Below the pieces are notes generated by a model. It searched no databases, was not told the DNA's origin, and saw only the letters and a program-made list of their open reading frames with translations. A DNA stretch of 64,000 bases from Salmonirosea aquatica (GTDB taxonomy: Bacteria > Bacteroidota > Bacteroidia > Cytophagales > Spirosomataceae): contig NZ_WHLY01000002.1 in assembly GCF_009296315.1 (NCBI RefSeq), positions 5,554,501 to 5,618,500 on the forward strand. Reading direction: 5' to 3'. Positions 1 to 64,000 of this stretch are shown here, piece after piece. Numbering within the stretch: position 1 is the first letter of the stretch; each line of letters opens with the position of its first letter. Both the position numbers and the translations under genes were made by a program.

Positions 1-216
1 CGAAAGCGTATAGTGATCATATAGACGAAGTGTGTCACCCAATAGGTAATACTGTTTTTGCGCCCGGTAGTTTCCAAATACTTCAATATCTACCCTCTGA
101 CTATCAATCTTAATGTATTCAAGCTCGTCGCCGACCCAGGCCTTTTTTATGTCGACGTTTTGGGCGGATAGGGTACCCCAAAGTAATGTCAATAGTAATG
201 TGAAAGGTACCTTCAT
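1..216 (-). CDS. Exported protein, N-terminal part only
   Basis: The ATG read leftward from 216 opens a frame that stays open to base 1, giving 72 residues before the window edge cuts it. The first 19 residues (MKVPFTLLLTLLWGTLSAQ) form a clear Sec signal peptide with an A-Q cleavage region typical of Bacteroidota. The mature part seen is charged and shows no motif I recognise. It contains two GGTACC hexamers, so it belongs to the host-like background rather than to the AT-rich island that starts just to its right. Its function is unknown. Confidence 0.6.
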   Translation of the reverse strand, partial: MKVPFTLLLTLLWGTLSAQNVDIKKAWVGDELEYIKIDSQRVDIEVFGNYRAQKQYYLLGDTLRLYDHYTLS

Positions 217-289
217 AGGATGGTGTGTAAAAGCTCGTAAGGTCTGTGTACTAAGGTGATGGGTTAACTTAGAGTGTAAATATCATTGA

Positions 290-973
290 TTATTTACATA
301 GAATTTCAAATCGGTTTTTTAAGAAATGAACAAATTTAATATCCCTATTCAAATCTCTTCCCATAGCACCTAAAAGTATTTTAATGACTTTGTCATCTTT
401 GGGAGTTGTAAAGTTTTGCTCTACTTCTTCTATTTGACTTTTTCTTTTTATTAGATACTCACTAGAAATGTTAATATATTTTTTATACATATTACAAACT
501 TCTGGGTGTGAATTAAATGGTTCTATTTTTAATAATCCATAAGCGTAAAGTCCGGGATTTACTCCGCTATTTTTTGTCATTTCTTCCATGTAATTACGGA
601 TTTTTTCACTTGTTTCTTTATCAATATAACTAGAATCTATGAAATGCAAAACCAAGATTTGAGAAGCAATTTGCTTATAAATATCCTTATGAAGATTTTC
701 TTTTAGTGATGATGCTACACTTTCGTAGGAAGAATCTATACGTTGATAATTGAATTTATCTTTATGAATTATATAGTTACCAGGTGATTTAGGAAGTCCA
801 ATAGAATCTAAAAACGATTTTTGTAATTCTTCATTTTTAATGCTTTGAATAAGGTTTAATTTATCAAAAGTATAGCTTAGTTTAAGTACTGGCTCAGGCA
901 GTGAGTCTGTCTGGCAAAAAGATTTACTTAAAGATATACTACAAATCAATACTATTGCTATTAAATAGTTCAT
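290..973 (-). CDS. Hypothetical exported protein
   Basis: This 227-residue protein starts with a hydrophobic segment of about 20 residues ending near SKSFCQ, which reads as a signal peptide; the Cys there could also be a lipidation site, but the lipobox is poor. The rest is charged, Lys/Glu/Asn-rich and mostly helical in appearance, with no catalytic motif I recognise. The gene is strikingly AT-rich compared with the flanking DNA and contains no GGTACC, so recent acquisition is likely. It stands alone, followed downstream by the partial exported gene at 1-216. The function is unknown; an extracytoplasmic location is an inference from the leader. Confidence 0.65.
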   Translation of the reverse strand: MNYLIAIVLICSISLSKSFCQTDSLPEPVLKLSYTFDKLNLIQSIKNEELQKSFLDSIGLPKSPGNYIIHKDKFNYQRIDSSYESVASSLKENLHKDIYKQIASQILVLHFIDSSYIDKETSEKIRNYMEEMTKNSGVNPGLYAYGLLKIEPFNSHPEVCNMYKKYINISSEYLIKRKSQIEEVEQNFTTPKDDKVIKILLGAMGRDLNRDIKFVHFLKNRFEILCK

Positions 974-1058
974 ATCAAAATATCGTTATCAAAGTGAATT
1001 GAATTTTATAATGAATTCAATTTTACTTAGTAAAAATACATTGATCCTTTTTCAGAAT

Positions 1059-1197
1059 CTAACCTAAATTTGCTAGAATATCAATATCGCTACTAGCAGT
1101 AAAATTATCCCGCACGACCGAACCGAACATGATACTTGCTCACTAATTCAGGTTTGAGTTGTGTGAAAATTTGCCGGATGGATTGGAAGTTGGCCAT
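1059..1197 (-). pseudogene. Broken MNT-type nucleotidyltransferase fragment
   Basis: Reading leftward from the ATG at 1197 gives a typical start of a small MNT nucleotidyltransferase (MANFQSIRQIFTQLKPELVS, then KYHV). The expected next part, FGSVVRDN followed by SSDIDIL, is found in another frame starting at 1130 and runs into a stop at 1059-1061. The GSxxR...SDIDI signature is the nucleotide- and metal-binding core of the family. A few residues are missing between KYHV and FGS, and everything after SDIDILANLG is gone. It is therefore a decayed relic with an internal deletion/frameshift and a C-terminal truncation. An intact MNT gene with its HEPN partner lies 1.8 kb away at 2629-3323. Confidence 0.7.
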
Positions 1198-1275
1198 AGC
1201 TAGGAATTTGTATTTTGCTGGTAGGTAGCTGATTGTTGGTAAAAGTACCATCTACTGTATAGGAATTCTCCGCTC

Positions 1276-1301
1276 GGCCGTTACAAACGGCCTTTTATTT
1301 T
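1276..1301 (+). terminator. Orphan rho-independent terminator
   Basis: A 7-bp stem GGCCGTT/AACGGCC with a 3-nt loop is followed by TTTTATTTT on the plus strand. No plus-strand gene lies upstream of it, so it probably remains from a lost gene of this degraded region. On the minus strand the stem has no T-run and would not serve the RelA/SpoT-domain gene. Confidence 0.5.
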
Positions 1302-1344
1302 AGGACGCAGTCTCCTTTGGAAGACTACGCCCAACGAGGGGAAA

Positions 1345-2385
1345 TTAGATAGTAATTATTTCCTTTAATGTTCTAATAAATTCCTGTGTATCAAGAAAGT
1401 AACTTGGATAAGCTTTTCGAAGTGAATCTAATGAATTTGAAGAAACAAGAACTACTTGTCTCTTGTTAGAATCTGTAATAGAAGTTTCTTCTTTCAAATA
1501 GTCTGCTGATGCCTCTTCAATAGCAGTCCTCGAATAAGTTTTAATCCTAACCTCTTTATTCTTAACATCTAAAACCACTAGATGTAAACTGCCCTGCCTT
1601 TTATCAGTTTCAATATTAGCGATTACATTACTAAAAGCTTCTAATTGATTAATTACTTGGAGATAATTTGCATCCTTTCTTACCTTTTCGAAGACTTCAT
1701 CTCTTGTATAATGTGAGTATCTTAATAGATTAGGAGTATTTTCAATGTACGCAAAGGCATTACCTACAAGTGAGAAAAAATCTAGCCACTCCATAGGGCC
1801 TTGGCTTGATTTTAATGAATGATCGATAAAGGTTCCCATTGTTTCAACAGCAGTTGCCCATGCGTGTTGTAGCCTAGTTCTAATTTGCAACTCGACCATT
1901 AAATTATCATAGTTTGGATTGATTGAGTTCTTGTACTTATAAACTATATGAAAGCATCTATACCCAGAATCTTTTGGATTTTGAATATAATCTTTCTCAT
2001 TCTTTATTTCATGTTGTAATCCAGCTTTTCTGTAAAGTGTTACGATAGTATTTACATCATTCATAGTAGGTAAAATTGCTCGAATTCCCCCAATATCTTG
2101 CATCTGTGAAAGTCTCATATTCTGAAATCTTTCTAGTTTTAAAATTATTGATGGCGTTCTTTTTAACCGCTGTGACACCAAATACTCAATGCCAGTTTTA
2201 TTGAGTTTTTTTCTTAGTGTTGCCTGAAATGTATTTATTGGATAAGCGTGGCATGAACGAAAATTGCCAAGCGCTTCTAAGGCTTGGTCCCGCTGTAATT
2301 GCGTAGATGATGGATTAGCCAGAATATTTCCCGCATCGTCAATTTGTCTCTTTGAAAATATTAAAATGTTGTCTTTTAGAGCCAT
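1345..2385 (-). CDS. RelA/SpoT-domain (p)ppGpp synthetase-like protein
   Basis: The 346-residue protein carries a RelA/SpoT nucleotidyltransferase domain at about residues 60-220. Visible motifs are the ATP-binding stretch QRLKRTPSIILKLER (R-x2-K-x3-SI-x2-K), DIGGIRAI, a Tyr/Arg/His cluster in GYRCFHIVYK, and VELQIRTRLQHAWA with the conserved Glu and QIRT. There is no HD hydrolase domain and no ACT/TGS region, so it is a synthetase-only type, with an uncharacterised C-terminal 120 residues. Proteins of this architecture are chromosomal alarmone synthetases or toxic small alarmone synthetases used in toxin-antitoxin and phage-defence systems. The gene is AT-rich, lacks GGTACC and sits between MNT/HEPN remnants, which favours an accessory or defence role. 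No obvious antitoxin gene abuts it. Confidence 0.8.
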   Translation of the reverse strand: MALKDNILIFSKRQIDDAGNILANPSSTQLQRDQALEALGNFRSCHAYPINTFQATLRKKLNKTGIEYLVSQRLKRTPSIILKLERFQNMRLSQMQDIGGIRAILPTMNDVNTIVTLYRKAGLQHEIKNEKDYIQNPKDSGYRCFHIVYKYKNSINPNYDNLMVELQIRTRLQHAWATAVETMGTFIDHSLKSSQGPMEWLDFFSLVGNAFAYIENTPNLLRYSHYTRDEVFEKVRKDANYLQVINQLEAFSNVIANIETDKRQGSLHLVVLDVKNKEVRIKTYSRTAIEEASADYLKEETSITDSNKRQVVLVSSNSLDSLRKAYPSYFLDTQEFIRTLKEIITI

Positions 2386-2468
2386 AGTGTTTATTATTGA
2401 CTACACTTTAAGCATAAGCTGTGTCGCATAGCCCTTTCAATTACAAATAAAAAAAGCAAATTACTAAC

Positions 2469-2582
2469 AACCTACCTCCCCCCAAACGCCTTACTCAACC
2501 GAAGGTACCCCTCCGCATTGGGATGCAACCCATCCGAAAACAGCGCCTCGTCGAGGGTACCATCGGCTTTCAGAAGCACCTT
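2469..2582 (-). pseudogene. Displaced copy of the SGNH hydrolase 3' end
   Basis: These 114 bases align without gaps to 3422-3535, the last 37 codons and stop of the SGNH hydrolase, with about 10 mismatches (roughly 91% identity). Read leftward the copy keeps the frame, including the block V motif DGLHPN, the ending SKAFGGR and a TAG stop, with substitutions such as I to L and K to E. Similarity stops abruptly at both ends. The fragment has two GGTACC sites, although the flanking island has none. It is either the end of a lost paralogue or the original gene end displaced by insertion of the HEPN/MNT module. Confidence 0.75.
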
Positions 2583-2628
2583 TTATAACCATCGCACTAC
2601 GCCGTTTCCCACAGCACCTACCCAAACC

Positions 2629-3018
2629 TCAAATTTCAATCTGTTTTCGTAATGCTAGTAAGAATTGCCTAACCTCTTCAAGCAGTGGCAAAATTTCATT
2701 TTCCGTAAACTCCATAAAATCATCATAGTCACTTTCGTGACGTTTGTTCATTAGGTTTGAATATAAATTGCTGTATTCTCTATTTAGGATTCCAGTTTTG
2801 ATATACTGCTTAAAGAATTCTGTTCTGACCCCGTTGTGAGTCGAAGCTTCAATTTCGTCCTTTGCCAGGAGAGCCGTCACAGCGTAAAAGCTACAGTAGT
2901 AAAGCCTATTGGCAGCACCGCCCCAGAAGCCATTTTGCATTAAAAATTCGGCTTCATCAAATGTGGTTGCTGATTTTTCAAGACGATAACGTATCAAATC
3001 TTGTTTATGATAGCTCAT
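2629..3018 (-). CDS. HEPN-domain protein (toxin-antitoxin partner)
   Basis: This 129-residue all-helical protein has the layout of the HEPN/UPF0332 family: an A-x-x-R-x-Y-Y segment (AANRLYYCSFYAV) at about 35-47, a second helix around HNGVRTEFF, and the RHESDYDDF ending helix. In HEPN/MNT modules the HEPN protein is usually the RNase toxin and the MNT partner the AMP-transferring antitoxin. I do not see a clean R-x4-6-H catalytic motif, so it may be a non-nucleolytic variant. Its ATG overlaps the stop of the upstream MNT gene by 4 bp (ATGA), implying translational coupling. The pair is AT-rich and free of GGTACC. Confidence 0.8.
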   Translation of the reverse strand: MSYHKQDLIRYRLEKSATTFDEAEFLMQNGFWGGAANRLYYCSFYAVTALLAKDEIEASTHNGVRTEFFKQYIKTGILNREYSNLYSNLMNKRHESDYDDFMEFTENEILPLLEEVRQFLLALRKQIEI

Positions 3019-3323
3019 AACTCTACCCCGTCTTTTGAAATATTGTTGTAGAGCGGGGTTACCTGGTAGTCAGACCATTTGTCCTGAGAAAAAATAATAG
3101 AACTAATAACCTCTTCTGCTTCCAATTCTGTTTCAAGTAGTACTTCCCTGATCCTTTTTTTCAGGTACTCATCTGCCTTACGGGAAGTCAGAATCAGGAA
3201 ATCCCAATCCGAGGTTGGTATATAATCTTTACGGGCCCTTGATCCAAACAATATAATCCTTGCTTTCGGATCAATTGTCCTGACTGATACCTTCACCCTT
3301 TGTGTCAAATCTGAGTGATTCAT
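3015..3323 (-). CDS. MNT nucleotidyltransferase (HEPN/MNT antitoxin)
   Basis: The 102-residue protein is a minimal nucleotidyltransferase of the Pol-beta superfamily. Its signature GSRARKDYIPTSDWD fits GS-x10-D-x-D, giving the two metal-binding aspartates, and the Arg after GS is conserved. MntA-like antitoxins of this type AMPylate or sequester the HEPN partner. It is the first gene of a two-gene operon and overlaps the HEPN start by 4 bp. The cassette lies just downstream of the SGNH hydrolase stop at 3425, between that stop and the displaced copy of the hydrolase end at 2469-2582. Confidence 0.85.
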   Translation of the reverse strand: MNHSDLTQRVKVSVRTIDPKARIILFGSRARKDYIPTSDWDFLILTSRKADEYLKKRIREVLLETELEAEEVISSIIFSQDKWSDYQVTPLYNNISKDGVEL

Positions 3324-3424
3324 AAGGAATTATATAAAATTCAATTTCTAATGATTCTAATCCGTGGGCTGTGTATCTAAGCCCCATATCAATCCGCCAA
3401 ACCCTAAAGCAATATACATAAAAC

Positions 3425-5202
3425 CTACCGCCCTCCAAACGCCTTACTCAGCCGAAGGTACCCCTTCGCATTGGGATGCAGGCCATCCGAAAACAGCGCC
3501 TCGTCGATGGTTCCATCCGCTTTCAGAAGTACCTTGCCGGCGTCGAGGTACCCTACGCCCATTTCCTTCGTCAAAGTAGCCAATTTTTTGTTCAGTTCCA
3601 CGACCCGTTGCTCTTGCTTGCGGCGGGGGTACACGCCTACCATCGTGAGGGTCGCCGTGGGTTGGCGCTGGCGGATGGCCTCGATGAGTTGCCGCCAGCC
3701 GGTCAGGATTTCCTCGTCCGTATTGAGCTGGAAATTGTTGGTGCCGATCATCACGTAAATCTGCTTCGCGGCGTAGCCATCCAGCTCGCCGTGGTACACG
3801 CGCCAGAGTACGTTCTCGATGCGGTCCCAGCCGTAGCCGAGGTTGCGGGTATTCTGCGGTTCGAGCACGGCGTTCCACGATTCCGCGCCGGCAGCGCGGG
3901 GACCTTTGGGGAGTCCGCCCCAAAAATGCGTGATCGAATTGCCGATCATCAGCACGTTCGGTGGTGTTTCGCGGTTCATGCGCAGGATTTCGCGGTGCCG
4001 GGCGTCCCAGTCATAGTTGCCGGGTTCGCGCAGCTGAATCACCGGGCGGGTGGTGCTGAGGGTACCCTGCGGCTCGCGCAGGATGGTGCGCAGGTGCTTT
4101 TCGTAGCCCTCGGCGTAGCGCATCATGCCCAGGTCGTTGGGGTGGGTACCGTCCACCATCGTCTCGATGCCCTGGTTAAAATCCGCTTTGGGAATCAGGT
4201 ACAGTTCCTTGACGCCCTCGGCTTGTAGCTGGACAAAGGCCGCTCGGAGTACCTCGTTGGGTTCCGTGAAGCGTTTGCGGCTAGTGGGGTTGATGGCCTC
4301 GTCGGTATAGCCCGCGTGTTCGGCCAGCACAATCGGCGTGGCCGGATGCTTTTGCCGCAAAGTACGTACCGCGTACAGAATCCGGCTTTTGACGGTGTCG
4401 AGCGGGTACTCGTCCTGATTCACCAGATTGGGCAGGCAGTCCAGCACAAACACCTTGGCGTCGATCTCGTTGACCACGCTCAGTACCTCCTGTTCCAGTC
4501 GCCCGTTGCCCGAGAAACCGAGGTTGATCAGCGGGTCGTCGAGCTTGCGCGAAAGAATCGTGGGCCACGCCATGCCGGGGCGGGATGCGCAGGCACCCTG
4601 CATGATGGAGGTACCATACAACACAAGTGGCTTGTCGGGGCGGACGGGCAGGGGCGTAAACAGGGTACCCTCGGGTACCCCCACTTCCAGCCACTTCACC
4701 GAATTGTAGAGGGTAGGTAAAGTCGGTACTCGCGGCCCATTTTGTGGTAGGCGTCGTTGGGCTCGAGGTTGCGGAAGTAGTACTCGATGGTATCGCCGAA
4801 GGCGTACTTCCCGGTACACCAGCGCCAGTCGCCATCGCTCGAAATCGCGTACAGATCCACGCCGCTGACGCCCGTGGCGGGCATGTGGGGCAGCGCCTGC
4901 CGGCCCTCCACCACGTACCGTACCTTGATCTGATCAGAATTGGCCCGGAACCGTAGCATCAGCCCGGCCGTTTGCCGCGACAGATTCCAGACCGGCGCGC
5001 GCACGGTACCCTCGGCGCGGGCGGGCAGGCGGTCGTAGAAATTTTTCACGTCCTGGGGCCAGGCCTGTCCTTCCAACACCGGAAAGGCAGCCTCAGTGGG
5101 ATTCCACCATAGAAAGTTGGGGGTAGGAGGGGCGGTCGTTTGCGCCTGCACGGCCAGGGCAAAAAACAAAAACGGAAAAAGCAGGGTACGGCGGAGTTTC
5201 AT
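3425..5202 (-). CDS. Two-domain SGNH hydrolase/esterase, frameshifted
   Basis: The gene reads from the ATG at 5202 (signal peptide ending VQAQ) through an N-terminal beta-sandwich domain. It then needs a +1 correction near 4711-4713, where the frame ending in YRLYLP must join a second frame beginning LYNSVKWLEVG. One extra C in the CCC run (minus strand) would restore a 592-residue protein. After the join come two SGNH domains: GTSIMQG with DGTHPND from about residue 193, and MIGNSITHFW with GTNNF and DGLHPNAKGY from about 418, so both catalytic sets look complete. The likely role is secreted deacetylation or esterase action on carbohydrates. As written it ends after 168 residues. A slipped base, a sequencing error and true pseudogenisation are all possible. 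Confidence 0.8.
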
Positions 5203-5277
5203 AAGAAGGCAAAATCTTGGATGGAATACCTACCCAAGAAGCCCTGAAACCTCCTTTTCTAATCTAGCCCGTGGTTT

Positions 5278-6195
5278 TTAACTCTTTTCCTGCACATGGC
5301 GCGCAATAACTTCCTGCACGCGGGTCCAGCGGATGCCGGGGTAGCGATCGTTGTCCAGCGAGGCCAATTTGGCGCGTCCGCTGAGCATGTTGCGCAGGTA
5401 CTGCATGCCCTGCCAGGGCGGAAACACCTCGTCTTGAGCAGGCATCAGCGTTTTGGTCACTTTGATCATCACATCCAGGGTACCTAAGCCACCTACCCGG
5501 AATAGTTTGTAGGCATCTCCGGTCGCCTGACTCGCGGCTTCCTGCAAACCCCGGGGGCTGAGTACATCCCCGGCAATACGCAAATCGCGGGGCGTGGTCG
5601 GGTCGAGCGCGGCGGAAGCGGTGTACTCGGCGGTGTTGGCGATGGTGGTGAAGTCCATGAGTTGGTCGGCATTACCCCAGAACACGATGCGTTTGAACGG
5701 ATACAGCACTACCGGAGCCTGCCCGGTGAGCAGGTCGGCAAACATGCCGTTGAGGATGGAGGTACCCTGAATCGGTGCCTTGTCGAGGCGTTCGCGGAAT
5801 TCGCGGCGCAGGTCGAGGTTGCGGTTGGTACCTTCGGGCGTTTGAGTATAATCGATGCAGTAGTCCGACGGAATGAACCGGGGTACCCCGGCTTCGATCG
5901 CCGCATTCAGTAGCTTCGTTTGGGTATTCACAATCACCTCCCGCAGGCCCGAGAGCGCTGAAACGATACACGTACCCCCCTGACAAGCGTGCGTTAATTG
6001 GGGCAGGCTGTCAAAATCGACTTCGGCGATGGTCGCTCCCAGTTGCCGCAGCGCGTCGATTTCGTCCCGCTTGCTCGCGGGACGCACCAACACCCGCACG
6101 GGGGTACCTTTTTTAAGGAGAATACGGGCGATGCGGCCGCCCAGGTCGCCAGTGGCTCCGGCCAGGATGATGAGGGTTTCGTCGGGTTTGGGCAT
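5278..6195 (-). CDS. NmrA-type NAD(P)-binding protein
   Basis: The 305-residue protein begins with a Rossmann beta-alpha-beta unit with GATGDLGGRIA near residues 13-23 and an Arg-rich stretch after beta-2 (VLVRPASKR), which favours NADPH. The following pattern (VDFDSLPQL, then a SALSGL segment and GVPRFIPSDY) matches the atypical SDR/isoflavone-reductase-like NmrA family. Members act as NADPH-dependent reductases or redox sensors, and the substrate cannot be deduced. There is no signal peptide, so it is cytoplasmic. It stands alone, 75 bp upstream of the SGNH hydrolase on the same strand, and has normal host-like GGTACC content. Confidence 0.8.
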   Translation of the reverse strand: MPKPDETLIILAGATGDLGGRIARILLKKGTPVRVLVRPASKRDEIDALRQLGATIAEVDFDSLPQLTHACQGGTCIVSALSGLREVIVNTQTKLLNAAIEAGVPRFIPSDYCIDYTQTPEGTNRNLDLRREFRERLDKAPIQGTSILNGMFADLLTGQAPVVLYPFKRIVFWGNADQLMDFTTIANTAEYTASAALDPTTPRDLRIAGDVLSPRGLQEAASQATGDAYKLFRVGGLGTLDVMIKVTKTLMPAQDEVFPPWQGMQYLRNMLSGRAKLASLDNDRYPGIRWTRVQEVIARHVQEKS

Positions 6196-6320
6196 TGAAA
6201 TGAGGTTGATTGGTGAGTGGTCTCATTCCAACTCCCTGCCGTGCGATAATGTTGGAGAACCTGTCAAAGTAATTGGGAAATGCGCCAACCTACGTGTGCT
6301 TTTTAATCAACTCATTGACA

Positions 6321-6911
6321 TCAAGGCATTTGTAAACCTCTGAAATAACCCGTCAGGCCGAACAGGATCAGGAACGCGGCTAAAAGGCCAAGCATCATAA
6401 TCCCATAAGACTGCTGTTTGGGTGAGATCCCCAATACTTTTGTGGACATTTTTCTGGTGTGAAGTGCGGCCAGATGTCCGAAAAAGGATAGAATACTCAG
6501 ACCATAGTACGGAATAAAAAACAGGTTCAAGGGGAAACTATTGAGACCCGCCGCTCCGAAATAGATGTTCGTATCGAGATGCAGCGCGTGTCGCCCCACC
6601 ATGACCGCGCTCAGGTGGACTACGAAGAAAAACGCCAGGTACAGGCCCGTCCAGTGTTGCAGTTTTTCAAAAAATCCCATGGCCGTCTTTCGGTCAGCCA
6701 GAAACAGCCTGGTACCCGAATAGATTTGCATCCCAATGGCGGCGAGCAAAACGGTTTCGACCAACACGTTGCGATAGGAGGGACGAAGTGCATCCATCAG
6801 GCGGATATGCGCTTCTGGCCCCCACAGGCTGGCGAGGTGATTGACCAGGTGAGCGACGACATACAGGGCTATGAAAATACCCGAAATACGATGGATGGTC
6901 TTTAACCGCAC
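6321..6911 (-). CDS. Multi-pass membrane protein, possible b-type cytochrome
   Basis: I place the start at the GTG at 6911, just before RLKTIHRISGIF; a longer frame to 7154 would run deep into the neighbouring outer-membrane gene and has no membrane-protein character. The resulting 196 residues have about five hydrophobic helices. Histidines lie in or near several of them (TIHRISG, AHLVNHL, LQHWTGLY, VVHLSAVM, FFGHLAALH), spaced like heme ligands in succinate dehydrogenase or other diheme b-type membrane anchors. No flavoprotein or iron-sulfur partner is nearby, so an electron-transfer role is only an inference. The start codon is uncertain because no clear ribosome-binding site is visible. 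Confidence 0.65.
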   Translation of the reverse strand: MRLKTIHRISGIFIALYVVAHLVNHLASLWGPEAHIRLMDALRPSYRNVLVETVLLAAIGMQIYSGTRLFLADRKTAMGFFEKLQHWTGLYLAFFFVVHLSAVMVGRHALHLDTNIYFGAAGLNSFPLNLFFIPYYGLSILSFFGHLAALHTRKMSTKVLGISPKQQSYGIMMLGLLAAFLILFGLTGYFRGLQMP

Positions 6912-6972
6912 AGCAGGATGGGGCAGGGGACAGTAAGTCGGTTGAAAGATACCCCAAAGTAAATAAATTCGC

Positions 6973-7710
6973 TTAAAACCGCACCGTGGCCCCCAGCGCC
7001 GCGTAATTGATCCAGGTAAAGTTGTATACCGACTCCACATCGGCCCCGCCTTCCACCACGCGGTATCCCGCCCGTAATCCCCAACGCGGCCCGAGCTGGT
7101 AGCCAAGCCCCAGAAAGACATCTTCCGCGCGTCCCGGTCCGCCCGCCAGGGCATCGGCCTCCATAAGCGCCTGCCACCGTTCCGAGATACGGAATTCAGC
7201 CAGCAGATTGAGCAGCGGCACGAAGCCTACGTTACTGAAATGCGTGTCCTGCGTGTCAGACATGAGGCGCACGTCGGCATCGCGGATTTTGGCGGTGAAA
7301 CCTACCCCCAGCCGGAAGCGATTGGTTCGTACCAGCCTGTAGCGGTAGGTCAGGCGGTAGGAATTGAACTGGTACAGGGCAGTCACGGGTTGCCCAGCGG
7401 CAAAGGCCTGTCCGTTAAAATTGACTACCCGGTCGAATGTTCCTTCGTAGGTAGCCGTCAGGGGCGCGTAGAGGGCCGTGATGGTGTGGCGGTCGTTGAA
7501 GGTGTAGCCCAGGCGCAGGCGGTAGTAAGCGAGGGGCGTTATGTCGAATTCTTTGCCCAAATCGAAGCGGGTGCCGCTCGTGTTAGGAATGCTGATTTTG
7601 TTATAAGGGGTACCAAAGACTATGCCCGCCTCCGCATCAATCCAGAATTGGGCGTAGGTAGAAGTGATTGGTAGTAAAGCGAATAGGAGCGCGTAACGAA
7701 TGATTTTCAT
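6973..7710 (-). CDS. Outer-membrane beta-barrel protein
   Basis: The 245-residue protein has a signal peptide ending in STYAQ. A series of alternating amphipathic strands (for example YYRLRLGYTF, YRLTYRYRL, RFRLGVGFTA) follows and ends with an aromatic residue (GATVRF*), the usual C-terminal signature of Bam-assembled barrels. Its length suits an 8-10 stranded barrel. The role is unknown. It is encoded just upstream of the membrane protein at 6321-6911, with 61 bp between them, so the two may be co-transcribed. Confidence 0.75.
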   Translation of the reverse strand: MKIIRYALLFALLPITSTYAQFWIDAEAGIVFGTPYNKISIPNTSGTRFDLGKEFDITPLAYYRLRLGYTFNDRHTITALYAPLTATYEGTFDRVVNFNGQAFAAGQPVTALYQFNSYRLTYRYRLVRTNRFRLGVGFTAKIRDADVRLMSDTQDTHFSNVGFVPLLNLLAEFRISERWQALMEADALAGGPGRAEDVFLGLGYQLGPRWGLRAGYRVVEGGADVESVYNFTWINYAALGATVRF

Positions 7711-7793
7711 GGAGGATGCTTTTCGTTTTTGCTTTTTGTGCTTAATGAAAAAGCGTACTCCACAAAAAGCAGACCACTACTGCTCTTTAAATC

Positions 7794-8198
7794 CTACAAT
7801 TCGCCCGTATTGATACTGTGTTGAATGAGAAAGCAGGCGGCGATGGAAAATAAAGCAATCAACCCGGTGAAGATTAGCTGAAATATAAACCCTTTACCGG
7901 AATCGAGCTGTATGTCGGCAGGATTCTGCTTGTTGTAATACAGGGGTAGCTGCTGACCAATCTGGTAGGGCATGCCTGCCACGGTAATCCGCAGGCCGAC
8001 GCTTTCACCCGTTTCCACAATGGTATACTGGATGATGGCCGAATTCAAACTCTTGCCCGTACTACCCGACACTTCCCGGATGGTACCCATGACGTGGGTA
8101 CCCTGTTCTTTCATCCGCTTCACCGCTCGAATTCTGGACAGGGTTATGACCAAGGGTACGAAACCCAGAATCACGATGACGGTGTAGGCAATAAACAT
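7794..8198 (-). CDS. DUF3592 membrane protein
   Basis: The 134 residues contain an N-terminal transmembrane helix (about 3-21), a soluble beta-rich middle with a G-x-I-x-E-V start and the stretch LPLYYNKQNPADI, and a C-terminal transmembrane helix (about 104-126). The Y-Y-N-K-x-N-P-x-D core is the hallmark of DUF3592, a small bacterial membrane family of unknown function. It has four GGTACC-type contexts in or near it, like the host background. Neighbouring genes give no clue to function. Confidence 0.75.
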   Translation of the reverse strand: MFIAYTVIVILGFVPLVITLSRIRAVKRMKEQGTHVMGTIREVSGSTGKSLNSAIIQYTIVETGESVGLRITVAGMPYQIGQQLPLYYNKQNPADIQLDSGKGFIFQLIFTGLIALFSIAACFLIQHSINTGEL

Positions 8199-8308
8199 AA
8201 GAATCGAGGATGGCTTGCGGTAATCTGTTCCAGGTTTTCAGGGAGATAAACGTTAATGATACGCCAAATAATCGAGTAAGCAATCCCAAAACTTAGGAGT
8301 ACAGAAGT

Positions 8309-8533
8309 TTAGCCATTTACTCCCCTCAGTTTTCTGAAATCAAATTTCCACCCAATGACCGCCGATCCATAGGCCGAAATAGCGTTGGCATCCGTCAGGT
8401 TGGTACCTCCCAGTCGTAGCAGACTTTTCAAAGCCGGAATCCAGTAGCCTAGCTGAACTTTGTTTCCATACGCTTTATTCGGCGTAATGTTTTTGGGAAT
8501 ACTGACTACGTTGAAGTGATAGAAAACGGTTAG
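8309..8533 (-). pseudogene. C-terminal remnant of a TonB-dependent receptor
   Basis: A 74-codon open stretch ends at TAA 8309-8311. Its segment LGYWIPALKSLLRLGGTN, then LTDANAISAYGSA, matches the C-terminus of the intact receptor at 9305-12019. At DNA level 8354-8455 aligns without gaps to 9344-9445 (offset 990) with about seven mismatches, near 93% identity. Upstream of the block the fragment still reads like a receptor strand, but a TGA at 8534-8536 closes it; downstream its tail differs from the intact gene. It is therefore a decayed paralogue end or a displaced gene end, separated from the intact gene by the AT-rich pair at 8546-9233. Confidence 0.75.
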
Positions 8534-8545
8534 TCAAAGATCAGG

Positions 8546-8701
8546 CTACAACAGAAGCTGTGGCTGGTCTTTTTTGAATTTCTTTTTCAATGCCAACTTT
8601 CTCTTGGCAATAAACTCACTTAATTCTTTTTCCCTTTCTGGGGTTAGCGGCTTGCTGTCAATGACAAAATCAATGCCATCGGGTTCTTTGATATATCCCA
8701 T
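8546..8701 (-). CDS. Small basic protein, partner of GNAT-like gene
   Basis: This is a 51-residue ORF starting at ATG 8701, only 4 bp after the stop of the upstream gene at 8706. The sequence starts MGYIKEPDGIDFVIDSKPLT, continues with an acidic helix (PEREKELSEFI) and ends in a strongly basic helix rich in Lys. The short spacing and shared AT-rich composition indicate a two-gene operon with the GNAT-like protein. Small paired proteins of this sort are often antitoxins or toxin chaperones, but that role is inferred from gene arrangement, not from a recognised motif. Confidence 0.6.
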   Translation of the reverse strand: MGYIKEPDGIDFVIDSKPLTPEREKELSEFIAKRKLALKKKFKKDQPQLLL

Positions 8702-8705
8702 AATG

Positions 8706-9233
8706 CTAAGGCTTAAAATATTTTAGAACTAGTTTTTCGGCAGCTTTTGAATCGATAATCATCAAACCTCCCCCAATATGTAAGGCGCCGAGCGTGTTTG
8801 TATAATGTTCTATCAATTTCGTTTTTGATTCAAATGATACAAATCCTTCTCCACCCCTCTGAAAGGATAATTTACAAGCAAAAGCTACGAGATTACCAGG
8901 CACCCCTTCATATATTTTACCGTTGCCAAGGTTAAAAGGGGCGCTTTCCAAGAGAAACATATAGACGTGGTCGGGTTTGATGGTCAAACTAATCAGTCCC
9001 TGTATAATGTCGAGATTATCGACGATAGTCAGCTTATAGATTTCCCGGTCTAGTCTTCCAAACTCATATTTCCAATCGAACAACCATCCGGATTTCTTTG
9101 TGATGTTTTTCAAATCACTTTTTGTAAGAAGCGATACTTCAGTTCTGAAACTATCGCCACTGATCCGGTTAAGGATCGAATCGGTAAGTCTATCGATATT
9201 GATTTCAAATAAATAGGAGTTTGGTTTGGCCAT
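8706..9233 (-). CDS. GNAT-like acetyltransferase-fold protein
   Basis: I choose the ATG at 9233 (MAKPNSYLF); a TTG two codons upstream is less likely. In the 175-residue protein the C-terminal half (residues about 100-175) resembles a GNAT core: a strand with GNLVAFACKLSF, then a GGEGFVSFESK segment, a helix KLIEHYTNTLGA, and a final strand-helix LMIIDSKAAEKLVLKYF. Such proteins acetylate small molecules, proteins or charged tRNA. It is the first gene of a pair with the 51-residue basic protein. The module is AT-rich, has no GGTACC and lies between a receptor-gene end and its diverged copy, so horizontal gain is likely. A toxin role is speculative. Confidence 0.6.
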   Translation of the reverse strand: MAKPNSYLFEINIDRLTDSILNRISGDSFRTEVSLLTKSDLKNITKKSGWLFDWKYEFGRLDREIYKLTIVDNLDIIQGLISLTIKPDHVYMFLLESAPFNLGNGKIYEGVPGNLVAFACKLSFQRGGEGFVSFESKTKLIEHYTNTLGALHIGGGLMIIDSKAAEKLVLKYFKP

Positions 9234-9304
9234 ATTCAAAGGTACAAAATTCCATAGCTACGTGCCAGACATAAAATTCCCAAGTTATATTTTATAATCC
9301 AACG

Positions 9305-12019
9305 TTAAATCCCCACCAGCCACCCCACGTATATTACCCGCCCGATGGCCGCCGATCCATAGGCCGAAATGGCGTTGGCATTCGTCAGGTTGGTACCTCC
9401 CAGCCGCAGCAGACTTTTCAAAGCCGGAATCCGGTAGCCTAGCTGGGCGTCTAGGGTACCGTAGGCCGGGATGAAACCTTCGTCGAAGGGCATAAAGAAA
9501 GTGTAGCCCGTTTGGTAGCGATAGTTGAGGCTGTATATGAATTGTTTATAGGTACCATCAACCCCCACATTCACTTTGTGGGTAGGGGTGTTGAAGCCCA
9601 GGATCAGGCCGGGTACGTCGGCTTCGTTGATCTGCGACCAGGTGTAGTTGCTGTACAGATGGAGTTTTTTGGGCGTGTAGAAATCCGCGGCCAGCACCAC
9701 GCCCTGGGTCTGAACGGTCTGTTCAGCGTTGGCCCACACCTGAATCAGGCGGCCGCGGGTACGGTCGGTGGCGGGCTTGGTAAAATCACCGGATGCGGGA
9801 AAGGGGGTACCTTGCACAGCTAAGCCATCCTCCCGGCCGTAAAAACGGAGGGTACCTATGAAATCCTGATAGCGAGAGCGGTAATAGCTGGCATCAACGT
9901 AAAACCCTTTGAATAGTTGCGCCTTGTAGCCAATCTCCCAGGTATTGGCCTGCTCGGGCGACAGGTTTTTGATGGTTTGCGGTTTCAGATAATCAGGATT
10001 AGGCTGGCCATTAGGAAGCGTAGAAACGGCGTTGAGGCCCTGAAACCCTTTGTCGATATTTCCCATCACCAGTAGTGAGCCAAAATCGAGGTAGATGTAC
10101 TGGTCGAGTTGGGCGGGCTGGCGGTAAGCCTGGGCGTAGCTCAGCCTGATGTTATGCTCGCGGTTCTCGCCCAACGAAAGTACCCCCGACGCCCGGGGGG
10201 AGAAGCGGGTACCGAAGTTGCGGAAATTATCGACCCGTCCGGCAAAGGCGAGGCGCAGGCGATTATTGAGCAAATCCTGCCGGATTTGTCCGTATGCGCC
10301 ACCCTCGTAGTTGACGATCCGGTCGCGCAGTTGGACGTCGTTGGTACCCGGCGCGATGGGCGATTTATCGCCATCGGCCAGCAAGGTACCCGCCGAGCGC
10401 AGGCGGTGGGTACGGAACGATGCCCCGGCGACCACATGCGTCGAAGGGGTAAGTTGCCATTCTTTCTGGGTACTCAGATCGTAAAAACGTGCCGTGTTGG
10501 CAAAGGCCGCCCCGCGTACCGTCCGCGCACCGTTGATTTCGATGGTACCCACCCCGCTGACAATCTGCTGACGCAGATCATTGAACGCTTTACTACCGGC
10601 AGGCAACAGTACGCCGGAGGCAATCTGCGAAGCCAAAGCCTGCGCTTCAGCGATGCCCAATCCGCCTGGTACGGCTTGGCTGAGTTGGTAGGGCTGCGGG
10701 ACGTTACCGTCGGGATTGGCGGCGTAAATGCCGTCGAGGGTAGCGTTAGCGGGCAGACCGTTATCGCGGGCGGCTCCAAAAATTTGATTCCAAAGCGCAA
10801 AGTAATTCTGGCCGTAGGTCGGGTACTGCCCGCCGCCCGGTTTGGCGGGTGCCATCACGCTGCCCATGATGCCGTTGCCCAATGAACTCAGGTCATAGGC
10901 TTTGCCGCCATAATCATACACCGTATAGGCGCGTACGAACCAGTCTTTGCCCCGCAATTCGGCGCGGTGGAGGTCGTACTGCATGGCGCGCTGGGCGTAA
11001 CGACTGCTGCTCTGGAAAATGCCATTACTGAACGTATAGCGGTATTCGTACACGAACCTGGTACGTTCGTTGATTTTATAATGCAGGGCGGGATTGATCC
11101 GGATATTCCCGGCTTTGTAGCTATCGCCCCAAATCGTGAACAAATCACCCGGCGCTTTGGCCCATAGCAAATCGCGCTCGGCGTAACCGGGGGCGTAGAG
11201 GCGGTAGGGTTGATTGTTGTTTTTGGCGGTCAGTACCGTGTTGGTTACAGTGGTACCGATGTCGCCAAAACGGTTGACGGCATTCCAGCCCAGGGGCGAA
11301 CCCTCGGCGTTATTGGCCGGATCGGCGCCGGCCAGTCCACCCGAAGTGACGCGCTGGATGGCGGCGTCGCTGGATGCGATGAATTCATCGGCCGAGAAAT
11401 AATTGGCGTTGATCTTGAAAGCCAGTTTGTCGCCAATCGTTTTCGCGTAGCGTACCTGAAAATCTATCAAGTGACGGCTACCACCCCGCAGCGAGGCCGT
11501 CAGACCGGGCGTTTGGAAAGGGTCTTTCGAATGCATCAGGAGTACCCCATTGAGGGCATTGGAGCCGTACAGGGCCGAGTTGGCCCCGTGGACCACGTCC
11601 ACGCTTTCCAGATCCAAATCCGAGATGCCCACCCAGTTGCCGTAGTAGAGCGAAGCGGTAGGGGAGGTGACGTCGACATAATCGGCGAGTTGCACCACGC
11701 GCTCGGCTTTGTTGCTATTGAAGCCGCGCGTGCTGAAACTGGAAATGAGCCAGCTCGACTGGCTCACGTCGATGCCCTTGTATTTGGCCAAGCCGGAAAT
11801 CAAGTCTGTGGCCGCGTTGCGCTGTAATTCCACGGCACCGATATGCTCCACCGTGACGGGGCTTTCCATCACGCGCTCGGCGGTGCGGGAGGCGGCGACG
11901 GTAATCTGATTGAGGGTACCTCCATCCCGACTCGTTGCCGTAGTGTCGGTTTGGGCGTACGATAAAAAAGAAAGAAAAAGAAAAAGGACGGATAGGGTAC
12001 CGGCGTGACGAAAATGCAT
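9305..12019 (-). CDS. TonB-dependent outer-membrane receptor
   Basis: I take ATG 12019 as start because it directly precedes the signal peptide (MHFRHAGTLSVLF, ending SYAQ); a 16-codon longer version from 12067 is possible. The 904-residue protein has a plug domain at about 45-165, with a TonB-box-like TLNQITVAASR, the STRGF segment, and VHGANSALYGSNALNGV typical of receptor plugs, followed by a 22-strand-type barrel. There is no N-terminal carboxypeptidase-like domain, so it resembles siderophore or vitamin receptors more than SusC. No SusD partner is adjacent. A gene for a secreted GH43-like protein diverges upstream. Its 3' end is repeated at 8354-8455. Confidence 0.9.
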   Translation of the reverse strand: MHFRHAGTLSVLFLFLSFLSYAQTDTTATSRDGGTLNQITVAASRTAERVMESPVTVEHIGAVELQRNAATDLISGLAKYKGIDVSQSSWLISSFSTRGFNSNKAERVVQLADYVDVTSPTASLYYGNWVGISDLDLESVDVVHGANSALYGSNALNGVLLMHSKDPFQTPGLTASLRGGSRHLIDFQVRYAKTIGDKLAFKINANYFSADEFIASSDAAIQRVTSGGLAGADPANNAEGSPLGWNAVNRFGDIGTTVTNTVLTAKNNNQPYRLYAPGYAERDLLWAKAPGDLFTIWGDSYKAGNIRINPALHYKINERTRFVYEYRYTFSNGIFQSSSRYAQRAMQYDLHRAELRGKDWFVRAYTVYDYGGKAYDLSSLGNGIMGSVMAPAKPGGGQYPTYGQNYFALWNQIFGAARDNGLPANATLDGIYAANPDGNVPQPYQLSQAVPGGLGIAEAQALASQIASGVLLPAGSKAFNDLRQQIVSGVGTIEINGARTVRGAAFANTARFYDLSTQKEWQLTPSTHVVAGASFRTHRLRSAGTLLADGDKSPIAPGTNDVQLRDRIVNYEGGAYGQIRQDLLNNRLRLAFAGRVDNFRNFGTRFSPRASGVLSLGENREHNIRLSYAQAYRQPAQLDQYIYLDFGSLLVMGNIDKGFQGLNAVSTLPNGQPNPDYLKPQTIKNLSPEQANTWEIGYKAQLFKGFYVDASYYRSRYQDFIGTLRFYGREDGLAVQGTPFPASGDFTKPATDRTRGRLIQVWANAEQTVQTQGVVLAADFYTPKKLHLYSNYTWSQINEADVPGLILGFNTPTHKVNVGVDGTYKQFIYSLNYRYQTGYTFFMPFDEGFIPAYGTLDAQLGYRIPALKSLLRLGGTNLTNANAISAYGSAAIGRVIYVGWLVGI

Positions 12020-12043
12020 AGAATTGGGCTTTGATCCAGGGGC

Positions 12044-12079
12044 CAAAGATAGATACTGTTCCTTCATTTAGTACTTTTG
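12044..12079. promoter_or_regulatory. Divergent promoter -7 elements
   Basis: Between the divergent receptor and GH43-like genes lie two matches to the Bacteroidota -7 consensus TAnnTTTG: TATCTTTG on the minus strand at 12044-12051 (25 bp before the receptor start) and TACTTTTG on the plus strand at 12072-12079 (26 bp before the ATG at 12105). Clear -33 elements are not visible at the expected distance, so these are plausible but unproven promoters. Confidence 0.4.
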
Positions 12080-12104
12080 AACTACGTACCTATTTCTCGA
12101 CCCC

Positions 12105-13901
12105 ATGAAAAAGAACTTACTACAGGCGCTGATTCTGTTATTTCTGGCCACTTTTTGTCCGGTATCGTATACTTCGGCCCAAACGACCTATTGCAATCCC
12201 ATCAATCTGGATTACGGCTACACGCCCATCCCCAATTTCTCAGAGTGGGGGCGCCACCGCGCTACGGCTGATCCGGTGATCGTCAACTATAAGGGTACCT
12301 TCTTTCTGTTCAGCACCAATCAGTGGGGGTATTGGCATAGCAAGAATATGTCGGACTGGACGTTTCATTCCCGGCGCTTCCTCCGGCCGTGGAACGATGT
12401 GTATGATGAACTGTGCGCCCCCGCTGTGGGCATCGTGGGCGATACTATGCTGGTGTTCGGCTCTACATATACCGGCGAGTTCACGATCTGGATGAGTACC
12501 AATCCTGAAGCGAATGAGTGGAAACCCCTGGTGGAACGCTTCGGCATCGGCGGCTGGGACCCCGATTTTTTCACCGACACCGACGGGCGATTTTATATGT
12601 ACAACGGCTCAAGCAACCGCTACCCGCTCTATGGCATCGGACTCAACCGCCACACCATGGAACCCATCGGTACCCGCAAGGAAGTGTACCTGCTGGAATC
12701 GTGGCGCTACGGCTGGCAGCGGTTCGGTGAACACATGGACGATACCTTTCTGGATGGTTTCATGGAGGGCGCGCACATGACGAAGCATAACGGTAAGTAC
12801 TACCTGCAATACGGTGCGCCCGGCACCGAGTCGAGCGGCTATGCCGATGGCGTGGCAGTAGGTACCCATCCGTTGGGTCCATTCCAGAACCAGAGCGATC
12901 CGCTGAGCATGAAGCTGGGTGGTTTTGCGCGCGGGGCGGGGCATGGGTCTACGTTTCAGGACAATGACCAGAACTACTGGCACGTGTCGACCATCACGAT
13001 CAACCGGAAGAATAATTTTGAACGGCGGCTGGGGATCTGGCCGACGGGCTTTGATCAGGATGATGTCATGTGGTGTAATACGGCTTATGGGGATTATCCG
13101 CATTTTTTGCCTTACAATACCGGAGATATTTCTGCTGATAAAGACGGGCTGGAAGCCGCGCGGCGGACCGTCCGTACCACAACCACATTTACAGGGTGGA
13201 TGCTGCTGAATTTTAATAAACCCGTGCGGGCCTCGTCGGCCTTGGGAGGGTACCAGCCCAACCTGGCCGTGGACGAGGATATCAAGACCTATTGGAGTGC
13301 CAAATCCGGCGACAAGGGGGAGTGGTTCGAAACCGATTTGGGCGAACTATCGACCGTCAACGCCGTACAGATCAACTACGCCGACCAGGATGCTACCTCG
13401 TTGGGAAAAGTGACGGATCAGTACCATCAGTACATTCTTTATCATTCCAAAGACGGCAAAAAGTGGGAGGTACTTGTGGACAAATCGGCCAATAAAACGG
13501 ATGTACCTCACGACTACGTCGAACTTGCCAAATCCGTTTCGACCCGGTACCTTAAGCTGGAAAACGTTCACATGCCGCAGGGGAAGTTTGCGTTGAGTGG
13601 TTTTCGGGTATTTGGTAAGGGGGCCGGGCCGAAACCCGATGCGGTGAAGCAGTTCATGGTACTTCGCACCGAGAAAGACAAGCGCAGCGCCTGGATTCGC
13701 TGGTCGCCCGTGGATGCTGCTCAGGGATACACCATCCACTACGGCACGGCGCCCGATAAGCTCTACAACAATATCATGGTACTTACTCACAACGACTACT
13801 GGTTCAAGGCCATGGATTCCAAAGCTACCTACTACTATACCATCGAGGCCTTCAATGAGAACGGCATTTCGGAGCGGTTTCCGATTTTGAAAGTGGAGTA
13901 G
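12105..13901 (+). CDS. Secreted GH43-like protein with discoidin and Fn3 domains
   Basis: The 598-residue protein has a signal peptide (to about TSAQ). A five-bladed beta-propeller like glycoside hydrolase family 43 follows: ADPVIVNYKGTFFLF supplies the first Asp, GGWDPDFF the second and FMEGAHMTKHNGKYY the acidic Glu. From about residue 365 an F5/8 type C (discoidin) carbohydrate-binding domain follows (VRASSALGGYQPNLAVDED and YWSAKSGDKGEWFETDLG), then a fibronectin III domain from about 515. It probably acts on arabinan, xylan or a related polysaccharide outside the cell. It diverges from the TonB receptor, which could take up the products; that link is inferred. Confidence 0.8.
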   Translation: MKKNLLQALILLFLATFCPVSYTSAQTTYCNPINLDYGYTPIPNFSEWGRHRATADPVIVNYKGTFFLFSTNQWGYWHSKNMSDWTFHSRRFLRPWNDVYDELCAPAVGIVGDTMLVFGSTYTGEFTIWMSTNPEANEWKPLVERFGIGGWDPDFFTDTDGRFYMYNGSSNRYPLYGIGLNRHTMEPIGTRKEVYLLESWRYGWQRFGEHMDDTFLDGFMEGAHMTKHNGKYYLQYGAPGTESSGYADGVAVGTHPLGPFQNQSDPLSMKLGGFARGAGHGSTFQDNDQNYWHVSTITINRKNNFERRLGIWPTGFDQDDVMWCNTAYGDYPHFLPYNTGDISADKDGLEAARRTVRTTTTFTGWMLLNFNKPVRASSALGGYQPNLAVDEDIKTYWSAKSGDKGEWFETDLGELSTVNAVQINYADQDATSLGKVTDQYHQYILYHSKDGKKWEVLVDKSANKTDVPHDYVELAKSVSTRYLKLENVHMPQGKFALSGFRVFGKGAGPKPDAVKQFMVLRTEKDKRSAWIRWSPVDAAQGYTIHYGTAPDKLYNNIMVLTHNDYWFKAMDSKATYYYTIEAFNENGISERFPILKVE

Positions 13902-13978
13902 TAGGGGTAGCTTTGGAGAAATTTTGTTTGATCAGGGGACCTTTGCTGAAATGGTGTATAAACGTTAACCTGAAATTC

Positions 13979-14797
13979 TCAACACCCCCCACTTCGGAGT
14001 ATGGCATAAATTACATTGCCCGAAACGGATAAATTGAAGACCTTATCTCCGATTGCAGGAAGCAGCAGTTGCCAGGTTTTTCCTTGGTCTGAAGATCTGA
14101 AAATGCCGGTTGGATGACCACAAAACAGGTCTTCACCCACCTGAACAATGGAAGCAATGGAGAGACTTGCCGGCAAGCCAGCATCAATGGGCTGCCAGGT
14201 TTTGCCGCCATCGTAGGAGGTGCGCACTCGTCTGGTCTCCGACTCGGTATTATACGTGATCGCCGCGAATCCGCCTTTGATGCGTTCAACTGCGATGCCC
14301 ACACCGCCCTCACTAATTACCAAATCCCAGGTTTCACCCGCATCGGTCGACCGGATGATTCCCTTTTGGCTGGTCGCCAGAAGTACCCCGTTGGCCTCTA
14401 CCGATTTCATGGCCCCGCCTCCATCAAAGAGACGGTTCGTGCCTCCGAGCATTTCAGAAACAGTACTTATAAGACTCGCTTTTTGCCAATAAGGAGCCGT
14501 GGCATTGGATTGACTGTGATAGATCCCATTTTCGGTACTTATATAAAGCTCACTGTCTTTTTCAACGAAACCATTCCGCTCGATACCCTCTTCCTGCAAG
14601 TTCGCAGGCAGCCCGGCGCTGATGTCCTGCCAGGTCTGTCCGCCATCGGTAGATTTAAAAATGATGTTTGCAGCTACGGCCTTATCACTTTTTTGTGTTA
14701 GCTGACTATTGGGGAGAAGAGATGACTGGGTAAATTCTAACGTCTGATCCAGAACAGATGCGAATTGAAAAAGGAGCAAAAAAGCAAGGGTATTCAT
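13979..14797 (-). CDS. Secreted Asp-box (BNR) repeat protein
   Basis: I start at ATG 14797, directly before a hydrophobic leader; the reading frame extends upstream to 14866 without a signal-like sequence. The 272-residue product contains four Asp-box motifs of the S-x-D-x-G-x-T-W type (STDGGQTW, STDAGETW, SYDGGKTW, SSDQGKTW) spread along the chain, as in sialidase-like and Ycf48/photosystem-stability beta-propellers. There are too few blades for a complete sialidase and no catalytic Arg/Tyr set is evident, so a binding or scaffold role is more likely than an enzyme. It is convergent with the GH43-like gene. Confidence 0.7.
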   Translation of the reverse strand: MNTLAFLLLFQFASVLDQTLEFTQSSLLPNSQLTQKSDKAVAANIIFKSTDGGQTWQDISAGLPANLQEEGIERNGFVEKDSELYISTENGIYHSQSNATAPYWQKASLISTVSEMLGGTNRLFDGGGAMKSVEANGVLLATSQKGIIRSTDAGETWDLVISEGGVGIAVERIKGGFAAITYNTESETRRVRTSYDGGKTWQPIDAGLPASLSIASIVQVGEDLFCGHPTGIFRSSDQGKTWQLLLPAIGDKVFNLSVSGNVIYAILRSGGC

Positions 14798-15114
14798 GGC
14801 TAGATTTGGTTTGGTGAAACAATGCTGTAAAGCTATGGGACATCGGCTATACTGCCCGCCTTTCAATTGTAAAAAGATGTAAAGGGTATGTAAAACGTTG
14901 CAAAACCACCGAAAACTTTACCCATTCGCCATGAGTTGACTGCTGGATATATACAGTTTTGGATAAAGCCGTTTCAAGACGGGAGAGGACGATAACTTGT
15001 AGGTTACTTGTTACAGATTTGTGATAGGTAGAGAATCAACAGTTTCATTTGAAAATTGATTTTGAATATTGGAATTCAAATAATATGGCGAAAAACCTAT
15101 GTTTATAGTAGATT
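14798..15114. other. Intergenic stretch, no feature seen
   Basis: This 317-bp stretch separates the Asp-box protein from the AT-rich gene at 15115. I see no reading frame with protein character, no hairpin with a T-run and no repeat. Composition becomes clearly AT-rich towards the right, so the left edge of the AT-rich island probably falls here. Confidence 0.5.
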
Positions 15115-15846
15115 TTATTTGTTTACTTTTTCTATATATTTCCCTTTAAATTTTTCAAAATGAATTTTTATTCTTTCAATGGTATCATTTTTACAATAAG
15201 GATTACAATAACCATGCTTAAAACTATCAAATTTTGTAGAATTTTGAGTAATAATATTTCCATTTATATCAAAACAAAGTCCAAAAATATTAATTCCAAC
15301 ATACTTTGGTAAGTCTGTTTTTAAAATTCGTTGATATTGCGTTTCTACACTGAAAAGTGGAAATGGGTCAAAAGTAAATATTTCATTAATATTTTCAAGG
15401 TTCGGTAGATATTGTAAATGAATAGGGTTTATTGGTTGATTCATACATACTTGGATTAGTCCAATAAGCGGAAAACCATCGTTAACTAATCCTAGCGTTT
15501 GCGTTGAACCTAATGAATTTGAGTTCCTCCTAATATTATCATTGGTTGGTCTCACGACTTTTAGTTCATAAGCACTTGAATACTCAAAAAATATTCTCCC
15601 TTTACTAGAGGGAACTATTAATATGTCTATGTCGCCCGGTTTTTGATCCTTCTCAAATCCAAGTTCAGTTCTTAAAATTTCCTTTGCAATATAATACTTG
15701 TCAAAGTTTAATTCATTTGTTCTTGGTACGTTTGTGACCTCCCAAAAAAAATCAAGATTACCATAAGTGCAATTGGATTTTTCAATAATTAAGTCAATTA
15801 CTTGACTCTCTTCTAATCGTTTTTCAATATAATCTCCTGTTTCCAA
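15115..15846 (-). CDS. Putative PD-(D/E)XK nuclease-fold protein
   Basis: This 243-residue protein is AT-rich and starts at a TTG (15846), with no strong ribosome-binding site. The segment PGDIDILIVP followed about 20 residues later by AYELKVV fits the D...ExK core of PD-(D/E)XK nucleases, with an aromatic/hydrophobic strand between (RIFFEYSS). A Cys-containing ending (HGYCNPYCKND) may bind metal. No methyltransferase or helicase is adjacent. The nearest genes are a small membrane protein and a RES/Xre pair, so a defence or selfish role is possible. The fold assignment rests on short motifs only and is tentative. Confidence 0.5.
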   Translation of the reverse strand: METGDYIEKRLEESQVIDLIIEKSNCTYGNLDFFWEVTNVPRTNELNFDKYYIAKEILRTELGFEKDQKPGDIDILIVPSSKGRIFFEYSSAYELKVVRPTNDNIRRNSNSLGSTQTLGLVNDGFPLIGLIQVCMNQPINPIHLQYLPNLENINEIFTFDPFPLFSVETQYQRILKTDLPKYVGINIFGLCFDINGNIITQNSTKFDSFKHGYCNPYCKNDTIERIKIHFEKFKGKYIEKVNK

Positions 15847-16000
15847 TTCTTAAATAATAAGGTTTTAAAATTGCCATAAACGGACATGATTTGCTATTGA
15901 GTTGGTATTCTGTGCGCTGTCAACTTTATTTAAGTGTTTTTAATAAAACCTAGCTTCTTAACCAGCCGCTATTTCGACCAAATGATTTTATGCGCATATT

Positions 16001-16501
16001 TTAAATACTTAGAGCTTCAAAAAGTCCATAATATGACTCTTTCTGAATTCGTTCTTTCTCAGCTATTCGCTTAATAGGTTCTTTGCGAAGATGAAAAAGA
16101 ATGCCTTCTTTCCAGGCCGACCAAACTACATAGGGAATTCTATGCTTTCTAAACCACAAGTACTCTTCGGAGCAAAAATTTAGATAATCGACAATTAGTT
16201 TTTCATCCACTTCCAAAGTATTATCTACTATTTCATTTAGTCTCTCATTGAATTTTTCATCATATAAGTTGTTGAACTTTTCAAACAATTCTTTGAATAT
16301 CTTGTCCTCCTCAACTTTATATTGTCTTAATCCTGTTGATATTGATATAGTTGCAGCTAGGCAAGCCACAATAATTTCGATCTTCTGTCCGAAGATATAG
16401 TAAAAGCATATACCCAACCCCAGGCCTAATATATTAATTAGGTAAAGGTCCCAATGCCGGAGTCTGTAATGGATATTTTGTTTATTAATCTTGGTTTTCA
16501 T
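16001..16501 (-). CDS. Small membrane protein with cytoplasmic helical domain
   Basis: The 166-residue protein has two adjacent hydrophobic helices at about residues 18-55 (LYLINILGLGLGICFYYIF and IIVACLAATISIS) and then about 100 charged, helical residues that probably face the cytoplasm. No catalytic motif is recognised. Upstream of the nuclease-like gene on the same strand with a 154-bp gap, it shares the AT-rich, GGTACC-free character of the island. Two-helix membrane proteins with a soluble tail occur as effectors or sensors in defence modules, but nothing here proves that. Confidence 0.55.
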   Translation of the reverse strand: MKTKINKQNIHYRLRHWDLYLINILGLGLGICFYYIFGQKIEIIVACLAATISISTGLRQYKVEEDKIFKELFEKFNNLYDEKFNERLNEIVDNTLEVDEKLIVDYLNFCSEEYLWFRKHRIPYVVWSAWKEGILFHLRKEPIKRIAEKERIQKESYYGLFEALSI

Positions 16502-16702
16502 TTTATCCGAAATGATCTATTGAGACTAGTTACGCCCTATTCTCGAATATGCGAAAGTTTTGTTGTGACTTTTGTATTTATTTAAGCTATACTGATAATA
16601 TTTGGTATTTTACTGGTCGTTTATATGAACAAATATGAAAAGCTCCAAATAGCGTTTATATATTTCCTTACTTATGGGCTAAGCCACAACTTAGCCAAAG
16701 TA

Positions 16703-16744
16703 ACGTACCTACCCTGATACAGGTACGTACATACCTTCAAATAT
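16703..16744. repeat. Inverted repeat and shared island-edge 19-mer
   Basis: ACGTACCT (16703-16710) and AGGTACGT (16721-16728) form an 8-bp perfect inverted repeat. Directly overlapping is the 19-mer CGTACATACCTTCAAATAT (16726-16744), found again with one mismatch at 24215-24233. Both sites sit at the right-hand edge of an AT-rich island, so they may be remnants of a common boundary or recombination site. Confidence 0.35.
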
Positions 16745-16793
16745 CTATTCCTTAATAAATAGCTCCGCCAAGCCCATACGATTGGAAAAGTAC

Positions 16794-17273
16794 TTAATTT
16801 TCCCTGCTTTGCCCAAACCGCTGGTCAAATCGTAGCGGTACTTTTGAAATTACGGTAATCTTTTTAGCGTCCGGGTGATTTGGGTTGATCAGGTAGTTGA
16901 ATTCGGGAGGGACAATACTACTGGGTACCTTGAGTACTGCCGCATTATTTTCATAGACAAAATCATCCCCAATAAATTGGGTTTCCAGAATCGGTGGCTT
17001 GGCGTCCCAGTTTTCGGGCAGGTCTTCGAGGCGCAGTTCAAGTATTGCAACGTCGTCAGGGATATTAATCTCCACGTAGTGGCGGTCTGTGGGTAAATCC
17101 TCGCTGAGATCCAAGTGTACGGAAACTTCCAGCATAGCCAGGGCCCGGGATTCGGCGGTATAGACCAGGTAGGTATTCAGGCTATTCCAGCGGTACCCTT
17201 CCGTGAGCGCGGCCCCGATTCCTTTCAGGGTGGCGTCCAGGTACTTTTCCCTTTCAATTCTGTATACCCGCAT
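16794..17273 (-). CDS. RES-domain toxin
   Basis: The 159-residue protein fits the RES family named after conserved Arg, Glu and Ser: an N-terminal YRIEREKY segment, YTAESRALAMLE at about 38-49, and the ending region with NYLINPNHPDAKKI. Known RES toxins degrade cellular NAD+, and this one is expected to do the same in the cytoplasm. Its ATG overlaps the TGA of the upstream Xre gene by one base (TGATG), so the two are translationally coupled. Unlike the island to its left, this gene has normal GC and GGTACC content. Full domain length argues for an intact toxin. Confidence 0.85.
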   Translation of the reverse strand: MRVYRIEREKYLDATLKGIGAALTEGYRWNSLNTYLVYTAESRALAMLEVSVHLDLSEDLPTDRHYVEINIPDDVAILELRLEDLPENWDAKPPILETQFIGDDFVYENNAAVLKVPSSIVPPEFNYLINPNHPDAKKITVISKVPLRFDQRFGQSREN

Positions 17274-17776
17274 CAGGCCAAATTGCCGTATTCCAGCCTA
17301 TTGAGGCTATTCTTGACTTCCTGAATTCCCGTCAGGGAATCAAAGAGACTTTCCGGCGTAGCGCCCCCAAGGGCAATATTAGTTTTTTTGAGCCAGCGCT
17401 GGAATTTTTCCTCTTCATGGTTAAAGACCTCTATCCCAAAATCCAGCAACTCGGTCAGGACCAGAATCACCTCACTATCTCTTCCACTCAGCAGGTCTTT
17501 GTCCTTCTTCTTTTTATTGTAGGTAGTTTGAGGTACCCCAAACAGGTTTAAAAGTTGTTTCACGGGTAAATTGGCCCGCCTACTGATCACTTCGATCGTT
17601 TCGTAGGGAAGTCCTTTCCGGATGAGACGCACTCTATCCATTTGGGTAGCCCATACATAGGTACCCTCCGTAGCTTCCAGGCGCCACTCGCGGCTTCCGG
17701 CTTTCATTGCCCTTGCCCGTTGAATGCTTTTCCGGGGGTTGTACCTCCCGGCATTTTTTTCTGCTATGGTCTCCAT
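17273..17776 (-). CDS. Xre/MbcA/ParS-type antitoxin of RES module
   Basis: I prefer ATG 17776 (METIAEKN) over the upstream start at 17806, because the latter would run into the operator palindrome. The 167-residue protein has an N-terminal basic region, a helix-turn-helix-like middle (YETIEVISRRANLPVKQLLNLFGV) and a C-terminal DUF2384 toxin-binding domain ending in the segment ALGGATPESLFDSLTG, the signature of ParS/MbcA antitoxins. It should bind and neutralise the RES toxin encoded immediately downstream and repress the operon through the inverted repeat upstream. Confidence 0.85.
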   Translation of the reverse strand: METIAEKNAGRYNPRKSIQRARAMKAGSREWRLEATEGTYVWATQMDRVRLIRKGLPYETIEVISRRANLPVKQLLNLFGVPQTTYNKKKKDKDLLSGRDSEVILVLTELLDFGIEVFNHEEEKFQRWLKKTNIALGGATPESLFDSLTGIQEVKNSLNRLEYGNLA

Positions 17777-17802
17777 GACAACAAATTTGTTATGAAGATA
17801 CA

Positions 17803-17829
17803 GCATATTTGCTGCAATGGCAAATATGC
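17803..17829. promoter_or_regulatory. Operator palindrome of the RES/Xre operon
   Basis: GCATATTTGC (17803-17812) and GCAAATATGC (17820-17829) are perfect 10-bp inverted arms separated by 7 nt. The element begins 27 bp upstream of the antitoxin start at 17776, where the promoter should be. The second half of the left arm forms a nested near-palindrome (CAGCATATTTGCTG). This is the expected place and form of an autoregulatory site for the Xre-type antitoxin. Confidence 0.65.
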
Positions 17830-17983
17830 AGTGAATAAATTTGAAAGTAATAGTCAGTTGAGATGACAGGTACCCTCAAGTTCGGTAGATTGGAAAATTA
17901 GAATTGTTAAGAATTTGATAGTCAGTAGATAAATGAGATTGTGTGCAAGTTGCGTCGATGACATTAGAATGAAGGGCAGGAAG

Positions 17984-18472
17984 CTACATCTGAGCCGGAG
18001 CCATAAGTTCCGCCGAGCCGAACAAAACACTGAACCGCTTGCACCAGATCAGTACCTGCTTGCGTTTGGCTACCTCGGCGTTATCGGGCAGCGTCAGGTA
18101 GAAATTTCCCGTATTTTTCAACTCCACCAATTCGATGAAATTATTGGCCTTTGTATCTTCGGCCAGGTATATACGTAAGTCGGGTCCTTCGTCGGTTTTG
18201 AAACTGTCAAACACTAGAGTATAGGTTGTTCCCTGCCGATACAGTTTTACCGTACCGGAGGTAGGATGACCACCATCCTTGAATTTACCCTCCGAAACCA
18301 GCGTTTGGGTAGTGGGATCGAAGGTGGTGCTGCCCGAAGAGGTACCTCCAGTCGAGTCACCGGGCGTGATATTGACATTGTCGGCGGGCGTCAGTTCCTT
18401 GTTCTTACAGGACATAACCGCCACTAAGGCACAAACAAGCAGTAGGGTAAAACTTTTCAGGTGATACTTCAT
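17984..18472 (-). CDS. DM13-domain lipoprotein
   Basis: The start is placed at ATG 18472 (MKYHLKSF), nine codons inside the longest frame, because it gives a regular lipoprotein leader ending in ALVAVMSC with the lipid-attached Cys. A Thr/Ser/Gly-rich linker follows, then a DM13 domain over the last 100 residues: FDSFKTDEGPDLRIYLAED and the conserved VLIWCKRFSVLFGSAEL, whose Cys is thought to take part in electron transfer. The protein should sit on the outer face of a membrane. It is a single gene between the RES/Xre operon and the oxidoreductase gene. Confidence 0.85.
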   Translation of the reverse strand: MKYHLKSFTLLLVCALVAVMSCKNKELTPADNVNITPGDSTGGTSSGSTTFDPTTQTLVSEGKFKDGGHPTSGTVKLYRQGTTYTLVFDSFKTDEGPDLRIYLAEDTKANNFIELVELKNTGNFYLTLPDNAEVAKRKQVLIWCKRFSVLFGSAELMAPAQM

Positions 18473-18679
18473 GAGGTATATAAAATTTAATAAAAGCACG
18501 AACTGTTATTTCTATTACGTGGCCAACCGCCTGATTGGTTGCGTGGCAGATAGCCGAAACCTACCTGTATAACGAACTGAGAATAAGGTACCCCTTTATT
18601 TTTGCAATAACCAGTAAACGCAGGCCGAATTATTGTGGACTTGATGGTGAAACCAGTATTCACCAGTCGATCCATTCCC

Positions 18680-19963
18680 ATGAGCGAACCCCAGCCAACC
18701 GATCCGGTACCATCGTATCCCGTACCAACATACAGTGCCTACCAGGTACCCGACGGACCCAAGGTACCCACTTCGCCGCCCTATTCACCGCCGGCGGAGG
18801 TACCTGCGGCTACGGATAAGCCCATCGAACTGGAAACCTGGAAGTCGGATGCCGACCGGAAATCAGCCGGGGTACCTACGCCGCTGCCCGCGGAGGAGCG
18901 GGTGGGTTACGCGCTTGTGGGGTTGGGTCACCTCACGCTGGAGGAAATTCTGCCCGCCCTGAGTACCTGCCGGAAGTCAAAATCGGTGGCGCTGGTGAGT
19001 GGTAATCCGGAAAAATTACAAAAGGTAGCACGGCAGTACGGCATCAAATCCGAAAACTGCTTCAGCTACGAAACCTACGACCAACTGAAAGACAACGCGG
19101 AGGTACAGGTCATCTACATTGTGTTGCCCAACTCCATGCACGCCGAATTCACGATTCGGGGCGCCCGGGCCGGCAAGCACATTCTGTGCGAAAAGCCCAT
19201 GGCCAACTCCGTGGCCGAGTGCCAGGCTATGATCGATGCCTGCCAGCAGTCCAACCGCAAGCTTATGATTGCTTACCGGATTCAGTACGAGCCCTACAAC
19301 CGCTACGTGCGCGAGCAGGTGCAGAAGCAGGAATTTGGCAAGCCCAAGTTTGTGGATGCCTACAATTGTCAGTCGTCGGCCAACCCCCGGCATTGGCGAC
19401 ATATCAAGGCGCTGGCGGGCGGCGGTGCGCTGCCCGATATCGGGCTTTACTGCCTCAATACCACCCGTTTTATTCTGGGCGAGGAACCCGTCGAGGTGTC
19501 GGCCTACGTGCATAGCGATCCTGACAATCCGCTGTTCCGGGAAGTGGAGGAGGTATGTACCTGGCAAATGAAATTCCCCAGCGGCGTCATTGCCCAGTGC
19601 GCCACCCACTACAATGTCCACGAAGCGCGGCAGTACCGCGTCATGACCGAGCGCGGCGGATACGAACTGGCTCAGGCCTACGCGTATTCGGGACAAAAAC
19701 TCACCACCTCGCGAGCCGATGGCGCCATAGTCCGGCAGGAGCAGGTGAGTATTACGCCCAAAAATCAGTTCGCCATGGAAATGGATGTGTTCTCAGCTTG
19801 CATTCTCGAAGACAAGGTACCTTACTCCGGTGGTGAAGAAGGGTTGCAGGATCAGCGGATCATGGAAGCAATCTATCAGTCCGCACGGGAACGCCGGCCC
19901 ATTCCTCTGCCTATTATCGAGAAAAAGGATGCATTTCGGGGGCAGGAGCCGGAGTTAGATTAG
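18680..19963 (+). CDS. Gfo/Idh/MocA-family oxidoreductase
   Basis: I choose ATG 18680 (MSEPQPTD) over the frame start at 18635. The first 70 residues are a Pro-rich, low-complexity linker in which several Val-Pro pairs are encoded by GGTACC (five copies within 18706-18876). The Rossmann domain follows (YALVGLGHL at about 76), then CEKPMA, the Gfo/Idh/MocA EKP motif, and the C-terminal domain with GGGALPDIGLYCLN. The closest relatives are glucose-fructose oxidoreductase-like enzymes acting on sugars with tightly bound NADP. No Tat signal is visible, so it is probably cytoplasmic. Confidence 0.85.
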   Translation: MSEPQPTDPVPSYPVPTYSAYQVPDGPKVPTSPPYSPPAEVPAATDKPIELETWKSDADRKSAGVPTPLPAEERVGYALVGLGHLTLEEILPALSTCRKSKSVALVSGNPEKLQKVARQYGIKSENCFSYETYDQLKDNAEVQVIYIVLPNSMHAEFTIRGARAGKHILCEKPMANSVAECQAMIDACQQSNRKLMIAYRIQYEPYNRYVREQVQKQEFGKPKFVDAYNCQSSANPRHWRHIKALAGGGALPDIGLYCLNTTRFILGEEPVEVSAYVHSDPDNPLFREVEEVCTWQMKFPSGVIAQCATHYNVHEARQYRVMTERGGYELAQAYAYSGQKLTTSRADGAIVRQEQVSITPKNQFAMEMDVFSACILEDKVPYSGGEEGLQDQRIMEAIYQSARERRPIPLPIIEKKDAFRGQEPELD

Positions 19964-20020
19964 GGGCTGAGGGGATACAGAAAAGAAGAAATTTGCCAGG
20001 GTAGGAAGTTTTACATAGCC

Positions 20021-21067
20021 TTATGCGCTTTTTCCCCTTCGCAATATTTTCACGATCCGATTGTATACGATTTCCGACAAATTCCAGGTGTACCCGCCAC
20101 TGGTACTGGCAAACAGAACAACGACTGCATCCATGTCTTTGTAATACCGGGCAATACTGGAGTAGCCGGGTAACAATCCCGTATGTTCATATACGTAGAT
20201 AGATGAATAAATAGCTTGTTCGTTATCATCCAGCAAAGAGCCATCGTTCAATGCCCGTAAGAATACTCCCACATCCCTTGCTGTCGCTACCATGGAGCCG
20301 GCAGGGCTAATGAAATCATTTTGTTTTAAATCAGCATGGTACCCTACGTCATACCCACTCATGACATCGGCTGTATCCACTTCACTCAGCAAACTGTACG
20401 TATCGTTCAGCCCAAGCGGCATCAAAATTTCCTCCCTGATATATTGGTGATGGCTATATCCCAGTGTCTTATCCAGGATTTCGCCGATCAATAGATAATT
20501 CGTATTGGAATAACTGTATTTTTTATCGGGTTCAAAGTCACCAGGCTTATCCAGCACCAATGCAAGATTTTCTCTATTGCCTTTTGGGGGAGCTTCCCAG
20601 TAGTGGGGAGTATCGGTATAATTGGGAATGCCGCTTCTGTGCTGCACCATCATTTTCAGCGTGATTTTATCGGCATTTTCAATTCGTCCCGCAAGTTCCG
20701 GAAGGTAATCAGTGAGCGTTTTATCCAATGACAATTTCTTGTCATTGACCAGCTTGGCGACCGCAACAGCCACATACAACTTGCTGATACTGGCAATCTT
20801 GAATAATGAATGAGGATCGGCCGGTACTTTGTTCTCCCTGTTTTTCCAGCCACCCGCGTACAAAGCGGGTGGCTGACCTGCCTGGTCCACGTAAACAATC
20901 ACTCCATCTAAGCCAAGGTCAACGGCTTCATCAACCTGTTCCTGAACTGTATCAGGTAGTGGCGTTATCCAGGCTTTTAGTATAATCCATGGTACGAAGA
21001 ATAGGGAAATCAGAGTTCCTAGGACCAACGAAATTTGAACAATCCGTTTGGTTTGTGGCTTTGTCAT
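20021..21067 (-). CDS. Serine hydrolase, beta-lactamase class C family
   Basis: The 348-residue protein has an N-terminal transmembrane anchor (about 9-31) and a penicillin-binding-protein-like fold. The SxxK motif is SISK at 93-96, the Tyr-Ser-Asn motif is in SYSNTNY, and HTGLLPGYSS replaces the K-T-G box, as is common in esterase-type members. It may cleave D-alanyl peptides or esters in the periplasm; antibiotic hydrolysis cannot be assumed. It is convergent with the oxidoreductase gene and stands alone. Confidence 0.85.
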   Translation of the reverse strand: MTKPQTKRIVQISLVLGTLISLFFVPWIILKAWITPLPDTVQEQVDEAVDLGLDGVIVYVDQAGQPPALYAGGWKNRENKVPADPHSLFKIASISKLYVAVAVAKLVNDKKLSLDKTLTDYLPELAGRIENADKITLKMMVQHRSGIPNYTDTPHYWEAPPKGNRENLALVLDKPGDFEPDKKYSYSNTNYLLIGEILDKTLGYSHHQYIREEILMPLGLNDTYSLLSEVDTADVMSGYDVGYHADLKQNDFISPAGSMVATARDVGVFLRALNDGSLLDDNEQAIYSSIYVYEHTGLLPGYSSIARYYKDMDAVVVLFASTSGGYTWNLSEIVYNRIVKILRRGKSA

Positions 21068-21222
21068 GCGGTTTCAGGAAGGTTTACTTGTCTGCAATGG
21101 CTCGTGACCTCCGAATAAAATAAACGAAGACCGTTGCATTTGTCCATTCCCAATATATAACTAACTGCGGGTTATGCCAAATCTATGGATGGGTTAAGTA
21201 AGTACTTGCCTGGGTTGAATCC

Positions 21223-22314
21223 TCACTTCCCTGCTCCTTTAACAGGGTAGGCTTTGACCAACGCCTCCGCCTCTTTGGCCGTTATCTTTGATACCGTCCC
21301 ATGCCGGGCTTCCGACGGGAAATCGACGTCCTCCACCACCGACCAGTGAATCAGATCCGGCGAGTAGGAAGCCCCGAAGCGGTTGGTCATGCAATAGTCA
21401 TAGAGCAATAGCCAACCCGGTTTGAGGGGATCGGTCATGACGGTGGGGCCTTCAGTGATTACGGGAACGATCTGTCCGGTGTTCATGGGGCCTTCTATGA
21501 TATTGTACGGCCCTTCGAGATTTTTGGAGGTAGCGACCCGGATGGCCCTGCGTTCGCCGGTTTTGGCACCGAATTCTTCTTCCTTATGGTAAAGGTAATA
21601 AGTACCATCGCGTTCCAGCAGGGTACCGTCGATCACGGAATAGGGGGGAGCGAAGAGTACTTTGGCCGGGGTGAAGGTTTTCCAGTCGCGGGTCTTGCAG
21701 TACCAAAGCCGGCTTTCCTTCCAGCCCGCGTCTTTGTAGGAAGATGACCACACGAGCGTATACTCGCCGGTTTTGTCCTCATAAAACCATTCGGGGGCCC
21801 AGATATTCCGGGCCAGAGCGCCGGACTCGTTCCGGGCGTCTTTCATCAAAGGCAAGGTACCTTCCACATGCCAGTGGATCAGGTCTTTGGAGGTAGCATA
21901 AAGGCAGCTCGGCCCTACCTGTTCGCGGTCGCTGCGCCGGCCACCACCGGTAGCCAGCAAACGCCACAGTCCATCCGGACCGCGCCGCACGTAAGGATCA
22001 CGCATCTGCTGTTCCCACAGGGGTTTGTTGTCATTGAGGGGAGTCCAGTGGCGGCCGTCGTTCGAGAGCGCAATGTGGAGTTTTTCTTCCTGCATAGGGT
22101 CGGGTAGGGGTACCTCTACGGTATTGCCCTTGGCGTCGATCTCGATCCGGGTCGGGTACCGCTGACGGAAGTACGTCATCATCCATACGTCTTTTCCTTT
22201 TTCAATTTTGAACGGTTTGCTGGCCGCTGCTTTTTCGGGGGCTGATTTTTGAGCAGGTTGCGCCCAGGCGGCTGTAAGGGAGAGGGCCAGGAGGATATAT
22301 AAGGTGTGTTTCAT
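21223..22314 (-). CDS. Secreted GH43-like glycosidase
   Basis: The 363-residue protein starts with a signal peptide ending in AWAQ and a short Ala/Lys-rich linker, followed by a five-bladed propeller of the GH43/GH117-like type. Each blade has a typical Asp- or Glu-containing opening strand: QMRDPYVRRGPDGLWRL, IWAPEWFYEDKTGEYTLVW and VIDGTLLERDGTYYLYH, which supply the likely catalytic acids. Asp-x-W repeats such as DLIHWHVEG and DWKTFTP mark the blade ends. It probably removes terminal sugars from a plant or algal polysaccharide. The substrate is not predictable from sequence. Confidence 0.75.
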   Translation of the reverse strand: MKHTLYILLALSLTAAWAQPAQKSAPEKAAASKPFKIEKGKDVWMMTYFRQRYPTRIEIDAKGNTVEVPLPDPMQEEKLHIALSNDGRHWTPLNDNKPLWEQQMRDPYVRRGPDGLWRLLATGGGRRSDREQVGPSCLYATSKDLIHWHVEGTLPLMKDARNESGALARNIWAPEWFYEDKTGEYTLVWSSSYKDAGWKESRLWYCKTRDWKTFTPAKVLFAPPYSVIDGTLLERDGTYYLYHKEEEFGAKTGERRAIRVATSKNLEGPYNIIEGPMNTGQIVPVITEGPTVMTDPLKPGWLLLYDYCMTNRFGASYSPDLIHWSVVEDVDFPSEARHGTVSKITAKEAEALVKAYPVKGAGK

Positions 22315-22493
22315 TGATTTGGGATATTTATTGGGGATAAATTTTTTTACAAGTCATTTCCAATCGAGTAAGGCGTTTTGTGCTATAGATCTACGGTGAA
22401 TAAGCCGTATCAACATTTCGCCAAACGCCTGTTACAAGCTAGCCTTCTGTTATTGATGGGTGAATTAGAATGTAAAGTAAAGTTTCAGGCTTA

Positions 22494-22577
22494 CACGCCG
22501 GAGGCGTCGATGGTTAATAGCAATAGTTGGAATAGTCAAGCTTAGCACCCCGGAGGGGTCGACCCCTCCGGGGTGCT
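22494..22577. repeat. REP-like element with a 34-bp perfect palindrome
   Basis: Bases 22544-22577 are a perfect 34-bp palindrome (half-site AGCACCCCGGAGGGGTC). Just to its left a related but imperfect unit occurs (CGCCGGAGGCGTCGATGG), sharing the core CGGAGGxGTCGA. The element lies between the stop of the HEAT-repeat gene and the start of the GH43-like gene. A T-rich stretch follows on the plus strand only, while both neighbouring genes are on the minus strand, so it is not a standard terminator for either. It looks like a dispersed intergenic REP-type sequence. Confidence 0.5.
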
Positions 22578-22600
22578 TTCTTTACGGCTTTATTCATCTA

Positions 22601-24154
22601 TCAATAATTGAAGTAAAAGTCAAGTCCATATACTGGGTTTGTTTTAAAATATTGTTTGTCCTCTTGTTTCTCGCTTACGAAGTTGAAAACCTGTTTTGCT
22701 CTTTCAATTTCTCCTTGTTTTGGTGTTGAAAATAGTCTTACTGCTCTTGCTCGCCAAATTTGTAAATATTCAAACGCCAATTGTCTTATGTTTTCGTTTT
22801 CGTCTATTGTTCCAATCATCAAATCAGGGATTGCTGTCCAACCGCCAACTTTGTTAAAGAGTTTGAGCATAGACTTTTTTAAATCATAATTGCCTATTTC
22901 GTAAATGCTTCTTGCCTTTGTTAAGACTTCTTGTCTCGGAATGTGAGATAGGAATTCAATGATTACGTTTCTAAGTCCAATATATGGACTGTCAAGGTTT
23001 GCTAATGCAAAAGCATAAGAACTTCCTTCGTCAAGTTTGCAAAGAGCTAAAAATGCTGTTTTTTTAACTCTTGTTTTTTTATGGCCAAGGTATGACTTAA
23101 CAGTTTTCGAATACGGTTTTCCTTCGATTTCAGCAAGTCCGCTTAAAGAACCAATTACTTGGTAGTTCATCTGTAAGTTGTCATTGTAAAATATTGCAAA
23201 GTCAATGTTTGATTGTTTAAGCGTAAATCTTGCAAAATGTCTTATCGTGGCTGAATTGTCCGCTAAAAATTTCTTTACTGTTACTTCAAAGCCGTTTTTG
23301 TCTTTTAAGCAATAAAGCGTTTGAAGTCGAATATTTGCTGATTTGTCATTGAGTAATTGCTTGATTTCTGCTTGCCCAAGTTTGTCAAAATGGTTTATTG
23401 CTAAGCTTCTAATTAAAAAATGTTTGTCTGCTAGAAACAATTTTAACTCTTGTGATTTTTCTCTAAATGAACTTGAAATGTGTCTCGCCAAAAGTATTCT
23501 CAGCTTATCTTGGTATTGCTTAAAGTTGTCAATTACATACATTCTGTTGCTAGTTACTATGAACTCAACAATTTCTTGGTAAATACCACTAAGGTCTGTC
23601 CGCTCAATTTTTTGAAGCCACTCAAAAATTGGCAAATTTTCAATTAAACTGTCAATATAATCAGTTGTTTTATACTTGTTAATTCCATTTAGTGCCGCTT
23701 GTCGAACTGGCAAAACCCAATCTGCCAAACGATAAATTAAAAATTGTATGGCTCTTGGACTGTCGACTTGTGTAAGTTTTTTAACTGCTTTTTCTCTTAT
23801 GTACCCACTACTGTTTAATGAACTTATTGCTAATAACTCAACATATTGTTCTTTTGGAAAATTAGCTTCATAGAAATCAATGTCGCCTTTTGAAATGCTA
23901 CAATGTTTGAGAGTGCCGTAATATCCCTTTTTACTGTCAATCTTTTTGAACAGATGAATTATTGTATTGCAAGTAGCTTCTCTTATTTCTCTATTGTCAT
24001 CTTTTAGAAATTCTGTCAAATTGTAAATAAGACTTGGATAACCATCATTGGCAATTTTAGCCAAAGCGTTAATTTTCTCTTCTGTGTTGCCTTTTGAGAA
24101 AAACCAAGTCTTGTTAGGTTGTCTTAAAGCTTCTATGTATTGCCACATTTCCAT
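22601..24154 (-). CDS. HEAT-repeat protein
   Basis: The 517-residue protein is built almost entirely of HEAT-like helical pairs, for example SPRAIQFLIYRLADWVLPVR, RQAALNGINKY, SANIRLQTLYCLKDKNG, TRVKKTAFLALCKLDEG and NENIRQLAFEYLQIW. There is no enzyme domain or membrane segment, so it is most likely a cytoplasmic protein-binding scaffold. It is a lone AT-rich gene without GGTACC, flanked by the REP-like palindrome on one side and an inverted-repeat cluster on the other, which suggests acquisition. No partner gene is adjacent. Confidence 0.75.
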   Translation of the reverse strand: MEMWQYIEALRQPNKTWFFSKGNTEEKINALAKIANDGYPSLIYNLTEFLKDDNREIREATCNTIIHLFKKIDSKKGYYGTLKHCSISKGDIDFYEANFPKEQYVELLAISSLNSSGYIREKAVKKLTQVDSPRAIQFLIYRLADWVLPVRQAALNGINKYKTTDYIDSLIENLPIFEWLQKIERTDLSGIYQEIVEFIVTSNRMYVIDNFKQYQDKLRILLARHISSSFREKSQELKLFLADKHFLIRSLAINHFDKLGQAEIKQLLNDKSANIRLQTLYCLKDKNGFEVTVKKFLADNSATIRHFARFTLKQSNIDFAIFYNDNLQMNYQVIGSLSGLAEIEGKPYSKTVKSYLGHKKTRVKKTAFLALCKLDEGSSYAFALANLDSPYIGLRNVIIEFLSHIPRQEVLTKARSIYEIGNYDLKKSMLKLFNKVGGWTAIPDLMIGTIDENENIRQLAFEYLQIWRARAVRLFSTPKQGEIERAKQVFNFVSEKQEDKQYFKTNPVYGLDFYFNY

Positions 24155-24201
24155 TTCTTGTTGTATCGTCTTTTAGGCTTGCCTACAAAACATCTGCATA
24201 A

Positions 24202-24251
24202 ACGCAATAAATTGCGTACATACCTCCAAATATACCTATATACGCAGGTAT
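24202..24251. repeat. Inverted-repeat cluster at island edge
   Basis: ACGCAAT and ATTGCGT (7-bp arms, 2-nt spacer, 24202-24217) are followed by ATACCT...AGGTAT with a longer spacer, ending at 24251. The 19-mer CGTACATACCTCCAAATAT at 24215-24233 repeats the sequence at 16726-16744 with one change. It lies between the AT-rich HEAT-repeat gene and the GC-richer DUF4269 gene. Confidence 0.35.
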
Positions 24252-24291
24252 TTCACTTCTTGCTACTGGAAAGGTACCAACCACTCCTCAA

Positions 24292-24828
24292 TTATTTCTT
24301 ATATTCATAATCCAGCAACGCTTGATAAGGATTCCCTTGCAAACCAAGCAATTGTGCAAAGGCAGGTTCTGTTTTCAGCCCGCTCTTTTTTAACTCCCGA
24401 ATTTTCGTTTTGAAGGCCGGACCCATCTTTTGGAGGATTTCATATTCAAGTACCATGTGCCGGTACGCTTCCTGCTGATGCGTAGGGCGGTTTTGACCAA
24501 ACACTTCGATCACAAAATTTTCGGCGGAGAACCTGGCCACGAGGGTTTGAAAGCCATTTATTTCGTAGTGCCGAAGCTGAAAATCGGGTAGGTACCCCCA
24601 GTGTTGTCGAACTGTCTGTATGTATTCATCCGCAAACTGCCAATAACAAATGATATCCAGATCGCTGCCGTCAATATCGATATCCAGCGGAATGGTTCCC
24701 GTCAGCAGGGGCGAATATGCTTTCAGCTTGTCGAAAATGCCCAGGTCGATGAGGGCATGGTAGGCGCGGCGCTGTGTGGGGGTACCTTCCCGCAGGTAGG
24801 TGATGTCGCTAAATAAAGGTTGAGGCAT
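24292..24828 (-). CDS. DUF4269 nucleotidyltransferase-like protein
   Basis: I start at ATG 24828 (MPQPLFSD); the longer frame to 24867 lacks support. The 178 residues match DUF4269: the N-terminal helix RRAYHALIDLGIF, then GTIPLDIDIDGSDLDI, which resembles the G-S/T...D-x-D core of nucleotidyltransferases, and further conserved segments FVIEVFGQNRPTHQQEAYRHM and LLGLQGNPYQALLDYE. Activity has not been established for the family as far as I know. It ends just outside the AT-rich island and has a host-like GGTACC content. Confidence 0.8.
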   Translation of the reverse strand: MPQPLFSDITYLREGTPTQRRAYHALIDLGIFDKLKAYSPLLTGTIPLDIDIDGSDLDIICYWQFADEYIQTVRQHWGYLPDFQLRHYEINGFQTLVARFSAENFVIEVFGQNRPTHQQEAYRHMVLEYEILQKMGPAFKTKIRELKKSGLKTEPAFAQLLGLQGNPYQALLDYEYKK

Positions 24829-24924
24829 GACACTAAAAATCGAAATCGTAAAATTTCGGCCTGACACGTAAAGTGATACCTTGTGAAGGGTACCTCATCG
24901 ACAGACAGGCAAACAACCAAAAAA

Positions 24925-24949
24925 GGCGACCAATACGGTCGCCTTTTTT
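24925..24949. terminator. Bidirectional terminator after sucC
   Basis: The stem GGCGACC/GGTCGCC with a 5-nt loop is preceded by an A-run and followed by TTTTTT, so it works on both strands. It lies 20 bp beyond the sucC stop at 24969 and should end sucC transcripts read leftward. Confidence 0.85.
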
Positions 24950-24968
24950 GGTATCAAAAGTTTGCTGG

Positions 24969-26192
24969 CTAGGCTTCCATTTCGGCCAGTACCTCTTCTA
25001 CGCGCTCGGCGGCTTCCTTGAACTCGATGGCTGAGTATACCTTCAGACCCGATTCGTTGATGATCCGCGCGCCTTCTTCGGCATTGGTACCCTGCAAACG
25101 AACGATGATCGGAACGGGGATTTCGCCAATGGCCTTGTAGGCTTCAACTACCCCGGCGGCTACGCGGTCGCAACGTACGATACCTCCGAAGATGTTGATC
25201 AGGATGGCCTTTACGTTGGGGTCTTTCAGGATAATCCGGAAACCGGCTTCTACGGTTTTGGCATTGGCTCCACCCCCTACGTCAAGGAAGTTGGCGGGTT
25301 CGCCACCCGATAGTTTGATAATATCCATGGTAGCCATCGCCAAACCCGCGCCGTTGACCATACAACCCACGTTGCCGTCTAGTTTGACGTAGTTGAGGTT
25401 GTTGGCACCGGCTTCCACTTCCAGGGGATCTTCCTCGCTGATGTCGCGCATTTCGGCCAGTTCGGGGTGGCGGAACAACGCATTGTCATCCAGGTTCACC
25501 TTGGCGTCCACGGCCAAAATCTTGTTATCGGAGGTTTTGAGTACCGGATTGATTTCAAACATCGACGCGTCACTCTCGTTATAGGCTCGGTACAGGGCGG
25601 TAATGAACTTCACCATTTCTTTAAACGCCTCGCCTTCCAGACCCAGGGCAAAAGCTACCTTGCGGGCCTGAAAACCCTGCAAACCGACAGAAGGGTCGAT
25701 CCATTCCTTCATGATTTTATCGGGCGTATGCTCGGCTACCTCCTCGATGTCCATACCGCCTTCGGTGCTGGCCATGATGACATTGCAGTTTTTGGCCCGA
25801 TCCAGCAAAATGGAGATGTAAAATTCTTTCGGTTCGCTTGGTCCGGGGTAGTATACGTCCTCAGCAATCAGTACCTTATTGACCTGCTTTCCTTCGGGAC
25901 CTGTCTGATGCGTCACGAGCACTTTACCCAGCAGATTTTTGGAAATCGTCCGCACGTCCTCGACCGACTTGGCCAAAGCCACGCCGCGCTGCTCGCCCCC
26001 GACAACCTTGCCTTTACCACGGCCACCGGCGTGTATCTGCGACTTCACCACGTACCACTTGGTGCCCGTCTGCTCGCTCAGGTTACGAGCCACTTCTACG
26101 GCCTTGTCGGGCGTGTCGGCTACGATGCCTTCCTGAATACGAACGCCGTATTTTTTAAGAATACTTTTGCCTTGATATTCGTGAATGTTCAT
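24969..26192 (-). CDS. sucC: Succinyl-CoA synthetase beta subunit
   Basis: The 407-residue protein is the ADP/GDP-forming succinate-CoA ligase beta chain of the TCA cycle, which pairs with SucD to make succinate, CoA and NTP interconvertible with succinyl-CoA. It begins with [17 protein letters not shown], the typical start, has the ATP-grasp region with [17 protein letters not shown], and the C-terminal CoA-ligase part with [15 protein letters not shown] and [11 protein letters not shown]. Length is slightly above the usual 385-400 owing to a small insertion. sucD is not adjacent, which is common in Bacteroidota. A hairpin terminator follows. Confidence 0.95.
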
Positions 26193-26494
26193 TTTTTGAA
26201 TTGAAAGTTAAAAGTTGAAAATGGAAACGGGGTAGCCCGGCGGTTGAAAGTGAGTAGAATCGCTTCGGAAGAGTACTTCCACGAATTATGATGTAAAAGT
26301 AGGTATTTCAGTCAATTACGATAAAGTGATATTTGATAGCCAACAGCCGGCAGCCAATGTATGCCTGTAATTCGTTAGTTTCACGGCAAATTAGCGAATA
26401 ATTCAAAACGAGGATAAGTTTCACTCGCCTTTTGTGAAATGCTCTTTCAACTTTTAACAGCACGGGCTGCCCCGTCTCAACTGTCCACTAGAAA
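26193..26494. other. Divergent intergenic region, no clear feature
   Basis: This 302-bp stretch lies between the divergent sucC and lolD-like genes and must hold both promoters. I could not identify a convincing TAnnTTTG element on either strand, and no hairpin or coding segment is evident. Confidence 0.4.
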
Positions 26495-27154
26495 ATGGCT
26501 TTACTTACCGCGCAGGGTATCACGCGCAGCTACGGCACTCTACAGGTTCTCAAGGGAATTGACCTCACGATTCAACCCGGCGAAATTGTTGCCATTGTGG
26601 GGGCCTCGGGAGCGGGCAAAAGTACCCTGCTGCACATCGTTGGCACCCTCGATCGGCCTGACCGGGGTCGGGTCACTATTCAGGATACGGATATATCTAC
26701 GCTGAGCGATAAGGCGCTGGCGCAATTCCGCAACGAGAGCATCGGTTTTGTTTTTCAGTTTCATAATCTGCTGGCGGAGTTTTCGGCGCTTGAAAATGTG
26801 TGTATGCCGGGGTTCATCAATTCCAAAGCGAAGGAAGCCGATACCCGGAAGCGTGGCGCCGAGCTATTGGCCCTGTTGGGCCTGTCGGATCGGATGGATC
26901 ACCTGCCTTCGCAGCTTTCGGGCGGTGAGCAGCAACGCGTTGCCGTAGCGCGGGCGTTACTAAACCGCCCGGCAGTGGTACTGGCCGATGAGCCGAGCGG
27001 CAATCTGGATTCCCGCAACGCCGAGGACCTGCATCGGTTATTCTTCACCCTGCGTGACGAATTGAACCAGACTTTTGTGATCGTAACCCACAACGAGCAT
27101 CTGGCCGAGATGGCCGATCGCCGTCTGGTGATGCGCGACGGGTTGATGGAGTAA
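26495..27154 (+). CDS. lolD: ABC transporter ATPase, LolD-like
   Basis: The 219-residue protein is a single ABC ATPase domain: Walker [10 protein letters not shown] at about 36-44, Q-loop QFHNLL, signature LSGGEQQR, Walker [10 protein letters not shown] and the switch His in VTHNEHL. The [11 protein letters not shown] segment after the Q-loop and the overall length fit the LolD/MacB subfamily, which powers lipoprotein release from the inner membrane or related export. The permease gene is not adjacent, so naming as lolD rests on similarity alone. A strong bidirectional terminator follows at 27276. Confidence 0.85.
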
Positions 27155-27275
27155 CCCTGGCCTACGGATAGTTTCCAGTCAATTCTGATGTTTAAAATTA
27201 TATAGGTACCTGTGACCGATCTGCCACCCAGACGTCCTAAGCAAGAAGTTTTTCATAACGTTGAGTAAATCAAAA

Positions 27276-27305
27276 AGCCGTCCGGAATTTCCGGACGGCT
27301 TTTTT
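27276..27305. terminator. Bidirectional terminator
   Basis: AGCCGTCCGG/CCGGACGGCT forms a perfect 10-bp stem with a 5-nt loop, with an A-run on the left and TTTTTT on the right. It lies between the convergent lolD-like gene and the DUF4174 gene and can serve both. Confidence 0.85.
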
Positions 27306-27334
27306 GTGATTATAATAAGATTTTTACCAGCCCA

Positions 27335-27790
27335 TTACTCTTTCCAAAAATACTGAGCTTTTGATAAGGCCTCGGGCCGGGTTTCAATGTTCAGCACCCG
27401 TAAGAATTGATCGGCGGTGTTGATTTTGGTACTACTCATGCGGAGGTTCCCTTTTTCATCAATAACCCATAAGTTGAACCGATCTTCGTGATACCGTAGC
27501 TTTTGCCTAAGGTACATCCGATCGATAACCGAGAGGGCAGCTGGAATCTGAACCACCACGATTTTTTCTTTTTTGAAGGTATTAAGGGAAGAATAAAGGG
27601 TATTAAGCTGTTCTTTGATCCTATGCTGCTGTTCAGCGGGAGCATAAATTACCACCAGCTTTTCGTTCCAAACCTGTTTTTCACGCAGGAAATCGGGAAT
27701 GGTTTTCTGTTGTCCGTAACTGAATGTAAGGGTACCTAATAGTAAATAAGTAAGACCTGCCAGAGTACGAATAGAAAAAGATTGACGCAT
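27335..27790 (-). CDS. DUF4174 exported protein
   Basis: The 151-residue protein has a signal peptide ending in FSYGQ. The mature part follows the DUF4174 pattern, a thioredoxin-like fold without the redox CxxC: VWNEKLVVIYAPAEQQ, then a helix with NTLYSSLNTF, KIVVVQIPA, and FNLWVIDEKGNLRM. Such proteins are small periplasmic factors of unknown function. It lies between two terminators and is therefore probably monocistronic. Confidence 0.75.
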   Translation of the reverse strand: MRQSFSIRTLAGLTYLLLGTLTFSYGQQKTIPDFLREKQVWNEKLVVIYAPAEQQHRIKEQLNTLYSSLNTFKKEKIVVVQIPAALSVIDRMYLRQKLRYHEDRFNLWVIDEKGNLRMSSTKINTADQFLRVLNIETRPEALSKAQYFWKE

Positions 27791-27924
27791 CGCTATATTA
27801 CTTTACTGTTACTTCAATGTTAAATAATTGTTAATTTTAAAGATTCTGCCCTGTAAAAGCAAATCATTCCACAATTATTTTGTAAATGGAGTAACCATAG
27901 CACCATCAGCCAGGCAACAAAAAA

Positions 27925-27945
27925 GGCACGGACTCAGTCCGTGCC
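27925..27945. terminator. Terminator after groL
   Basis: GGCACGGACT/AGTCCGTGCC is a perfect 10-bp inverted repeat with a single central base, flanked by A- and T-runs. It lies 28 bp beyond the groL stop at 27973 and should end the groSL transcript. Confidence 0.85.
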
Positions 27946-27972
27946 TTTTTGCTATACAAGTGGAAGTTGGAA

Positions 27973-29616
<1,644 letters not shown>

Positions 29617-29699
29617 TTAATGGTTTTACTTAAAATTTGATAAAAGAATGAGAAACCGGATGTTCCGGGATAGGTATTCACTCATTCAAAATTGAATTT

Positions 29700-29999
29700 T
29701 TACTGCTCGATGACGGCAAAAATATCTGATTCGCGCATGATGAGGCAATCCTTGCCATCTACGGTCAATTCAGTGCCAGAATACTTGCCGTACAGTACGG
29801 TATCACCCACTTTGACGGTCATTGGCTCGTCCTTTTTGCCAGGACCAGCCGCCAAAACGGTTCCGCGCTGGGGCTTTTCTTTCGCGGTATCAGGAATAAT
29901 GATGCCAAAGGCAGTTTTTTCTTCGGCGGGAGCCGGTTCTACCAGAACGCGGTCGGCCAGGGGCTGTACACTCACTTTTTCTTCGGTTAAAGTTGACAT
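29700..29999 (-). CDS. groS: Co-chaperonin GroES
   Basis: The 99-residue protein is the 10-kDa cap of GroEL. It shows the family core [19 protein letters not shown], then [31 protein letters not shown] and a C-terminal DIFAVIE. It is the first gene of the groSL operon and of normal length. A promoter lies somewhere in the 225 bp to the right, but I could not identify a convincing consensus element there. Confidence 0.97.
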
Positions 30000-30224
30000 A
30001 AGAATTAACGGTTTAATATTTTGTCATAATTTTAATTTGACATACCTATACAGGCATAATCTGTGCCAGCCGTTTTTTCTGTCATTTTTTCAGTCTAGGG
30101 CTGACATTCTTCATCATTTGAGATTTGCAAACAAAATGTACGCTATACTCCAAACAGAGAGTAGATCGTTTTGTATTTCGCAGGAATTGCTTAAATTTTA
30201 CCCGTTAATCAACATAATCCCTCC

Positions 30225-30932
30225 ATGACCAAACTATCAAGCCAGTGGCTCACCGACGGAATTCTGGATTTTGAGTACAAAAAATATGTCTTACTGGCAT
30301 ATTTACAGCACGTGCGTGACGAATTCAGGCAGCAAATGCTTTTTCCGCACCTACCCAATGTAACGGAGCATTATCAGAGTAGCGTTCATTTTAAAAAATC
30401 ACAGAAATCGTTACGTACACATTTTCCCAAGAATCTGACCGGGATTGATCCGGTTCGGCTGCGGCTGCTCTATCAGGAAATCTACGAGGATGATCCGCAT
30501 CTGGAAGAAATCAACGAAATCTTGGATTTTGCCATTCCGCAGTTTTCCCTGGTGCTGCAAGAGGGGCAGACCCGCTACGAAGAAGTAGAAAGCGGGCTTT
30601 CCATTGCGCCCATTGGCATCATTCCGCTCCGTACCGAAGAAGGGTACCTTTTCATCCATCGGGCCACCCGCCGCGAAACGACGATCTACAGCTATCAGGT
30701 CACGCTGTTCGATGCGCGTCGTGAGCGGATGATCCAGACTCGCTGGCTCGAATCGGTGCAGAAGAGCCAGAACACCACGTTCGAAAGCCTCAAAGTGCAA
30801 CTTACGCGCCGCTATACCCATTTGCCCAATCCGGCCACTTACATGGTCGAATCGCCCCGCGAGTACCCCCTGGACGAAACCCTGCTGCCTGCCGCCAAGC
30901 AACTCATGGTGCGCTACATGCAGGCGGGGTAG
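30225..30932 (+). CDS. Conserved protein of unknown function
   Basis: The 235-residue cytoplasmic protein starts at ATG 30225 and has no signal peptide or membrane segment. It begins with a helical region (SQWLTDGILDFEYKKYVLLAYLQ), followed by an Arg/Glu-rich helical middle and a beta-rich C-terminal half (LSIAPIGIIPLRTEEGYLFI, then TTIYSYQVTLFDARRER). I do not recognise a named domain. It is a clear gene by frame, codon character and spacing. A 22-bp hairpin follows. It is divergent from groSL, so the two share a promoter region. Confidence 0.7.
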   Translation: MTKLSSQWLTDGILDFEYKKYVLLAYLQHVRDEFRQQMLFPHLPNVTEHYQSSVHFKKSQKSLRTHFPKNLTGIDPVRLRLLYQEIYEDDPHLEEINEILDFAIPQFSLVLQEGQTRYEEVESGLSIAPIGIIPLRTEEGYLFIHRATRRETTIYSYQVTLFDARRERMIQTRWLESVQKSQNTTFESLKVQLTRRYTHLPNPATYMVESPREYPLDETLLPAAKQLMVRYMQAG

Positions 30933-30949
30933 GTTGGAAAGGAATCTTC

Positions 30950-30999
30950 CTATATGCGAAGCGCCGGCCTGATTTTTCAGGCCGGCGCTTCGCATATAG
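30950..30999. terminator. Long bidirectional hairpin between convergent genes
   Basis: A 22-bp perfect stem (30950-30971 with 30978-30999, core GAAGCGCCGGCCTG) encloses the loop ATTTTT. It lies 18 bp after the stop of the plus-strand gene and 19 bp before the secG stop, exactly where a shared terminator is expected. A T-run after the stem is missing, so termination may depend on the very stable stem or on another mechanism. Confidence 0.6.
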
Positions 31000-31017
31000 C
31001 TGAGGGTACTAACCGTA

Positions 31018-31395
31018 TCAGTTCGTATCGCCGGGGGTTGTTGTCGCCGGAGCGGTCGTCGCTGGAGAGGTACCTGCGGCTGGAGGCGGCGCGATGCTGC
31101 CACCCGGTAGGGCACTGTTCTGGGCTTTTTCGATGTTGACGCTGTTGATCGTCTGGCTGGTTTGGGTACCGTTGCCTACGATAATGTAGGAAGCCAACGA
31201 AATGAACATGATGGCTCCGGCCATGCCCCAGGTGATTTGTTCAAGCAAATCAGTGGTTTTCTTCACGCCGAACATCTGGCCCCCGCTTCCACTGAACTCG
31301 CTGGAAAGCCCACCTCCCTTGGAGTTTTGTACCAGAACGATTAAAATCAGCAATACGGCAATAATGGCTACTAAAATAACAAGTGACAAGTACAT
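31018..31395 (-). CDS. secG: Protein translocase subunit SecG
   Basis: The 125-residue protein is the small SecYEG channel subunit. It has the two membrane helices of SecG (about 3-22 and 55-75) around the conserved cytoplasmic loop VLVQNSKGGGLSSEFSGSGGQ, with the family phrase VQNSKGGGL. The last 45 residues are a Pro/Ala/Thr-rich tail, longer than in E. coli but usual in Bacteroidota. It is the last gene of a run of same-strand genes from miaB to secG. Confidence 0.95.
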   Translation of the reverse strand: MYLSLVILVAIIAVLLILIVLVQNSKGGGLSSEFSGSGGQMFGVKKTTDLLEQITWGMAGAIMFISLASYIIVGNGTQTSQTINSVNIEKAQNSALPGGSIAPPPAAGTSPATTAPATTTPGDTN

Positions 31396-31583
31396 TTTTT
31401 GAATGATGAATTATGAGTGATGAATTATGAATGAAAGGTTCGTAATGTGATTTCGTGTTTCGAAAAGAATTAAACAACGAAAAAAACGGAAAAAACAAGT
31501 ATATATCAACAGAAGATAAGCTATGCAAAGTCTTGATAGAAAGATGATTGGGCCGTAACTAATCATTCGTCTTTCATAACTCA

Positions 31584-32417
31584 TCATTGATTTTCCTCCC
31601 TCAATTCCGCAATTTTTTCCGCAAAGTAATCTCTTTTTTCCGGATTCTTTACCATCAGCTTTTCATAAATCTCGACGGCTTTATCCAATTTGCCCTGTTT
31701 GGTCAGGATCTTGGCAAAGGATTCGGTGACCATCCCCGCCAGGGGGGGCGCCGTAGCGCGCTGACTGAGATCGACCGTCTGGGTGGTCTGCTCGTTGGGC
31801 TGGTTGCGGATGGGACCGATCCGCGGATCATTCTTGATGAAGGCCTCGATGATTTCCTGCTGCTTGCGCCGGTCATCCTCCCGGGTTTTGGGAAGTGGGA
31901 GCAACGCAATCATCGGTATGGACGTGGGTTTGAGCCGTTTATAGGTAAGTTCTTCTTCGATCACCTTTTCGCTCATCACCCGGTCGTCCACCGGGGGAGA
32001 AGAGGGCAGGCTATCGTCAACGGGTGTTTCGGAGGTACCTGAAAGTTCTTCATAGGGCAAGAGGGTAGGTTTTCCGGACCCTTGGGAAACTGCCTGGGTA
32101 CGAGAGTCGCGGTCCGACAGATGACGACCGGGCGACAGGTCGGTCATGCGGTTGAGGAGGGAATCCGACCAGGCAAATTCGCCCTCGATCAAATGGCGTA
32201 GGGCACTTCGATTGAGCGTGTGAATGGCTGCAAGAGGCAGAAGTTCGGTCAGGCGGGGTGAGGCGATATCGGCTCCTACCTTGGCCATCAGGGTGTAGGT
32301 GATCTGACAATAGGGGTAGGCCTGGGCGGTTGCTTCCAGCCGGGCTAGGTTGGGTGCCCCGATGTCGTGCGGGTGCGTTACCCAGTAGGCAAAGGTTTCT
32401 TTATCGACGGTAGTCAT
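31584..32417 (-). CDS. Conserved cytoplasmic protein with C-terminal TPR
   Basis: I start at ATG 32417 (MTTVDKETF); the reading frame continues to a TTG at 32525 without protein character. The 277-residue protein has an N-terminal helical domain, a low-complexity Pro/Ser-rich middle, and the C-terminal helical pair FAKILTKQGKLDKAVEIYEKLMVKNPEKRDYFAEKI, read as one tetratricopeptide repeat. Proteins with this layout sit between lptE and secG in many Cytophagales. The function is unknown; a scaffold role in envelope assembly is an inference from location. Confidence 0.7.
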   Translation of the reverse strand: MTTVDKETFAYWVTHPHDIGAPNLARLEATAQAYPYCQITYTLMAKVGADIASPRLTELLPLAAIHTLNRSALRHLIEGEFAWSDSLLNRMTDLSPGRHLSDRDSRTQAVSQGSGKPTLLPYEELSGTSETPVDDSLPSSPPVDDRVMSEKVIEEELTYKRLKPTSIPMIALLPLPKTREDDRRKQQEIIEAFIKNDPRIGPIRNQPNEQTTQTVDLSQRATAPPLAGMVTESFAKILTKQGKLDKAVEIYEKLMVKNPEKRDYFAEKIAELREENQ

Positions 32418-32484
32418 GCAGGGGAAACTTGGTGTCAGTAAGTAATCAATATTATCAATGAAGGTACAAACAAAGCCGTCCGGT

Positions 32485-33006
32485 TTACCAGTCGGCGGCC
32501 GACTTATTAAAAATATTCTGCACAATCTGATCCAGAATCGTGGGCAAAAGCCGGGCTTCGTTTTGATTGAGCGTCTGGCTCTGGGGAAAATCGGCGTAAA
32601 AGGAAAATGACTGGTCGAAATTCTTGGTTTCGTCCTTTGTATTGGTGAAGCGTACCTGCACCGTGACGTTGAGGCGGTTGAAGCCGGCCTGGTCGTTGGC
32701 GGTAGGTGCCACCGGCACCACGTCGTAACCCGTCAGGGTACCTTCCAGAACAAGATCCCCATTGTTGGGAACCAGGGTCAGGCTGGTGTTCCGCTGAAAG
32801 TACTCCTTTATTTTTTCGTTGATCTGGGTGGGTAGGTTAGCCGGTCCACCCGCCACTCCGGTGTTGAAATTCAGCACCGTGAACGTCTTGATGTCGGGCG
32901 AAAGATTAGTGCCCGTAAAGGAATACACCCCACAACCCACCGCCAGCAGTGATAGGCTCGTAATCAAAAACAGAAGAGCGTATTTCCTAAAAATCCCGTA
33001 TCTCAT
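32485..33006 (-). CDS. LptE-like lipoprotein
   Basis: I start at ATG 33006 (MRYGIFRKY), giving a leader ending in SLLAVGC with the lipid-attached Cys, followed by GVYSFTGTNL, the typical start of the LptE/LPS-assembly family. The remaining 150 residues form an alternating beta/alpha pattern (KTFTVLNFNT, NEKIKEYFQRNTSLTLV, GDLVLEGTLTGYDVVPV). In this family the protein plugs LptD and helps insert LPS. It sits upstream of the TPR gene and downstream of the sigma-54 regulator, with short gaps, so the genes are probably one operon. Confidence 0.85.
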   Translation of the reverse strand: MRYGIFRKYALLFLITSLSLLAVGCGVYSFTGTNLSPDIKTFTVLNFNTGVAGGPANLPTQINEKIKEYFQRNTSLTLVPNNGDLVLEGTLTGYDVVPVAPTANDQAGFNRLNVTVQVRFTNTKDETKNFDQSFSFYADFPQSQTLNQNEARLLPTILDQIVQNIFNKSAADW

Positions 33007-33051
33007 AATCGCATGGGCAACCCCGTCATAATTCATAGCTTATAATTCCCC

Positions 33052-34392
33052 TCACTCCTCAATATCATACTGCTTGATTTTACGGTACAGGGTGCGCTCT
33101 GATATGCCTAACGCCTGGGCGGCGTACTTTCGTTTATTGTTATTGCGGCGCAGGGCTTTGATAATGAGATCTTTCTCCTGATTTTCCAGGGAAAGAGACT
33201 CTTCTTCCTCGGCGATATGCTCCACGTCTTCTATCAGATTGCGTTCTTCGGAGTACCGATCCAGATCCACCACGCGTTTAGGTACCCCCCGGTCGAATCC
33301 GGTCATGTCGGATAACTGCTGCTCATGGGCGGCCAGCAGGCGGGAGGCTTCGGTAACGGGTGAAGCGGTTTCAGGATTAATAGTGTCGAAAAGATCCTGA
33401 TGGTTTTTCAGGATTTCGTGGTTGGGTTGTTCATTTTGTAAAACATCCCTGACTAGTTTCTTTAACTCGGTCACGTCGCGGCGCATGTCGAAGAGTACCT
33501 TATAGAGTAGCTCTCGTTCGGAAAAGGAGGTTGCGTCAGCGCCTGAGCCCAGAGGAATCAGCGCCTGGCCCATCCGGGCCCGGGGCGGAACGGGATTCAT
33601 GGGATTCAGGTAGCGGTACAACGTGTCGGCACTGATGGGCTCATCCTTATCGGTTTCCAGGATTGTAATCTGTTCGGCGATGTTTTTCAATTGCCTGATG
33701 TTCCCGGGGAATTCGAAATCCATCAAAGTATCCCGGGCTTCCGCCGACAGCCGCACAGGCCGGGTACGATAGCGTTCGCCAAAATCGTTGGTGAATTTGC
33801 GGAAAAGCATCAGCACGTCTTCGCCCCGTTCGCGCAGGGGCGGTACGAAGATAGGTACCGTGTTGAGCCGGTAATACAGGTCCTCCCGGAACTTCCCGGT
33901 ATTGACTGCTTCCCTGAGGTTGACATTGGTAGCCGCTACCACCCGCACATCGGTCTTCTGGACTTTGGAAGCTCCCACGCGGATGTACTCCCCGTTTTCC
34001 AGTACCCGCAGCAGGCGGGCCTGGGTTGCGACGGGCATTTCTCCGATCTCATCCAGGAAAATCGTGCCGCCGTTGGTGGTTTCAAAGTACCCTTTCCTCG
34101 CATCCAACGCACCGGTAAAGGCCCCCTTTTCGTGTCCGAAAAGCTCGGAGTCGATGGTACCTTCGGGAATGGCTCCACAGTTAATGGCAATGAAATTCCC
34201 GTGCTTGCGGGTACTGAGGCTATGGATGATCTTGGAAAAAGATTCCTTGCCGCTGCCACTCTCGCCCGTAATGAGCACGGTTAGGTCAGTAGCCGCCACC
34301 TGCATCGCCACATTGATGGCGTAGTTGAGGGCCGGTGCGGTACCTATGATCCCGAAGCGGTTTTTAACGGACTGTATTTCGGATAGATCCAT
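33052..34392 (-). CDS. Sigma-54-type AAA+ transcriptional regulator
   Basis: I start at ATG 34392 (MDLSEIQSV); the longer frame overlaps miaB. The 446-residue protein has no receiver domain and begins directly with the sigma-54 activator AAA+ core: Walker A GESGSGKE, the GAFTGA loop (EKGAFTGALD), Walker B FLDEIGEMP, and the sensor/Arg segment RREDLYYRLN-like FREDLYYRLNTVPIF. A Fis-type helix-turn-helix closes the protein (KRKYAAQALGISERTLYRKIKQ). An acidic linker separates the two. It should be active without phosphorylation. Its target is unknown; position between miaB and lptE is conserved in Bacteroidota. Confidence 0.9.
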   Translation of the reverse strand: MDLSEIQSVKNRFGIIGTAPALNYAINVAMQVAATDLTVLITGESGSGKESFSKIIHSLSTRKHGNFIAINCGAIPEGTIDSELFGHEKGAFTGALDARKGYFETTNGGTIFLDEIGEMPVATQARLLRVLENGEYIRVGASKVQKTDVRVVAATNVNLREAVNTGKFREDLYYRLNTVPIFVPPLRERGEDVLMLFRKFTNDFGERYRTRPVRLSAEARDTLMDFEFPGNIRQLKNIAEQITILETDKDEPISADTLYRYLNPMNPVPPRARMGQALIPLGSGADATSFSERELLYKVLFDMRRDVTELKKLVRDVLQNEQPNHEILKNHQDLFDTINPETASPVTEASRLLAAHEQQLSDMTGFDRGVPKRVVDLDRYSEERNLIEDVEHIAEEEESLSLENQEKDLIIKALRRNNNKRKYAAQALGISERTLYRKIKQYDIEE

Positions 34393-34463
34393 TTGTTCTA
34401 GTGGATAGGGTGCAGTTGATAATGATTGCGAGAGACAACCAAGGGCACGAAAAGTACCCCTTG

Positions 34464-35903
34464 TTAACAGTCCGCTGTCAACTCGATTACTGCGTGACCA
34501 ATTAGGGTGGCGGCGGTACATTCCGTGACCAGTACGTTGACGTAATCACCTTTTTTGAAGTTCTCACGCGGAAAAACCACAACTTTGTTCTGGTCATTGC
34601 GGCCCTGTAAATCAGAGTCGGAGCGCTTGGAAGTACCTTCTACCAGTACGCGGTGCACCCTGCCTACCAGCCGTTGATTGCGCTCCAGAGAATGGCGTTG
34701 CTGAACGGCAATCACTTCGTTGAGGCGGCGCAGTTTTATATCGTACGGAATATCGTCGGTCAGTTTCTTGGCCGCCGGCGTGCCGGGACGCTCGGAGTAG
34801 GCAAACATATAGCCATAATCGTAACGCACGTACTCCATAAGCGAGAGCGTATCCTGATGCTCCTCCTCCGTTTCGGTGCAGAATCCTGTGATCATGTCGT
34901 GTGAAATGCCGCAGTCCTCGCCCAGAATGGCGCGGATACGGTCTATTTTCTGCATATACCACGCGCGGTCATACGTCCGGTTCATCAGCTCCAGAATCCG
35001 GCTGTTGCCGCTCTGAGCGGGTAAGTGAATATAATTGCAGACGTTGTCGTACTTTTTCATGGCATACAGTACCTCGTCGGTAATATCCTTGGGATGCGAG
35101 GTGCTGAACCGGACACGCAAATCGGGATGCACCTGCGCTACCATGCCCAGTAAGGTAGCAAAGTCGTAGGTTTCCCCGTTGTCATCGGGCGATTTGTAGC
35201 GGTAGGAATCTACGTTTTGCCCCAACAACGTTACTTCGCGGTACCCCTGCTCGAAAAGCTCTCGGGCTTCGCGCACAATACTGTGCGGATCACGGCTACG
35301 CTCGCGGCCTCGGGTGAAGGGTACCACGCAGAAGCTGCACATGTTATTGCAACCCCGCATGATGGAGATAAAAGCCGTTACGCCATTGGAATTCAGGCGG
35401 ATAGGGGAGATGTCGGCGTAGGTTTCCTCGCGCGAAAGCAGCACATTCACGGCTTTCTGGCCCGTTTCGGCCTCCTCGATGAGCCGGGGTAGGTCACGGT
35501 AGGCATCGGGTCCGGTCACGATGTCCACCATTTTTTCTTCTTCCAGCAGCTTGGCTTTCAAGCGTTCCGCCATGCAGCCCAGCACGCCAATCAACATGCC
35601 GGGTTTCTTTTTCTTCAAATGGTTGAGCTGTTTCAACCGATTCCGTACTTTCTGCTCGGCGTTGTCACGAATGGCGCAGGTATTCAGGAAAATCAGGTCG
35701 GCGTCCTGTTCGGAGGCGGTAGTGGCAAACCCCGCGCCACGCATGACGGAGGCTACGATCTCACTATCCGAAAAATTCATCTGACAGCCGTAGCTTTCGA
35801 TGAATAGCTTTTTTTTACCCAAAGAAATTTCCTCCTCGCTCACCTTCACGGTTTCACAGGCTTCTTTGTCGGCTTCGGTCAATATTTTAAGAGAAATACT
35901 CAT
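34464..35903 (-). CDS. miaB: tRNA methylthiotransferase MiaB
   Basis: The 479-residue protein is a radical-SAM enzyme that adds the methylthio group to i6A37 of tRNA. The N-terminal MTTase domain carries the three cluster Cys in [23 protein letters not shown] and LGCMAER. The radical-SAM motif C-x3-C-x2-C is in [14 protein letters not shown], and a TRAM domain closes the protein ([10 protein letters not shown]). All catalytic Cys are present. The length is normal with a small N-terminal extension. A probable promoter lies upstream at 35946. Confidence 0.95.
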
Positions 35904-35945
35904 TGGGTCGTAGACCTATTAGGATCATTCAATAAATTCAAGCGG

Positions 35946-35988
35946 CAAAAGTAGAAAAAAATCTCGAAAATACTGACAAAGTGTCAGT
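35946..35988 (-). promoter_or_regulatory. Probable miaB promoter with overlapping inverted repeat
   Basis: On the minus strand TACTTTTG (35946-35953) matches the Bacteroidota -7 element TAnnTTTG and TTTG (35977-35980) the -33 element, with 23 nt between them, slightly longer than usual. The start of miaB would then be about 40 nt downstream. ACTGACA and TGTCAGT (35972-35988, 3-nt spacer) form a perfect 7-bp inverted repeat over the -33 element and could be an operator. Confidence 0.5.
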
Positions 35989-36063
35989 GTAAAAATTGCC
36001 AGAAGTTCAACAGAACACACTTCCTCGAAGTACCTTCCACCGCACGGGCGGCCCCGTCTCCAC

Positions 36064-38547
36064 TCAGAAGGGGTACCCTACGCCCAGGTTGAAATTGAGG
36101 AAGTTGGGTTGGGAAGGGCTGAACGGCTTTTGCCAGGAAAAATCCCGCAGTACGAACTTCTGGCGGTAGGGATCGTACACTTTCAGTCCGAAATCGAACC
36201 GGAGGACAAAGTACTGCAGATCGTACCGGATCCCGAATCCCGTTCCCAGCGCAATCTGACGGGTGAATTCACTCCACCGGAAGTCGCCGGGAGCATAATC
36301 GGCGGGCGTTGAATTCTTCGCCGTAGGCAGGGTCCAGACGTTGCCGGCATCGAGGAACAGGGCGTAATTGACATCACCAAAAAACCGGAAAAGCCGGCCC
36401 CGGAATTCCAAATTGCCTTCGAGCAGCAACTCGCCTGGCGCTTCCACCGAGAAGTTACTGGGCGTGAGGCGTGGCGGTGAAGCACCCGGCCCCAACCGGC
36501 GCGGCAGCCAGGCTCGCACGCTGTTGGAGCCCCCCGCAAAGAAATACTTCTCGTAGGGCGGCACCGAACTTACCCCGTAGCTGTACACATTACCCGAATT
36601 GACCCGCGCCACAAACGAAGAGCGACGACCCACTGGCCAATAGTGCCGATAGTCCACATTCCAGCGCAGGTACTGGTAAAATTGCAGATTGCCGAAGGGT
36701 TTATTGATGATATCGCGCTGGCCGGGAAATAGCCCGAGTGTGGTACCACCTGATTCCAGAGCTACCCGCAGGTACTGGGCGTTTTTGGGCGGCCCAATAA
36801 ATGAGTTGGTATTATAGACAAACGTAAAATTAATGTCCGACACGAACGAGCGCAGAAAACTGTTACGGAGGTTATTCCCCTGGCTTTGCAGCGAACTCAG
36901 CAAGCTGTCGAACTCCGGCGCCAGTCGGGTGGTATTCAGGATATTGAGATCAAGTAGAGAAAGGTTAAAAAACGTGACCGGCGAAGGCTGCAAGGAATAG
37001 GTCATGGCGGCCTTCACGCTTGAACGGGCATACTCGGGCCGGTTGACGTAGTTGTAGCCCAAACCTACCTGCGTGCGGGGATTGAAACGTCCGAACCGGT
37101 ACCTGAAGCTACCCGCCGGAAACAGCAGCTGCGGGAAAAGCAGGGAGGTGTTAACACTCAGTTCCTGGCTACGGTACAGATTGCCGTCGTTGAAGCCCGT
37201 CACAGCCTCGATGCCGCCCCGCAGGTTGACCTCGAAGTTTTCGAGGCCGTTGAATACGTTCCTGATTTTATAGGAAAGGTTGGCAAAAGGGCCGGGTGCC
37301 TGCTGCAGCTGAATGACGTTCACACCCACATCCGCCGAAACCTGGTACTTGTCCAGGGGAATGGCCCGGAAGTACCCCCGCAATCCCTGGGCGGTGGTAT
37401 CGAAGGTATAGTTAACGAAGCGGAACTGGTCGGTAAGCGACAGTTGCCGCTGCGTTTCGCGCTCGTCCTGCTGGCTGTACAACTTGCCCGGCCGGATCAG
37501 CATCTTGCCGTTCAGGATGCGCGGCGAAAATTCCTTCTCCGAAAAAATATAGCGGATGTCCTGATACTGAGTGGTATCTTTCCTGAACAAGGAATCCGGC
37601 CAGTTGCCGGGCGGCAGTACCTCGAACTGCACCGACTGCACCGGATATACCGTGAAGGTACCCTCGCTGCCGGGATTTTCTACGCGCAGCAGCACATCCA
37701 CTTGTTTATAAAGACTATCCGTTTGGGGAGCGGTGATGGTGTCGTTGACCAAATACGAAATATACTGTCTCGAAAATCCGTAGTAGCCATTGTCGCGCAG
37801 CAGCGTCTCCAGCCGAATCCGTTCCTCCTCGAACGAGCTCCCCTTGTAGCGATCCTTAGTTTTCAGCCACGACTTGTTTTTTTCATTCTGCACCAGGCTG
37901 TCAACACGGGCATCGGCGATGCTGTACCGCACATCGCGCAGCAGCGTAGGGCGGTTTTCCTGTATCATGTACGTAATCCTGATCCGCTTGAAACTCGTGT
38001 CGGTTTCGTAGGTGACCTTGTTTTCAAAAAAACCGTTGTTGAACAGGTACCCCCGTATTTTTTCCGTGTTTTTGAGTACATCGTCCTGGCTGAAATACAC
38101 CGGCGGCTCACCGAAAATACGCATGAAATCGTTACCTTCCTCTACGCGGCGTTTCGTACGGGCTATCTTACGGCCATACTTGCGCTGGATTTTCTTAAGC
38201 TGCCGGGGGCTATTCTGGTACTCGGTGGTTTTCTGCTGGTATTCCTGCGTGAGGGCGGTTAACTTGCGCTGCTGATCTTCCTTGCTGTAGGTAACTTCGG
38301 CCGCCTGGTACAAAGCCAGGTAGGGGAAAATGGGCAGACCCAGGAAACGGCGGTTGGGTTTCTGAGGAATGAGATCTTCCAGTTCGCCATCTCTGATGGT
38401 CGAGTTGCCTTTAAAGGTGGTGGTTCCCAGGAGGTACCGCTTGGGGCCGTCGGCGGACAGCCGGACGCAACCCGGTAGCACGGACAGGGCCATGATGCCG
38501 AAAATAGCCAAATACGTAACGAAACGCGCTTTATTCAATGCTCTCAA
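36064..38547 (-). CDS. tamL: TamL-like Omp85 outer-membrane lipoprotein
   Basis: The 827-residue protein is an Omp85-type assembly factor. It opens with a lipoprotein leader ending in SVLPGC (Cys27), followed by POTRA-like domains to about residue 370 and a 16-strand barrel. Barrel features include NLGYNYVN-like repeats, FAGGSNSVRAW (the conserved G-G-x-x-S-V-R-G/A-W box) and the C-terminal aromatic ending VGYPF. TamL replaces TamA in Bacteroidota and works with TamB. The start codon is a TTG at 38547, or possibly TTG 38538; in either case the 5' end meets or overlaps the divergent methyltransferase start. Confidence 0.9.
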   Translation of the reverse strand: MRALNKARFVTYLAIFGIMALSVLPGCVRLSADGPKRYLLGTTTFKGNSTIRDGELEDLIPQKPNRRFLGLPIFPYLALYQAAEVTYSKEDQQRKLTALTQEYQQKTTEYQNSPRQLKKIQRKYGRKIARTKRRVEEGNDFMRIFGEPPVYFSQDDVLKNTEKIRGYLFNNGFFENKVTYETDTSFKRIRITYMIQENRPTLLRDVRYSIADARVDSLVQNEKNKSWLKTKDRYKGSSFEEERIRLETLLRDNGYYGFSRQYISYLVNDTITAPQTDSLYKQVDVLLRVENPGSEGTFTVYPVQSVQFEVLPPGNWPDSLFRKDTTQYQDIRYIFSEKEFSPRILNGKMLIRPGKLYSQQDERETQRQLSLTDQFRFVNYTFDTTAQGLRGYFRAIPLDKYQVSADVGVNVIQLQQAPGPFANLSYKIRNVFNGLENFEVNLRGGIEAVTGFNDGNLYRSQELSVNTSLLFPQLLFPAGSFRYRFGRFNPRTQVGLGYNYVNRPEYARSSVKAAMTYSLQPSPVTFFNLSLLDLNILNTTRLAPEFDSLLSSLQSQGNNLRNSFLRSFVSDINFTFVYNTNSFIGPPKNAQYLRVALESGGTTLGLFPGQRDIINKPFGNLQFYQYLRWNVDYRHYWPVGRRSSFVARVNSGNVYSYGVSSVPPYEKYFFAGGSNSVRAWLPRRLGPGASPPRLTPSNFSVEAPGELLLEGNLEFRGRLFRFFGDVNYALFLDAGNVWTLPTAKNSTPADYAPGDFRWSEFTRQIALGTGFGIRYDLQYFVLRFDFGLKVYDPYRQKFVLRDFSWQKPFSPSQPNFLNFNLGVGYPF

Positions 38548-39302
38548 AAAATCAGATCAAGTATATCAATTCGCTGAAAATCAAAAAGTACCGTCAGCAG
38601 CACGGAGCCTTTGTCGTGGAAGGAGCCAAGAGCGTACTCGAACTGCTGGCTTCCGACTATACCGTGGAATTCGTGGTGGCGACGGACGATTTCCTGCAAA
38701 ACTACGGAAGTATTCCCAGCCGCCCCACCGTTGACTGGATTCTGGCCACCCCCGCTGACATGGACCGTCTGGGTACCTTCCAGAGCAATGACGCCTGCCT
38801 CGCCGTAGCCAAAACGAAGGAAAACGCCTTTTTATGTGCCGATCCGGGCAAATATGCCCTGATGCTCGACGATATCCGCGACCCCGGCAACCTGGGTACC
38901 ATCCTGCGCATCGCCGACTGGTACGGCATCCCGAAAATTATCTGCTCCGAGAATACGACGGATTTTTACAATCCTAAAGTCATCGCCGCCAGCAAGGGCT
39001 CTTTCACCCGCGTGCGAGCCCACTACACTTCCCTGCCGGACTTTATCGAAGGGTACCTTACTCAGCACGCCCTCATCGGTGCTTTCCTGGACGGCGAATC
39101 GCTGTATGATTTTTCCTTCCCCCAAGCTGGGGGGTACCTTGTCATGGGCAACGAGTCGCAGGGCATCGGACCGGAGGTAGGTACGCGTATCACGCACCGG
39201 ATCACCATCCCGCGTTTTGGGGAGGCTGAGTCGCTGAATGTAGGTATCGCGACGGCGGTGATTTGCGATGGATGGCGGCGGGGGCTAGGGATTTTGAAAT
39301 AA
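38538..39302 (+). CDS. TrmH/SpoU-family RNA 2'-O-methyltransferase
   Basis: The 254-residue protein is a SPOUT-class methyltransferase that methylates ribose 2'-OH groups in rRNA or tRNA using SAM. It has an N-terminal substrate-binding domain with the L30e-like YRQQHGAFVVEGAKSVLE, the linker, and the C-terminal SPOUT knot: DIRDPGNLGTILRIADW (the NxGxxxR motif), VMGNESQGIG and SLNVGIATAV. Length is typical for the family. Its ATG at 38538 lies inside or at the start of the divergent tamL gene, so their 5' ends overlap by 1-10 bp. Confidence 0.9.
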   Translation: MLSKNQIKYINSLKIKKYRQQHGAFVVEGAKSVLELLASDYTVEFVVATDDFLQNYGSIPSRPTVDWILATPADMDRLGTFQSNDACLAVAKTKENAFLCADPGKYALMLDDIRDPGNLGTILRIADWYGIPKIICSENTTDFYNPKVIAASKGSFTRVRAHYTSLPDFIEGYLTQHALIGAFLDGESLYDFSFPQAGGYLVMGNESQGIGPEVGTRITHRITIPRFGEAESLNVGIATAVICDGWRRGLGILK

Positions 39303-39591
39303 TAATTTCAAGAAGAGAATGGAGATTGTTACCGTTTGATAATATTTTTCAGGTGCGGCAATTAACTTTTCTAGATTGGCAATCTCGGTCTTTTAGGTTC
39401 CTGTGCAGTCTTGGGACTAATAAGGTTTGTGGGGGCACAGACAAGGTGAAGACATATATAGAATTAATGAATTAGTCAAAGAAATCATATTTTAGGTTGC
39501 GTCCAAAATCCCGACTGATTCAGGGCCAAAGGCATTCCCTCCCGTCTTACTAACAACACTTCCCTGGATTCAGTCTTAAATGCCTTTCTCG

Positions 39592-40779
39592 ATGAATACC
39601 CTTTCCCTAATTCTGTTTAGCCTGTTCGCCACTATTGCTCCAACGGTACCTAAAACGCTGGTGCTGGACGGAGGTACCCTGGCCCAAAACGCCAGGGCCA
39701 TTGAAAACCGGTCTGCTCCCGAAAAAATTAAAGCGTTGGGTCAGTTGGTGCAAAAGGCCGATGCGGTGGTAAAAGCAGGACGACTGTACTCGGTGATGCA
39801 AAAAACGCAGCTTCCGCCCAGTGGAAACAAGCATGACTACATGAGTCAGGGCCCCTACTGGTGGCCAGACCCCAGCAAGCCCGATGGCAAGCCCTACATC
39901 CGGAAAGACGGTCAGCGCAATCCCGAAATCAACGGGATTACCGACCACGACCAGCTCCATGATATGATTGTGGATAGCGAACTGATGGCGCTGGCGTACT
40001 ACTTTACAAATGAAGAAAAATACGCTCAATTTGCACAAAGGTTGTTGAGTACCTGGTTTTTGGATGAAGGTACCCAAATGAATCCTCACCTCAACTACGG
40101 GCAGGGGATCCCTGGCATTACCGAAGGCCGTGGCATCGGCATCATCGACTCCCGGGAATTGTACCGGGTCATCGACGCGGCAATTTTGCTGCAAACATCC
40201 AAAAGCTGGACGGCTGCGAACCACGCGGCGCTCAAAAACTGGTTTTCGGACTATCTGACCTGGCTCACTACAAGCCCCATCGGTCTCGACGAAGCCGACG
40301 AGCACAACAACCACGGTACCTACTACGACGTGCAGGTGGTAGCCAGTGCCCTATTTTGCGGACGGGAAGATGTAGCCAAAAAACAACTCGATACCACCAA
40401 AGCCCGTCTGGCCAGCCAACTCCAACCCGACGGCAGCCAACCGCACGAACTGGCCCGGACGCTTTCCTGGAACTATACCAACATGAATCTCTACGGCTTT
40501 ATGGTACTGGCCCGACTGGCCGAGCACGTGTCAGTCGATCTGTGGAACTACCAGACTGCCGATGGAAAAGGCATTCATAAAGCCATTGACTGGCTGATCC
40601 CTTACTTAGGAAATGAAAAGGAATGGAAGTACCAGCAGATCAAAGCCAGACCTTATGACCTTACCGGCTCAATACTCAAAGAAGCTGCCCGGAAATACAA
40701 AAAAACGGACTATGGAGCTAAAGCCGATTCTTTGCCTACTTCAACTTCGGAGGACTACCGGGCGATCCTGACACTTTAA
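39592..40779 (+). CDS. Alginate-lyase-family polysaccharide lyase
   Basis: I start at ATG 39592 (MNTLSLI), which gives a compact signal peptide. The 395-residue protein matches the alginate lyase (PL5-like, Pfam alginate_lyase) family of (alpha/alpha) barrels: YMSQGPYWWPDPSKP, then DEADEHNNHGTYYDVQ with the conserved Asn-Asn-His-Gly and Tyr, and ARTLSWNYTNMNL with the catalytic Arg/Tyr region. It probably depolymerises an acidic polysaccharide in the periplasm. The stop codon shares the TTAA with the convergent glycosyltransferase gene, overlapping it by 4 bp. Confidence 0.85.
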   Translation: MNTLSLILFSLFATIAPTVPKTLVLDGGTLAQNARAIENRSAPEKIKALGQLVQKADAVVKAGRLYSVMQKTQLPPSGNKHDYMSQGPYWWPDPSKPDGKPYIRKDGQRNPEINGITDHDQLHDMIVDSELMALAYYFTNEEKYAQFAQRLLSTWFLDEGTQMNPHLNYGQGIPGITEGRGIGIIDSRELYRVIDAAILLQTSKSWTAANHAALKNWFSDYLTWLTTSPIGLDEADEHNNHGTYYDVQVVASALFCGREDVAKKQLDTTKARLASQLQPDGSQPHELARTLSWNYTNMNLYGFMVLARLAEHVSVDLWNYQTADGKGIHKAIDWLIPYLGNEKEWKYQQIKARPYDLTGSILKEAARKYKKTDYGAKADSLPTSTSEDYRAILTL

Positions 40780-42539
40780 TATCGATATTTAGTACCCTGG
40801 AAGTCAAAGATTTCAATTCGCTTTCCCGTATTTCCCTTAATCAGAATCACCTTATCAGTCTGGGTAGTATCCATGCGCTGCCAGTATTCGGCGTCTTTGG
40901 GTAGGTAAAAATTGGTCCACTGCGCGTCCATAATGGAATAGGGCGAATAGGTTTTCTCGATGGAATCGCGGGGATTGAGCTTAATCGAAGGATAGAGGAT
41001 CGTATCACCGGGTGCGTAGTTGACCTTAATGCGCTCGGCGGTCTGGATATACGGATTGGGGCCTCTGGGATTGATAAAGTAGGTATACTTAGGGTCGCGA
41101 TCCTGGTAGATACGCACCAGAAGATTAGCGACAAGATAGGACTGGATGACCAAAACTACCCCCAATATTAGTTTGATGGTTCCGGGCATTAGCCAGAATT
41201 GCCGGAGCATCATGGCTACAAAAATAATCGAGTAAGGAAAGGAAAAGCCCGAATACCGCTGCATAAGCCCGTAGGTATGGTTGTTCTTGAACGACATCAC
41301 CACCAAAAAGAGAGTAGGTACAATGGCCAAAATGGCCATAAACCAGATAAGTGACCGATCCTTGCGGATAACGTGGCGACGCAGGTACAGCACCAGCAGA
41401 TAGATGAACGATGGAAAAGCGGCCAGAACGACATAGGCCAGGCGCGGTACCGTATAGAGCGGCATACCTACCACCAGCAACAGTCCAAAAACCACCGCTA
41501 GCCACGACGACGTAGTCTGTAGGTAGCGATGCAGTGCCACTAATGCCCCGATGCCCAGGACAAATGCTATGAACATATTCCTAATACCCAGGGCTTCAAT
41601 CTGTCCCAGTCCGTTCGAAAACATGAGCAGGTCGGCCCATAAAGGTGCCGATCTTATAGCTACATTGGATAGAGTTGCGGGCAGAATTATACCAAATCCG
41701 TTATTGTAGGGATTCGTTTGCGCCAGGCTACCATACAGTTGGGCTTGATAAGCCAGCGTTTGGAAAGCGTACTTACCGCCCCCGAAAATGAACCACAGCG
41801 ATACAACGCCCAGGCCGACGACGGCAGTATAGATGAAAGGTAGCCAGTTTTTTAGGGGCCGAATAAATAGCAGAGCATAGAGTGCATGACAGAGGAAGAC
41901 CGTAATGGTAAGATAATGGGAGAGCAGGCTTAGCACGAAGACCAGCCCGTAGCCGGTGTACAGTTTCCAGGGCGTATCGCGCCTTCCTTGCCTCTGCCGC
42001 TCTACAATGAGAAGGAACAAATGCGTGGCCAGCAGCGTAAGGAAGAAGCTCATCGAATAGTTACGGGCCATATGGCTATATGCCACAAAGAAGGGTTCTA
42101 TGGCCGTCAGGAAAGCACTGAGCAAGGCTAAGGATTCGGAACGGAAGTGCCTTCGTACAAATACATAGACCATACCCACCACCATCGTACTGAAAATAAC
42201 GGAAGGGAAACGGGCCGAAAAATCGCTGAAACCGAATAGCTTCAACCACACCCAGAGTACCCCGTAGTAGATGGGACTATTGCCAATGTCGCTCCGGATA
42301 TTAGCTTCAATGTAGTCGGCGAAGGTTTTTTCCTTCCAGAATTCTTTGGGAGTGAAGTATTTCTTACCGGGTACAAAGAAAACATCTTTCTGGTTGGCCC
42401 CCTCCATCACGATGCCCTGCGAAATGACTACCGTATATTTTTCATCGAGGTACAGAGCGTAGGTGCCTGATTTGTAAACGCGTAGCAAAAATGCCAGAGC
42501 GATGATCAGAAGTATAGAGTAAATGGGTGGGAATTTCAT
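40776..42539 (-). CDS. Glycosyltransferase family 39-type membrane protein
   Basis: The 587-residue protein has about 11-13 transmembrane helices and the ArnT/PMT-like GT-C pattern, with a DE motif in the first periplasmic loop (YALYLDEKYTV). It then shows a FSARFPSVIFS segment, which corresponds to the conserved RxP region of the family, and a soluble C-terminal domain. Such enzymes transfer sugars from polyprenyl-phosphate donors to lipids or proteins. The acceptor cannot be deduced. It is convergent and overlapping with the alginate-lyase-like gene by 4 bp at the stop codons. Confidence 0.85.
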   Translation of the reverse strand: MKFPPIYSILLIIALAFLLRVYKSGTYALYLDEKYTVVISQGIVMEGANQKDVFFVPGKKYFTPKEFWKEKTFADYIEANIRSDIGNSPIYYGVLWVWLKLFGFSDFSARFPSVIFSTMVVGMVYVFVRRHFRSESLALLSAFLTAIEPFFVAYSHMARNYSMSFFLTLLATHLFLLIVERQRQGRRDTPWKLYTGYGLVFVLSLLSHYLTITVFLCHALYALLFIRPLKNWLPFIYTAVVGLGVVSLWFIFGGGKYAFQTLAYQAQLYGSLAQTNPYNNGFGIILPATLSNVAIRSAPLWADLLMFSNGLGQIEALGIRNMFIAFVLGIGALVALHRYLQTTSSWLAVVFGLLLVVGMPLYTVPRLAYVVLAAFPSFIYLLVLYLRRHVIRKDRSLIWFMAILAIVPTLFLVVMSFKNNHTYGLMQRYSGFSFPYSIIFVAMMLRQFWLMPGTIKLILGVVLVIQSYLVANLLVRIYQDRDPKYTYFINPRGPNPYIQTAERIKVNYAPGDTILYPSIKLNPRDSIEKTYSPYSIMDAQWTNFYLPKDAEYWQRMDTTQTDKVILIKGNTGKRIEIFDFQGTKYRY

Positions 42540-42636
42540 GCAGGATAAAATCGTACTGAACAGAGTGAGGTAGGTACCTTGTGATTTTTCAGCAAACTTA
42601 AAACGATTATCGGTACCAAAAGCGCCGAGTTAGAAT

Positions 42637-43437
42637 TTAAACGGCCGTGAAGGTGGTCGTGGCGGCTTCTTCCACCATTTTATGAGCGTGTTCTTTGCCC
42701 AAGTACCGATCAATGAAGTAATGGGCTACGTACAGCAGGGGAGTGGTAAGAATCGCGATCGCGCCCTTGTAAAGGTAATTGACAGTACCTACTGCCAGTA
42801 CCTGTGAGATACTCCAATTGCCAAAAATATAAAAGGCTACCCCAATGACCACGAAGCTGTCCACCAGTTGCGAAAACAAGGTGGAGCCGGTAGCTCGTAG
42901 CCAGATGTGTTTACTGCCCGTGCGGCGGCGCAGCCAGGAAAATACCGAGATGTCGAGGAGTTGACCCAATAAGAAGGCCGTGATGGAACCTATCATGATC
43001 CCCAATCCCTGACGAAAAATCAAGGAAAAGGCCTCGTTGATATTAAAAGCGTTCCCCGCCGAATCTGTGCGGTTAAGATCCAGCCAGAACTGCGCCGGAG
43101 GTAGTAGAGTGGTCGCGTAGATCGTGCCGAACATATAAACGATGAAACCCGCTGTGAGGAATGAGATGCGGCGCACGCCCCGCCGCCCGAAGTACTCATT
43201 GATAAGGTCCGAGGTAATGAAGACGATGGGCCAATTGAGCACCCCCGCCGACATGTTAAAGTCCAGTAATTGACCAGCAATAGGAATTTGGGCAGGCTGC
43301 CAGCCCAGCAAGGTTTCAACCGAAAATATCTTGGCTCCGATGATCTCAGCGATCAGAGCATTGGTCAGGAACAGCCCGCACAAAAACAGGAACAGACGCT
43401 GCCCTTTTAGTTCGGCTGCGGTAGGGGAGGGTTTCAT
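42637..43437 (-). CDS. Queuosine precursor transporter (QPTR/YhhQ family)
   Basis: The 266-residue protein has about six to seven membrane helices and the VUT/YhhQ family signature: NALIAEIIGAKIF, the WPIVFITSDLINEYFGRRGVRRI region with the conserved D-x-I-N-E-x-F-G, and SQLVDSFVVIGVAFY with the Q-x-x-D-S motif. The family imports queuine or preQ1-type precursors for tRNA modification. It lies upstream of the glycosyltransferase gene, with about 100 bp between. Confidence 0.9.
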   Translation of the reverse strand: MKPSPTAAELKGQRLFLFLCGLFLTNALIAEIIGAKIFSVETLLGWQPAQIPIAGQLLDFNMSAGVLNWPIVFITSDLINEYFGRRGVRRISFLTAGFIVYMFGTIYATTLLPPAQFWLDLNRTDSAGNAFNINEAFSLIFRQGLGIMIGSITAFLLGQLLDISVFSWLRRRTGSKHIWLRATGSTLFSQLVDSFVVIGVAFYIFGNWSISQVLAVGTVNYLYKGAIAILTTPLLYVAHYFIDRYLGKEHAHKMVEEAATTTFTAV

Positions 43438-43491
43438 GTAAAAGTTCTAAGTACAGGATTGAGAGCGGCCGCTCCAAACTAGGAGGAAGAA

Positions 43492-44739
43492 CTACGAACC
43501 AAGGGCTTCTTCCAAAGCGGGTGCTGTGACCAGTCGGCGCGATTCCAGGAAGTTTTCGATCCGGTCCATCGCCTGATTTAGCTCGTCGGCCGTAGGTAGG
43601 AAAACAATTCTGAAATGATCATTATGAATATAGTTGAAGCCCGTCCCGGCTACCACCAGCACTTTCTGCTCGCTTAACAAATCATACACGAAATCGCCAT
43701 CGTCCTTAAAATCGAACGCTGTTAAATCTATTTTCGGGAATAGATATAGCGCGCCCTTGGGTTTCACACAGCTTATACCCGGAATAGAAACCAGGCGGTC
43801 ATATATCAGGTTCATCTGCTTATGCAGACGTCCCGTCGGAAGTACTAGGTCCTTGATACTCTGGTAGCCACCCAGAGCGGTTTGGATAGCATACTGGGTA
43901 GGTACATTGGCACAAAGCCGAAGACTGGCCAGCAGCAGCAAGCCTTCGAGGTATGATTTGGCCCGGTGCTTGGCTCCGCTGACAATCATCCAGCCGCCCC
44001 GAAATCCCGCCGCGCGGTAATTTTTGGATAATCCTCCGAACGTCACGCACAGGGTTTCTTCCACCATCGTGGCAATAGGGTAATGCACGGCTCCGTCGTA
44101 AAGAATACGATCGTAGATCTCGTCCGAAAAAATGATCAAACCATGCGCCTCGGCAAGACGGGCAATGCGCTCGACTACATCTTTTTCGTACACGGCCCCG
44201 GTGGGATTGTTCGGATTGATGAGTACGATGCCTTTAGTGCGGGGCGTGATCTTGCTTTCCAGATCGTCCAGGTCGGGGTTCCAGTCCGCAGCTTCATCGC
44301 AGATGTAGTGTACAGGCTTGCCGCCACTTAGGGCGATCGAGGTAGTCCACAGGGGATAGTCGGGTGAAGGTACCAGAATCTCGTCTCCAGTATCGAGCAG
44401 AGCCTGCATAGAAAGCAGAATTAGCTCGCTGACGCCATTGCCAATGAAAATATCGTTGATCTCGACGTTGGGAATGCCTTGGGTCTGAGTATAATGCATG
44501 ACCGCCTTACGGGCCGCAAACAATCCGCGGGAATCCGAGTAGCCCTGGGCGTTGCGGATGTTCATGATGATGTCATGCACAATCTCGTCGGGCGCATCGA
44601 AACCGAACGGGGCCGGATTGCCAATGTTCAGATTGATTACTTTGTATCCCTGACTTTCCAGCTCCTGTGCTTTTTCGTACACAGGACCCCGGATATCATA
44701 TTTGAGGTGATTCAGGCGTTGGCTCTTTTGAAACTCCAT
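43492..44739 (-). CDS. PLP-dependent aminotransferase, AlaA-like
   Basis: The 415-residue protein is a fold-type I, class I/II aminotransferase. Key segments are LNIGNPAPFGF, VPSPDYPLWTTS, the Asp-Tyr pair with NPNNPTGAVY and FSDEIYDRILYDG. The Schiff-base Lys is in GGLSKNYRAAGFRGGW, and the Arg for the substrate carboxylate is in DHFRIVFLP. The N-terminal start MEFQKSQRLNHLKYDIRGP is typical of AlaA-type glutamate-pyruvate transaminases. It is probably cytoplasmic and handles alanine or similar amino acids. A -7 promoter match lies 45 bp upstream (44784-44791). Confidence 0.9.
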   Translation of the reverse strand: MEFQKSQRLNHLKYDIRGPVYEKAQELESQGYKVINLNIGNPAPFGFDAPDEIVHDIIMNIRNAQGYSDSRGLFAARKAVMHYTQTQGIPNVEINDIFIGNGVSELILLSMQALLDTGDEILVPSPDYPLWTTSIALSGGKPVHYICDEAADWNPDLDDLESKITPRTKGIVLINPNNPTGAVYEKDVVERIARLAEAHGLIIFSDEIYDRILYDGAVHYPIATMVEETLCVTFGGLSKNYRAAGFRGGWMIVSGAKHRAKSYLEGLLLLASLRLCANVPTQYAIQTALGGYQSIKDLVLPTGRLHKQMNLIYDRLVSIPGISCVKPKGALYLFPKIDLTAFDFKDDGDFVYDLLSEQKVLVVAGTGFNYIHNDHFRIVFLPTADELNQAMDRIENFLESRRLVTAPALEEALGS

Positions 44740-45062
44740 AAGAAAAAATCCGGCATTTGCGGATAAACGGTTGAATTTGGCTCCAAAGATAGAAAAAAAG
44801 GATAGTACCTACCTATAAAAGCCAGGCACAAAACTACCTCGCCCTACGTGGTCTGCTGGGCTGTATCAAATTGGTAGGATGAATAACTTTGGTTCAAACC
44901 CGTGGAATTTACTAAGCAGCCATCCACCTGTATATGAGTAGTATACAAATTGAAAAATTTATCGAAATACGAACGGTGCCACGTGATGGTACGTTATAAA
45001 CCTAGTAAATTGCCATTATTTGCCGCTTTGTTGCAAAAAGCAAGCGCGTGTATCTCTTTCTT
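44740..45062. promoter_or_regulatory. Divergent intergenic region with aminotransferase promoter
   Basis: This 323-bp region separates the aminotransferase from the divergent cytochrome c cluster. TATCTTTG on the minus strand at 44784-44791 matches the Bacteroidota -7 element and lies about 45 bp before the aminotransferase start. No -33 partner is evident. I see no further hairpin, repeat or coding segment; a promoter for the rightward cluster should be present but is not recognisable. Confidence 0.4.
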
Positions 45063-47387
45063 ATGCGAAACCGACTTTTATTACTGACTGCCTTTCTGGG
45101 AACGCTGATTCTGGTGGTGGCTTCGTGCTTTCAGAAAAACAGCTTCTTCAAAAAAAACAACACGCCCGAGCTCGTCAGCTACAACTTCCACATCCGCCCC
45201 ATCCTCTCCGACAAGTGCTTCGCGTGCCACGGCCCCGACGCCAAGAAACGCCAGGCCGGTCTGCGCCTCGACCTGGCCGAGTCGGCCTTCTTGCCCCTGC
45301 GCGAGACCAAGGGCGCCTTTGCTTTCGTGCCCGGAAAGCCCAAAGAGTCGGAGGTCTACCGCCGCATCAGCTCGCAGGACCCCGACTACCAGATGCCCAC
45401 GCCCGAATCGCACCTGGGCCTGCTGAATGAGGACGAGGTGGCACTCATGAAAAAATGGATCGAGCAGGGAGCCAAGTACGAGAAGCACTGGGCCTTCGTC
45501 ACGCCGGTGAAGGTACCCCTGCCCGAAGTGGATAAAGAGGATTGGCCGCGCAACGAGCTGGACCGTTTCGTCCTGGCCAAGATGGAGCAGAAAGGGCTCA
45601 CGCCTAACGAAACCGCCGACAAGGAGCACCTGCTCAAGCGCGTTTCGCTGGACTTGACCGGCCTGGTACCCTCGCTGGAGTTGCAGGACAAGTTTCTGGC
45701 CGACAACAGCGAGCAGGCCTATTCCAGGATCGTGGACGAGATACTGAAGCAGCCGGCCTACGGCGAGAAGATGGCCGTCCACTGGCTGGACGTGGCGCGT
45801 TACGCCGATTCGTACGGCTACCAGGACGACAACATCCGCACGCAGTGGCCGTGGCGCGACTGGCTGATCCACGCCTTCAACGAGAATCTTCCGTACGATA
45901 AGTTTGTGACCTGGACGCTGGCCGGGGACCTGCTGCCTGATACGGACAAAGAAAAGATACTGGCGACTGGGTTCTACCGCAACCACAAGTACACCGAGGA
46001 AGGCGGGGTGATCCCCGAGGAGTACCGCATCGAGTACATTTTGGACAAGACCAAGACCTTCTCGAAGGGCATTCTGGCCATGACGGCCGAGTGCGCCCAG
46101 TGCCACGATCACAAGTACGACCCTATCTCGCAGAAAGATTACTACTCGATGTTCGCCTTCTTTAACAACACACCCGAAGTAGGCTACGAAGGGGATGTGA
46201 GCCAATCCAAACCGGCCAAAAAGCCTATTGTCTCGATCTCAGATGCTGACGCCAAAAATCTTCTCCGCTTCCTCAACCGCCCCGACACCAGTATGCTGAC
46301 GGTATCTGTGCTGGGAGAGCGCGACACCCTACGCCCGACCTACGTGCTGAACCGGGGGGTATATGATGCTCCTACCACCCGGGTGTGGGCGCAGCCCCTG
46401 CCCGCGGTGATGAAATTCGATACTACGAAGTACCCCCGAAACCGGCTGGGCCTGGCGCGCTGGACAACCGATAAGAACAATCCGCTCACCGCGCGTGTAT
46501 TCGTCAACCAGATGTGGCAGCAGTTTTTTGGGCGTGGACTGGTGAAGACGACCGGTGATTTTGGCATGCAGGGCGATTTGCCCACTCATCCCGAGCTGCT
46601 GGACTGGCTGGCGGTGGACTTCATGGAGCACGGCTGGGACATCAAACGATTGGTGAAACAGATCGTCACCTCGGCCACCTATCGGCAATCCGCCAAAATC
46701 GACCCGAAGAAACACGCCGTCGACCCCGACAACATTTATCTGGCACATGGCCCCCGCTACCGCATCCCGGCCGAGTTCGTCCGCGACGTGGTGCTGTCCA
46801 GCAGCGGGCTGTTGGTGCCGAAAATCGGTGGACCGAGCGTGAAGCCCTATCAGCCCGAGGGCCTGTGGGAGTCGGCCACGTCAGGTCGGGGGGTGTTGAA
46901 GGAATACATTCAGGACCGGGGTAATGCGCTCTACCGCCGCGGGATGTACACTTTCATCAAACTGACGGTACCCCCGCCTTCTATGATCATCTTTGACGCC
47001 AGCAACCGCGACCAGTGCGAGGTGGTGCGCTCGAAGACCAACACGCCCTTGCAGGCACTGGTGATGATGAACGACCCCACGGTGCTGGAGGCCTCGCGGG
47101 TGCTGGCCCAGAATCTGATGCAGGAGAAAAGCCCGGCGCAGGAGAAGATTACCAAGGCCTTCCGCCGGATCGTCTGCCGCAAACCAACCGAGAAGGAGAC
47201 GGCGATCCTGAGGGGGTACTTCGACGGACAGACCGCCCTTTTCAAACAAAATAAGCTGAACGCCAGCAAGGTACTCGACGTGGGCGAGTACCCGCAGGCC
47301 AGGATCGCCGACCGGGCGGCATGGGCGGCGCTCATGCAGGTCATCGAGACAATTTACAACATGGAAGAGGCTATTACTAAAACGTAA
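45063..47387 (+). CDS. Planctomycete cytochrome c plus DUF1549/DUF1553 lipoprotein
   Basis: I start at ATG 45063 instead of the GTG at 45048, giving a lipoprotein leader ending LILVVASC (Cys22). The 774-residue protein has an N-terminal PSCyt1-type heme site CFACH at 52-56 followed by [14 protein letters not shown], then DUF1549 (PSCyt2) with a second Cxx[12 protein letters not shown], at 344-348, and a C-terminal DUF1553 (PSD1) domain ([15 protein letters not shown], then [13 protein letters not shown]). The family is abundant in Planctomycetes and Bacteroidota and usually paired with DUF1501. The biochemical function is not established; extracellular electron transfer tied to polysaccharide breakdown is a common guess. 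Confidence 0.9.
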
Positions 47388-47473
47388 AATTGTTGAACTG
47401 TTTTTTGTGGAATCGTCAATAATCAAGACAGCACCTCACTAGTCGAAAAACAGAAAACAAAGAACAAAAAACA

Positions 47474-48931
47474 ATGGAAAAGAACATATTTGAATTTGGT
47501 CTGAATCAGAACCGCCGCCATTTTTTGTCCAAGCTTAGTCTGGGGCTGGGTAGTGTGGCGCTGGGATCGCTGCTGATGCCCGATTTGTTTAAGGGTGGCG
47601 GCAGTGAAGCTGAAACGGACGCAACTTTGGCTGGACTGGCCCATTTCGCGCCCAAAGCCAAGCGGATCATTTATCTGTTCCAGAATGGCGCTCCTTCGCA
47701 GCTTGACCTGTTCGACTATAAGCCCATGCTGAACAAAATGCAGGGCCAGGAATTGCCCGCTTCCATTCGGGGCGAACAGCGCCTGACGGGCATGACCTCC
47801 GGCCAGTCGTCTTTTCCGCTGGCGGGTACCTATTTCAATTTCAAGCAATATGGCCACTCGGGAGCGTGGATCAGTGAACTTTTGCCCCATATTGCGGGGG
47901 TAGCCAATGATCTTTGCTTTATAAAAACCATTCATACTGAGGCTATTAATCACGATCCCGCGCTGACATTTTTTCAGACGGGCGCACAAGTGGGCAATCG
48001 GCCCAGTATGGGGTCGTGGCTGAGCTATGGCCTAGGAAGCGAAAACCAGAACCTGCCCGCGTTCTGTGTGCTGCTTTCGCGGGGAAAAGGCAACGGGCAG
48101 GGGGTTTATTCCAAGCTCTGGACCAATGGATTTCTGGATTCTGTGCATCAGGGCGTGCAGTTCAGCAGTGGGGATAATCCGGTTTTGTACCTCAATAATC
48201 CCGATGGTATGGACATGGCGGAGCGGCGTAAAATGCTGGATAAGCTCGCGGCTCTGAACGAAGGTACCTACCAGGAATTTGGCGATCCCGAGATCAATAC
48301 CAAAATCCAACAGTACGAGATGGCTTACCGGATGCAGACCGCCGTGCCGGAAATTACGGACGTTACCAAAGAACCGGAAAGCACCGTCAAACTCTACGGC
48401 CCCGAGTGCCTGGTGCCGGGTACCTACGCGGCCAACGTGCTGTTGGCGCGCAAATTGTCCGAAAAAGGGGTGCGGTTTGTGCAACTTTACCATCAGGGCT
48501 GGGACGCCCACGGCAACCTGCCCCGCGAAATCAAAGGACAAGCCCTGGATGTGGATCAGTCATCAGCGGCCCTGATTACCGACCTCAAACAGCGTGGATT
48601 GCTCGACGAAACCCTGGTGATTTGGGGCGGCGAGTTTGGCCGTACCAACTATTGTCAGGGTAACCTGGCTCCCGATAATTACGGCCGCGACCATCACCCG
48701 CGTTGCTTCACCATCTGGATGGCCGGGGGCGGGGTGAAGCCCGGCGTGTACGGCGAAACCGATGAATTCGGCTATAATATTGTCCGTGACCCTGTCCATG
48801 TCAACGACTTCCACGCCACGGTACTCCACCAAATGGGCATCGACCACGAAAAACTCACTTACAAGCACCTGGGCCGCCGCTACCGCCTCACCGATGTGGC
48901 CGGAAAAGTGGTGAAGGGGATCATTGCGTAA
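47474..48931 (+). CDS. DUF1501 protein with Tat signal
   Basis: The 485-residue protein begins with a twin-arginine leader (NRRHFLSKLSLGLG) that predicts folded export. The mature part is DUF1501, an alkaline-phosphatase/sulfatase-like fold: IIYLFQNGAPSQLDLFDYK, INHDPALTFFQTG, YHQGWDAHGN, WGGEFGRT and GRDHHPRCFTIWMAGGG, which supply the conserved His and Asp residues of the presumed metal site. It follows the cytochrome c gene by 87 bp, the standard genome pairing of these families. The substrate is unknown. Confidence 0.9.
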   Translation: MEKNIFEFGLNQNRRHFLSKLSLGLGSVALGSLLMPDLFKGGGSEAETDATLAGLAHFAPKAKRIIYLFQNGAPSQLDLFDYKPMLNKMQGQELPASIRGEQRLTGMTSGQSSFPLAGTYFNFKQYGHSGAWISELLPHIAGVANDLCFIKTIHTEAINHDPALTFFQTGAQVGNRPSMGSWLSYGLGSENQNLPAFCVLLSRGKGNGQGVYSKLWTNGFLDSVHQGVQFSSGDNPVLYLNNPDGMDMAERRKMLDKLAALNEGTYQEFGDPEINTKIQQYEMAYRMQTAVPEITDVTKEPESTVKLYGPECLVPGTYAANVLLARKLSEKGVRFVQLYHQGWDAHGNLPREIKGQALDVDQSSAALITDLKQRGLLDETLVIWGGEFGRTNYCQGNLAPDNYGRDHHPRCFTIWMAGGGVKPGVYGETDEFGYNIVRDPVHVNDFHATVLHQMGIDHEKLTYKHLGRRYRLTDVAGKVVKGIIA

Positions 48932-49003
48932 CGAATTGTTTAAGTATTTTTTTAGCCAATGGTTATTGGCTTTTTTTAGAAAGCTACCAGTCCTACGCTT
49001 TAC

Positions 49004-51154
49004 ATGCCCCGCCTCAGAACCCTCGTTTATAATACTACCTTCTTTTTGGTTTGCCTGCTGGCGTTTTTGCTGGTTTTTGAAAATCAACTGCAGGTACCCG
49101 GCTGGCTGCAGGTCGCGGGGCGGATGCATCCGCTGTTTTTACACTTTCCCATTACGGTTCTCATCTTGTACGGGTTTGGGGTTATCGTGGCACCCCGGCC
49201 AAAAAAGGGCGAAGCCCTTCCGATGTGGGCCGACGATGTGCTGCTGTTGGGCGCTTTCACCGCTACGTTCACGGCTTTGCTTGGGCTTTTGCTTTCACAG
49301 GAAACCGGGTACGAACAGGACGTTATTTTCTGGCATAAGTGGACGGGCATTGCTACCGCTTTTATCAGTTTCGGTTGGTATAGCTTCCGGAACCGGCTGC
49401 CTACTCACCTGCTCCCTACAAAGCTACTGGCGGGGGGTACCATTGTCGTGCTGCTGTTTGCGGGGCATTTGGGAGCCAATATCACCCACGGCGAAGAATT
49501 TCTGCTGGCTCCGATTATGTCCGATCAAGGTACCCCGGCCGTGGCGATGGACGACGCGCTGGTGTTTGCCCACGTAGTGCAGCCTATCCTGAAAGAAAAA
49601 TGCATGGGCTGTCATAATCCGCAAAAAGCCAAGGGCGAACTGATTATGAGTACCGCCGAGTTATTGGCAAAGGGCGGTAAAGAGGGGGTACCCTGGGATA
49701 CTACTCAAGCCGATTTGGGTCTGTTGCTCCGGCGTGCGCACCTACCCCTCGATGATAAAAAGCACATGCCGCCGCGAGGAAAAGTGCAGTTGTCCGAAGA
49801 TGAAATTCAGGTGCTGGAAAGCTGGATTCGGGGTGGATCGAGTTTTACGGCCAAAGTGGTGGAATTTCCGGCCGATGATCCGCTGTTTCGCTTCGCATCG
49901 GAGCGGTTGGGGGTATCCGAAGCGGAAGAAACCTACGAGTTTGCCGCTGCCGATGCAAGTAAAGTTCGGGAGTTGAACACCAACTACCGCGTCATTACCC
50001 CACTGGCTGCCGGGTCGCCCGCGTTGTCGGTGAGTTTTTTCAGTGAGGCAGCTTTCAAAAGTTCCGACCTGACGGATTTGACACTCATCAAAGACCAGAT
50101 TGTGGAACTGGATGCCAGCAAGATGCCCGTGAAGGATGAAGATTTGAAGTTGATCGCTCAGTTCACCAATTTGCGCAAACTGCTCCTGAATTTTACCGAC
50201 ATCACAGGGGGTACCTTAGGCGAACTGAACAAGCTGCCGCACCTGCGTCAGCTTTCCTTGACGGGTACCCCCGTAAACGTAGCCCAGCTTCGTACCTTGA
50301 AAAATGCCCCGGCCCTGAATTCGCTTTACGTGTGGAATACGGATGTGAAGCCGGAAGAATTCATCCAGTTAAGAAAGGAGTTGAAAGGAATAACCTTTGA
50401 GTCGGGGTACCGGAGCGATACAGTGGTGCTAAAACTGAACCCACCGCAGATCGTCACCAAAGACCAAATCCTGTCTGGCGATACGGTGATTCAACTCAAA
50501 CATCAGATTGCCGGGACGGTCATTCGCTATACACTGGATGATACCGAACCCGACAGCCTTACTTCTCCGATATATAAAAATGGGGTACCTATTAAGGATA
50601 ATGCCCGCTTAAAAGCCCGTGCTTATAAACCCGGCTGGTACGGCAGCGATGTGGTGCAACGTTTTTTCTACCGTAATACTTTCCGTCCCGACAGCGTATT
50701 GCTGCTCACGACGCCCGCACCCCAATACAATGGTACCCACGGCAAGGTACTGGCCGATGGTGTCAAGGGCGGTGGAGATTTCAAGAATGGAAAATGGACG
50801 GGTTTCATGGACGAGCCGCTGACGGCCTTGCTGTCGTTCAAGCGTCCGGTTACGGCTCAGAAAATCTCGCTGAGCATGCTACAAAACGTAGGGGCTTCCA
50901 TATTTCCACCTGTAAAGCTAGAAGTATGGGGTGGGATGGAATCAGATAAGTTGAAGCTGCTAGGTACCCAAAAGCCCCCTATGCCTAGTGAAAAAGAACC
51001 TAATAACGGGGAAAAACTTTTCGAGGTATCGTTTCAGCCTACCCCTATCCGTTTTATTAAAGTAGTCGCAGTACCGATCGCCAGACTCCCGTCCTGGCAT
51101 CCGCAAAAGGGTTTGAAGGGCTGGGTGTTCATGGATGAGGTTTTGGTCAATTGA
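49004..51154 (+). CDS. Membrane-anchored cytochrome c with DUF2231, LRR-like and Fn3-associated regions
   Basis: The 716-residue protein is a multidomain fusion. Four membrane helices (to about residue 155) form a DUF2231-like unit with MHPLFLHFPI, W-HKWTG and AGHLGANITHG. A c-type heme site CMGCH lies at 200-204, with the distal Met in HMPPRGK. After it come LRR-like strands (about 380-440), a chitobiase/Fn3-associated domain (IRYTLDDTEPDSLTSPIY, about 480-560) and a C-terminal F5/8-type carbohydrate-binding-like region. It starts 72 bp after the DUF1501 gene and completes the three-gene cluster, linking heme to sugar-binding domains. Confidence 0.85.
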   Translation: MPRLRTLVYNTTFFLVCLLAFLLVFENQLQVPGWLQVAGRMHPLFLHFPITVLILYGFGVIVAPRPKKGEALPMWADDVLLLGAFTATFTALLGLLLSQETGYEQDVIFWHKWTGIATAFISFGWYSFRNRLPTHLLPTKLLAGGTIVVLLFAGHLGANITHGEEFLLAPIMSDQGTPAVAMDDALVFAHVVQPILKEKCMGCHNPQKAKGELIMSTAELLAKGGKEGVPWDTTQADLGLLLRRAHLPLDDKKHMPPRGKVQLSEDEIQVLESWIRGGSSFTAKVVEFPADDPLFRFASERLGVSEAEETYEFAAADASKVRELNTNYRVITPLAAGSPALSVSFFSEAAFKSSDLTDLTLIKDQIVELDASKMPVKDEDLKLIAQFTNLRKLLLNFTDITGGTLGELNKLPHLRQLSLTGTPVNVAQLRTLKNAPALNSLYVWNTDVKPEEFIQLRKELKGITFESGYRSDTVVLKLNPPQIVTKDQILSGDTVIQLKHQIAGTVIRYTLDDTEPDSLTSPIYKNGVPIKDNARLKARAYKPGWYGSDVVQRFFYRNTFRPDSVLLLTTPAPQYNGTHGKVLADGVKGGGDFKNGKWTGFMDEPLTALLSFKRPVTAQKISLSMLQNVGASIFPPVKLEVWGGMESDKLKLLGTQKPPMPSEKEPNNGEKLFEVSFQPTPIRFIKVVAVPIARLPSWHPQKGLKGWVFMDEVLVN

Positions 51155-51208
51155 GGCATTTAAATTCAATTACCTGAGGATTTAACCCTTGGCCCCCAAA
51201 TTATCAAT

Positions 51209-51253
51209 TGTACAAAAAAGGCCCTGAAATCATTTCAGGGCCTTTTTTGTACA
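51209..51253. terminator. Bidirectional terminator
   Basis: A 22-bp perfect stem, including the A/T tails, is built around GGCCCTGAAAT/ATTTCAGGGCC with one central base. It lies between the stop of the cytochrome c cluster (51154) and that of the convergent lipoprotein gene (51275) and can end transcripts from both sides. Confidence 0.85.
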
Positions 51254-51274
51254 AATAGGTACCTTGTTGCAGGC

Positions 51275-51853
51275 TTATTTTGCCTGATAGGTCTCGATTC
51301 TTCGCTGGTCGAGCTGAAGTAGTTCATTCACTTCATCGTAATTATTAAAGTCGATGGGTTTACCTAACCGCCCGGCCTTGGCAAAATCGGCGGGCACGAC
51401 TACGACCCTGAATTTTTGGTTGGCCGTCCATTGCGATCCCAGCGTGGTGCGGTCAAACTGGGTATCGATGAACATGCTCACATCCACAAAAGTATGGTCG
51501 AAATTGTATTGTAGAGCTCCATTGGACATAAAAACCGTTTGGGGAAGCGGACGCCAGACCGAAAGTGTCTGATTACCGTCCTGGACGGTTTCCCATTGGC
51601 GGTACACCAGCACGGCATCCGATTCGAAGACCTCCACTTTATCTACCGGAAATTCAAAGTAAATGCGGTAGTCGTTCCCCGTGTTGAAGGTACCCGTCAC
51701 GTCGAACGCAGTGCCCAGGATATTGACGCCGGGATCGCCTTTGGGGCCTTGCGGGCCAGGTAAGCCTTCCAGACCTTCGGGTCCGGCGGGTCCTGTACAA
51801 CTTACCATCGAAACAGAAGCTAATAATGCGAGGGATAACAGGATTTTTTTCAT
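51275..51853 (-). CDS. Lipoprotein with short collagen-like segment
   Basis: I start at ATG 51853 (MKKILLSL); an upstream frame to 51928 lacks leader character. The 192-residue protein has a lipoprotein leader ending in VSMVSC. Right after the Cys comes a collagen-like stretch of seven G-x-y triplets beginning GPAGPEGLEGLPGPQ. The remaining 150 residues form a beta-rich domain (ILGTAFDVTGTFN, YRIYFEFPVDKVEVFESDAVLVYR) of a type seen in other Bacteroidota surface lipoproteins. The function is unknown. The short triplet stretch could act as a rigid spacer from the membrane. Confidence 0.75.
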   Translation of the reverse strand: MKKILLSLALLASVSMVSCTGPAGPEGLEGLPGPQGPKGDPGVNILGTAFDVTGTFNTGNDYRIYFEFPVDKVEVFESDAVLVYRQWETVQDGNQTLSVWRPLPQTVFMSNGALQYNFDHTFVDVSMFIDTQFDRTTLGSQWTANQKFRVVVVPADFAKAGRLGKPIDFNNYDEVNELLQLDQRRIETYQAK

Positions 51854-52156
51854 GGCGATCGAAGAATTTATAAGTGAGTGAATGGAATAAAGATTGAGGG
51901 TTGAAAAGACTGTACCAGTCATAACCATTTGTTTGACATTTCAGTGCTGGTTTGACCCCCATCCGGGTTGTGGGTTTAATGGCTATTTGTCAAAAACCAG
52001 AATTCGAAAAGACCCGAACCGGAAAAAAACTGTCCTCGAATTGCTACAGACAGGCCTAGCTCAAGACCCGTGTCTGGAGAATTAACTGACTATCTCAAGA
52101 AACCCTAGCCCCCTCTTTGGCGTTATACAGGCATAAACCATTATAAAACTACAGAA
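51854..52156. other. Intergenic stretch, no clear feature
   Basis: This 303-bp stretch lies between the divergent collagen-like lipoprotein and OsmC genes and must hold both promoters. I see no reading frame with protein character, no strong hairpin and no convincing TAnnTTTG element. Confidence 0.4.
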
Positions 52157-52579
52157 ATGATTAACAGAAATGCAACCGCCGTTTGGAAGGGTACCGGCAA
52201 AGAAGGTAAAGGTACCGTAACTACCCAAAGCACCGTCCTGGACGATACCCAATATTCCTATAAAACCCGTTTTGAATCAGGTAAGGGTACTAACCCCGAA
52301 GAATTGATTGCTGCCGCCCATGCGGGTTGCTTTGCGATGAAACTCAGCTTCGACCTCAATGCGGCCGGCTTTACCGCGGATGAATTGAACGTAACAAGTA
52401 CCGTTTCGCTGGATCCTGCCAAGGGAGAAGTCGTAAAAAGCCATCTGGTATTGAAAGCTCGTATTCCCGAGATCGGTGAAGACCAATTCAAGGAACTAGT
52501 AGAAGGCGCGAAGGACGGATGCCCGATCTCAAAACTGCTGAACGCCGAAATATCGTTGGACGCCGAACTGGCATCCTAG
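52157..52579 (+). CDS. OsmC-family peroxiredoxin
   Basis: The 140-residue protein is an OsmC/Ohr-type thiol peroxidase that reduces organic hydroperoxides in the cytoplasm. Both redox Cys are present, in AHAGCFAMKLS (about Cys56) and KDGCPISKLL (near 119), together with the N-terminal TGKEGKGTV and SGKGTNPEELIAAAHA segments. Closest are the OsmC rather than Ohr subtypes. It is followed by a terminator, so it is probably monocistronic. Confidence 0.9.
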   Translation: MINRNATAVWKGTGKEGKGTVTTQSTVLDDTQYSYKTRFESGKGTNPEELIAAAHAGCFAMKLSFDLNAAGFTADELNVTSTVSLDPAKGEVVKSHLVLKARIPEIGEDQFKELVEGAKDGCPISKLLNAEISLDAELAS

Positions 52580-52607
52580 CCAAATAGTTTACTGATCGAT
52601 CAGAATG

Positions 52608-52634
52608 AGCACTGTCTTTGGACGGTGCTTTTTT
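52608..52634 (+). terminator. Terminator after the OsmC gene
   Basis: AGCACTGTC and GACGGTGCT pair over 9 bp with one G-U and a TTTG loop, followed by TTTTTT. It lies 29 bp after the OsmC stop on the same strand. Confidence 0.8.
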
Positions 52635-52679
52635 ATGGGTACCTCTTCCCTGAACTGAACTTGACCGCAACCGAAGAAT

Positions 52680-53210
52680 ATGAAAAAGACGACAACAAAA
52701 CCGGAAGTGTGGCTTCGTGGCCCACTGCCCGGCATCCCGCCGCTTATACAACCCGTGGCCCACGCCCTGATGCAGGCGCGCGAGGAAGTGGATGAGCTGA
52801 TGGATGATTTTAATCCGGATTTGCTGGATACCAAACCCGCAGGCCTTGCTTCGGTGCGATTTCACTTGCAGCATTTGACGGGAGTACTGGATCGGCTATT
52901 CACTTACGCGCGGGGCGAAATGCTGTCGGAGACTCAGCTCGAAAATTTAGCAAATGAGGGAAGAGTAATCGAGCAAAACCAACCCGTGGAACTCCTGATA
53001 ACTCATTTTAATCAACAAATAGAAACTGCGCTCGAACAGCTGGAAAATACTAATGAAGGTACCCTCACGAAGGTTCGGGGGGTAGGACGGGCGCAGGTAC
53101 CCTCTACAGTTCTGGGGCTGCTTGTCCATGCCGCCGAACACACTATGCGTCACGTGGGACAATTACTTGTGACGGTACGGGTCGTGACGGAAAATTCCGA
53201 ATCAGAGTAA
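52680..53210 (+). CDS. DinB-family metalloprotein
   Basis: The 176-residue protein is a four-helix DinB/YfiT-like protein. The three metal-binding His are visible: one in VRFHLQHLTGVLDRL and two in HAAEHTMRHVGQL near the C-terminus. Members act as thiol-dependent transferases (bacillithiol, mycothiol) or remain uncharacterised. It is cytoplasmic. Its 3' end overlaps that of the convergent VOC gene by 9 bp. Confidence 0.8.
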   Translation: MKKTTTKPEVWLRGPLPGIPPLIQPVAHALMQAREEVDELMDDFNPDLLDTKPAGLASVRFHLQHLTGVLDRLFTYARGEMLSETQLENLANEGRVIEQNQPVELLITHFNQQIETALEQLENTNEGTLTKVRGVGRAQVPSTVLGLLVHAAEHTMRHVGQLLVTVRVVTENSESE

Positions 53211-53690
53211 TTCCCGTAGCAGGCCTTCCAGATTGAGAGGACGCGTGTACATCTGAATCGAGCCATCGGGCTGGAGCGGCCATACTTCGCGGGGACGGTC
53301 CCAATACAATTCTACACCATTCTGGTCGGGATCATCGAGATACAGCGCTTCGGATACCCCATGGTCGGCAGTACCTGTCAAAGGGTACCCTGCATCGAGA
53401 AGCCGCCGGTAGGCGGTCGCCAAATCTTTACGCTCGGGATACAGAATGGCAGTGTGGAATAGTCCGGTACTTCGGCGCGGTGGGGGAGAAGCGCCCTTGC
53501 TTTGCCAGGTATTCAAGCCGATGTGGTGGTGATAGCCTCCTGCTGAGATGAAAGCCGCATCAGGTCCGTAGGTTGCCATCAGCGTAAATCCCAGCAAGTC
53601 ACAGTAAAATTGGAGCGAGCGGGACAGCTCGGAAACTTTCAAATGTACATGCCCGATGCGCGTACCGGAGGGAATGATGTAATTATCCAT
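53202..53690 (-). CDS. VOC-family (glyoxalase/dioxygenase-like) protein
   Basis: The 162-residue protein contains the two beta-alpha-beta-beta-beta modules of the vicinal oxygen chelate fold. Metal ligands are in GHVHLKVSEL, HHHIGLNTW and GVELYWDRP (His, His, Glu), resembling the catechol-2,3-dioxygenase/CatE half. It is shorter than ring-cleaving enzymes of about 300 residues, so it represents a single-domain member whose substrate is unknown. It overlaps the DinB gene at the 3' end and is preceded by the gltD terminator on its right. Confidence 0.8.
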   Translation of the reverse strand: MDNYIIPSGTRIGHVHLKVSELSRSLQFYCDLLGFTLMATYGPDAAFISAGGYHHHIGLNTWQSKGASPPPRRSTGLFHTAILYPERKDLATAYRRLLDAGYPLTGTADHGVSEALYLDDPDQNGVELYWDRPREVWPLQPDGSIQMYTRPLNLEGLLRELL

Positions 53691-53735
53691 TCTTTGGAAA
53701 GTATTGACGAAATCTGTTTAGTAATAAAAGATGTT

Positions 53736-53785
53736 GGTCAACAGAAAAAGGGAAGGCACGAATGCCTTCCCTTTTTCTGTTGACC
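53736..53785. terminator. gltBD terminator
   Basis: A perfect 23-bp stem (53736-53758 with 53763-53785, core AAAAAGGGAAGGCA) closes on a 4-nt loop. It lies 13 bp beyond the gltD stop at 53799 and upstream of the VOC gene on the same strand, so it should end the gltBD message; the internal A/T block provides the U-rich stretch. Confidence 0.8.
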
Positions 53786-53798
53786 GCGCTGTGAAAAC

Positions 53799-55307
53799 CT
53801 ACACATTGGCGAACTGCGGAGTCAGCATGGAAACCGACTTGGCTTCCAGAAATGACTCACCCATCAGGTACTCGTCCACCGCGCGGGCGGCTTCACGGCC
53901 TTCGCTGATCGCCCATACGACCAGCGATTGACCCCGGCGACAATCTCCGGCGGCAAACACCTTCTCATTGGTAGTTGACTGATATTTATTCGCTTTGATG
54001 TTGCCCCGGTCATCGTATTCCAAACCAAGGTCATTGAGCAGTCCCTCTTGCTGGGGATTCAGAAAACCCGCCGCCAGCAGGGCCAGTTCACAGGGGATTT
54101 CCTGTTCGGTGCCAGGTACCTCCTGCATGCTCAGTCGGCCTGTTTCGGCATTCATCTGCCAGTCGAGCTGCACGATTTTGAGAGCTTTCAGATTACCTTC
54201 CTCATCTCCCACAAAAGCTTTGGTGTTAAGCGACCATTTCCGGTCGGCCCCTTCTTCGTGGGAAGTGGATGTGCGCAGCATCATGGGCCAGTTGGGCCAG
54301 GGGGTGGAGGTGTCGCGCTCATGGGGGGGCATGGGCAGTAGTTCGATCTGGGTGATGGACTTGGCACCGTGGCGATTGGAGGTACCCACGCAGTCGGAAC
54401 CCGTGTCGCCGCCACCGATCACCACCACATTTTTGCCCGTCGCCCAAAGCTCTTCGTGGACATATTCCTGCCCCTGATGATCTTTCTCAACGGGCCGATT
54501 GGCCACACGCTTATTCTGCTGGCTCAGGAATTCCATGGCAAAATGTACCCCCTTCAACGAACGTCCTTCGATTTTAAGGTCGCGGGGGACGGTCGAGCCC
54601 ACAGCCAGCACGATCGCGTCGAAGTCGCGGAGCAACTCGTCGGCTTTGATGGTTTTTCCAATTTCCACATTGGTACGGAACTCGATACCCTCCTGTTCCA
54701 TCACCGCCAAACGCCGATCGATGATCCGTTTTTCCAGTTTGAAATCGGGGATGCCGTAGCGCAGCAGTCCGCCGATCTGGTCGGCCCGCTCGAAAAGCGT
54801 CACCGTATGGCCGGCCTGATTCAACTGGGAGGAAGCCGCCATACCCGCCGGGCCGGAGCCGATCACGGCCACGGTTTTACCCGTACGTTTTTTGGGGATA
54901 CGGGGTTTTACCAGATCCATTTCAAAGGCCTTTTCAGCAATGGATTTTTCGATGAATTCAATTGCCACGGGCGGTTTGTTAATTCCCAGCACGCAGGATG
55001 CCTCGCAGGGTGCGGGGCAGATACGGCCCGTAAACTCAGGATAGTTATTGGTGGAAGCCAAGATTTCGTAGGCCAGCCCCCAGTTGTTGTCATAAACGGC
55101 ATCGTTGAACTCGGGAATGATATTGCCCAGCGGGCAGCCGTTGTGGCAAAAAGGAATGCCACAATCCATGCAGCGGGCGGCCTGTTGGCGCGAATCATCC
55201 TCGCTGTGGGCACTTTCAATTTCCTTATAATCATGCACCCTTTCTTCGACGGGGCGCTTCTTGGGTAATTCGCGATCAAACTCTAAAAATCCTGTGGGTT
55301 TTCCCAT
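53799..55307 (-). CDS. gltD: Glutamate synthase small subunit
   Basis: The 502-residue protein is the NADPH-oxidising beta subunit of glutamate synthase, which passes electrons to GltB. The N-terminal iron-sulfur region is present ([17 protein letters not shown]), followed by the FAD-binding [13 protein letters not shown] and the NAD(P)H-binding [12 protein letters not shown] with the C-terminal FAD segment [17 protein letters not shown]. It is complete and of normal length. The gene follows gltB by 77 bp on the same strand, and the operon ends at the hairpin at 53736. Confidence 0.95.
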
Positions 55308-55384
55308 ATTTATTTTTGACCGGGTCGCCGGTGCGATGAGTGATTTATTGAATGAGAGAATGTTTTTTTCATCTCATTCAGAAA

Positions 55385-58300
55385 TTAATTTACGTCAATT
55401 ACGATGTCCTGATACACCACGCTCTTGTCGGCAATTTGCTGAGATAAGCTGATGCCCCGGCTTTCGAGCGCTAGTTTGAAATCAGTAGGTAGTACCTTGA
55501 CAAATTGCTTCACGACCTCATTCCAGTTTTGAGTGATCTGGAAAGCTACATTGCTGGTCGTGTACTGGAAATGCTTATCCACGTATTGGCGCAAAATTCC
55601 TTCGTCCTCAGCATTCAGGGCATTGACGGTTACCATTTCAAGATTCACTTTTTCATTGAAATTGCCCGCCTTGTCCCAAACGTAAGCTACTCCCCCGACA
55701 TACCGGCGGCGAAATTTTGTCCGGTTTCTCCCAGAATAACCGCTACGCCCCCCGTCATGTACTCGCAACCATGGTCGCCGGTACCTTCCACCACTACTTT
55801 TGCGCCCGAATTGCGTACACAGAAGCGTTCTCCGGCGGTACCACGGATGTAGGCTTCGCCCGAAGTAGCTCCGTAAAAGGCTACGTTACCAATAATAATA
55901 TTGTCTTCGGGCTTGAACTTGGCGTCGCGGTCGGGGTAGGTAATCAGTTCGGCGCCGCACAAGCCTTTACCGAAGTAGTCGTTGGCATCGCCTTCCAGTT
56001 CCAGCCGGATACCCGCTGTGTTGAAAGCGCCGAAACTTTGCCCGGCGGTACCCCGGAATTTGTAGTGGATGGTACCCGTTGGCAGGCCGGCTCCTCCATA
56101 TTTTTTTGAAATCTCGTTGGAAAGCATGGTACCCACCGCGCGGTTGAGGTTGATGATCGGAAACTCTCCGTATACTTCCTCGGAATTCTCCAGCGCGGGT
56201 TGGGCCGCTTTGATCAAATCATGATCCAGGATGCTATCGATTCCGTGATCCTGCTCTTCCTGCTTGAACTGTGCTACGTCCAGCCCGGAGTCTTCCTTGT
56301 ACAGAATGGCGTCGAACTTTAAGTTCTTGTATTTCCAGTGCTTAAGATCGGGCCGCATTTCAAGGTACTGCACCTGACCAATCATATCATTTACGGTACG
56401 GAAGCCCAACTGCGCCATGACTTCGCGCATTTCAGTGGCCATGAAATAAAACATATTCACCACATGCTCGGGCTTACCCGTAAAGAGTGCGCGCAATTCC
56501 TGGCGTTGGGTAGCTACCCCCACCGGACAGGTATTCAGGTGACACTTGCGCATCATGATGCAGCCTGCTGCCACCAGGGCTGCGGTAGCTACGCCCCATT
56601 CTTCGGCTCCCAACATGGCGGCAATGGCCATGTCGCGACCGGTGCGGATTTGCCCGTCGGCCTGTATGGTGACTCTGCCCCGCAGCTTGTTTTTTACCAA
56701 CGTCTGATGCGTTTCGGCCAGGCCCAGTTCCCAGGGTAGCCCGGCATGCCGGATGGAACTGAGCGGCGAGGCACCCGTACCACCGTCATAGCCCGCGATC
56801 AGAATATGGTCGGCGTGTGCTTTGGCTACGCCCGTGGCTACAGTACCTACCCCGGCTTCAGACACCAACTTGACGCTGATCCGAGCCTTGCGGTTGGCAT
56901 TTTTCAGATCAAAAATCAACTGCGCCAAGTCCTCGATGGAGTAGATGTCGTGGTGCGGCGGCGGAGAAATGAGCCCCACGCCGGGAGTCGAATGACGCGT
57001 GCGACCTATCCAGTCGTCGACCTTGTGGCCGGGTAGCTGCCCGCCCTCTCCGGGCTTGGCACCTTGTGCCATTTTGATCTGCAGTTCCTGCGCATTACTC
57101 AAATAATGACTGGTTACCCCAAAGCGACCCGAAGCTACCTGCTTGATGGAGGAGTTCATGCTGTCGCCGTTCTGAAGCTTTTTAAAGCGTAACTCGTCCT
57201 CGCCACCCTCACCGGAGTTGGATTTGCCGCCAATCCGGTTCATGGCGATAGCCAGCGTAGTGTGCGCCTCCCACGATATGGAACCGAACGACATGGCCCC
57301 TGTGGCAAAACGCTTGAAGATATTCTCCACCGACTCGACCTCCTCAATGGGGATGGGGGTACCTTTCTTGAATTGCATCAAACCCCGGAGTGTCATGGCC
57401 TTCTGGCTCTGGTCGTCAATCAATTTTGAGTACTTCTTGAAAAGACCGTAATCGTTAGCTTTGGTACTTTGCTGGAGCAGGTGCACTGTCTGCGGATTGA
57501 AAAGGTGCGATTCGCCCCGCTGCTTCCACTGATAAAAGCCCCCTACTTCCAGATGCGGATTCAATTGGGGCGTTTCAGGGTACGCTACCTTGTGACGTAC
57601 CAGCACCTCACGGGCTATTTCACCAATTCCCATTCCCCCGATACGGGAGATGGTACCGGGAAAGTACTGGTCGATCACCTCTTTATTTAAACCCAGGCAC
57701 TCAAATATCTGCGCGCCCTGATACGATTGGAGCGTGGATATTCCCATTTTCGAGAATATCTTGAGCAGTTCTTTATTGACAGCTTTGATGTAATTGGTAT
57801 AGAGTTTTTCGTCGGTGTAGTCGCCTTCGATCCGCTTGGTACGGTTCATGAATGACAAGGATTCAAAAGCCATGTACGGACAAATGGCTGCCGCTCCGTA
57901 ACCCAGCAGGGTAGCGAAGTGATGGGTTTCCCAAATATCTCCAGCTTCGACCAGAATACCCACTTTGCCCCGTAAGCCCTTGCGAATCAGGTGATGATGT
58001 ACGGCGGCCGTCACCAGCAATGAAGGTACCGGCGCGTGATCGGAGTCAATGGCGCGGTCGGAGAGGATGATAATCTCGAAGCCGTCTTCGATGGCATCCT
58101 CGGCGTACTGCCTGATGCGCTCCAGCGCCCGCTCCATGCCTTTGCCGCCCTGATCGGAGCGGAAGTAGGTGTTGATCGTTTTGGCCTGGAAGTGGTTTTT
58201 ATCCACAAAGCGTAGCTTATCGAATTCCTGTACGGTCAGCACCGGATGGGGTAGTTCGATCTGCCGGCAGTGCCAGGGGGTTTCGGTCAGGATGTTTTCG

Positions 58301-59952
58301 GTAGCGCCCACAAAGCCAATCAACGACATGATGGAGCGTTCCCGGATGGAGTCAATCGGTGGATTCGTTACCTGCGCGAACAATTGCTTAAAGTAGTTGG
58401 ACAAATGCTGGCTCTGCTCCGAAAGTACAGCTAGAGGTACGTCGGTACCCATGGAGCCGATTGCTTCCTTACCCGTTTGGGCCATTGGGGCCAGAATCAT
58501 CCGCAAGTCTTCGGACGAAAATCCGAAGGCCATCTGCCGCTTAAGCAAGGCGTTATCGTCGTAGTTACGGTACATCCGGATTGGCATGTCCAGATCATCG
58601 ACGTGCAGTTTGTACTCGTCCAGCCATTCCTGGTAGGGCTGCCGGGCGCAGATTTCGGCTTTCAGTTCTTCATCAGGAATGATACGTCCCTCTTCCATAT
58701 CCACAACAAACATGCGACCCGGTTGCAGGCGGCCTTTCTTCACCACCTTGGCCTGATCTACTTCAAGTACCCCGGCCTCGGAGGCCATGATGACGGTGTC
58801 GTCGTTGAGTACCCAGTAGCGCGACGGACGCAGGCCGTTGCGATCCAGGGTAGCTCCCACAATTTTGCCATCGGTAAAGGAAATAGACGCCGGGCCATCC
58901 CAGGGCTCCATAATGGCTGCGTGGTATTCGTAAAAAGCCCGACGGACGGGGTCCATCTGTTCGTTGCCATCCCAGGCTTCGGGAATCAGCATCATCATGA
59001 CGTGCGGCAGGGAACGTCCCGACAGGTACAGGAGCTCGATGGCGTTATCAAGGTTGGCCGAGTCAGACTGCTTGGCGTCACAAATCGGCAGCAGCATTTC
59101 CATTTCTTCCTTCGTGAAGTATTCTGATTCGAAGGATTTTTCACCGGCCCGAATCCAGTTCACATTACCTTTTACGGTATTGATTTCTCCATTGTGGGCA
59201 ATGTAGCGGAAAGGCTGCGCCAGTTTCCAGGAAGGAAAAGTATTGGTGGAAAAACGCGAGTGGACGATGGCAAAGGCCGACACAACCGATTCGTTGTCCA
59301 GATCGGGGAAGTAGTATTTCAGTTGATTGGTCGTAAGCTGCCCTTTATAGGATATGGTACGGCTCGAAAGGGATGAGAAATAAAAGTGCTCTTTGGCTCC
59401 CTTAACACCCCCGATCAGCTTACTGGCCGCCTGCCGCATAATGAACAGCTTACGTTCAAAGGCCAGATCATCCTCGATCAGGTCGGGCTGTTTGACAAAT
59501 AGTTGCTCAACGTGCGGCTCTACCGAAAGGGAACCCTCGCCCAGTGTATCGTGGAGGGTAGGTACCTTACGGTAGCCCAACAACGTCATGCCTAGTTTCT
59601 TGATCTTACGGTTCAGGATACCCCGGCATTCCTCCCGGATTTCCTCATCCTGCGGAAAGAAAATCATACCGACGCCATACTCTCCGGCGTCGGGTAGTTG
59701 GAAACCCAGCTTAAGACATTCCTCCACAAAAAATTCATGGGGAATTTGCAGCAGCAGGCCCGCCCCGTCGCCCGTATTGGGATCACAACCACAGGCACCC
59801 CGATGGTCCATACGCTCGAGCATGTGGATGGCATCGGCTACAATCTGGTGAGACTTTCGTCCTTTCATATGTGCCCGGAAACCGATCCCACAAGCGTCAT
59901 GTTCGAATTCGGGACGATAGAGGCCGGGCAGTTCTGACATATTTTCTTCCAT
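55385..59952 (-). CDS. gltB: Glutamate synthase large subunit, frameshifted near 3' end
   Basis: The protein begins with the class II amidotransferase domain; the nucleophile is Cys21 in [10 protein letters not shown], exposed after propeptide removal. The FMN/synthase domain carries the 3Fe-4S Cys in [12 protein letters not shown], and a C-terminal beta-helix follows. The frame as written stops at 55687 (AGMSGE*), but the expected GGVAYVWDK continues in a second frame to the stop at 55385. One missing G in the GGGGG run at 55692-55696 explains this and would give about 1522 residues, the normal length. An error in the sequence is more likely than a dead gene, since gltD is intact. It forms the gltBD operon. 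Confidence 0.9.
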
Positions 59953-60240
59953 GTATATTTTGTATAACTAATTACAAATTTGAAAAAAAAGGATGGCTTG
60001 AGGAGCCAATTGAATGTAGGGTGAATAAGAATTCCAGAGCGGTGATGAAGCAAATTGATGCAAGATAATAATAAAAAATATTTGGTTAAAGGCCCTAAAA
60101 GCAAAATAATATAGGTGTAGTAGAAAGTTGCTAATTAATTCCTACTATATCCTTAAATATTGATAAAGCCTTAAGGATTCCTACTAATTTTTGCAAAATC
60201 AGTAAAATGAAAATGAATTTTCGGGAAAGATTGGATGGAT

Positions 60241-61161
60241 TCAACCCCGGGTGAAGGGTATTTCGTAAGTCTGGCCTTCAACGGCCACGGTAGTTGGAGG
60301 AAAGACAGCCCGGGCCTCTTCGAGTGAGGCACAGGCATCGGGGTAGCGGGAAGATAAGTGTCCTATGAGTAGGTGACCAACCTGGGCTTCCCGAGCTAGT
60401 AGGGCTGCCTGACTTGCGGTAGAATGGAAAGTTTTTTTGGCTCGCTCGGCCTGCTCATCCAGAAACGTCGCTTCGTGATACAGGCAGGTGACGTTGCGCA
60501 GGTAGGAGACAAGCTCGGGCCGAAAAACGGTATCGGAGCAGTAGGCGTACGAGCTGGCCGCTCGCGGAGAAAGGGTATAATCCTGATGTTTGTACAATAC
60601 TTTTCCCTGTTCACCGAGTACATCTTTTCCTTCCTTTAAAGCGCGCAACTGGTCATAGGTCATATCCGGAGAAATTTTATCTTTTAAGAGGTTTCTTAAG
60701 CCGGGCTTTTCCCGGAACACAAAACCTGTGCAGGGGATACGGTGACGCAGGGGAACGGTACTCACGCTAAAAGCGTCTGTCTCGTAAATTAGCCCGGGAT
60801 GTTGAGCATCAATTTCGTGAAAATGCAGGGGGTAGGAGAGTCGGGTATCCGACTGCCGGAATACCTCGGTCAGTACGTCGTTGAGCCCCCGGGGGCCAAA
60901 CAGATACAACGCTTCGGACCGCTGGCTAAGGCTCAAACTGGTCAGAAGGCCAAACAGCCCAAAGTAGTGGTCGCCATGTAGGTGGGTAATGAAAATGCCC
61001 TTTAAGCGACCGGGGCGAATGCGCATTTCCAGGAGTCGATACTGGGTACCCTCACCACAATCGATCAGGTAATACTCACTTCCGAGCTGGATGACCTGAG
61101 CCGAAGGATGGGAATGCAGCGTAGGAGTGGCCGAACCGGAACCAAGAATGGTAATTCGCAA
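60241..61161 (-). CDS. rnz: Ribonuclease Z
   Basis: The 306-residue protein is the zinc-dependent tRNA 3'-end endonuclease of the metallo-beta-lactamase fold. The metal motif THLHGDHYFGL (His60, His62, Asp64, His65) and the second-site residues in CLYHEATF and LLIGHLSSRY are present, as is the start ITILGSGSATPT. Length is typical of the short bacterial form. It is followed by the STAS gene's 3' side with about 90 bp between, a neighbourhood seen in other Cytophagales. Confidence 0.95.
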   Translation of the reverse strand: MRITILGSGSATPTLHSHPSAQVIQLGSEYYLIDCGEGTQYRLLEMRIRPGRLKGIFITHLHGDHYFGLFGLLTSLSLSQRSEALYLFGPRGLNDVLTEVFRQSDTRLSYPLHFHEIDAQHPGLIYETDAFSVSTVPLRHRIPCTGFVFREKPGLRNLLKDKISPDMTYDQLRALKEGKDVLGEQGKVLYKHQDYTLSPRAASSYAYCSDTVFRPELVSYLRNVTCLYHEATFLDEQAERAKKTFHSTASQAALLAREAQVGHLLIGHLSSRYPDACASLEEARAVFPPTTVAVEGQTYEIPFTRG

Positions 61162-61253
61162 AGGGTAAGTAGTTGGTTATAGGTTGATTCTAAGAACAAT
61201 AAAATGAATATGTGTCTCTGATGGTTAGGTAGAGTATATCAAAACCCGGTCCG

Positions 61254-61676
61254 TCAGGGTTCCTTCATTTCACTGATTCCCTCGTAGTCATCATCGTCAT
61301 AGTCATCATCGCCCATCCCGAATTCATTTTCCAAATCGTGCATGAACACTGCATCGATAGCCTCTTCCAGGGTAGGTAATACCAACAGGTCAGCGATGTT
61401 GGAATCTTCCAGAAGATCGGTGAAGTCATCGTTTTGGGTAGCTACCACCAGCGTTCCCAGGCCTGTGGTGCACAGTCTTACGAGTTTTCGCAGGGTCATG
61501 ATACCCGCCGAGTCAATATCGGTGGCCTTATTCATGACTACAATCAGATTATGGTAATCTTCCCGGAGAAGTTCCCGGGCCTTGGCTTCGAACAAGGCAG
61601 GCAGCTCGTCGGTAAAATGGGTTTCCTCCAGGGTAATGACAGCGTATTTCTCGCTTCGATCTATTTTGTAATCCAT
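61254..61676 (-). CDS. STAS-domain protein with acidic tail
   Basis: The 140-residue protein has a STAS domain at residues 1-105, with the conserved stretch LIVVMNKATDIDSAGIMTLRKLV, in which the Ser after Asp corresponds to the phosphorylated Ser of anti-sigma factor antagonists. The C-terminal 30 residues are strongly acidic (GDDDYDDDDYEG). It is the kind of protein that binds an anti-sigma kinase, but no kinase or sigma factor is nearby. Upstream of rnz on the same strand, probably co-transcribed with it. Confidence 0.8.
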   Translation of the reverse strand: MDYKIDRSEKYAVITLEETHFTDELPALFEAKARELLREDYHNLIVVMNKATDIDSAGIMTLRKLVRLCTTGLGTLVVATQNDDFTDLLEDSNIADLLVLPTLEEAIDAVFMHDLENEFGMGDDDYDDDDYEGISEMKEP

Positions 61677-61752
61677 CGTTTAAGTAGATGTATGGGTGAC
61701 AATTCAGGCAATAAGTCAAGCCGGGGAACGCAAAAAGTTTTACTTCCCCTAA

Positions 61753-62691
61753 CTACGAAGATAACGAACGCAGAATATTTTTCTCAATTCTGTTCAAAAT
61801 ATCCAATGTGTTTCCTTTGTCAAAAAGCATTCCGGTCACTTTTTCATACAACTCAATATACCGTTCGCTGATCTGATTGACCCAAGGATCATCCATGTGA
61901 GGAATCTGTTGCCCTTCCTTACCCTGGAAACCGTTTTCGATCAACCACTCCCGCACAAATTCCTTGGATAACTGCTTTTGGGGCAAGCCCGCCGCCTGAT
62001 TGGCCGGGTAGGTGTCCGCATAGAAATAGCGCGATGAGTCGGGCGTATGGATTTCATCGATCAGGTAAATAGTCTCATCCCGTTTCCCAAATTCGTACTT
62101 GGTGTCTACCAGAATCAAACCTTGGTCGGCAGCCATATCGGTACCCCGCTGAAACAACGCCAGGGAATAAGCTTCGAGTTGGGCGTATTCGTCGGAGGGT
62201 ACGATGCCCCTTTCCAGAATAGCCTCTCGCGAAATATCTTCATCGTGGCCTTCATGGGCCTTGGTAGTGGGCGTAATGATGGGTTGGGGCAGCCGGTCGT
62301 TTTCTTTCAGCCCTTCGGGCAGGGCCACACCGCACACCACTCGCTCACCGGCACGGTACTCACGCCAGGCGTGTCCGGCCAGGTACCCCCTCACTACCAT
62401 CTCTACGGCGTAAGGTACGCAGCGCACACCCACCCCCACATTGGGGTCGGGTACATCCAGCAGCCAGTTGGGTACCACATCGGCAGTGGCTTTCAAAAAG
62501 TACGCGGCGATTTGGTTCAGCACCTGTCCCTTATACGGGATGGCTCGTGGCAGGATCACGTCGAACGCTGAAATACGGTCGGTTGCTACCATGACGAGCC
62601 GGTCTTTAAAGGAATATACATCACGGACTTTACCCCGGTAAAATCCCAGCTGATTGGGGAAATTGTAGTTGGTCTGCTGAATAACGTTCAT
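61753..62691 (-). CDS. purC: SAICAR synthase
   Basis: The 312-residue protein is phosphoribosylaminoimidazole-succinocarboxamide synthase of purine biosynthesis, which joins aspartate to CAIR with ATP. Family segments are [47 protein letters not shown] and [11 protein letters not shown]. Length is that of the larger eukaryote-like form common in Bacteroidota. It lies 76 bp upstream of the STAS gene on the same strand. No other pur gene is nearby. Confidence 0.95.
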
Positions 62692-62734
62692 AAATTACGA
62701 TAGAATAAGAAACAAAAGGGGTAGGTGGTTGAGG

Positions 62735-63433
62735 TTACCATTCGATAATCTTGCTGCGCTCCGACTGATCATAGTACTGTCGCCGCCTCAACTGGTAAAT
62801 GTACTGGGCTTCGTTGGTTTTCATAGCATCCAGGATCGAGCGGGCCTGATCTTCCGACATGTGAAGCCTCCGCAGATTCTGTAGCATTTCTTCGCGCTCC
62901 TGGGCCAATTCGAGTTCCCGTTGGGCTGAGGGAGCCACCGGCGGGGCCGGGGTAGGAGCCGGTTGTTCCACGGGGGGCGTGTCAGGGGAAGAGGCTCGGC
63001 CAGAAAATGTTTTTTTCAGGAGTTCATAATTATAGCGTGCCTTTCTGTTATCCGGGGACTGGCGGAGGGCTACCTTGAGGTAGTTTAAGGCTTCGAGTGT
63101 GTCCCGATCGCGCATCGTAGACAAAACAGCCAGTTGGGTATTGGCTTTCGAGGCAACCTCATCATCCTGCACATTCACCAGAAGTTTATACTGGGAGCGA
63201 GCTTTATCAAGACTATCCAGATAGAAGTAAGAGTGGGCAAGATACAACCGGCTGGCGGGTTCGGCGAAAAGCGATCCGTTCGTTATCTGTTCGTAGAGGT
63301 GAGCGGCCTGTCGAAAGTCTTTATTCAGAAAAGCAGTTTCAGCCTCCGTCTTATGGCGGTTAGCCTGGCTAATCGCATCGAAAGAGCGGTTGTCCCAAAT
63401 CCACAACAAAAGATTAAGCAAGAAATAGGTCAT
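62735..63433 (-). CDS. BatC-like tetratricopeptide protein
   Basis: I start at ATG 63433 (MTYFLLN), which gives a membrane leader; the longer frame to 63457 adds nothing recognisable. The 232-residue protein has an N-terminal hydrophobic segment, three TPR-like helical pairs (AETAFLNKDFRQAAHLYEQI, LYLAHSYFYLDSLDKARSQY, ALNYLKVALRQSPDNRKARY), then a Pro-rich linker and a charged C-terminal helix. Its place next to a von Willebrand-factor-A gene fits the Bat (aerotolerance) operon, where BatC carries TPRs. It is separated from that gene by 40 bp. Confidence 0.8.
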   Translation of the reverse strand: MTYFLLNLLLWIWDNRSFDAISQANRHKTEAETAFLNKDFRQAAHLYEQITNGSLFAEPASRLYLAHSYFYLDSLDKARSQYKLLVNVQDDEVASKANTQLAVLSTMRDRDTLEALNYLKVALRQSPDNRKARYNYELLKKTFSGRASSPDTPPVEQPAPTPAPPVAPSAQRELELAQEREEMLQNLRRLHMSEDQARSILDAMKTNEAQYIYQLRRRQYYDQSERSKIIEW

Positions 63434-63473
63434 AGTGCGCCACCTTGAAGCTCCCAAAAGTACGAATCACGGG

Positions 63474-64000
63474 TCAGAGTCGGAACGTTCTGACCGTGAT
63501 TAATAAATCCAGAACCAATAATCCCAGGGCAATGATCAAAAAATAGTAATACTTGTTGCTGGCTACGGTGACCCGGCGGCGATCGATCACCTGCCCCTCG
63601 ATCGAATTGATGTCATGGATGACACTGCTCAATTCATTCTGTTTGTTGTCGATCCTGTAGCCTTGTCCCTGAGTTTGCTGAACCAGATTCTTGATCACAT
63701 CTTCCTGCAATTTACTGATCACCGATTCTCCGTCCTCATCCTTCAGAACCGAATTCTGGGTACGGATAAAACTTCCTTCCGGGGTACCTACCCCAATGAC
63801 GAACAACCGGATGCCGAAGCGACGGAAGTTGTTGAAAAGTGATGCACTGCAGTCGGCTTTCTTTTCGGCATCCGTAAAAAGAACCATGATTTTCGACTTG
63901 TCAGCCGCCGCCTCGTCCTGGCTTACTTTCAGATAGGCCAGTTCGAGTGAGCTGCACAAGTTGGTGCCGCTGCCGGGTAACAGGTCGGTTTGCAACGATT
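63474..64000 (-). CDS. BatB-like von Willebrand factor A protein, C-terminal part
   Basis: The frame is open to the window edge, so the start is missing. The visible part of about 175 residues holds the second half of a vWA domain: GTNLCSSLELAY with the MIDAS Thr region, KIMVLFTDAEKKAD with the third MIDAS Asp, and FVIGVGTPEG, followed by a C-terminal membrane helix (YYYFLIIALGLLVLDLLITV). This is the layout of BatA/BatB in Bacteroidota. The adjacent TPR gene at 62735 supports the assignment. The substrate or partner is not known. Confidence 0.8.
   Translation of the reverse strand, partial: SLQTDLLPGSGTNLCSSLELAYLKVSQDEAAADKSKIMVLFTDAEKKADCSASLFNNFRRFGIRLFVIGVGTPEGSFIRTQNSVLKDEDGESVISKLQEDVIKNLVQQTQGQGYRIDNKQNELSSVIHDINSIEGQVIDRRRVTVASNKYYYFLIIALGLLVLDLLITVRTFRL

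Follow-up and report, generated by a model that had tools for sequence, protein, structure and literature searches.

It has long been asked how small chromosomal toxin–antitoxin pairs that lack mobility genes can move and what keeps them in place. The question is raised afresh by a window of 64,000 nucleotides from the genome of Salmonirosea aquatica (Spirosomataceae; contig NZ_WHLY01000002.1, positions 5,554,501 to 5,618,500), in which a putative pair, MNT/HEPN, lies between the 3' end of an esterase gene and a diverged second copy of that end. We consider it probable, at roughly 60%, that this cassette arrived by homology-anchored capture, without a dedicated integrase or transposase.

Structure of the bracketed locus

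A preliminary description of this DNA had reported 114-bp gap-free direct repeats, about 91% identical, over the last codons and stop of the SGNH gene, with frame and stop retained in the copy. BLAST and translation confirmed both points: the repeats (2469–2582 and 3422–3535; 91% identity) each encode, on the minus strand, the last 36 codons plus stop of the GDSL/SGNH esterase, and the two copies translate as KVLLKADGT(I/L)DEALFSDGLHPNA(K/E)GYLRLSKAFGGR followed by the stop. They can be extended to 130 bp with 88.5% identity (Table 1). The extended match has E = 3e-44 within the window, where the next-best match has E = 0.26, and the repeat sequence occurs at just these two sites in the 7.07-Mb genome (E <= 0.001). 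Homology breaks off sharply at 2582, where the next upstream codon in the frame of the copy is TAA, and on the opposite side it continues for 19 bp beyond the stop. The repeats bracket the MNT/HEPN pair alone, as had been stated; its two genes are the sole open reading frames (ORFs) of at least 60 codons between them. An Rfam search of positions 1–12000 of the window gave no match.

Table 1. Features of the window at the two bracketed loci
Feature	Position	Strand	Evidence
RelA/SpoT-domain gene past the displaced copy	1345..2385	-	PF04607 6.8e-21; PADLOC PDC-S33 1.9e-121
Repeat copy B: displaced 3' end, frame and stop intact, without upstream gene	2453..2582	-	
Right-hand junction: 46 bp from HEPN stop to start of displaced copy, outside the aligned repeat	2583..2628		
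HEPN protein (putative toxin), PF05168 type	2629..3018	-	PF05168 5.3e-14
MNT nucleotidyltransferase (putative antitoxin)	3015..3323	-	PF01909 4.7e-10; PADLOC PDC-S09 7.7e-16
Repeat copy A: gene-attached 3' end (36 codons, stop, 19 bp of 3' flank)	3406..3535	-	
GDSL/SGNH esterase (GxDLY + Lipase_GDSL_3 + Lipase_GDSL_2)	3425..5202	-	Pfam
Displaced copy B of receptor stretch, ending 33 bp before the stop position	8348..8455	-	
51-aa partner ORF of GNAT-like gene	8546..8701	-	
GNAT-fold protein of conserved two-gene toxin–antitoxin-like unit	8706..9227	-	AlphaFold2 pLDDT 91
Repeat copy A: near-3'-end stretch of TonB-dependent receptor gene (9305–12067; Plug domain)	9338..9445	-	

The MNT/HEPN pair

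The window pair fits class II HEPN/MNT (PF05168/PF01909), a putative toxin–antitoxin system. Its genes overlap by 4 bp, and a motif scan detected in MNT the GSX10DXD motif as defined in the available passages of PMC7641770, in the form GSRARKDYIPTSDWD. The same scan detected no R-X4-6-H motif in the HEPN protein of the window, which therefore lacks the RX4HXY of class I HepT/MntA. Class II, as outlined in those passages, likewise combines PF05168 with PF01909, carries GSX10DXD, lacks RX4HXY and has MNT upstream of HEPN; it is described there as still in need of validation as a toxin–antitoxin system. The pair itself is nothing new; what matters here is its bracketing by gene ends. Among the matches listed for titles and abstract openings of mostly open-access literature, no description of toxin–antitoxin pairs bracketed by gene 3' ends was found.

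The esterase gene in relatives

Sixty-five SGNH stretches (at most 10 kb per side, several with partial genes, and two from one genome) were compared. MNT/HEPN is absent from the 64 stretches of other genera, and the empty SGNH site was seen solely in genera other than that of the window. A second SGNH C-terminal copy was present only at our own locus and in a Telluribacter-type genome (G242), partial in both. The SGNH 3' end of G242 carries an insert composed of S8 peptidase and DUF4440 genes and then AbiJ, and that of G014 carries a weakly TIR-like gene and an ATPase-like gene; sliding identity along the SGNH genes of these two genomes is mosaic without a clear breakpoint. Of the site-comparisons with seven relatives, 25 agree with the gene-attached end and 12 with the displaced copy, which is thus not favoured as the original.

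According to the preliminary description, a full second SGNH gene at this place in relatives would reduce the copy to a paralogue remnant; none of the 65 stretches contains such a gene. It is hardly credible, then, that a full tandem esterase gene once stood at 2469, decayed, and was later joined by the toxin pair. Partial gene copies do arise in this manner, and tandem paralogues occur elsewhere in these genomes, but the sharp end of homology, the intact remaining frame with its mostly silent changes, and the recurrence of the layout at unrelated genes also speak against it.

Recurrence at other genes

The search of other genomes that had been suggested was fruitful, the bracketing arrangement recurring at other genes and with other pairs. 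Three genera (G010, G012 and G014) have MNT/HEPN bracketed at a Peptidase_M24 gene, the copy beginning 2–3 bp past the HEPN stop. In G016, within stretches chosen by coordinate, MntA/HepT, HI1420/Gp49 and ParE pairs are found at genes for a PQQ dehydrogenase, a protein that we take to be RlmI-like, and a GNAT acetyltransferase. The window itself holds a second case, a 108-bp repeat (92.6% identity) of a TonB-dependent receptor gene around a GNAT-like unit (Table 1). Foldseek matched the model of the GNAT-like protein to GNAT structures including AtaT, TacT3 and KacT, and 24 of the 27 loci listed (30 scanned) have a short ORF immediately downstream of its gene. This unit is bracketed at five genes: the TonB receptor in the window, M24 in G221, an FtsX-type permease in G233, a DUF7133 gene in G032 and a GntP permease in G016. 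The multi-copy repeats around it in L220, L221, L236, L239 and L246 look intergenic and were therefore left out of the gene-end count. Integron attC sites were rejected for these repeats: tested stretches of L221, L236 and L246 contained no GTTRRRY/RYYYAAC boxes, and neither L221 nor L246 matched an Rfam family at gathering score.

At two of these targets, some relatives keep a single gene end without any cassette. The M24 gene is in this state in G000, G016 and G023 and in all 29 loci from other species of the genus of G221 (1.5-kb flanks). The RlmI-like gene is so in five of the eight genomes searched; about 25–120 bp beyond it lies the gene that in G016 sits 3.1 kb past the displaced copy. 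No donor sequence was found among the sequences compared.

Inspection by eye of 2.0 Mb from our own genome and five relatives yielded five copies of gene 3' ends, three of them around toxin–antitoxin pairs, and no comparable copies of 5' ends. A strict 3' rule is contradicted by L061, a locus retrieved for its MNT/HEPN pair, in which the repeats around a PIN/DUF2281 toxin–antitoxin pair represent the 5' part of a DUF2200 gene. Overall, the repeats measure about 50–620 bp and involve eleven different genes; the distance from the cassette genes to the junction, measured in 11 cases, was 2–90 bp. Only six of 16 aligned copies extend past the stop codon, four end within 1–4 bases of it and the remaining six stop 16–120 bp short (G014 having a second segment beyond the stop), so the duplicated piece is not always the whole gene end. 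Identity between repeats did not differ significantly between toxin–antitoxin and other cargo (medians 90.5, n = 11, and 81.3, n = 5; P = 0.11).

In control windows, which were SGNH neighbourhoods of diverse Bacteroidota unmatched in composition, a bracketing repeat was present in 2 of 322 windows of other loci. With our own locus set aside and orthologues counted once, gene-end brackets around HEPN pairs come down to one target (P = 0.30 versus controls). The pairs listed for 1.28 Mb of control-type and other loci fall in L061, L087, L089, L090, L117 and L144. Candidates dropped from the survey by eye were tandem paralogues (L206, L280, L302, L322, L327, L338 and L345), within-gene repeats (L216, L319, L320, L325, L333 and L354), repeats between long genes (L288, L358 and one pair in L290), a repeat array at a contig start (L339), intergenic repeats (L301, L307, L314 and L340, the last flanking an unnamed two-gene pair), a 40-bp match between opposite-strand genes (L310) and an ambiguous upstream match to a gene end in L290 (77 bp, 74%).

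The preliminary description had likened the locus to integrative elements that restore the gene they enter, a behaviour familiar from islands at tRNA genes. Such genomic islands regenerate the end of their target gene (PMC4383910, in the part available), and leave, as here, the gene intact on one side of the insert and a displaced piece of its end on the other. The MNT/HEPN stretch would accordingly be a remnant of such an element, or would have been moved by an integrase in trans, with the repeats as attL and attR. The inserts at the SGNH 3' end of other genomes (G242 and G014) would suit such a site. This likening to site-specific elements nevertheless found no support, and we regard the explanation as very unlikely: there is no integrase ORF between the repeats of the window, and in place of a constant crossover core in a single target we found target genes, repeat lengths and end points that differ, even at the SGNH gene, where the repeat has 129 aligned bases in G000 and 465 in G242. 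Recurrence with other pairs at other genes suggests recombination on the gene end of a relative rather than a dedicated transposon.

Divergence between gene ends and their copies

Eight of the ten coding differences between the two SGNH ends are synonymous (P = 0.001 versus a neutral null, and 0.027 versus a stricter null in which the gene branch may change only silently). A synonymous excess was found in five of the 14 cases tested, the stricter-null values being uncorrected. The other four are SGNH in G242 (50/75 synonymous; P = 1e-13 neutral, 8e-6 stricter), M24 in G010 (5/6; 0.004 and 0.035), SusD in our own genome (73/105; 4e-20 and 5e-9) and the RlmI-like gene in G016 (8/9; 1.5e-4 and 0.005). 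The excess was not significant in nine cases, namely TonB, M24 of G221, G021 and G017, FtsX, DUF7133, GntP, and the PQQ and GNAT cases of G016. The mostly synonymous differences at SGNH suggest that both ends diverged as working genes, which supports displacement of the original gene end by incoming DNA. The 132-bp M24 repeat of G010 is identical over its first 72 bases, and all six differences lie in the remaining 60, as expected for a crossover inside the repeat; here the relatives side with the displaced copy over the gene by 16 to 5. At the RlmI-like gene they agree with the gene-attached end 27 times and with the copy 9 times, and this count, with that at SGNH, means that the gene-attached end is not alien-looking at either site. 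The earlier proposal that an incoming module supplies a gene end and displaces the original thus stands in part: the synonymous excess, the recurrence at other genes and the single-end relatives at two of them speak for it, whereas the SGNH comparison with relatives does not mark the displaced copy as the original.

The closest known kind of event is insertion with long target duplication, reportedly described for restriction–modification systems by Nobusato et al. in 2000. It concerns a small addictive unit without mobility genes and variable direct repeats of about 100 bp (PMC3031569, PMC3874152 and PMC4978471, in the excerpts available), features that the window locus, with its putatively addictive pair, shares. 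The cargo here, by contrast, is toxin–antitoxin-like, and most of the repeats consist of the 3'-terminal part of a gene. In such an event, a transposition-like staggered insertion at the gene 3' end would have duplicated 50–600 bp of the resident gene around the cassette, and the copies, identical at first, would have diverged later. This could explain the closeness of the junction to the cassette genes, the nine cases whose differences are compatible with drift of a free copy, and the more derived state of the free copy at the SGNH and RlmI-like sites. We think it unlikely, however, because the synonymous excess in five cases exceeds the drift expected of one free copy, the duplication length is not constant, and the bracketed stretch of the window contains no transposase. 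Where the evidence is clearest, the differences between the copies are those of two functional genes, and this argues for import of an end and against duplication of the target.

A proposed model of homology-anchored capture

In the favoured reading, capture through homology, the source would have been a related bacterium, and a fragment of its DNA would have brought in the 3' end of that bacterium's esterase gene with the MNT/HEPN pair behind it. The resident esterase would have offered its homologous 3' end as the anchor for recombination. On the far side, where homology is lacking, the cassette would have been joined to a point within the 3' end of the resident gene; this joint would stem either from homology-facilitated illegitimate recombination (HFIR) or from a re-circularised fragment that entered by a single crossover. 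The gene would thus remain complete with a partly imported end, and the second end would be pushed behind the cassette. Direct repeats so formed should allow deletion of the cassette by RecA, and an addictive toxin–antitoxin cargo would kill or arrest the deletants, which would explain why such pairs lie between such repeats; what we see is perhaps addictive cargo surviving between unstable repeats. The donor, the joining mechanism, the toxicity and the stabilisation by addiction are parts of the model that we infer. Several points count against capture. The junctions, at 2–90 bp from the cassette, are tidier than random joining suggests; no donor was found among the sequences compared; the gene-attached ends at SGNH and the RlmI-like gene are not alien-looking; the synonymous excess is not significant in nine of 14 cases; many of the aligned copies stop short of the gene end; and neither the comparison of cargo types nor that of HEPN brackets with controls gave a significant difference.

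Related processes are on record. HFIR and the displacement of type VI secretion (T6SS) effector–immunity modules share with the capture model one homologous anchor and one illegitimate joint, and an incoming module that takes over a gene end while the old 3' end is moved behind (PMC3240628 and PMC5361080, as far as their accessible portions go). In classical HFIR as presented there, recipient DNA is usually deleted, whereas a stretch is duplicated here; in T6SS displacement an effector's own end and immunity gene are swapped, whereas here an unrelated ordinary gene is the anchor. After conjugation in E. coli, a PCR product of a lacZ-end duplication was obtained in 56 of 60 clones; the duplications measured 109–950 bp in 14 sequenced clones and were attributed to a circular molecule that had been shortened and entered through one crossover (PMC3240628, same portions). 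When plasmid toxin–antitoxin systems were inactivated, two 228-nt copies in direct orientation recombined to delete the DNA between them about 50-fold more often (PMC6354349, in excerpt).

A possible but rather doubtful extension is that toxin–antitoxin cassettes of Spirosomataceae lead an integrase-free life, in which a borrowed 3' end would be the sole homology arm, many genes would serve as targets, the host gene would be completed, and the cassette would persist as its addictiveness counter-selects RecA deletion. Gene-end scars would then record past interspecies transfers. A gene 3' end repeated behind a pair is a recognisable scar that makes such insertions countable, permits their ranking by end divergence and a search for donors by end matching, and allows a test of whether addiction shields repeats from deletion. 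It also carries a warning for annotation, since an open frame that follows a toxin pair and encodes the C-terminus of a gene could be a scar rather than a gene.

Other features of the window

A one-nucleotide frame break near 4711 splits the esterase into two overlapping ORFs (4696–5202 and 3425–4819); tblastn showed a single continuous open frame there in relatives. The GNAT-like ORF reaches 9239 if a TTG start is used. The RelA/SpoT-domain gene, whose PADLOC family PDC-S33 is a candidate defence family, is AT-rich by G+C content, as is the MNT/HEPN pair.

The esterase locus

The gene order in the window confirms that the MNT/HEPN pair sits between the 3' end of a gene, here a GDSL/SGNH esterase, and a diverged copy of that end, and that the repeats carry the last codons and the stop of the hydrolase, as the preliminary description had stated. 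The esterase-end repeat, much too strong for chance (E = 3e-44; second-best match inside the window, 0.26), is found at only two places (E <= 0.001) in this 7.07-Mb genome of four contigs, whose closest named SGNH relatives are Persicitalea, a member of the Spirosomataceae (Bacteroidota), Arundinibacter and Telluribacter. The G+C content is near 0.40 in the pair, compared with about 0.6 in the esterase. The pair (PF05168/PF01909) has the GSX10DXD motif and lacks RX4HXY, and is assigned from its sequence to class II HEPN/MNT, for which excerpts of PMC7641770 still call for validation as a toxin-antitoxin system. A frame break of one nucleotide in a C run splits the esterase itself at 4696-4819, where relatives have one open frame; the gene may be a true pseudogene, or the break a mistake in the assembly. 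The motif GGTACC occurs 136 times in the 64-kb window, often in coding sequence (about 16 expected for a random 6-mer if all four bases were equally frequent).

Features of the esterase locus, in window positions
Feature	Position	Strand	Remark
GDSL/SGNH esterase	ends at 3425	-	
MNT gene	3015-3323	-	behind esterase
HEPN gene	2629-3018	-	4-bp overlap with MNT gene
Spacer between HEPN gene and displaced esterase end			46 bp
Displaced esterase end	2453-2582	-	final 36 codons with the stop, plus 19 bp of 3' flank
RelA/SpoT-domain gene	1345-2385	-	AT-rich; beyond displaced esterase end

Inserts have landed more than once at the SGNH 3' end. In a Telluribacter-type genome (G242, locus L144), an S8 peptidase and a DUF4440 protein are encoded between the SGNH gene and a 465-bp end copy, which is followed by an unnamed gene, an AbiJ-type gene and then a gene that also lies behind the SGNH region in a second such genome (G014, locus L092), where weakly TIR-like and ATPase-like genes intervene instead. 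In Pedobacter planticolens (locus L117), two direct-repeat pairs (9236-9361 and 10768-10982) lie by the stop side of a minus-strand gene.

Recurrence at other gene ends

Repeats surround the pair in six of 44 HEPN loci, compared with two of 322 control windows, which were drawn from SGNH neighbourhoods of diverse Bacteroidota and are not composition-matched (Fisher P = 5e-5; 5/43 and P = 3e-4 with the window locus left out). Three of these loci (in G010, G012 and G014) represent one orthologous case, in which a Peptidase_M24 gene is followed at its 3' end by MNT/HEPN and the end copy begins 2-3 bp past the HEPN stop; in G012 this copy is at the edge of a contig, and in G014 it is decayed. The case repeats the window's layout at a different gene. 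The M24 gene has a single end in the window's genome, G016 and G023, with the pair absent from the 1.5-kb flanks, and decayed M24 end copies lie behind other cargo in G021 (a xylose-isomerase-like gene) and G017. In loci L040 and L044 the repeats around the HEPN pair are not gene ends. Counted per independent gene-end target (two, P = 0.07; one, P = 0.30, without the window locus; both against the controls), the HEPN evidence for gene-end bracketing is by itself weak.

A second bracket lies 5 kb away in the window, where 8348-8455 repeats 9338-9445 (108 bp, 92.6%), close to where a TonB-dependent receptor gene ends, around a GNAT-like gene and a 51-aa partner. The GNAT-like protein has no Pfam or PADLOC match; the Foldseek matches listed for its confident model (pLDDT 91) are acetyltransferases and related enzymes, with the GNAT toxins AtaT, TacT3 and KacT at about 1e-4. 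Its family occurs in 79 of 222 Spirosomataceae genomes (E <= 1e-6), and the gene with its short partner (loci L219-L248) forms a widespread two-gene unit, a candidate toxin-antitoxin family. Five of the 30 fetched loci are bracketed by pieces of the 3' regions of five different genes, namely those for the TonB-dependent receptor, M24, an FtsX-type permease, a DUF7133 protein and a GntP permease (P = 6e-5 against the controls; 4/29 and P = 5e-4 without the window locus). At the receptor, the last 33 bp of the gene are missing from the displaced copy, and the Arundinibacter receptor agrees with the gene-attached tail. At M24, G221 alone has a second end and the unit; all 29 other fetched M24 loci of its genus have one end and no such unit. 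Multi-copy intergenic repeats flank the unit in L221, L246, L236, L239 and L220; folded stretches of L221, L236 and L246 form hairpins and lack attC boxes.

Survey by coordinate

One hundred 20-kb stretches (2.0 Mb: 800 kb from the window's genome, 700 from G016, 140 each from G010 and G023, 120 from G242 and 100 from G014) were chosen by coordinate and self-compared, except that one stretch of the window's genome was placed so as to include the M24 gene and the smaller samples were confined to contigs that had come up in other comparisons. Removal by eye of paralogues, within-gene repeats and intergenic repeats left five copies of gene 3' ends that enclose cargo: lipoprotein-like cargo at SusD, MntA/HepT at a PQQ dehydrogenase, an HI1420/Gp49 pair at an RlmI-like gene, ParE with a small partner at a GNAT acetyltransferase gene, and an S9-like hydrolase at a CarbopepD_reg-domain gene. 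Three of the five brackets thus hold a pair with recognised toxin domains, and no comparable 5'-end copies were seen by eye in the 2.0 Mb. Locus L061 of the window's genome runs counter to a strict 3'-end rule: there, copies of a DUF2200 gene's 5' part (214-379 and 1363-1533) flank a PIN/DUF2281 pair. In the Arundinibacter-type genome G010, an 83-bp intergenic direct repeat (84%) surrounds an unnamed pair of small overlapping genes of 92 and 72 aa (L340, 17173-18014).

Eight genomes were searched for the RlmI-like gene. In five of them (G010, the window's genome, G242, G014 and G023) it has a single end, no pair and the same next gene directly after, which in G016 sits 3.1 kb past the displaced copy. 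Among the other genomes, nothing matched in G031, G012 yielded just a fragment at the end of a contig, and in G003 the gene has one end but lacks that neighbour. A single end and no cassette were thus seen in relatives at two targets other than the esterase, M24 and the RlmI-like gene.

Origin of the displaced ends

Eight of the 10 coding differences between the SGNH ends in the window are synonymous (0.29 expected under neutrality; P = 0.001), which suggests that they behave like two functional genes. Under a stricter null, in which the gene is restricted to silent change and the copy drifts freely, P is 0.027 (uncorrected, 14 cases tested). The test is stronger for the SGNH ends of G242 (50 of 75 differences synonymous), the SusD gene ends of the window's genome (73/105) and the RlmI-like gene ends in G016 (8/9), and weaker, in the same direction, for the M24 ends in G010 (5/6); nine further cases of the 14 gave no significant excess under the stricter null (uncorrected). 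Because of the synonymous excess, two lineages of a functioning gene, one of which was imported, are the probable source of the copies in the clear cases. Relatives, which are not mutually independent, match the gene-attached end in 25 comparisons and the copy in 12 for SGNH in the window (seven relatives); the counts are 27 and 9 for the RlmI-like gene (six with the full end; a seventh with a partial gene, 1 and 3, was left out) and 5 and 16 for M24 in G010 (five relatives).

The stretch between the repeats in the window holds no integrase, the length of the repeats and the target gene differ from case to case, and the ends in the clear cases differ as orthologues do; on these grounds we favour, with a probability of roughly 0.6, a capture of relatives' DNA that would be anchored in a gene end. 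The substitute end that an incoming module was originally proposed to supply is supported by the orthologue-like differences; the missing integrase and the varying lengths and targets speak against the likeness to site-specific integrative elements. The main rival, proposed for restriction-modification systems in parts of PMC3874152 and PMC3031569, is strict duplication of a resident target around the cassette, with copies identical at first; we consider it unlikely. Among 16 aligned copies, six extend beyond the stop codon (3-69 bp), four stop 1-4 bases from its last base and six fall 16-120 bp short, so that the duplicated piece is 3'-terminal or nearly so and not always the complete end; free copies may have decayed. 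Since ten of the 16 do not pass the stop, capture becomes slightly less favoured and strict duplication slightly more.

Capture could proceed by homology-facilitated illegitimate recombination (HFIR), or a shortened circular fragment could enter by single crossover, the explanation that an Escherichia coli study (PMC3240628, in excerpt) gives for duplications of the lacZ end, present in 56 of 60 clones and 109-950 bp long in the 14 that were sequenced. The direct repeats would invite deletion of the cassette, which might favour toxin-antitoxin cargo; a portion of PMC6354349 reports that toxin-antitoxin inactivation raised deletion between 228-nt direct repeats on a plasmid about 50-fold. Cargo type and repeat identity showed no significant association. 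That toxin-antitoxin cassettes move without an integrase on a borrowed 3' end and persist through addictiveness against repeat deletion is a tentative idea, less likely than not, and its odds too were lowered slightly by the copies that do not pass the stop. The insertion mode in the window works like long-target-duplication insertions and like T6SS effector-end displacement, as far as portions of the literature on both (for the latter PMC5361080) describe them; here the cargo is toxin-antitoxin-like and ordinary genes serve as anchors. Directly behind the displaced esterase end, the RelA/SpoT-domain gene matches the PADLOC candidate PDC-S33 (1.9e-121) and is possibly a second cassette.
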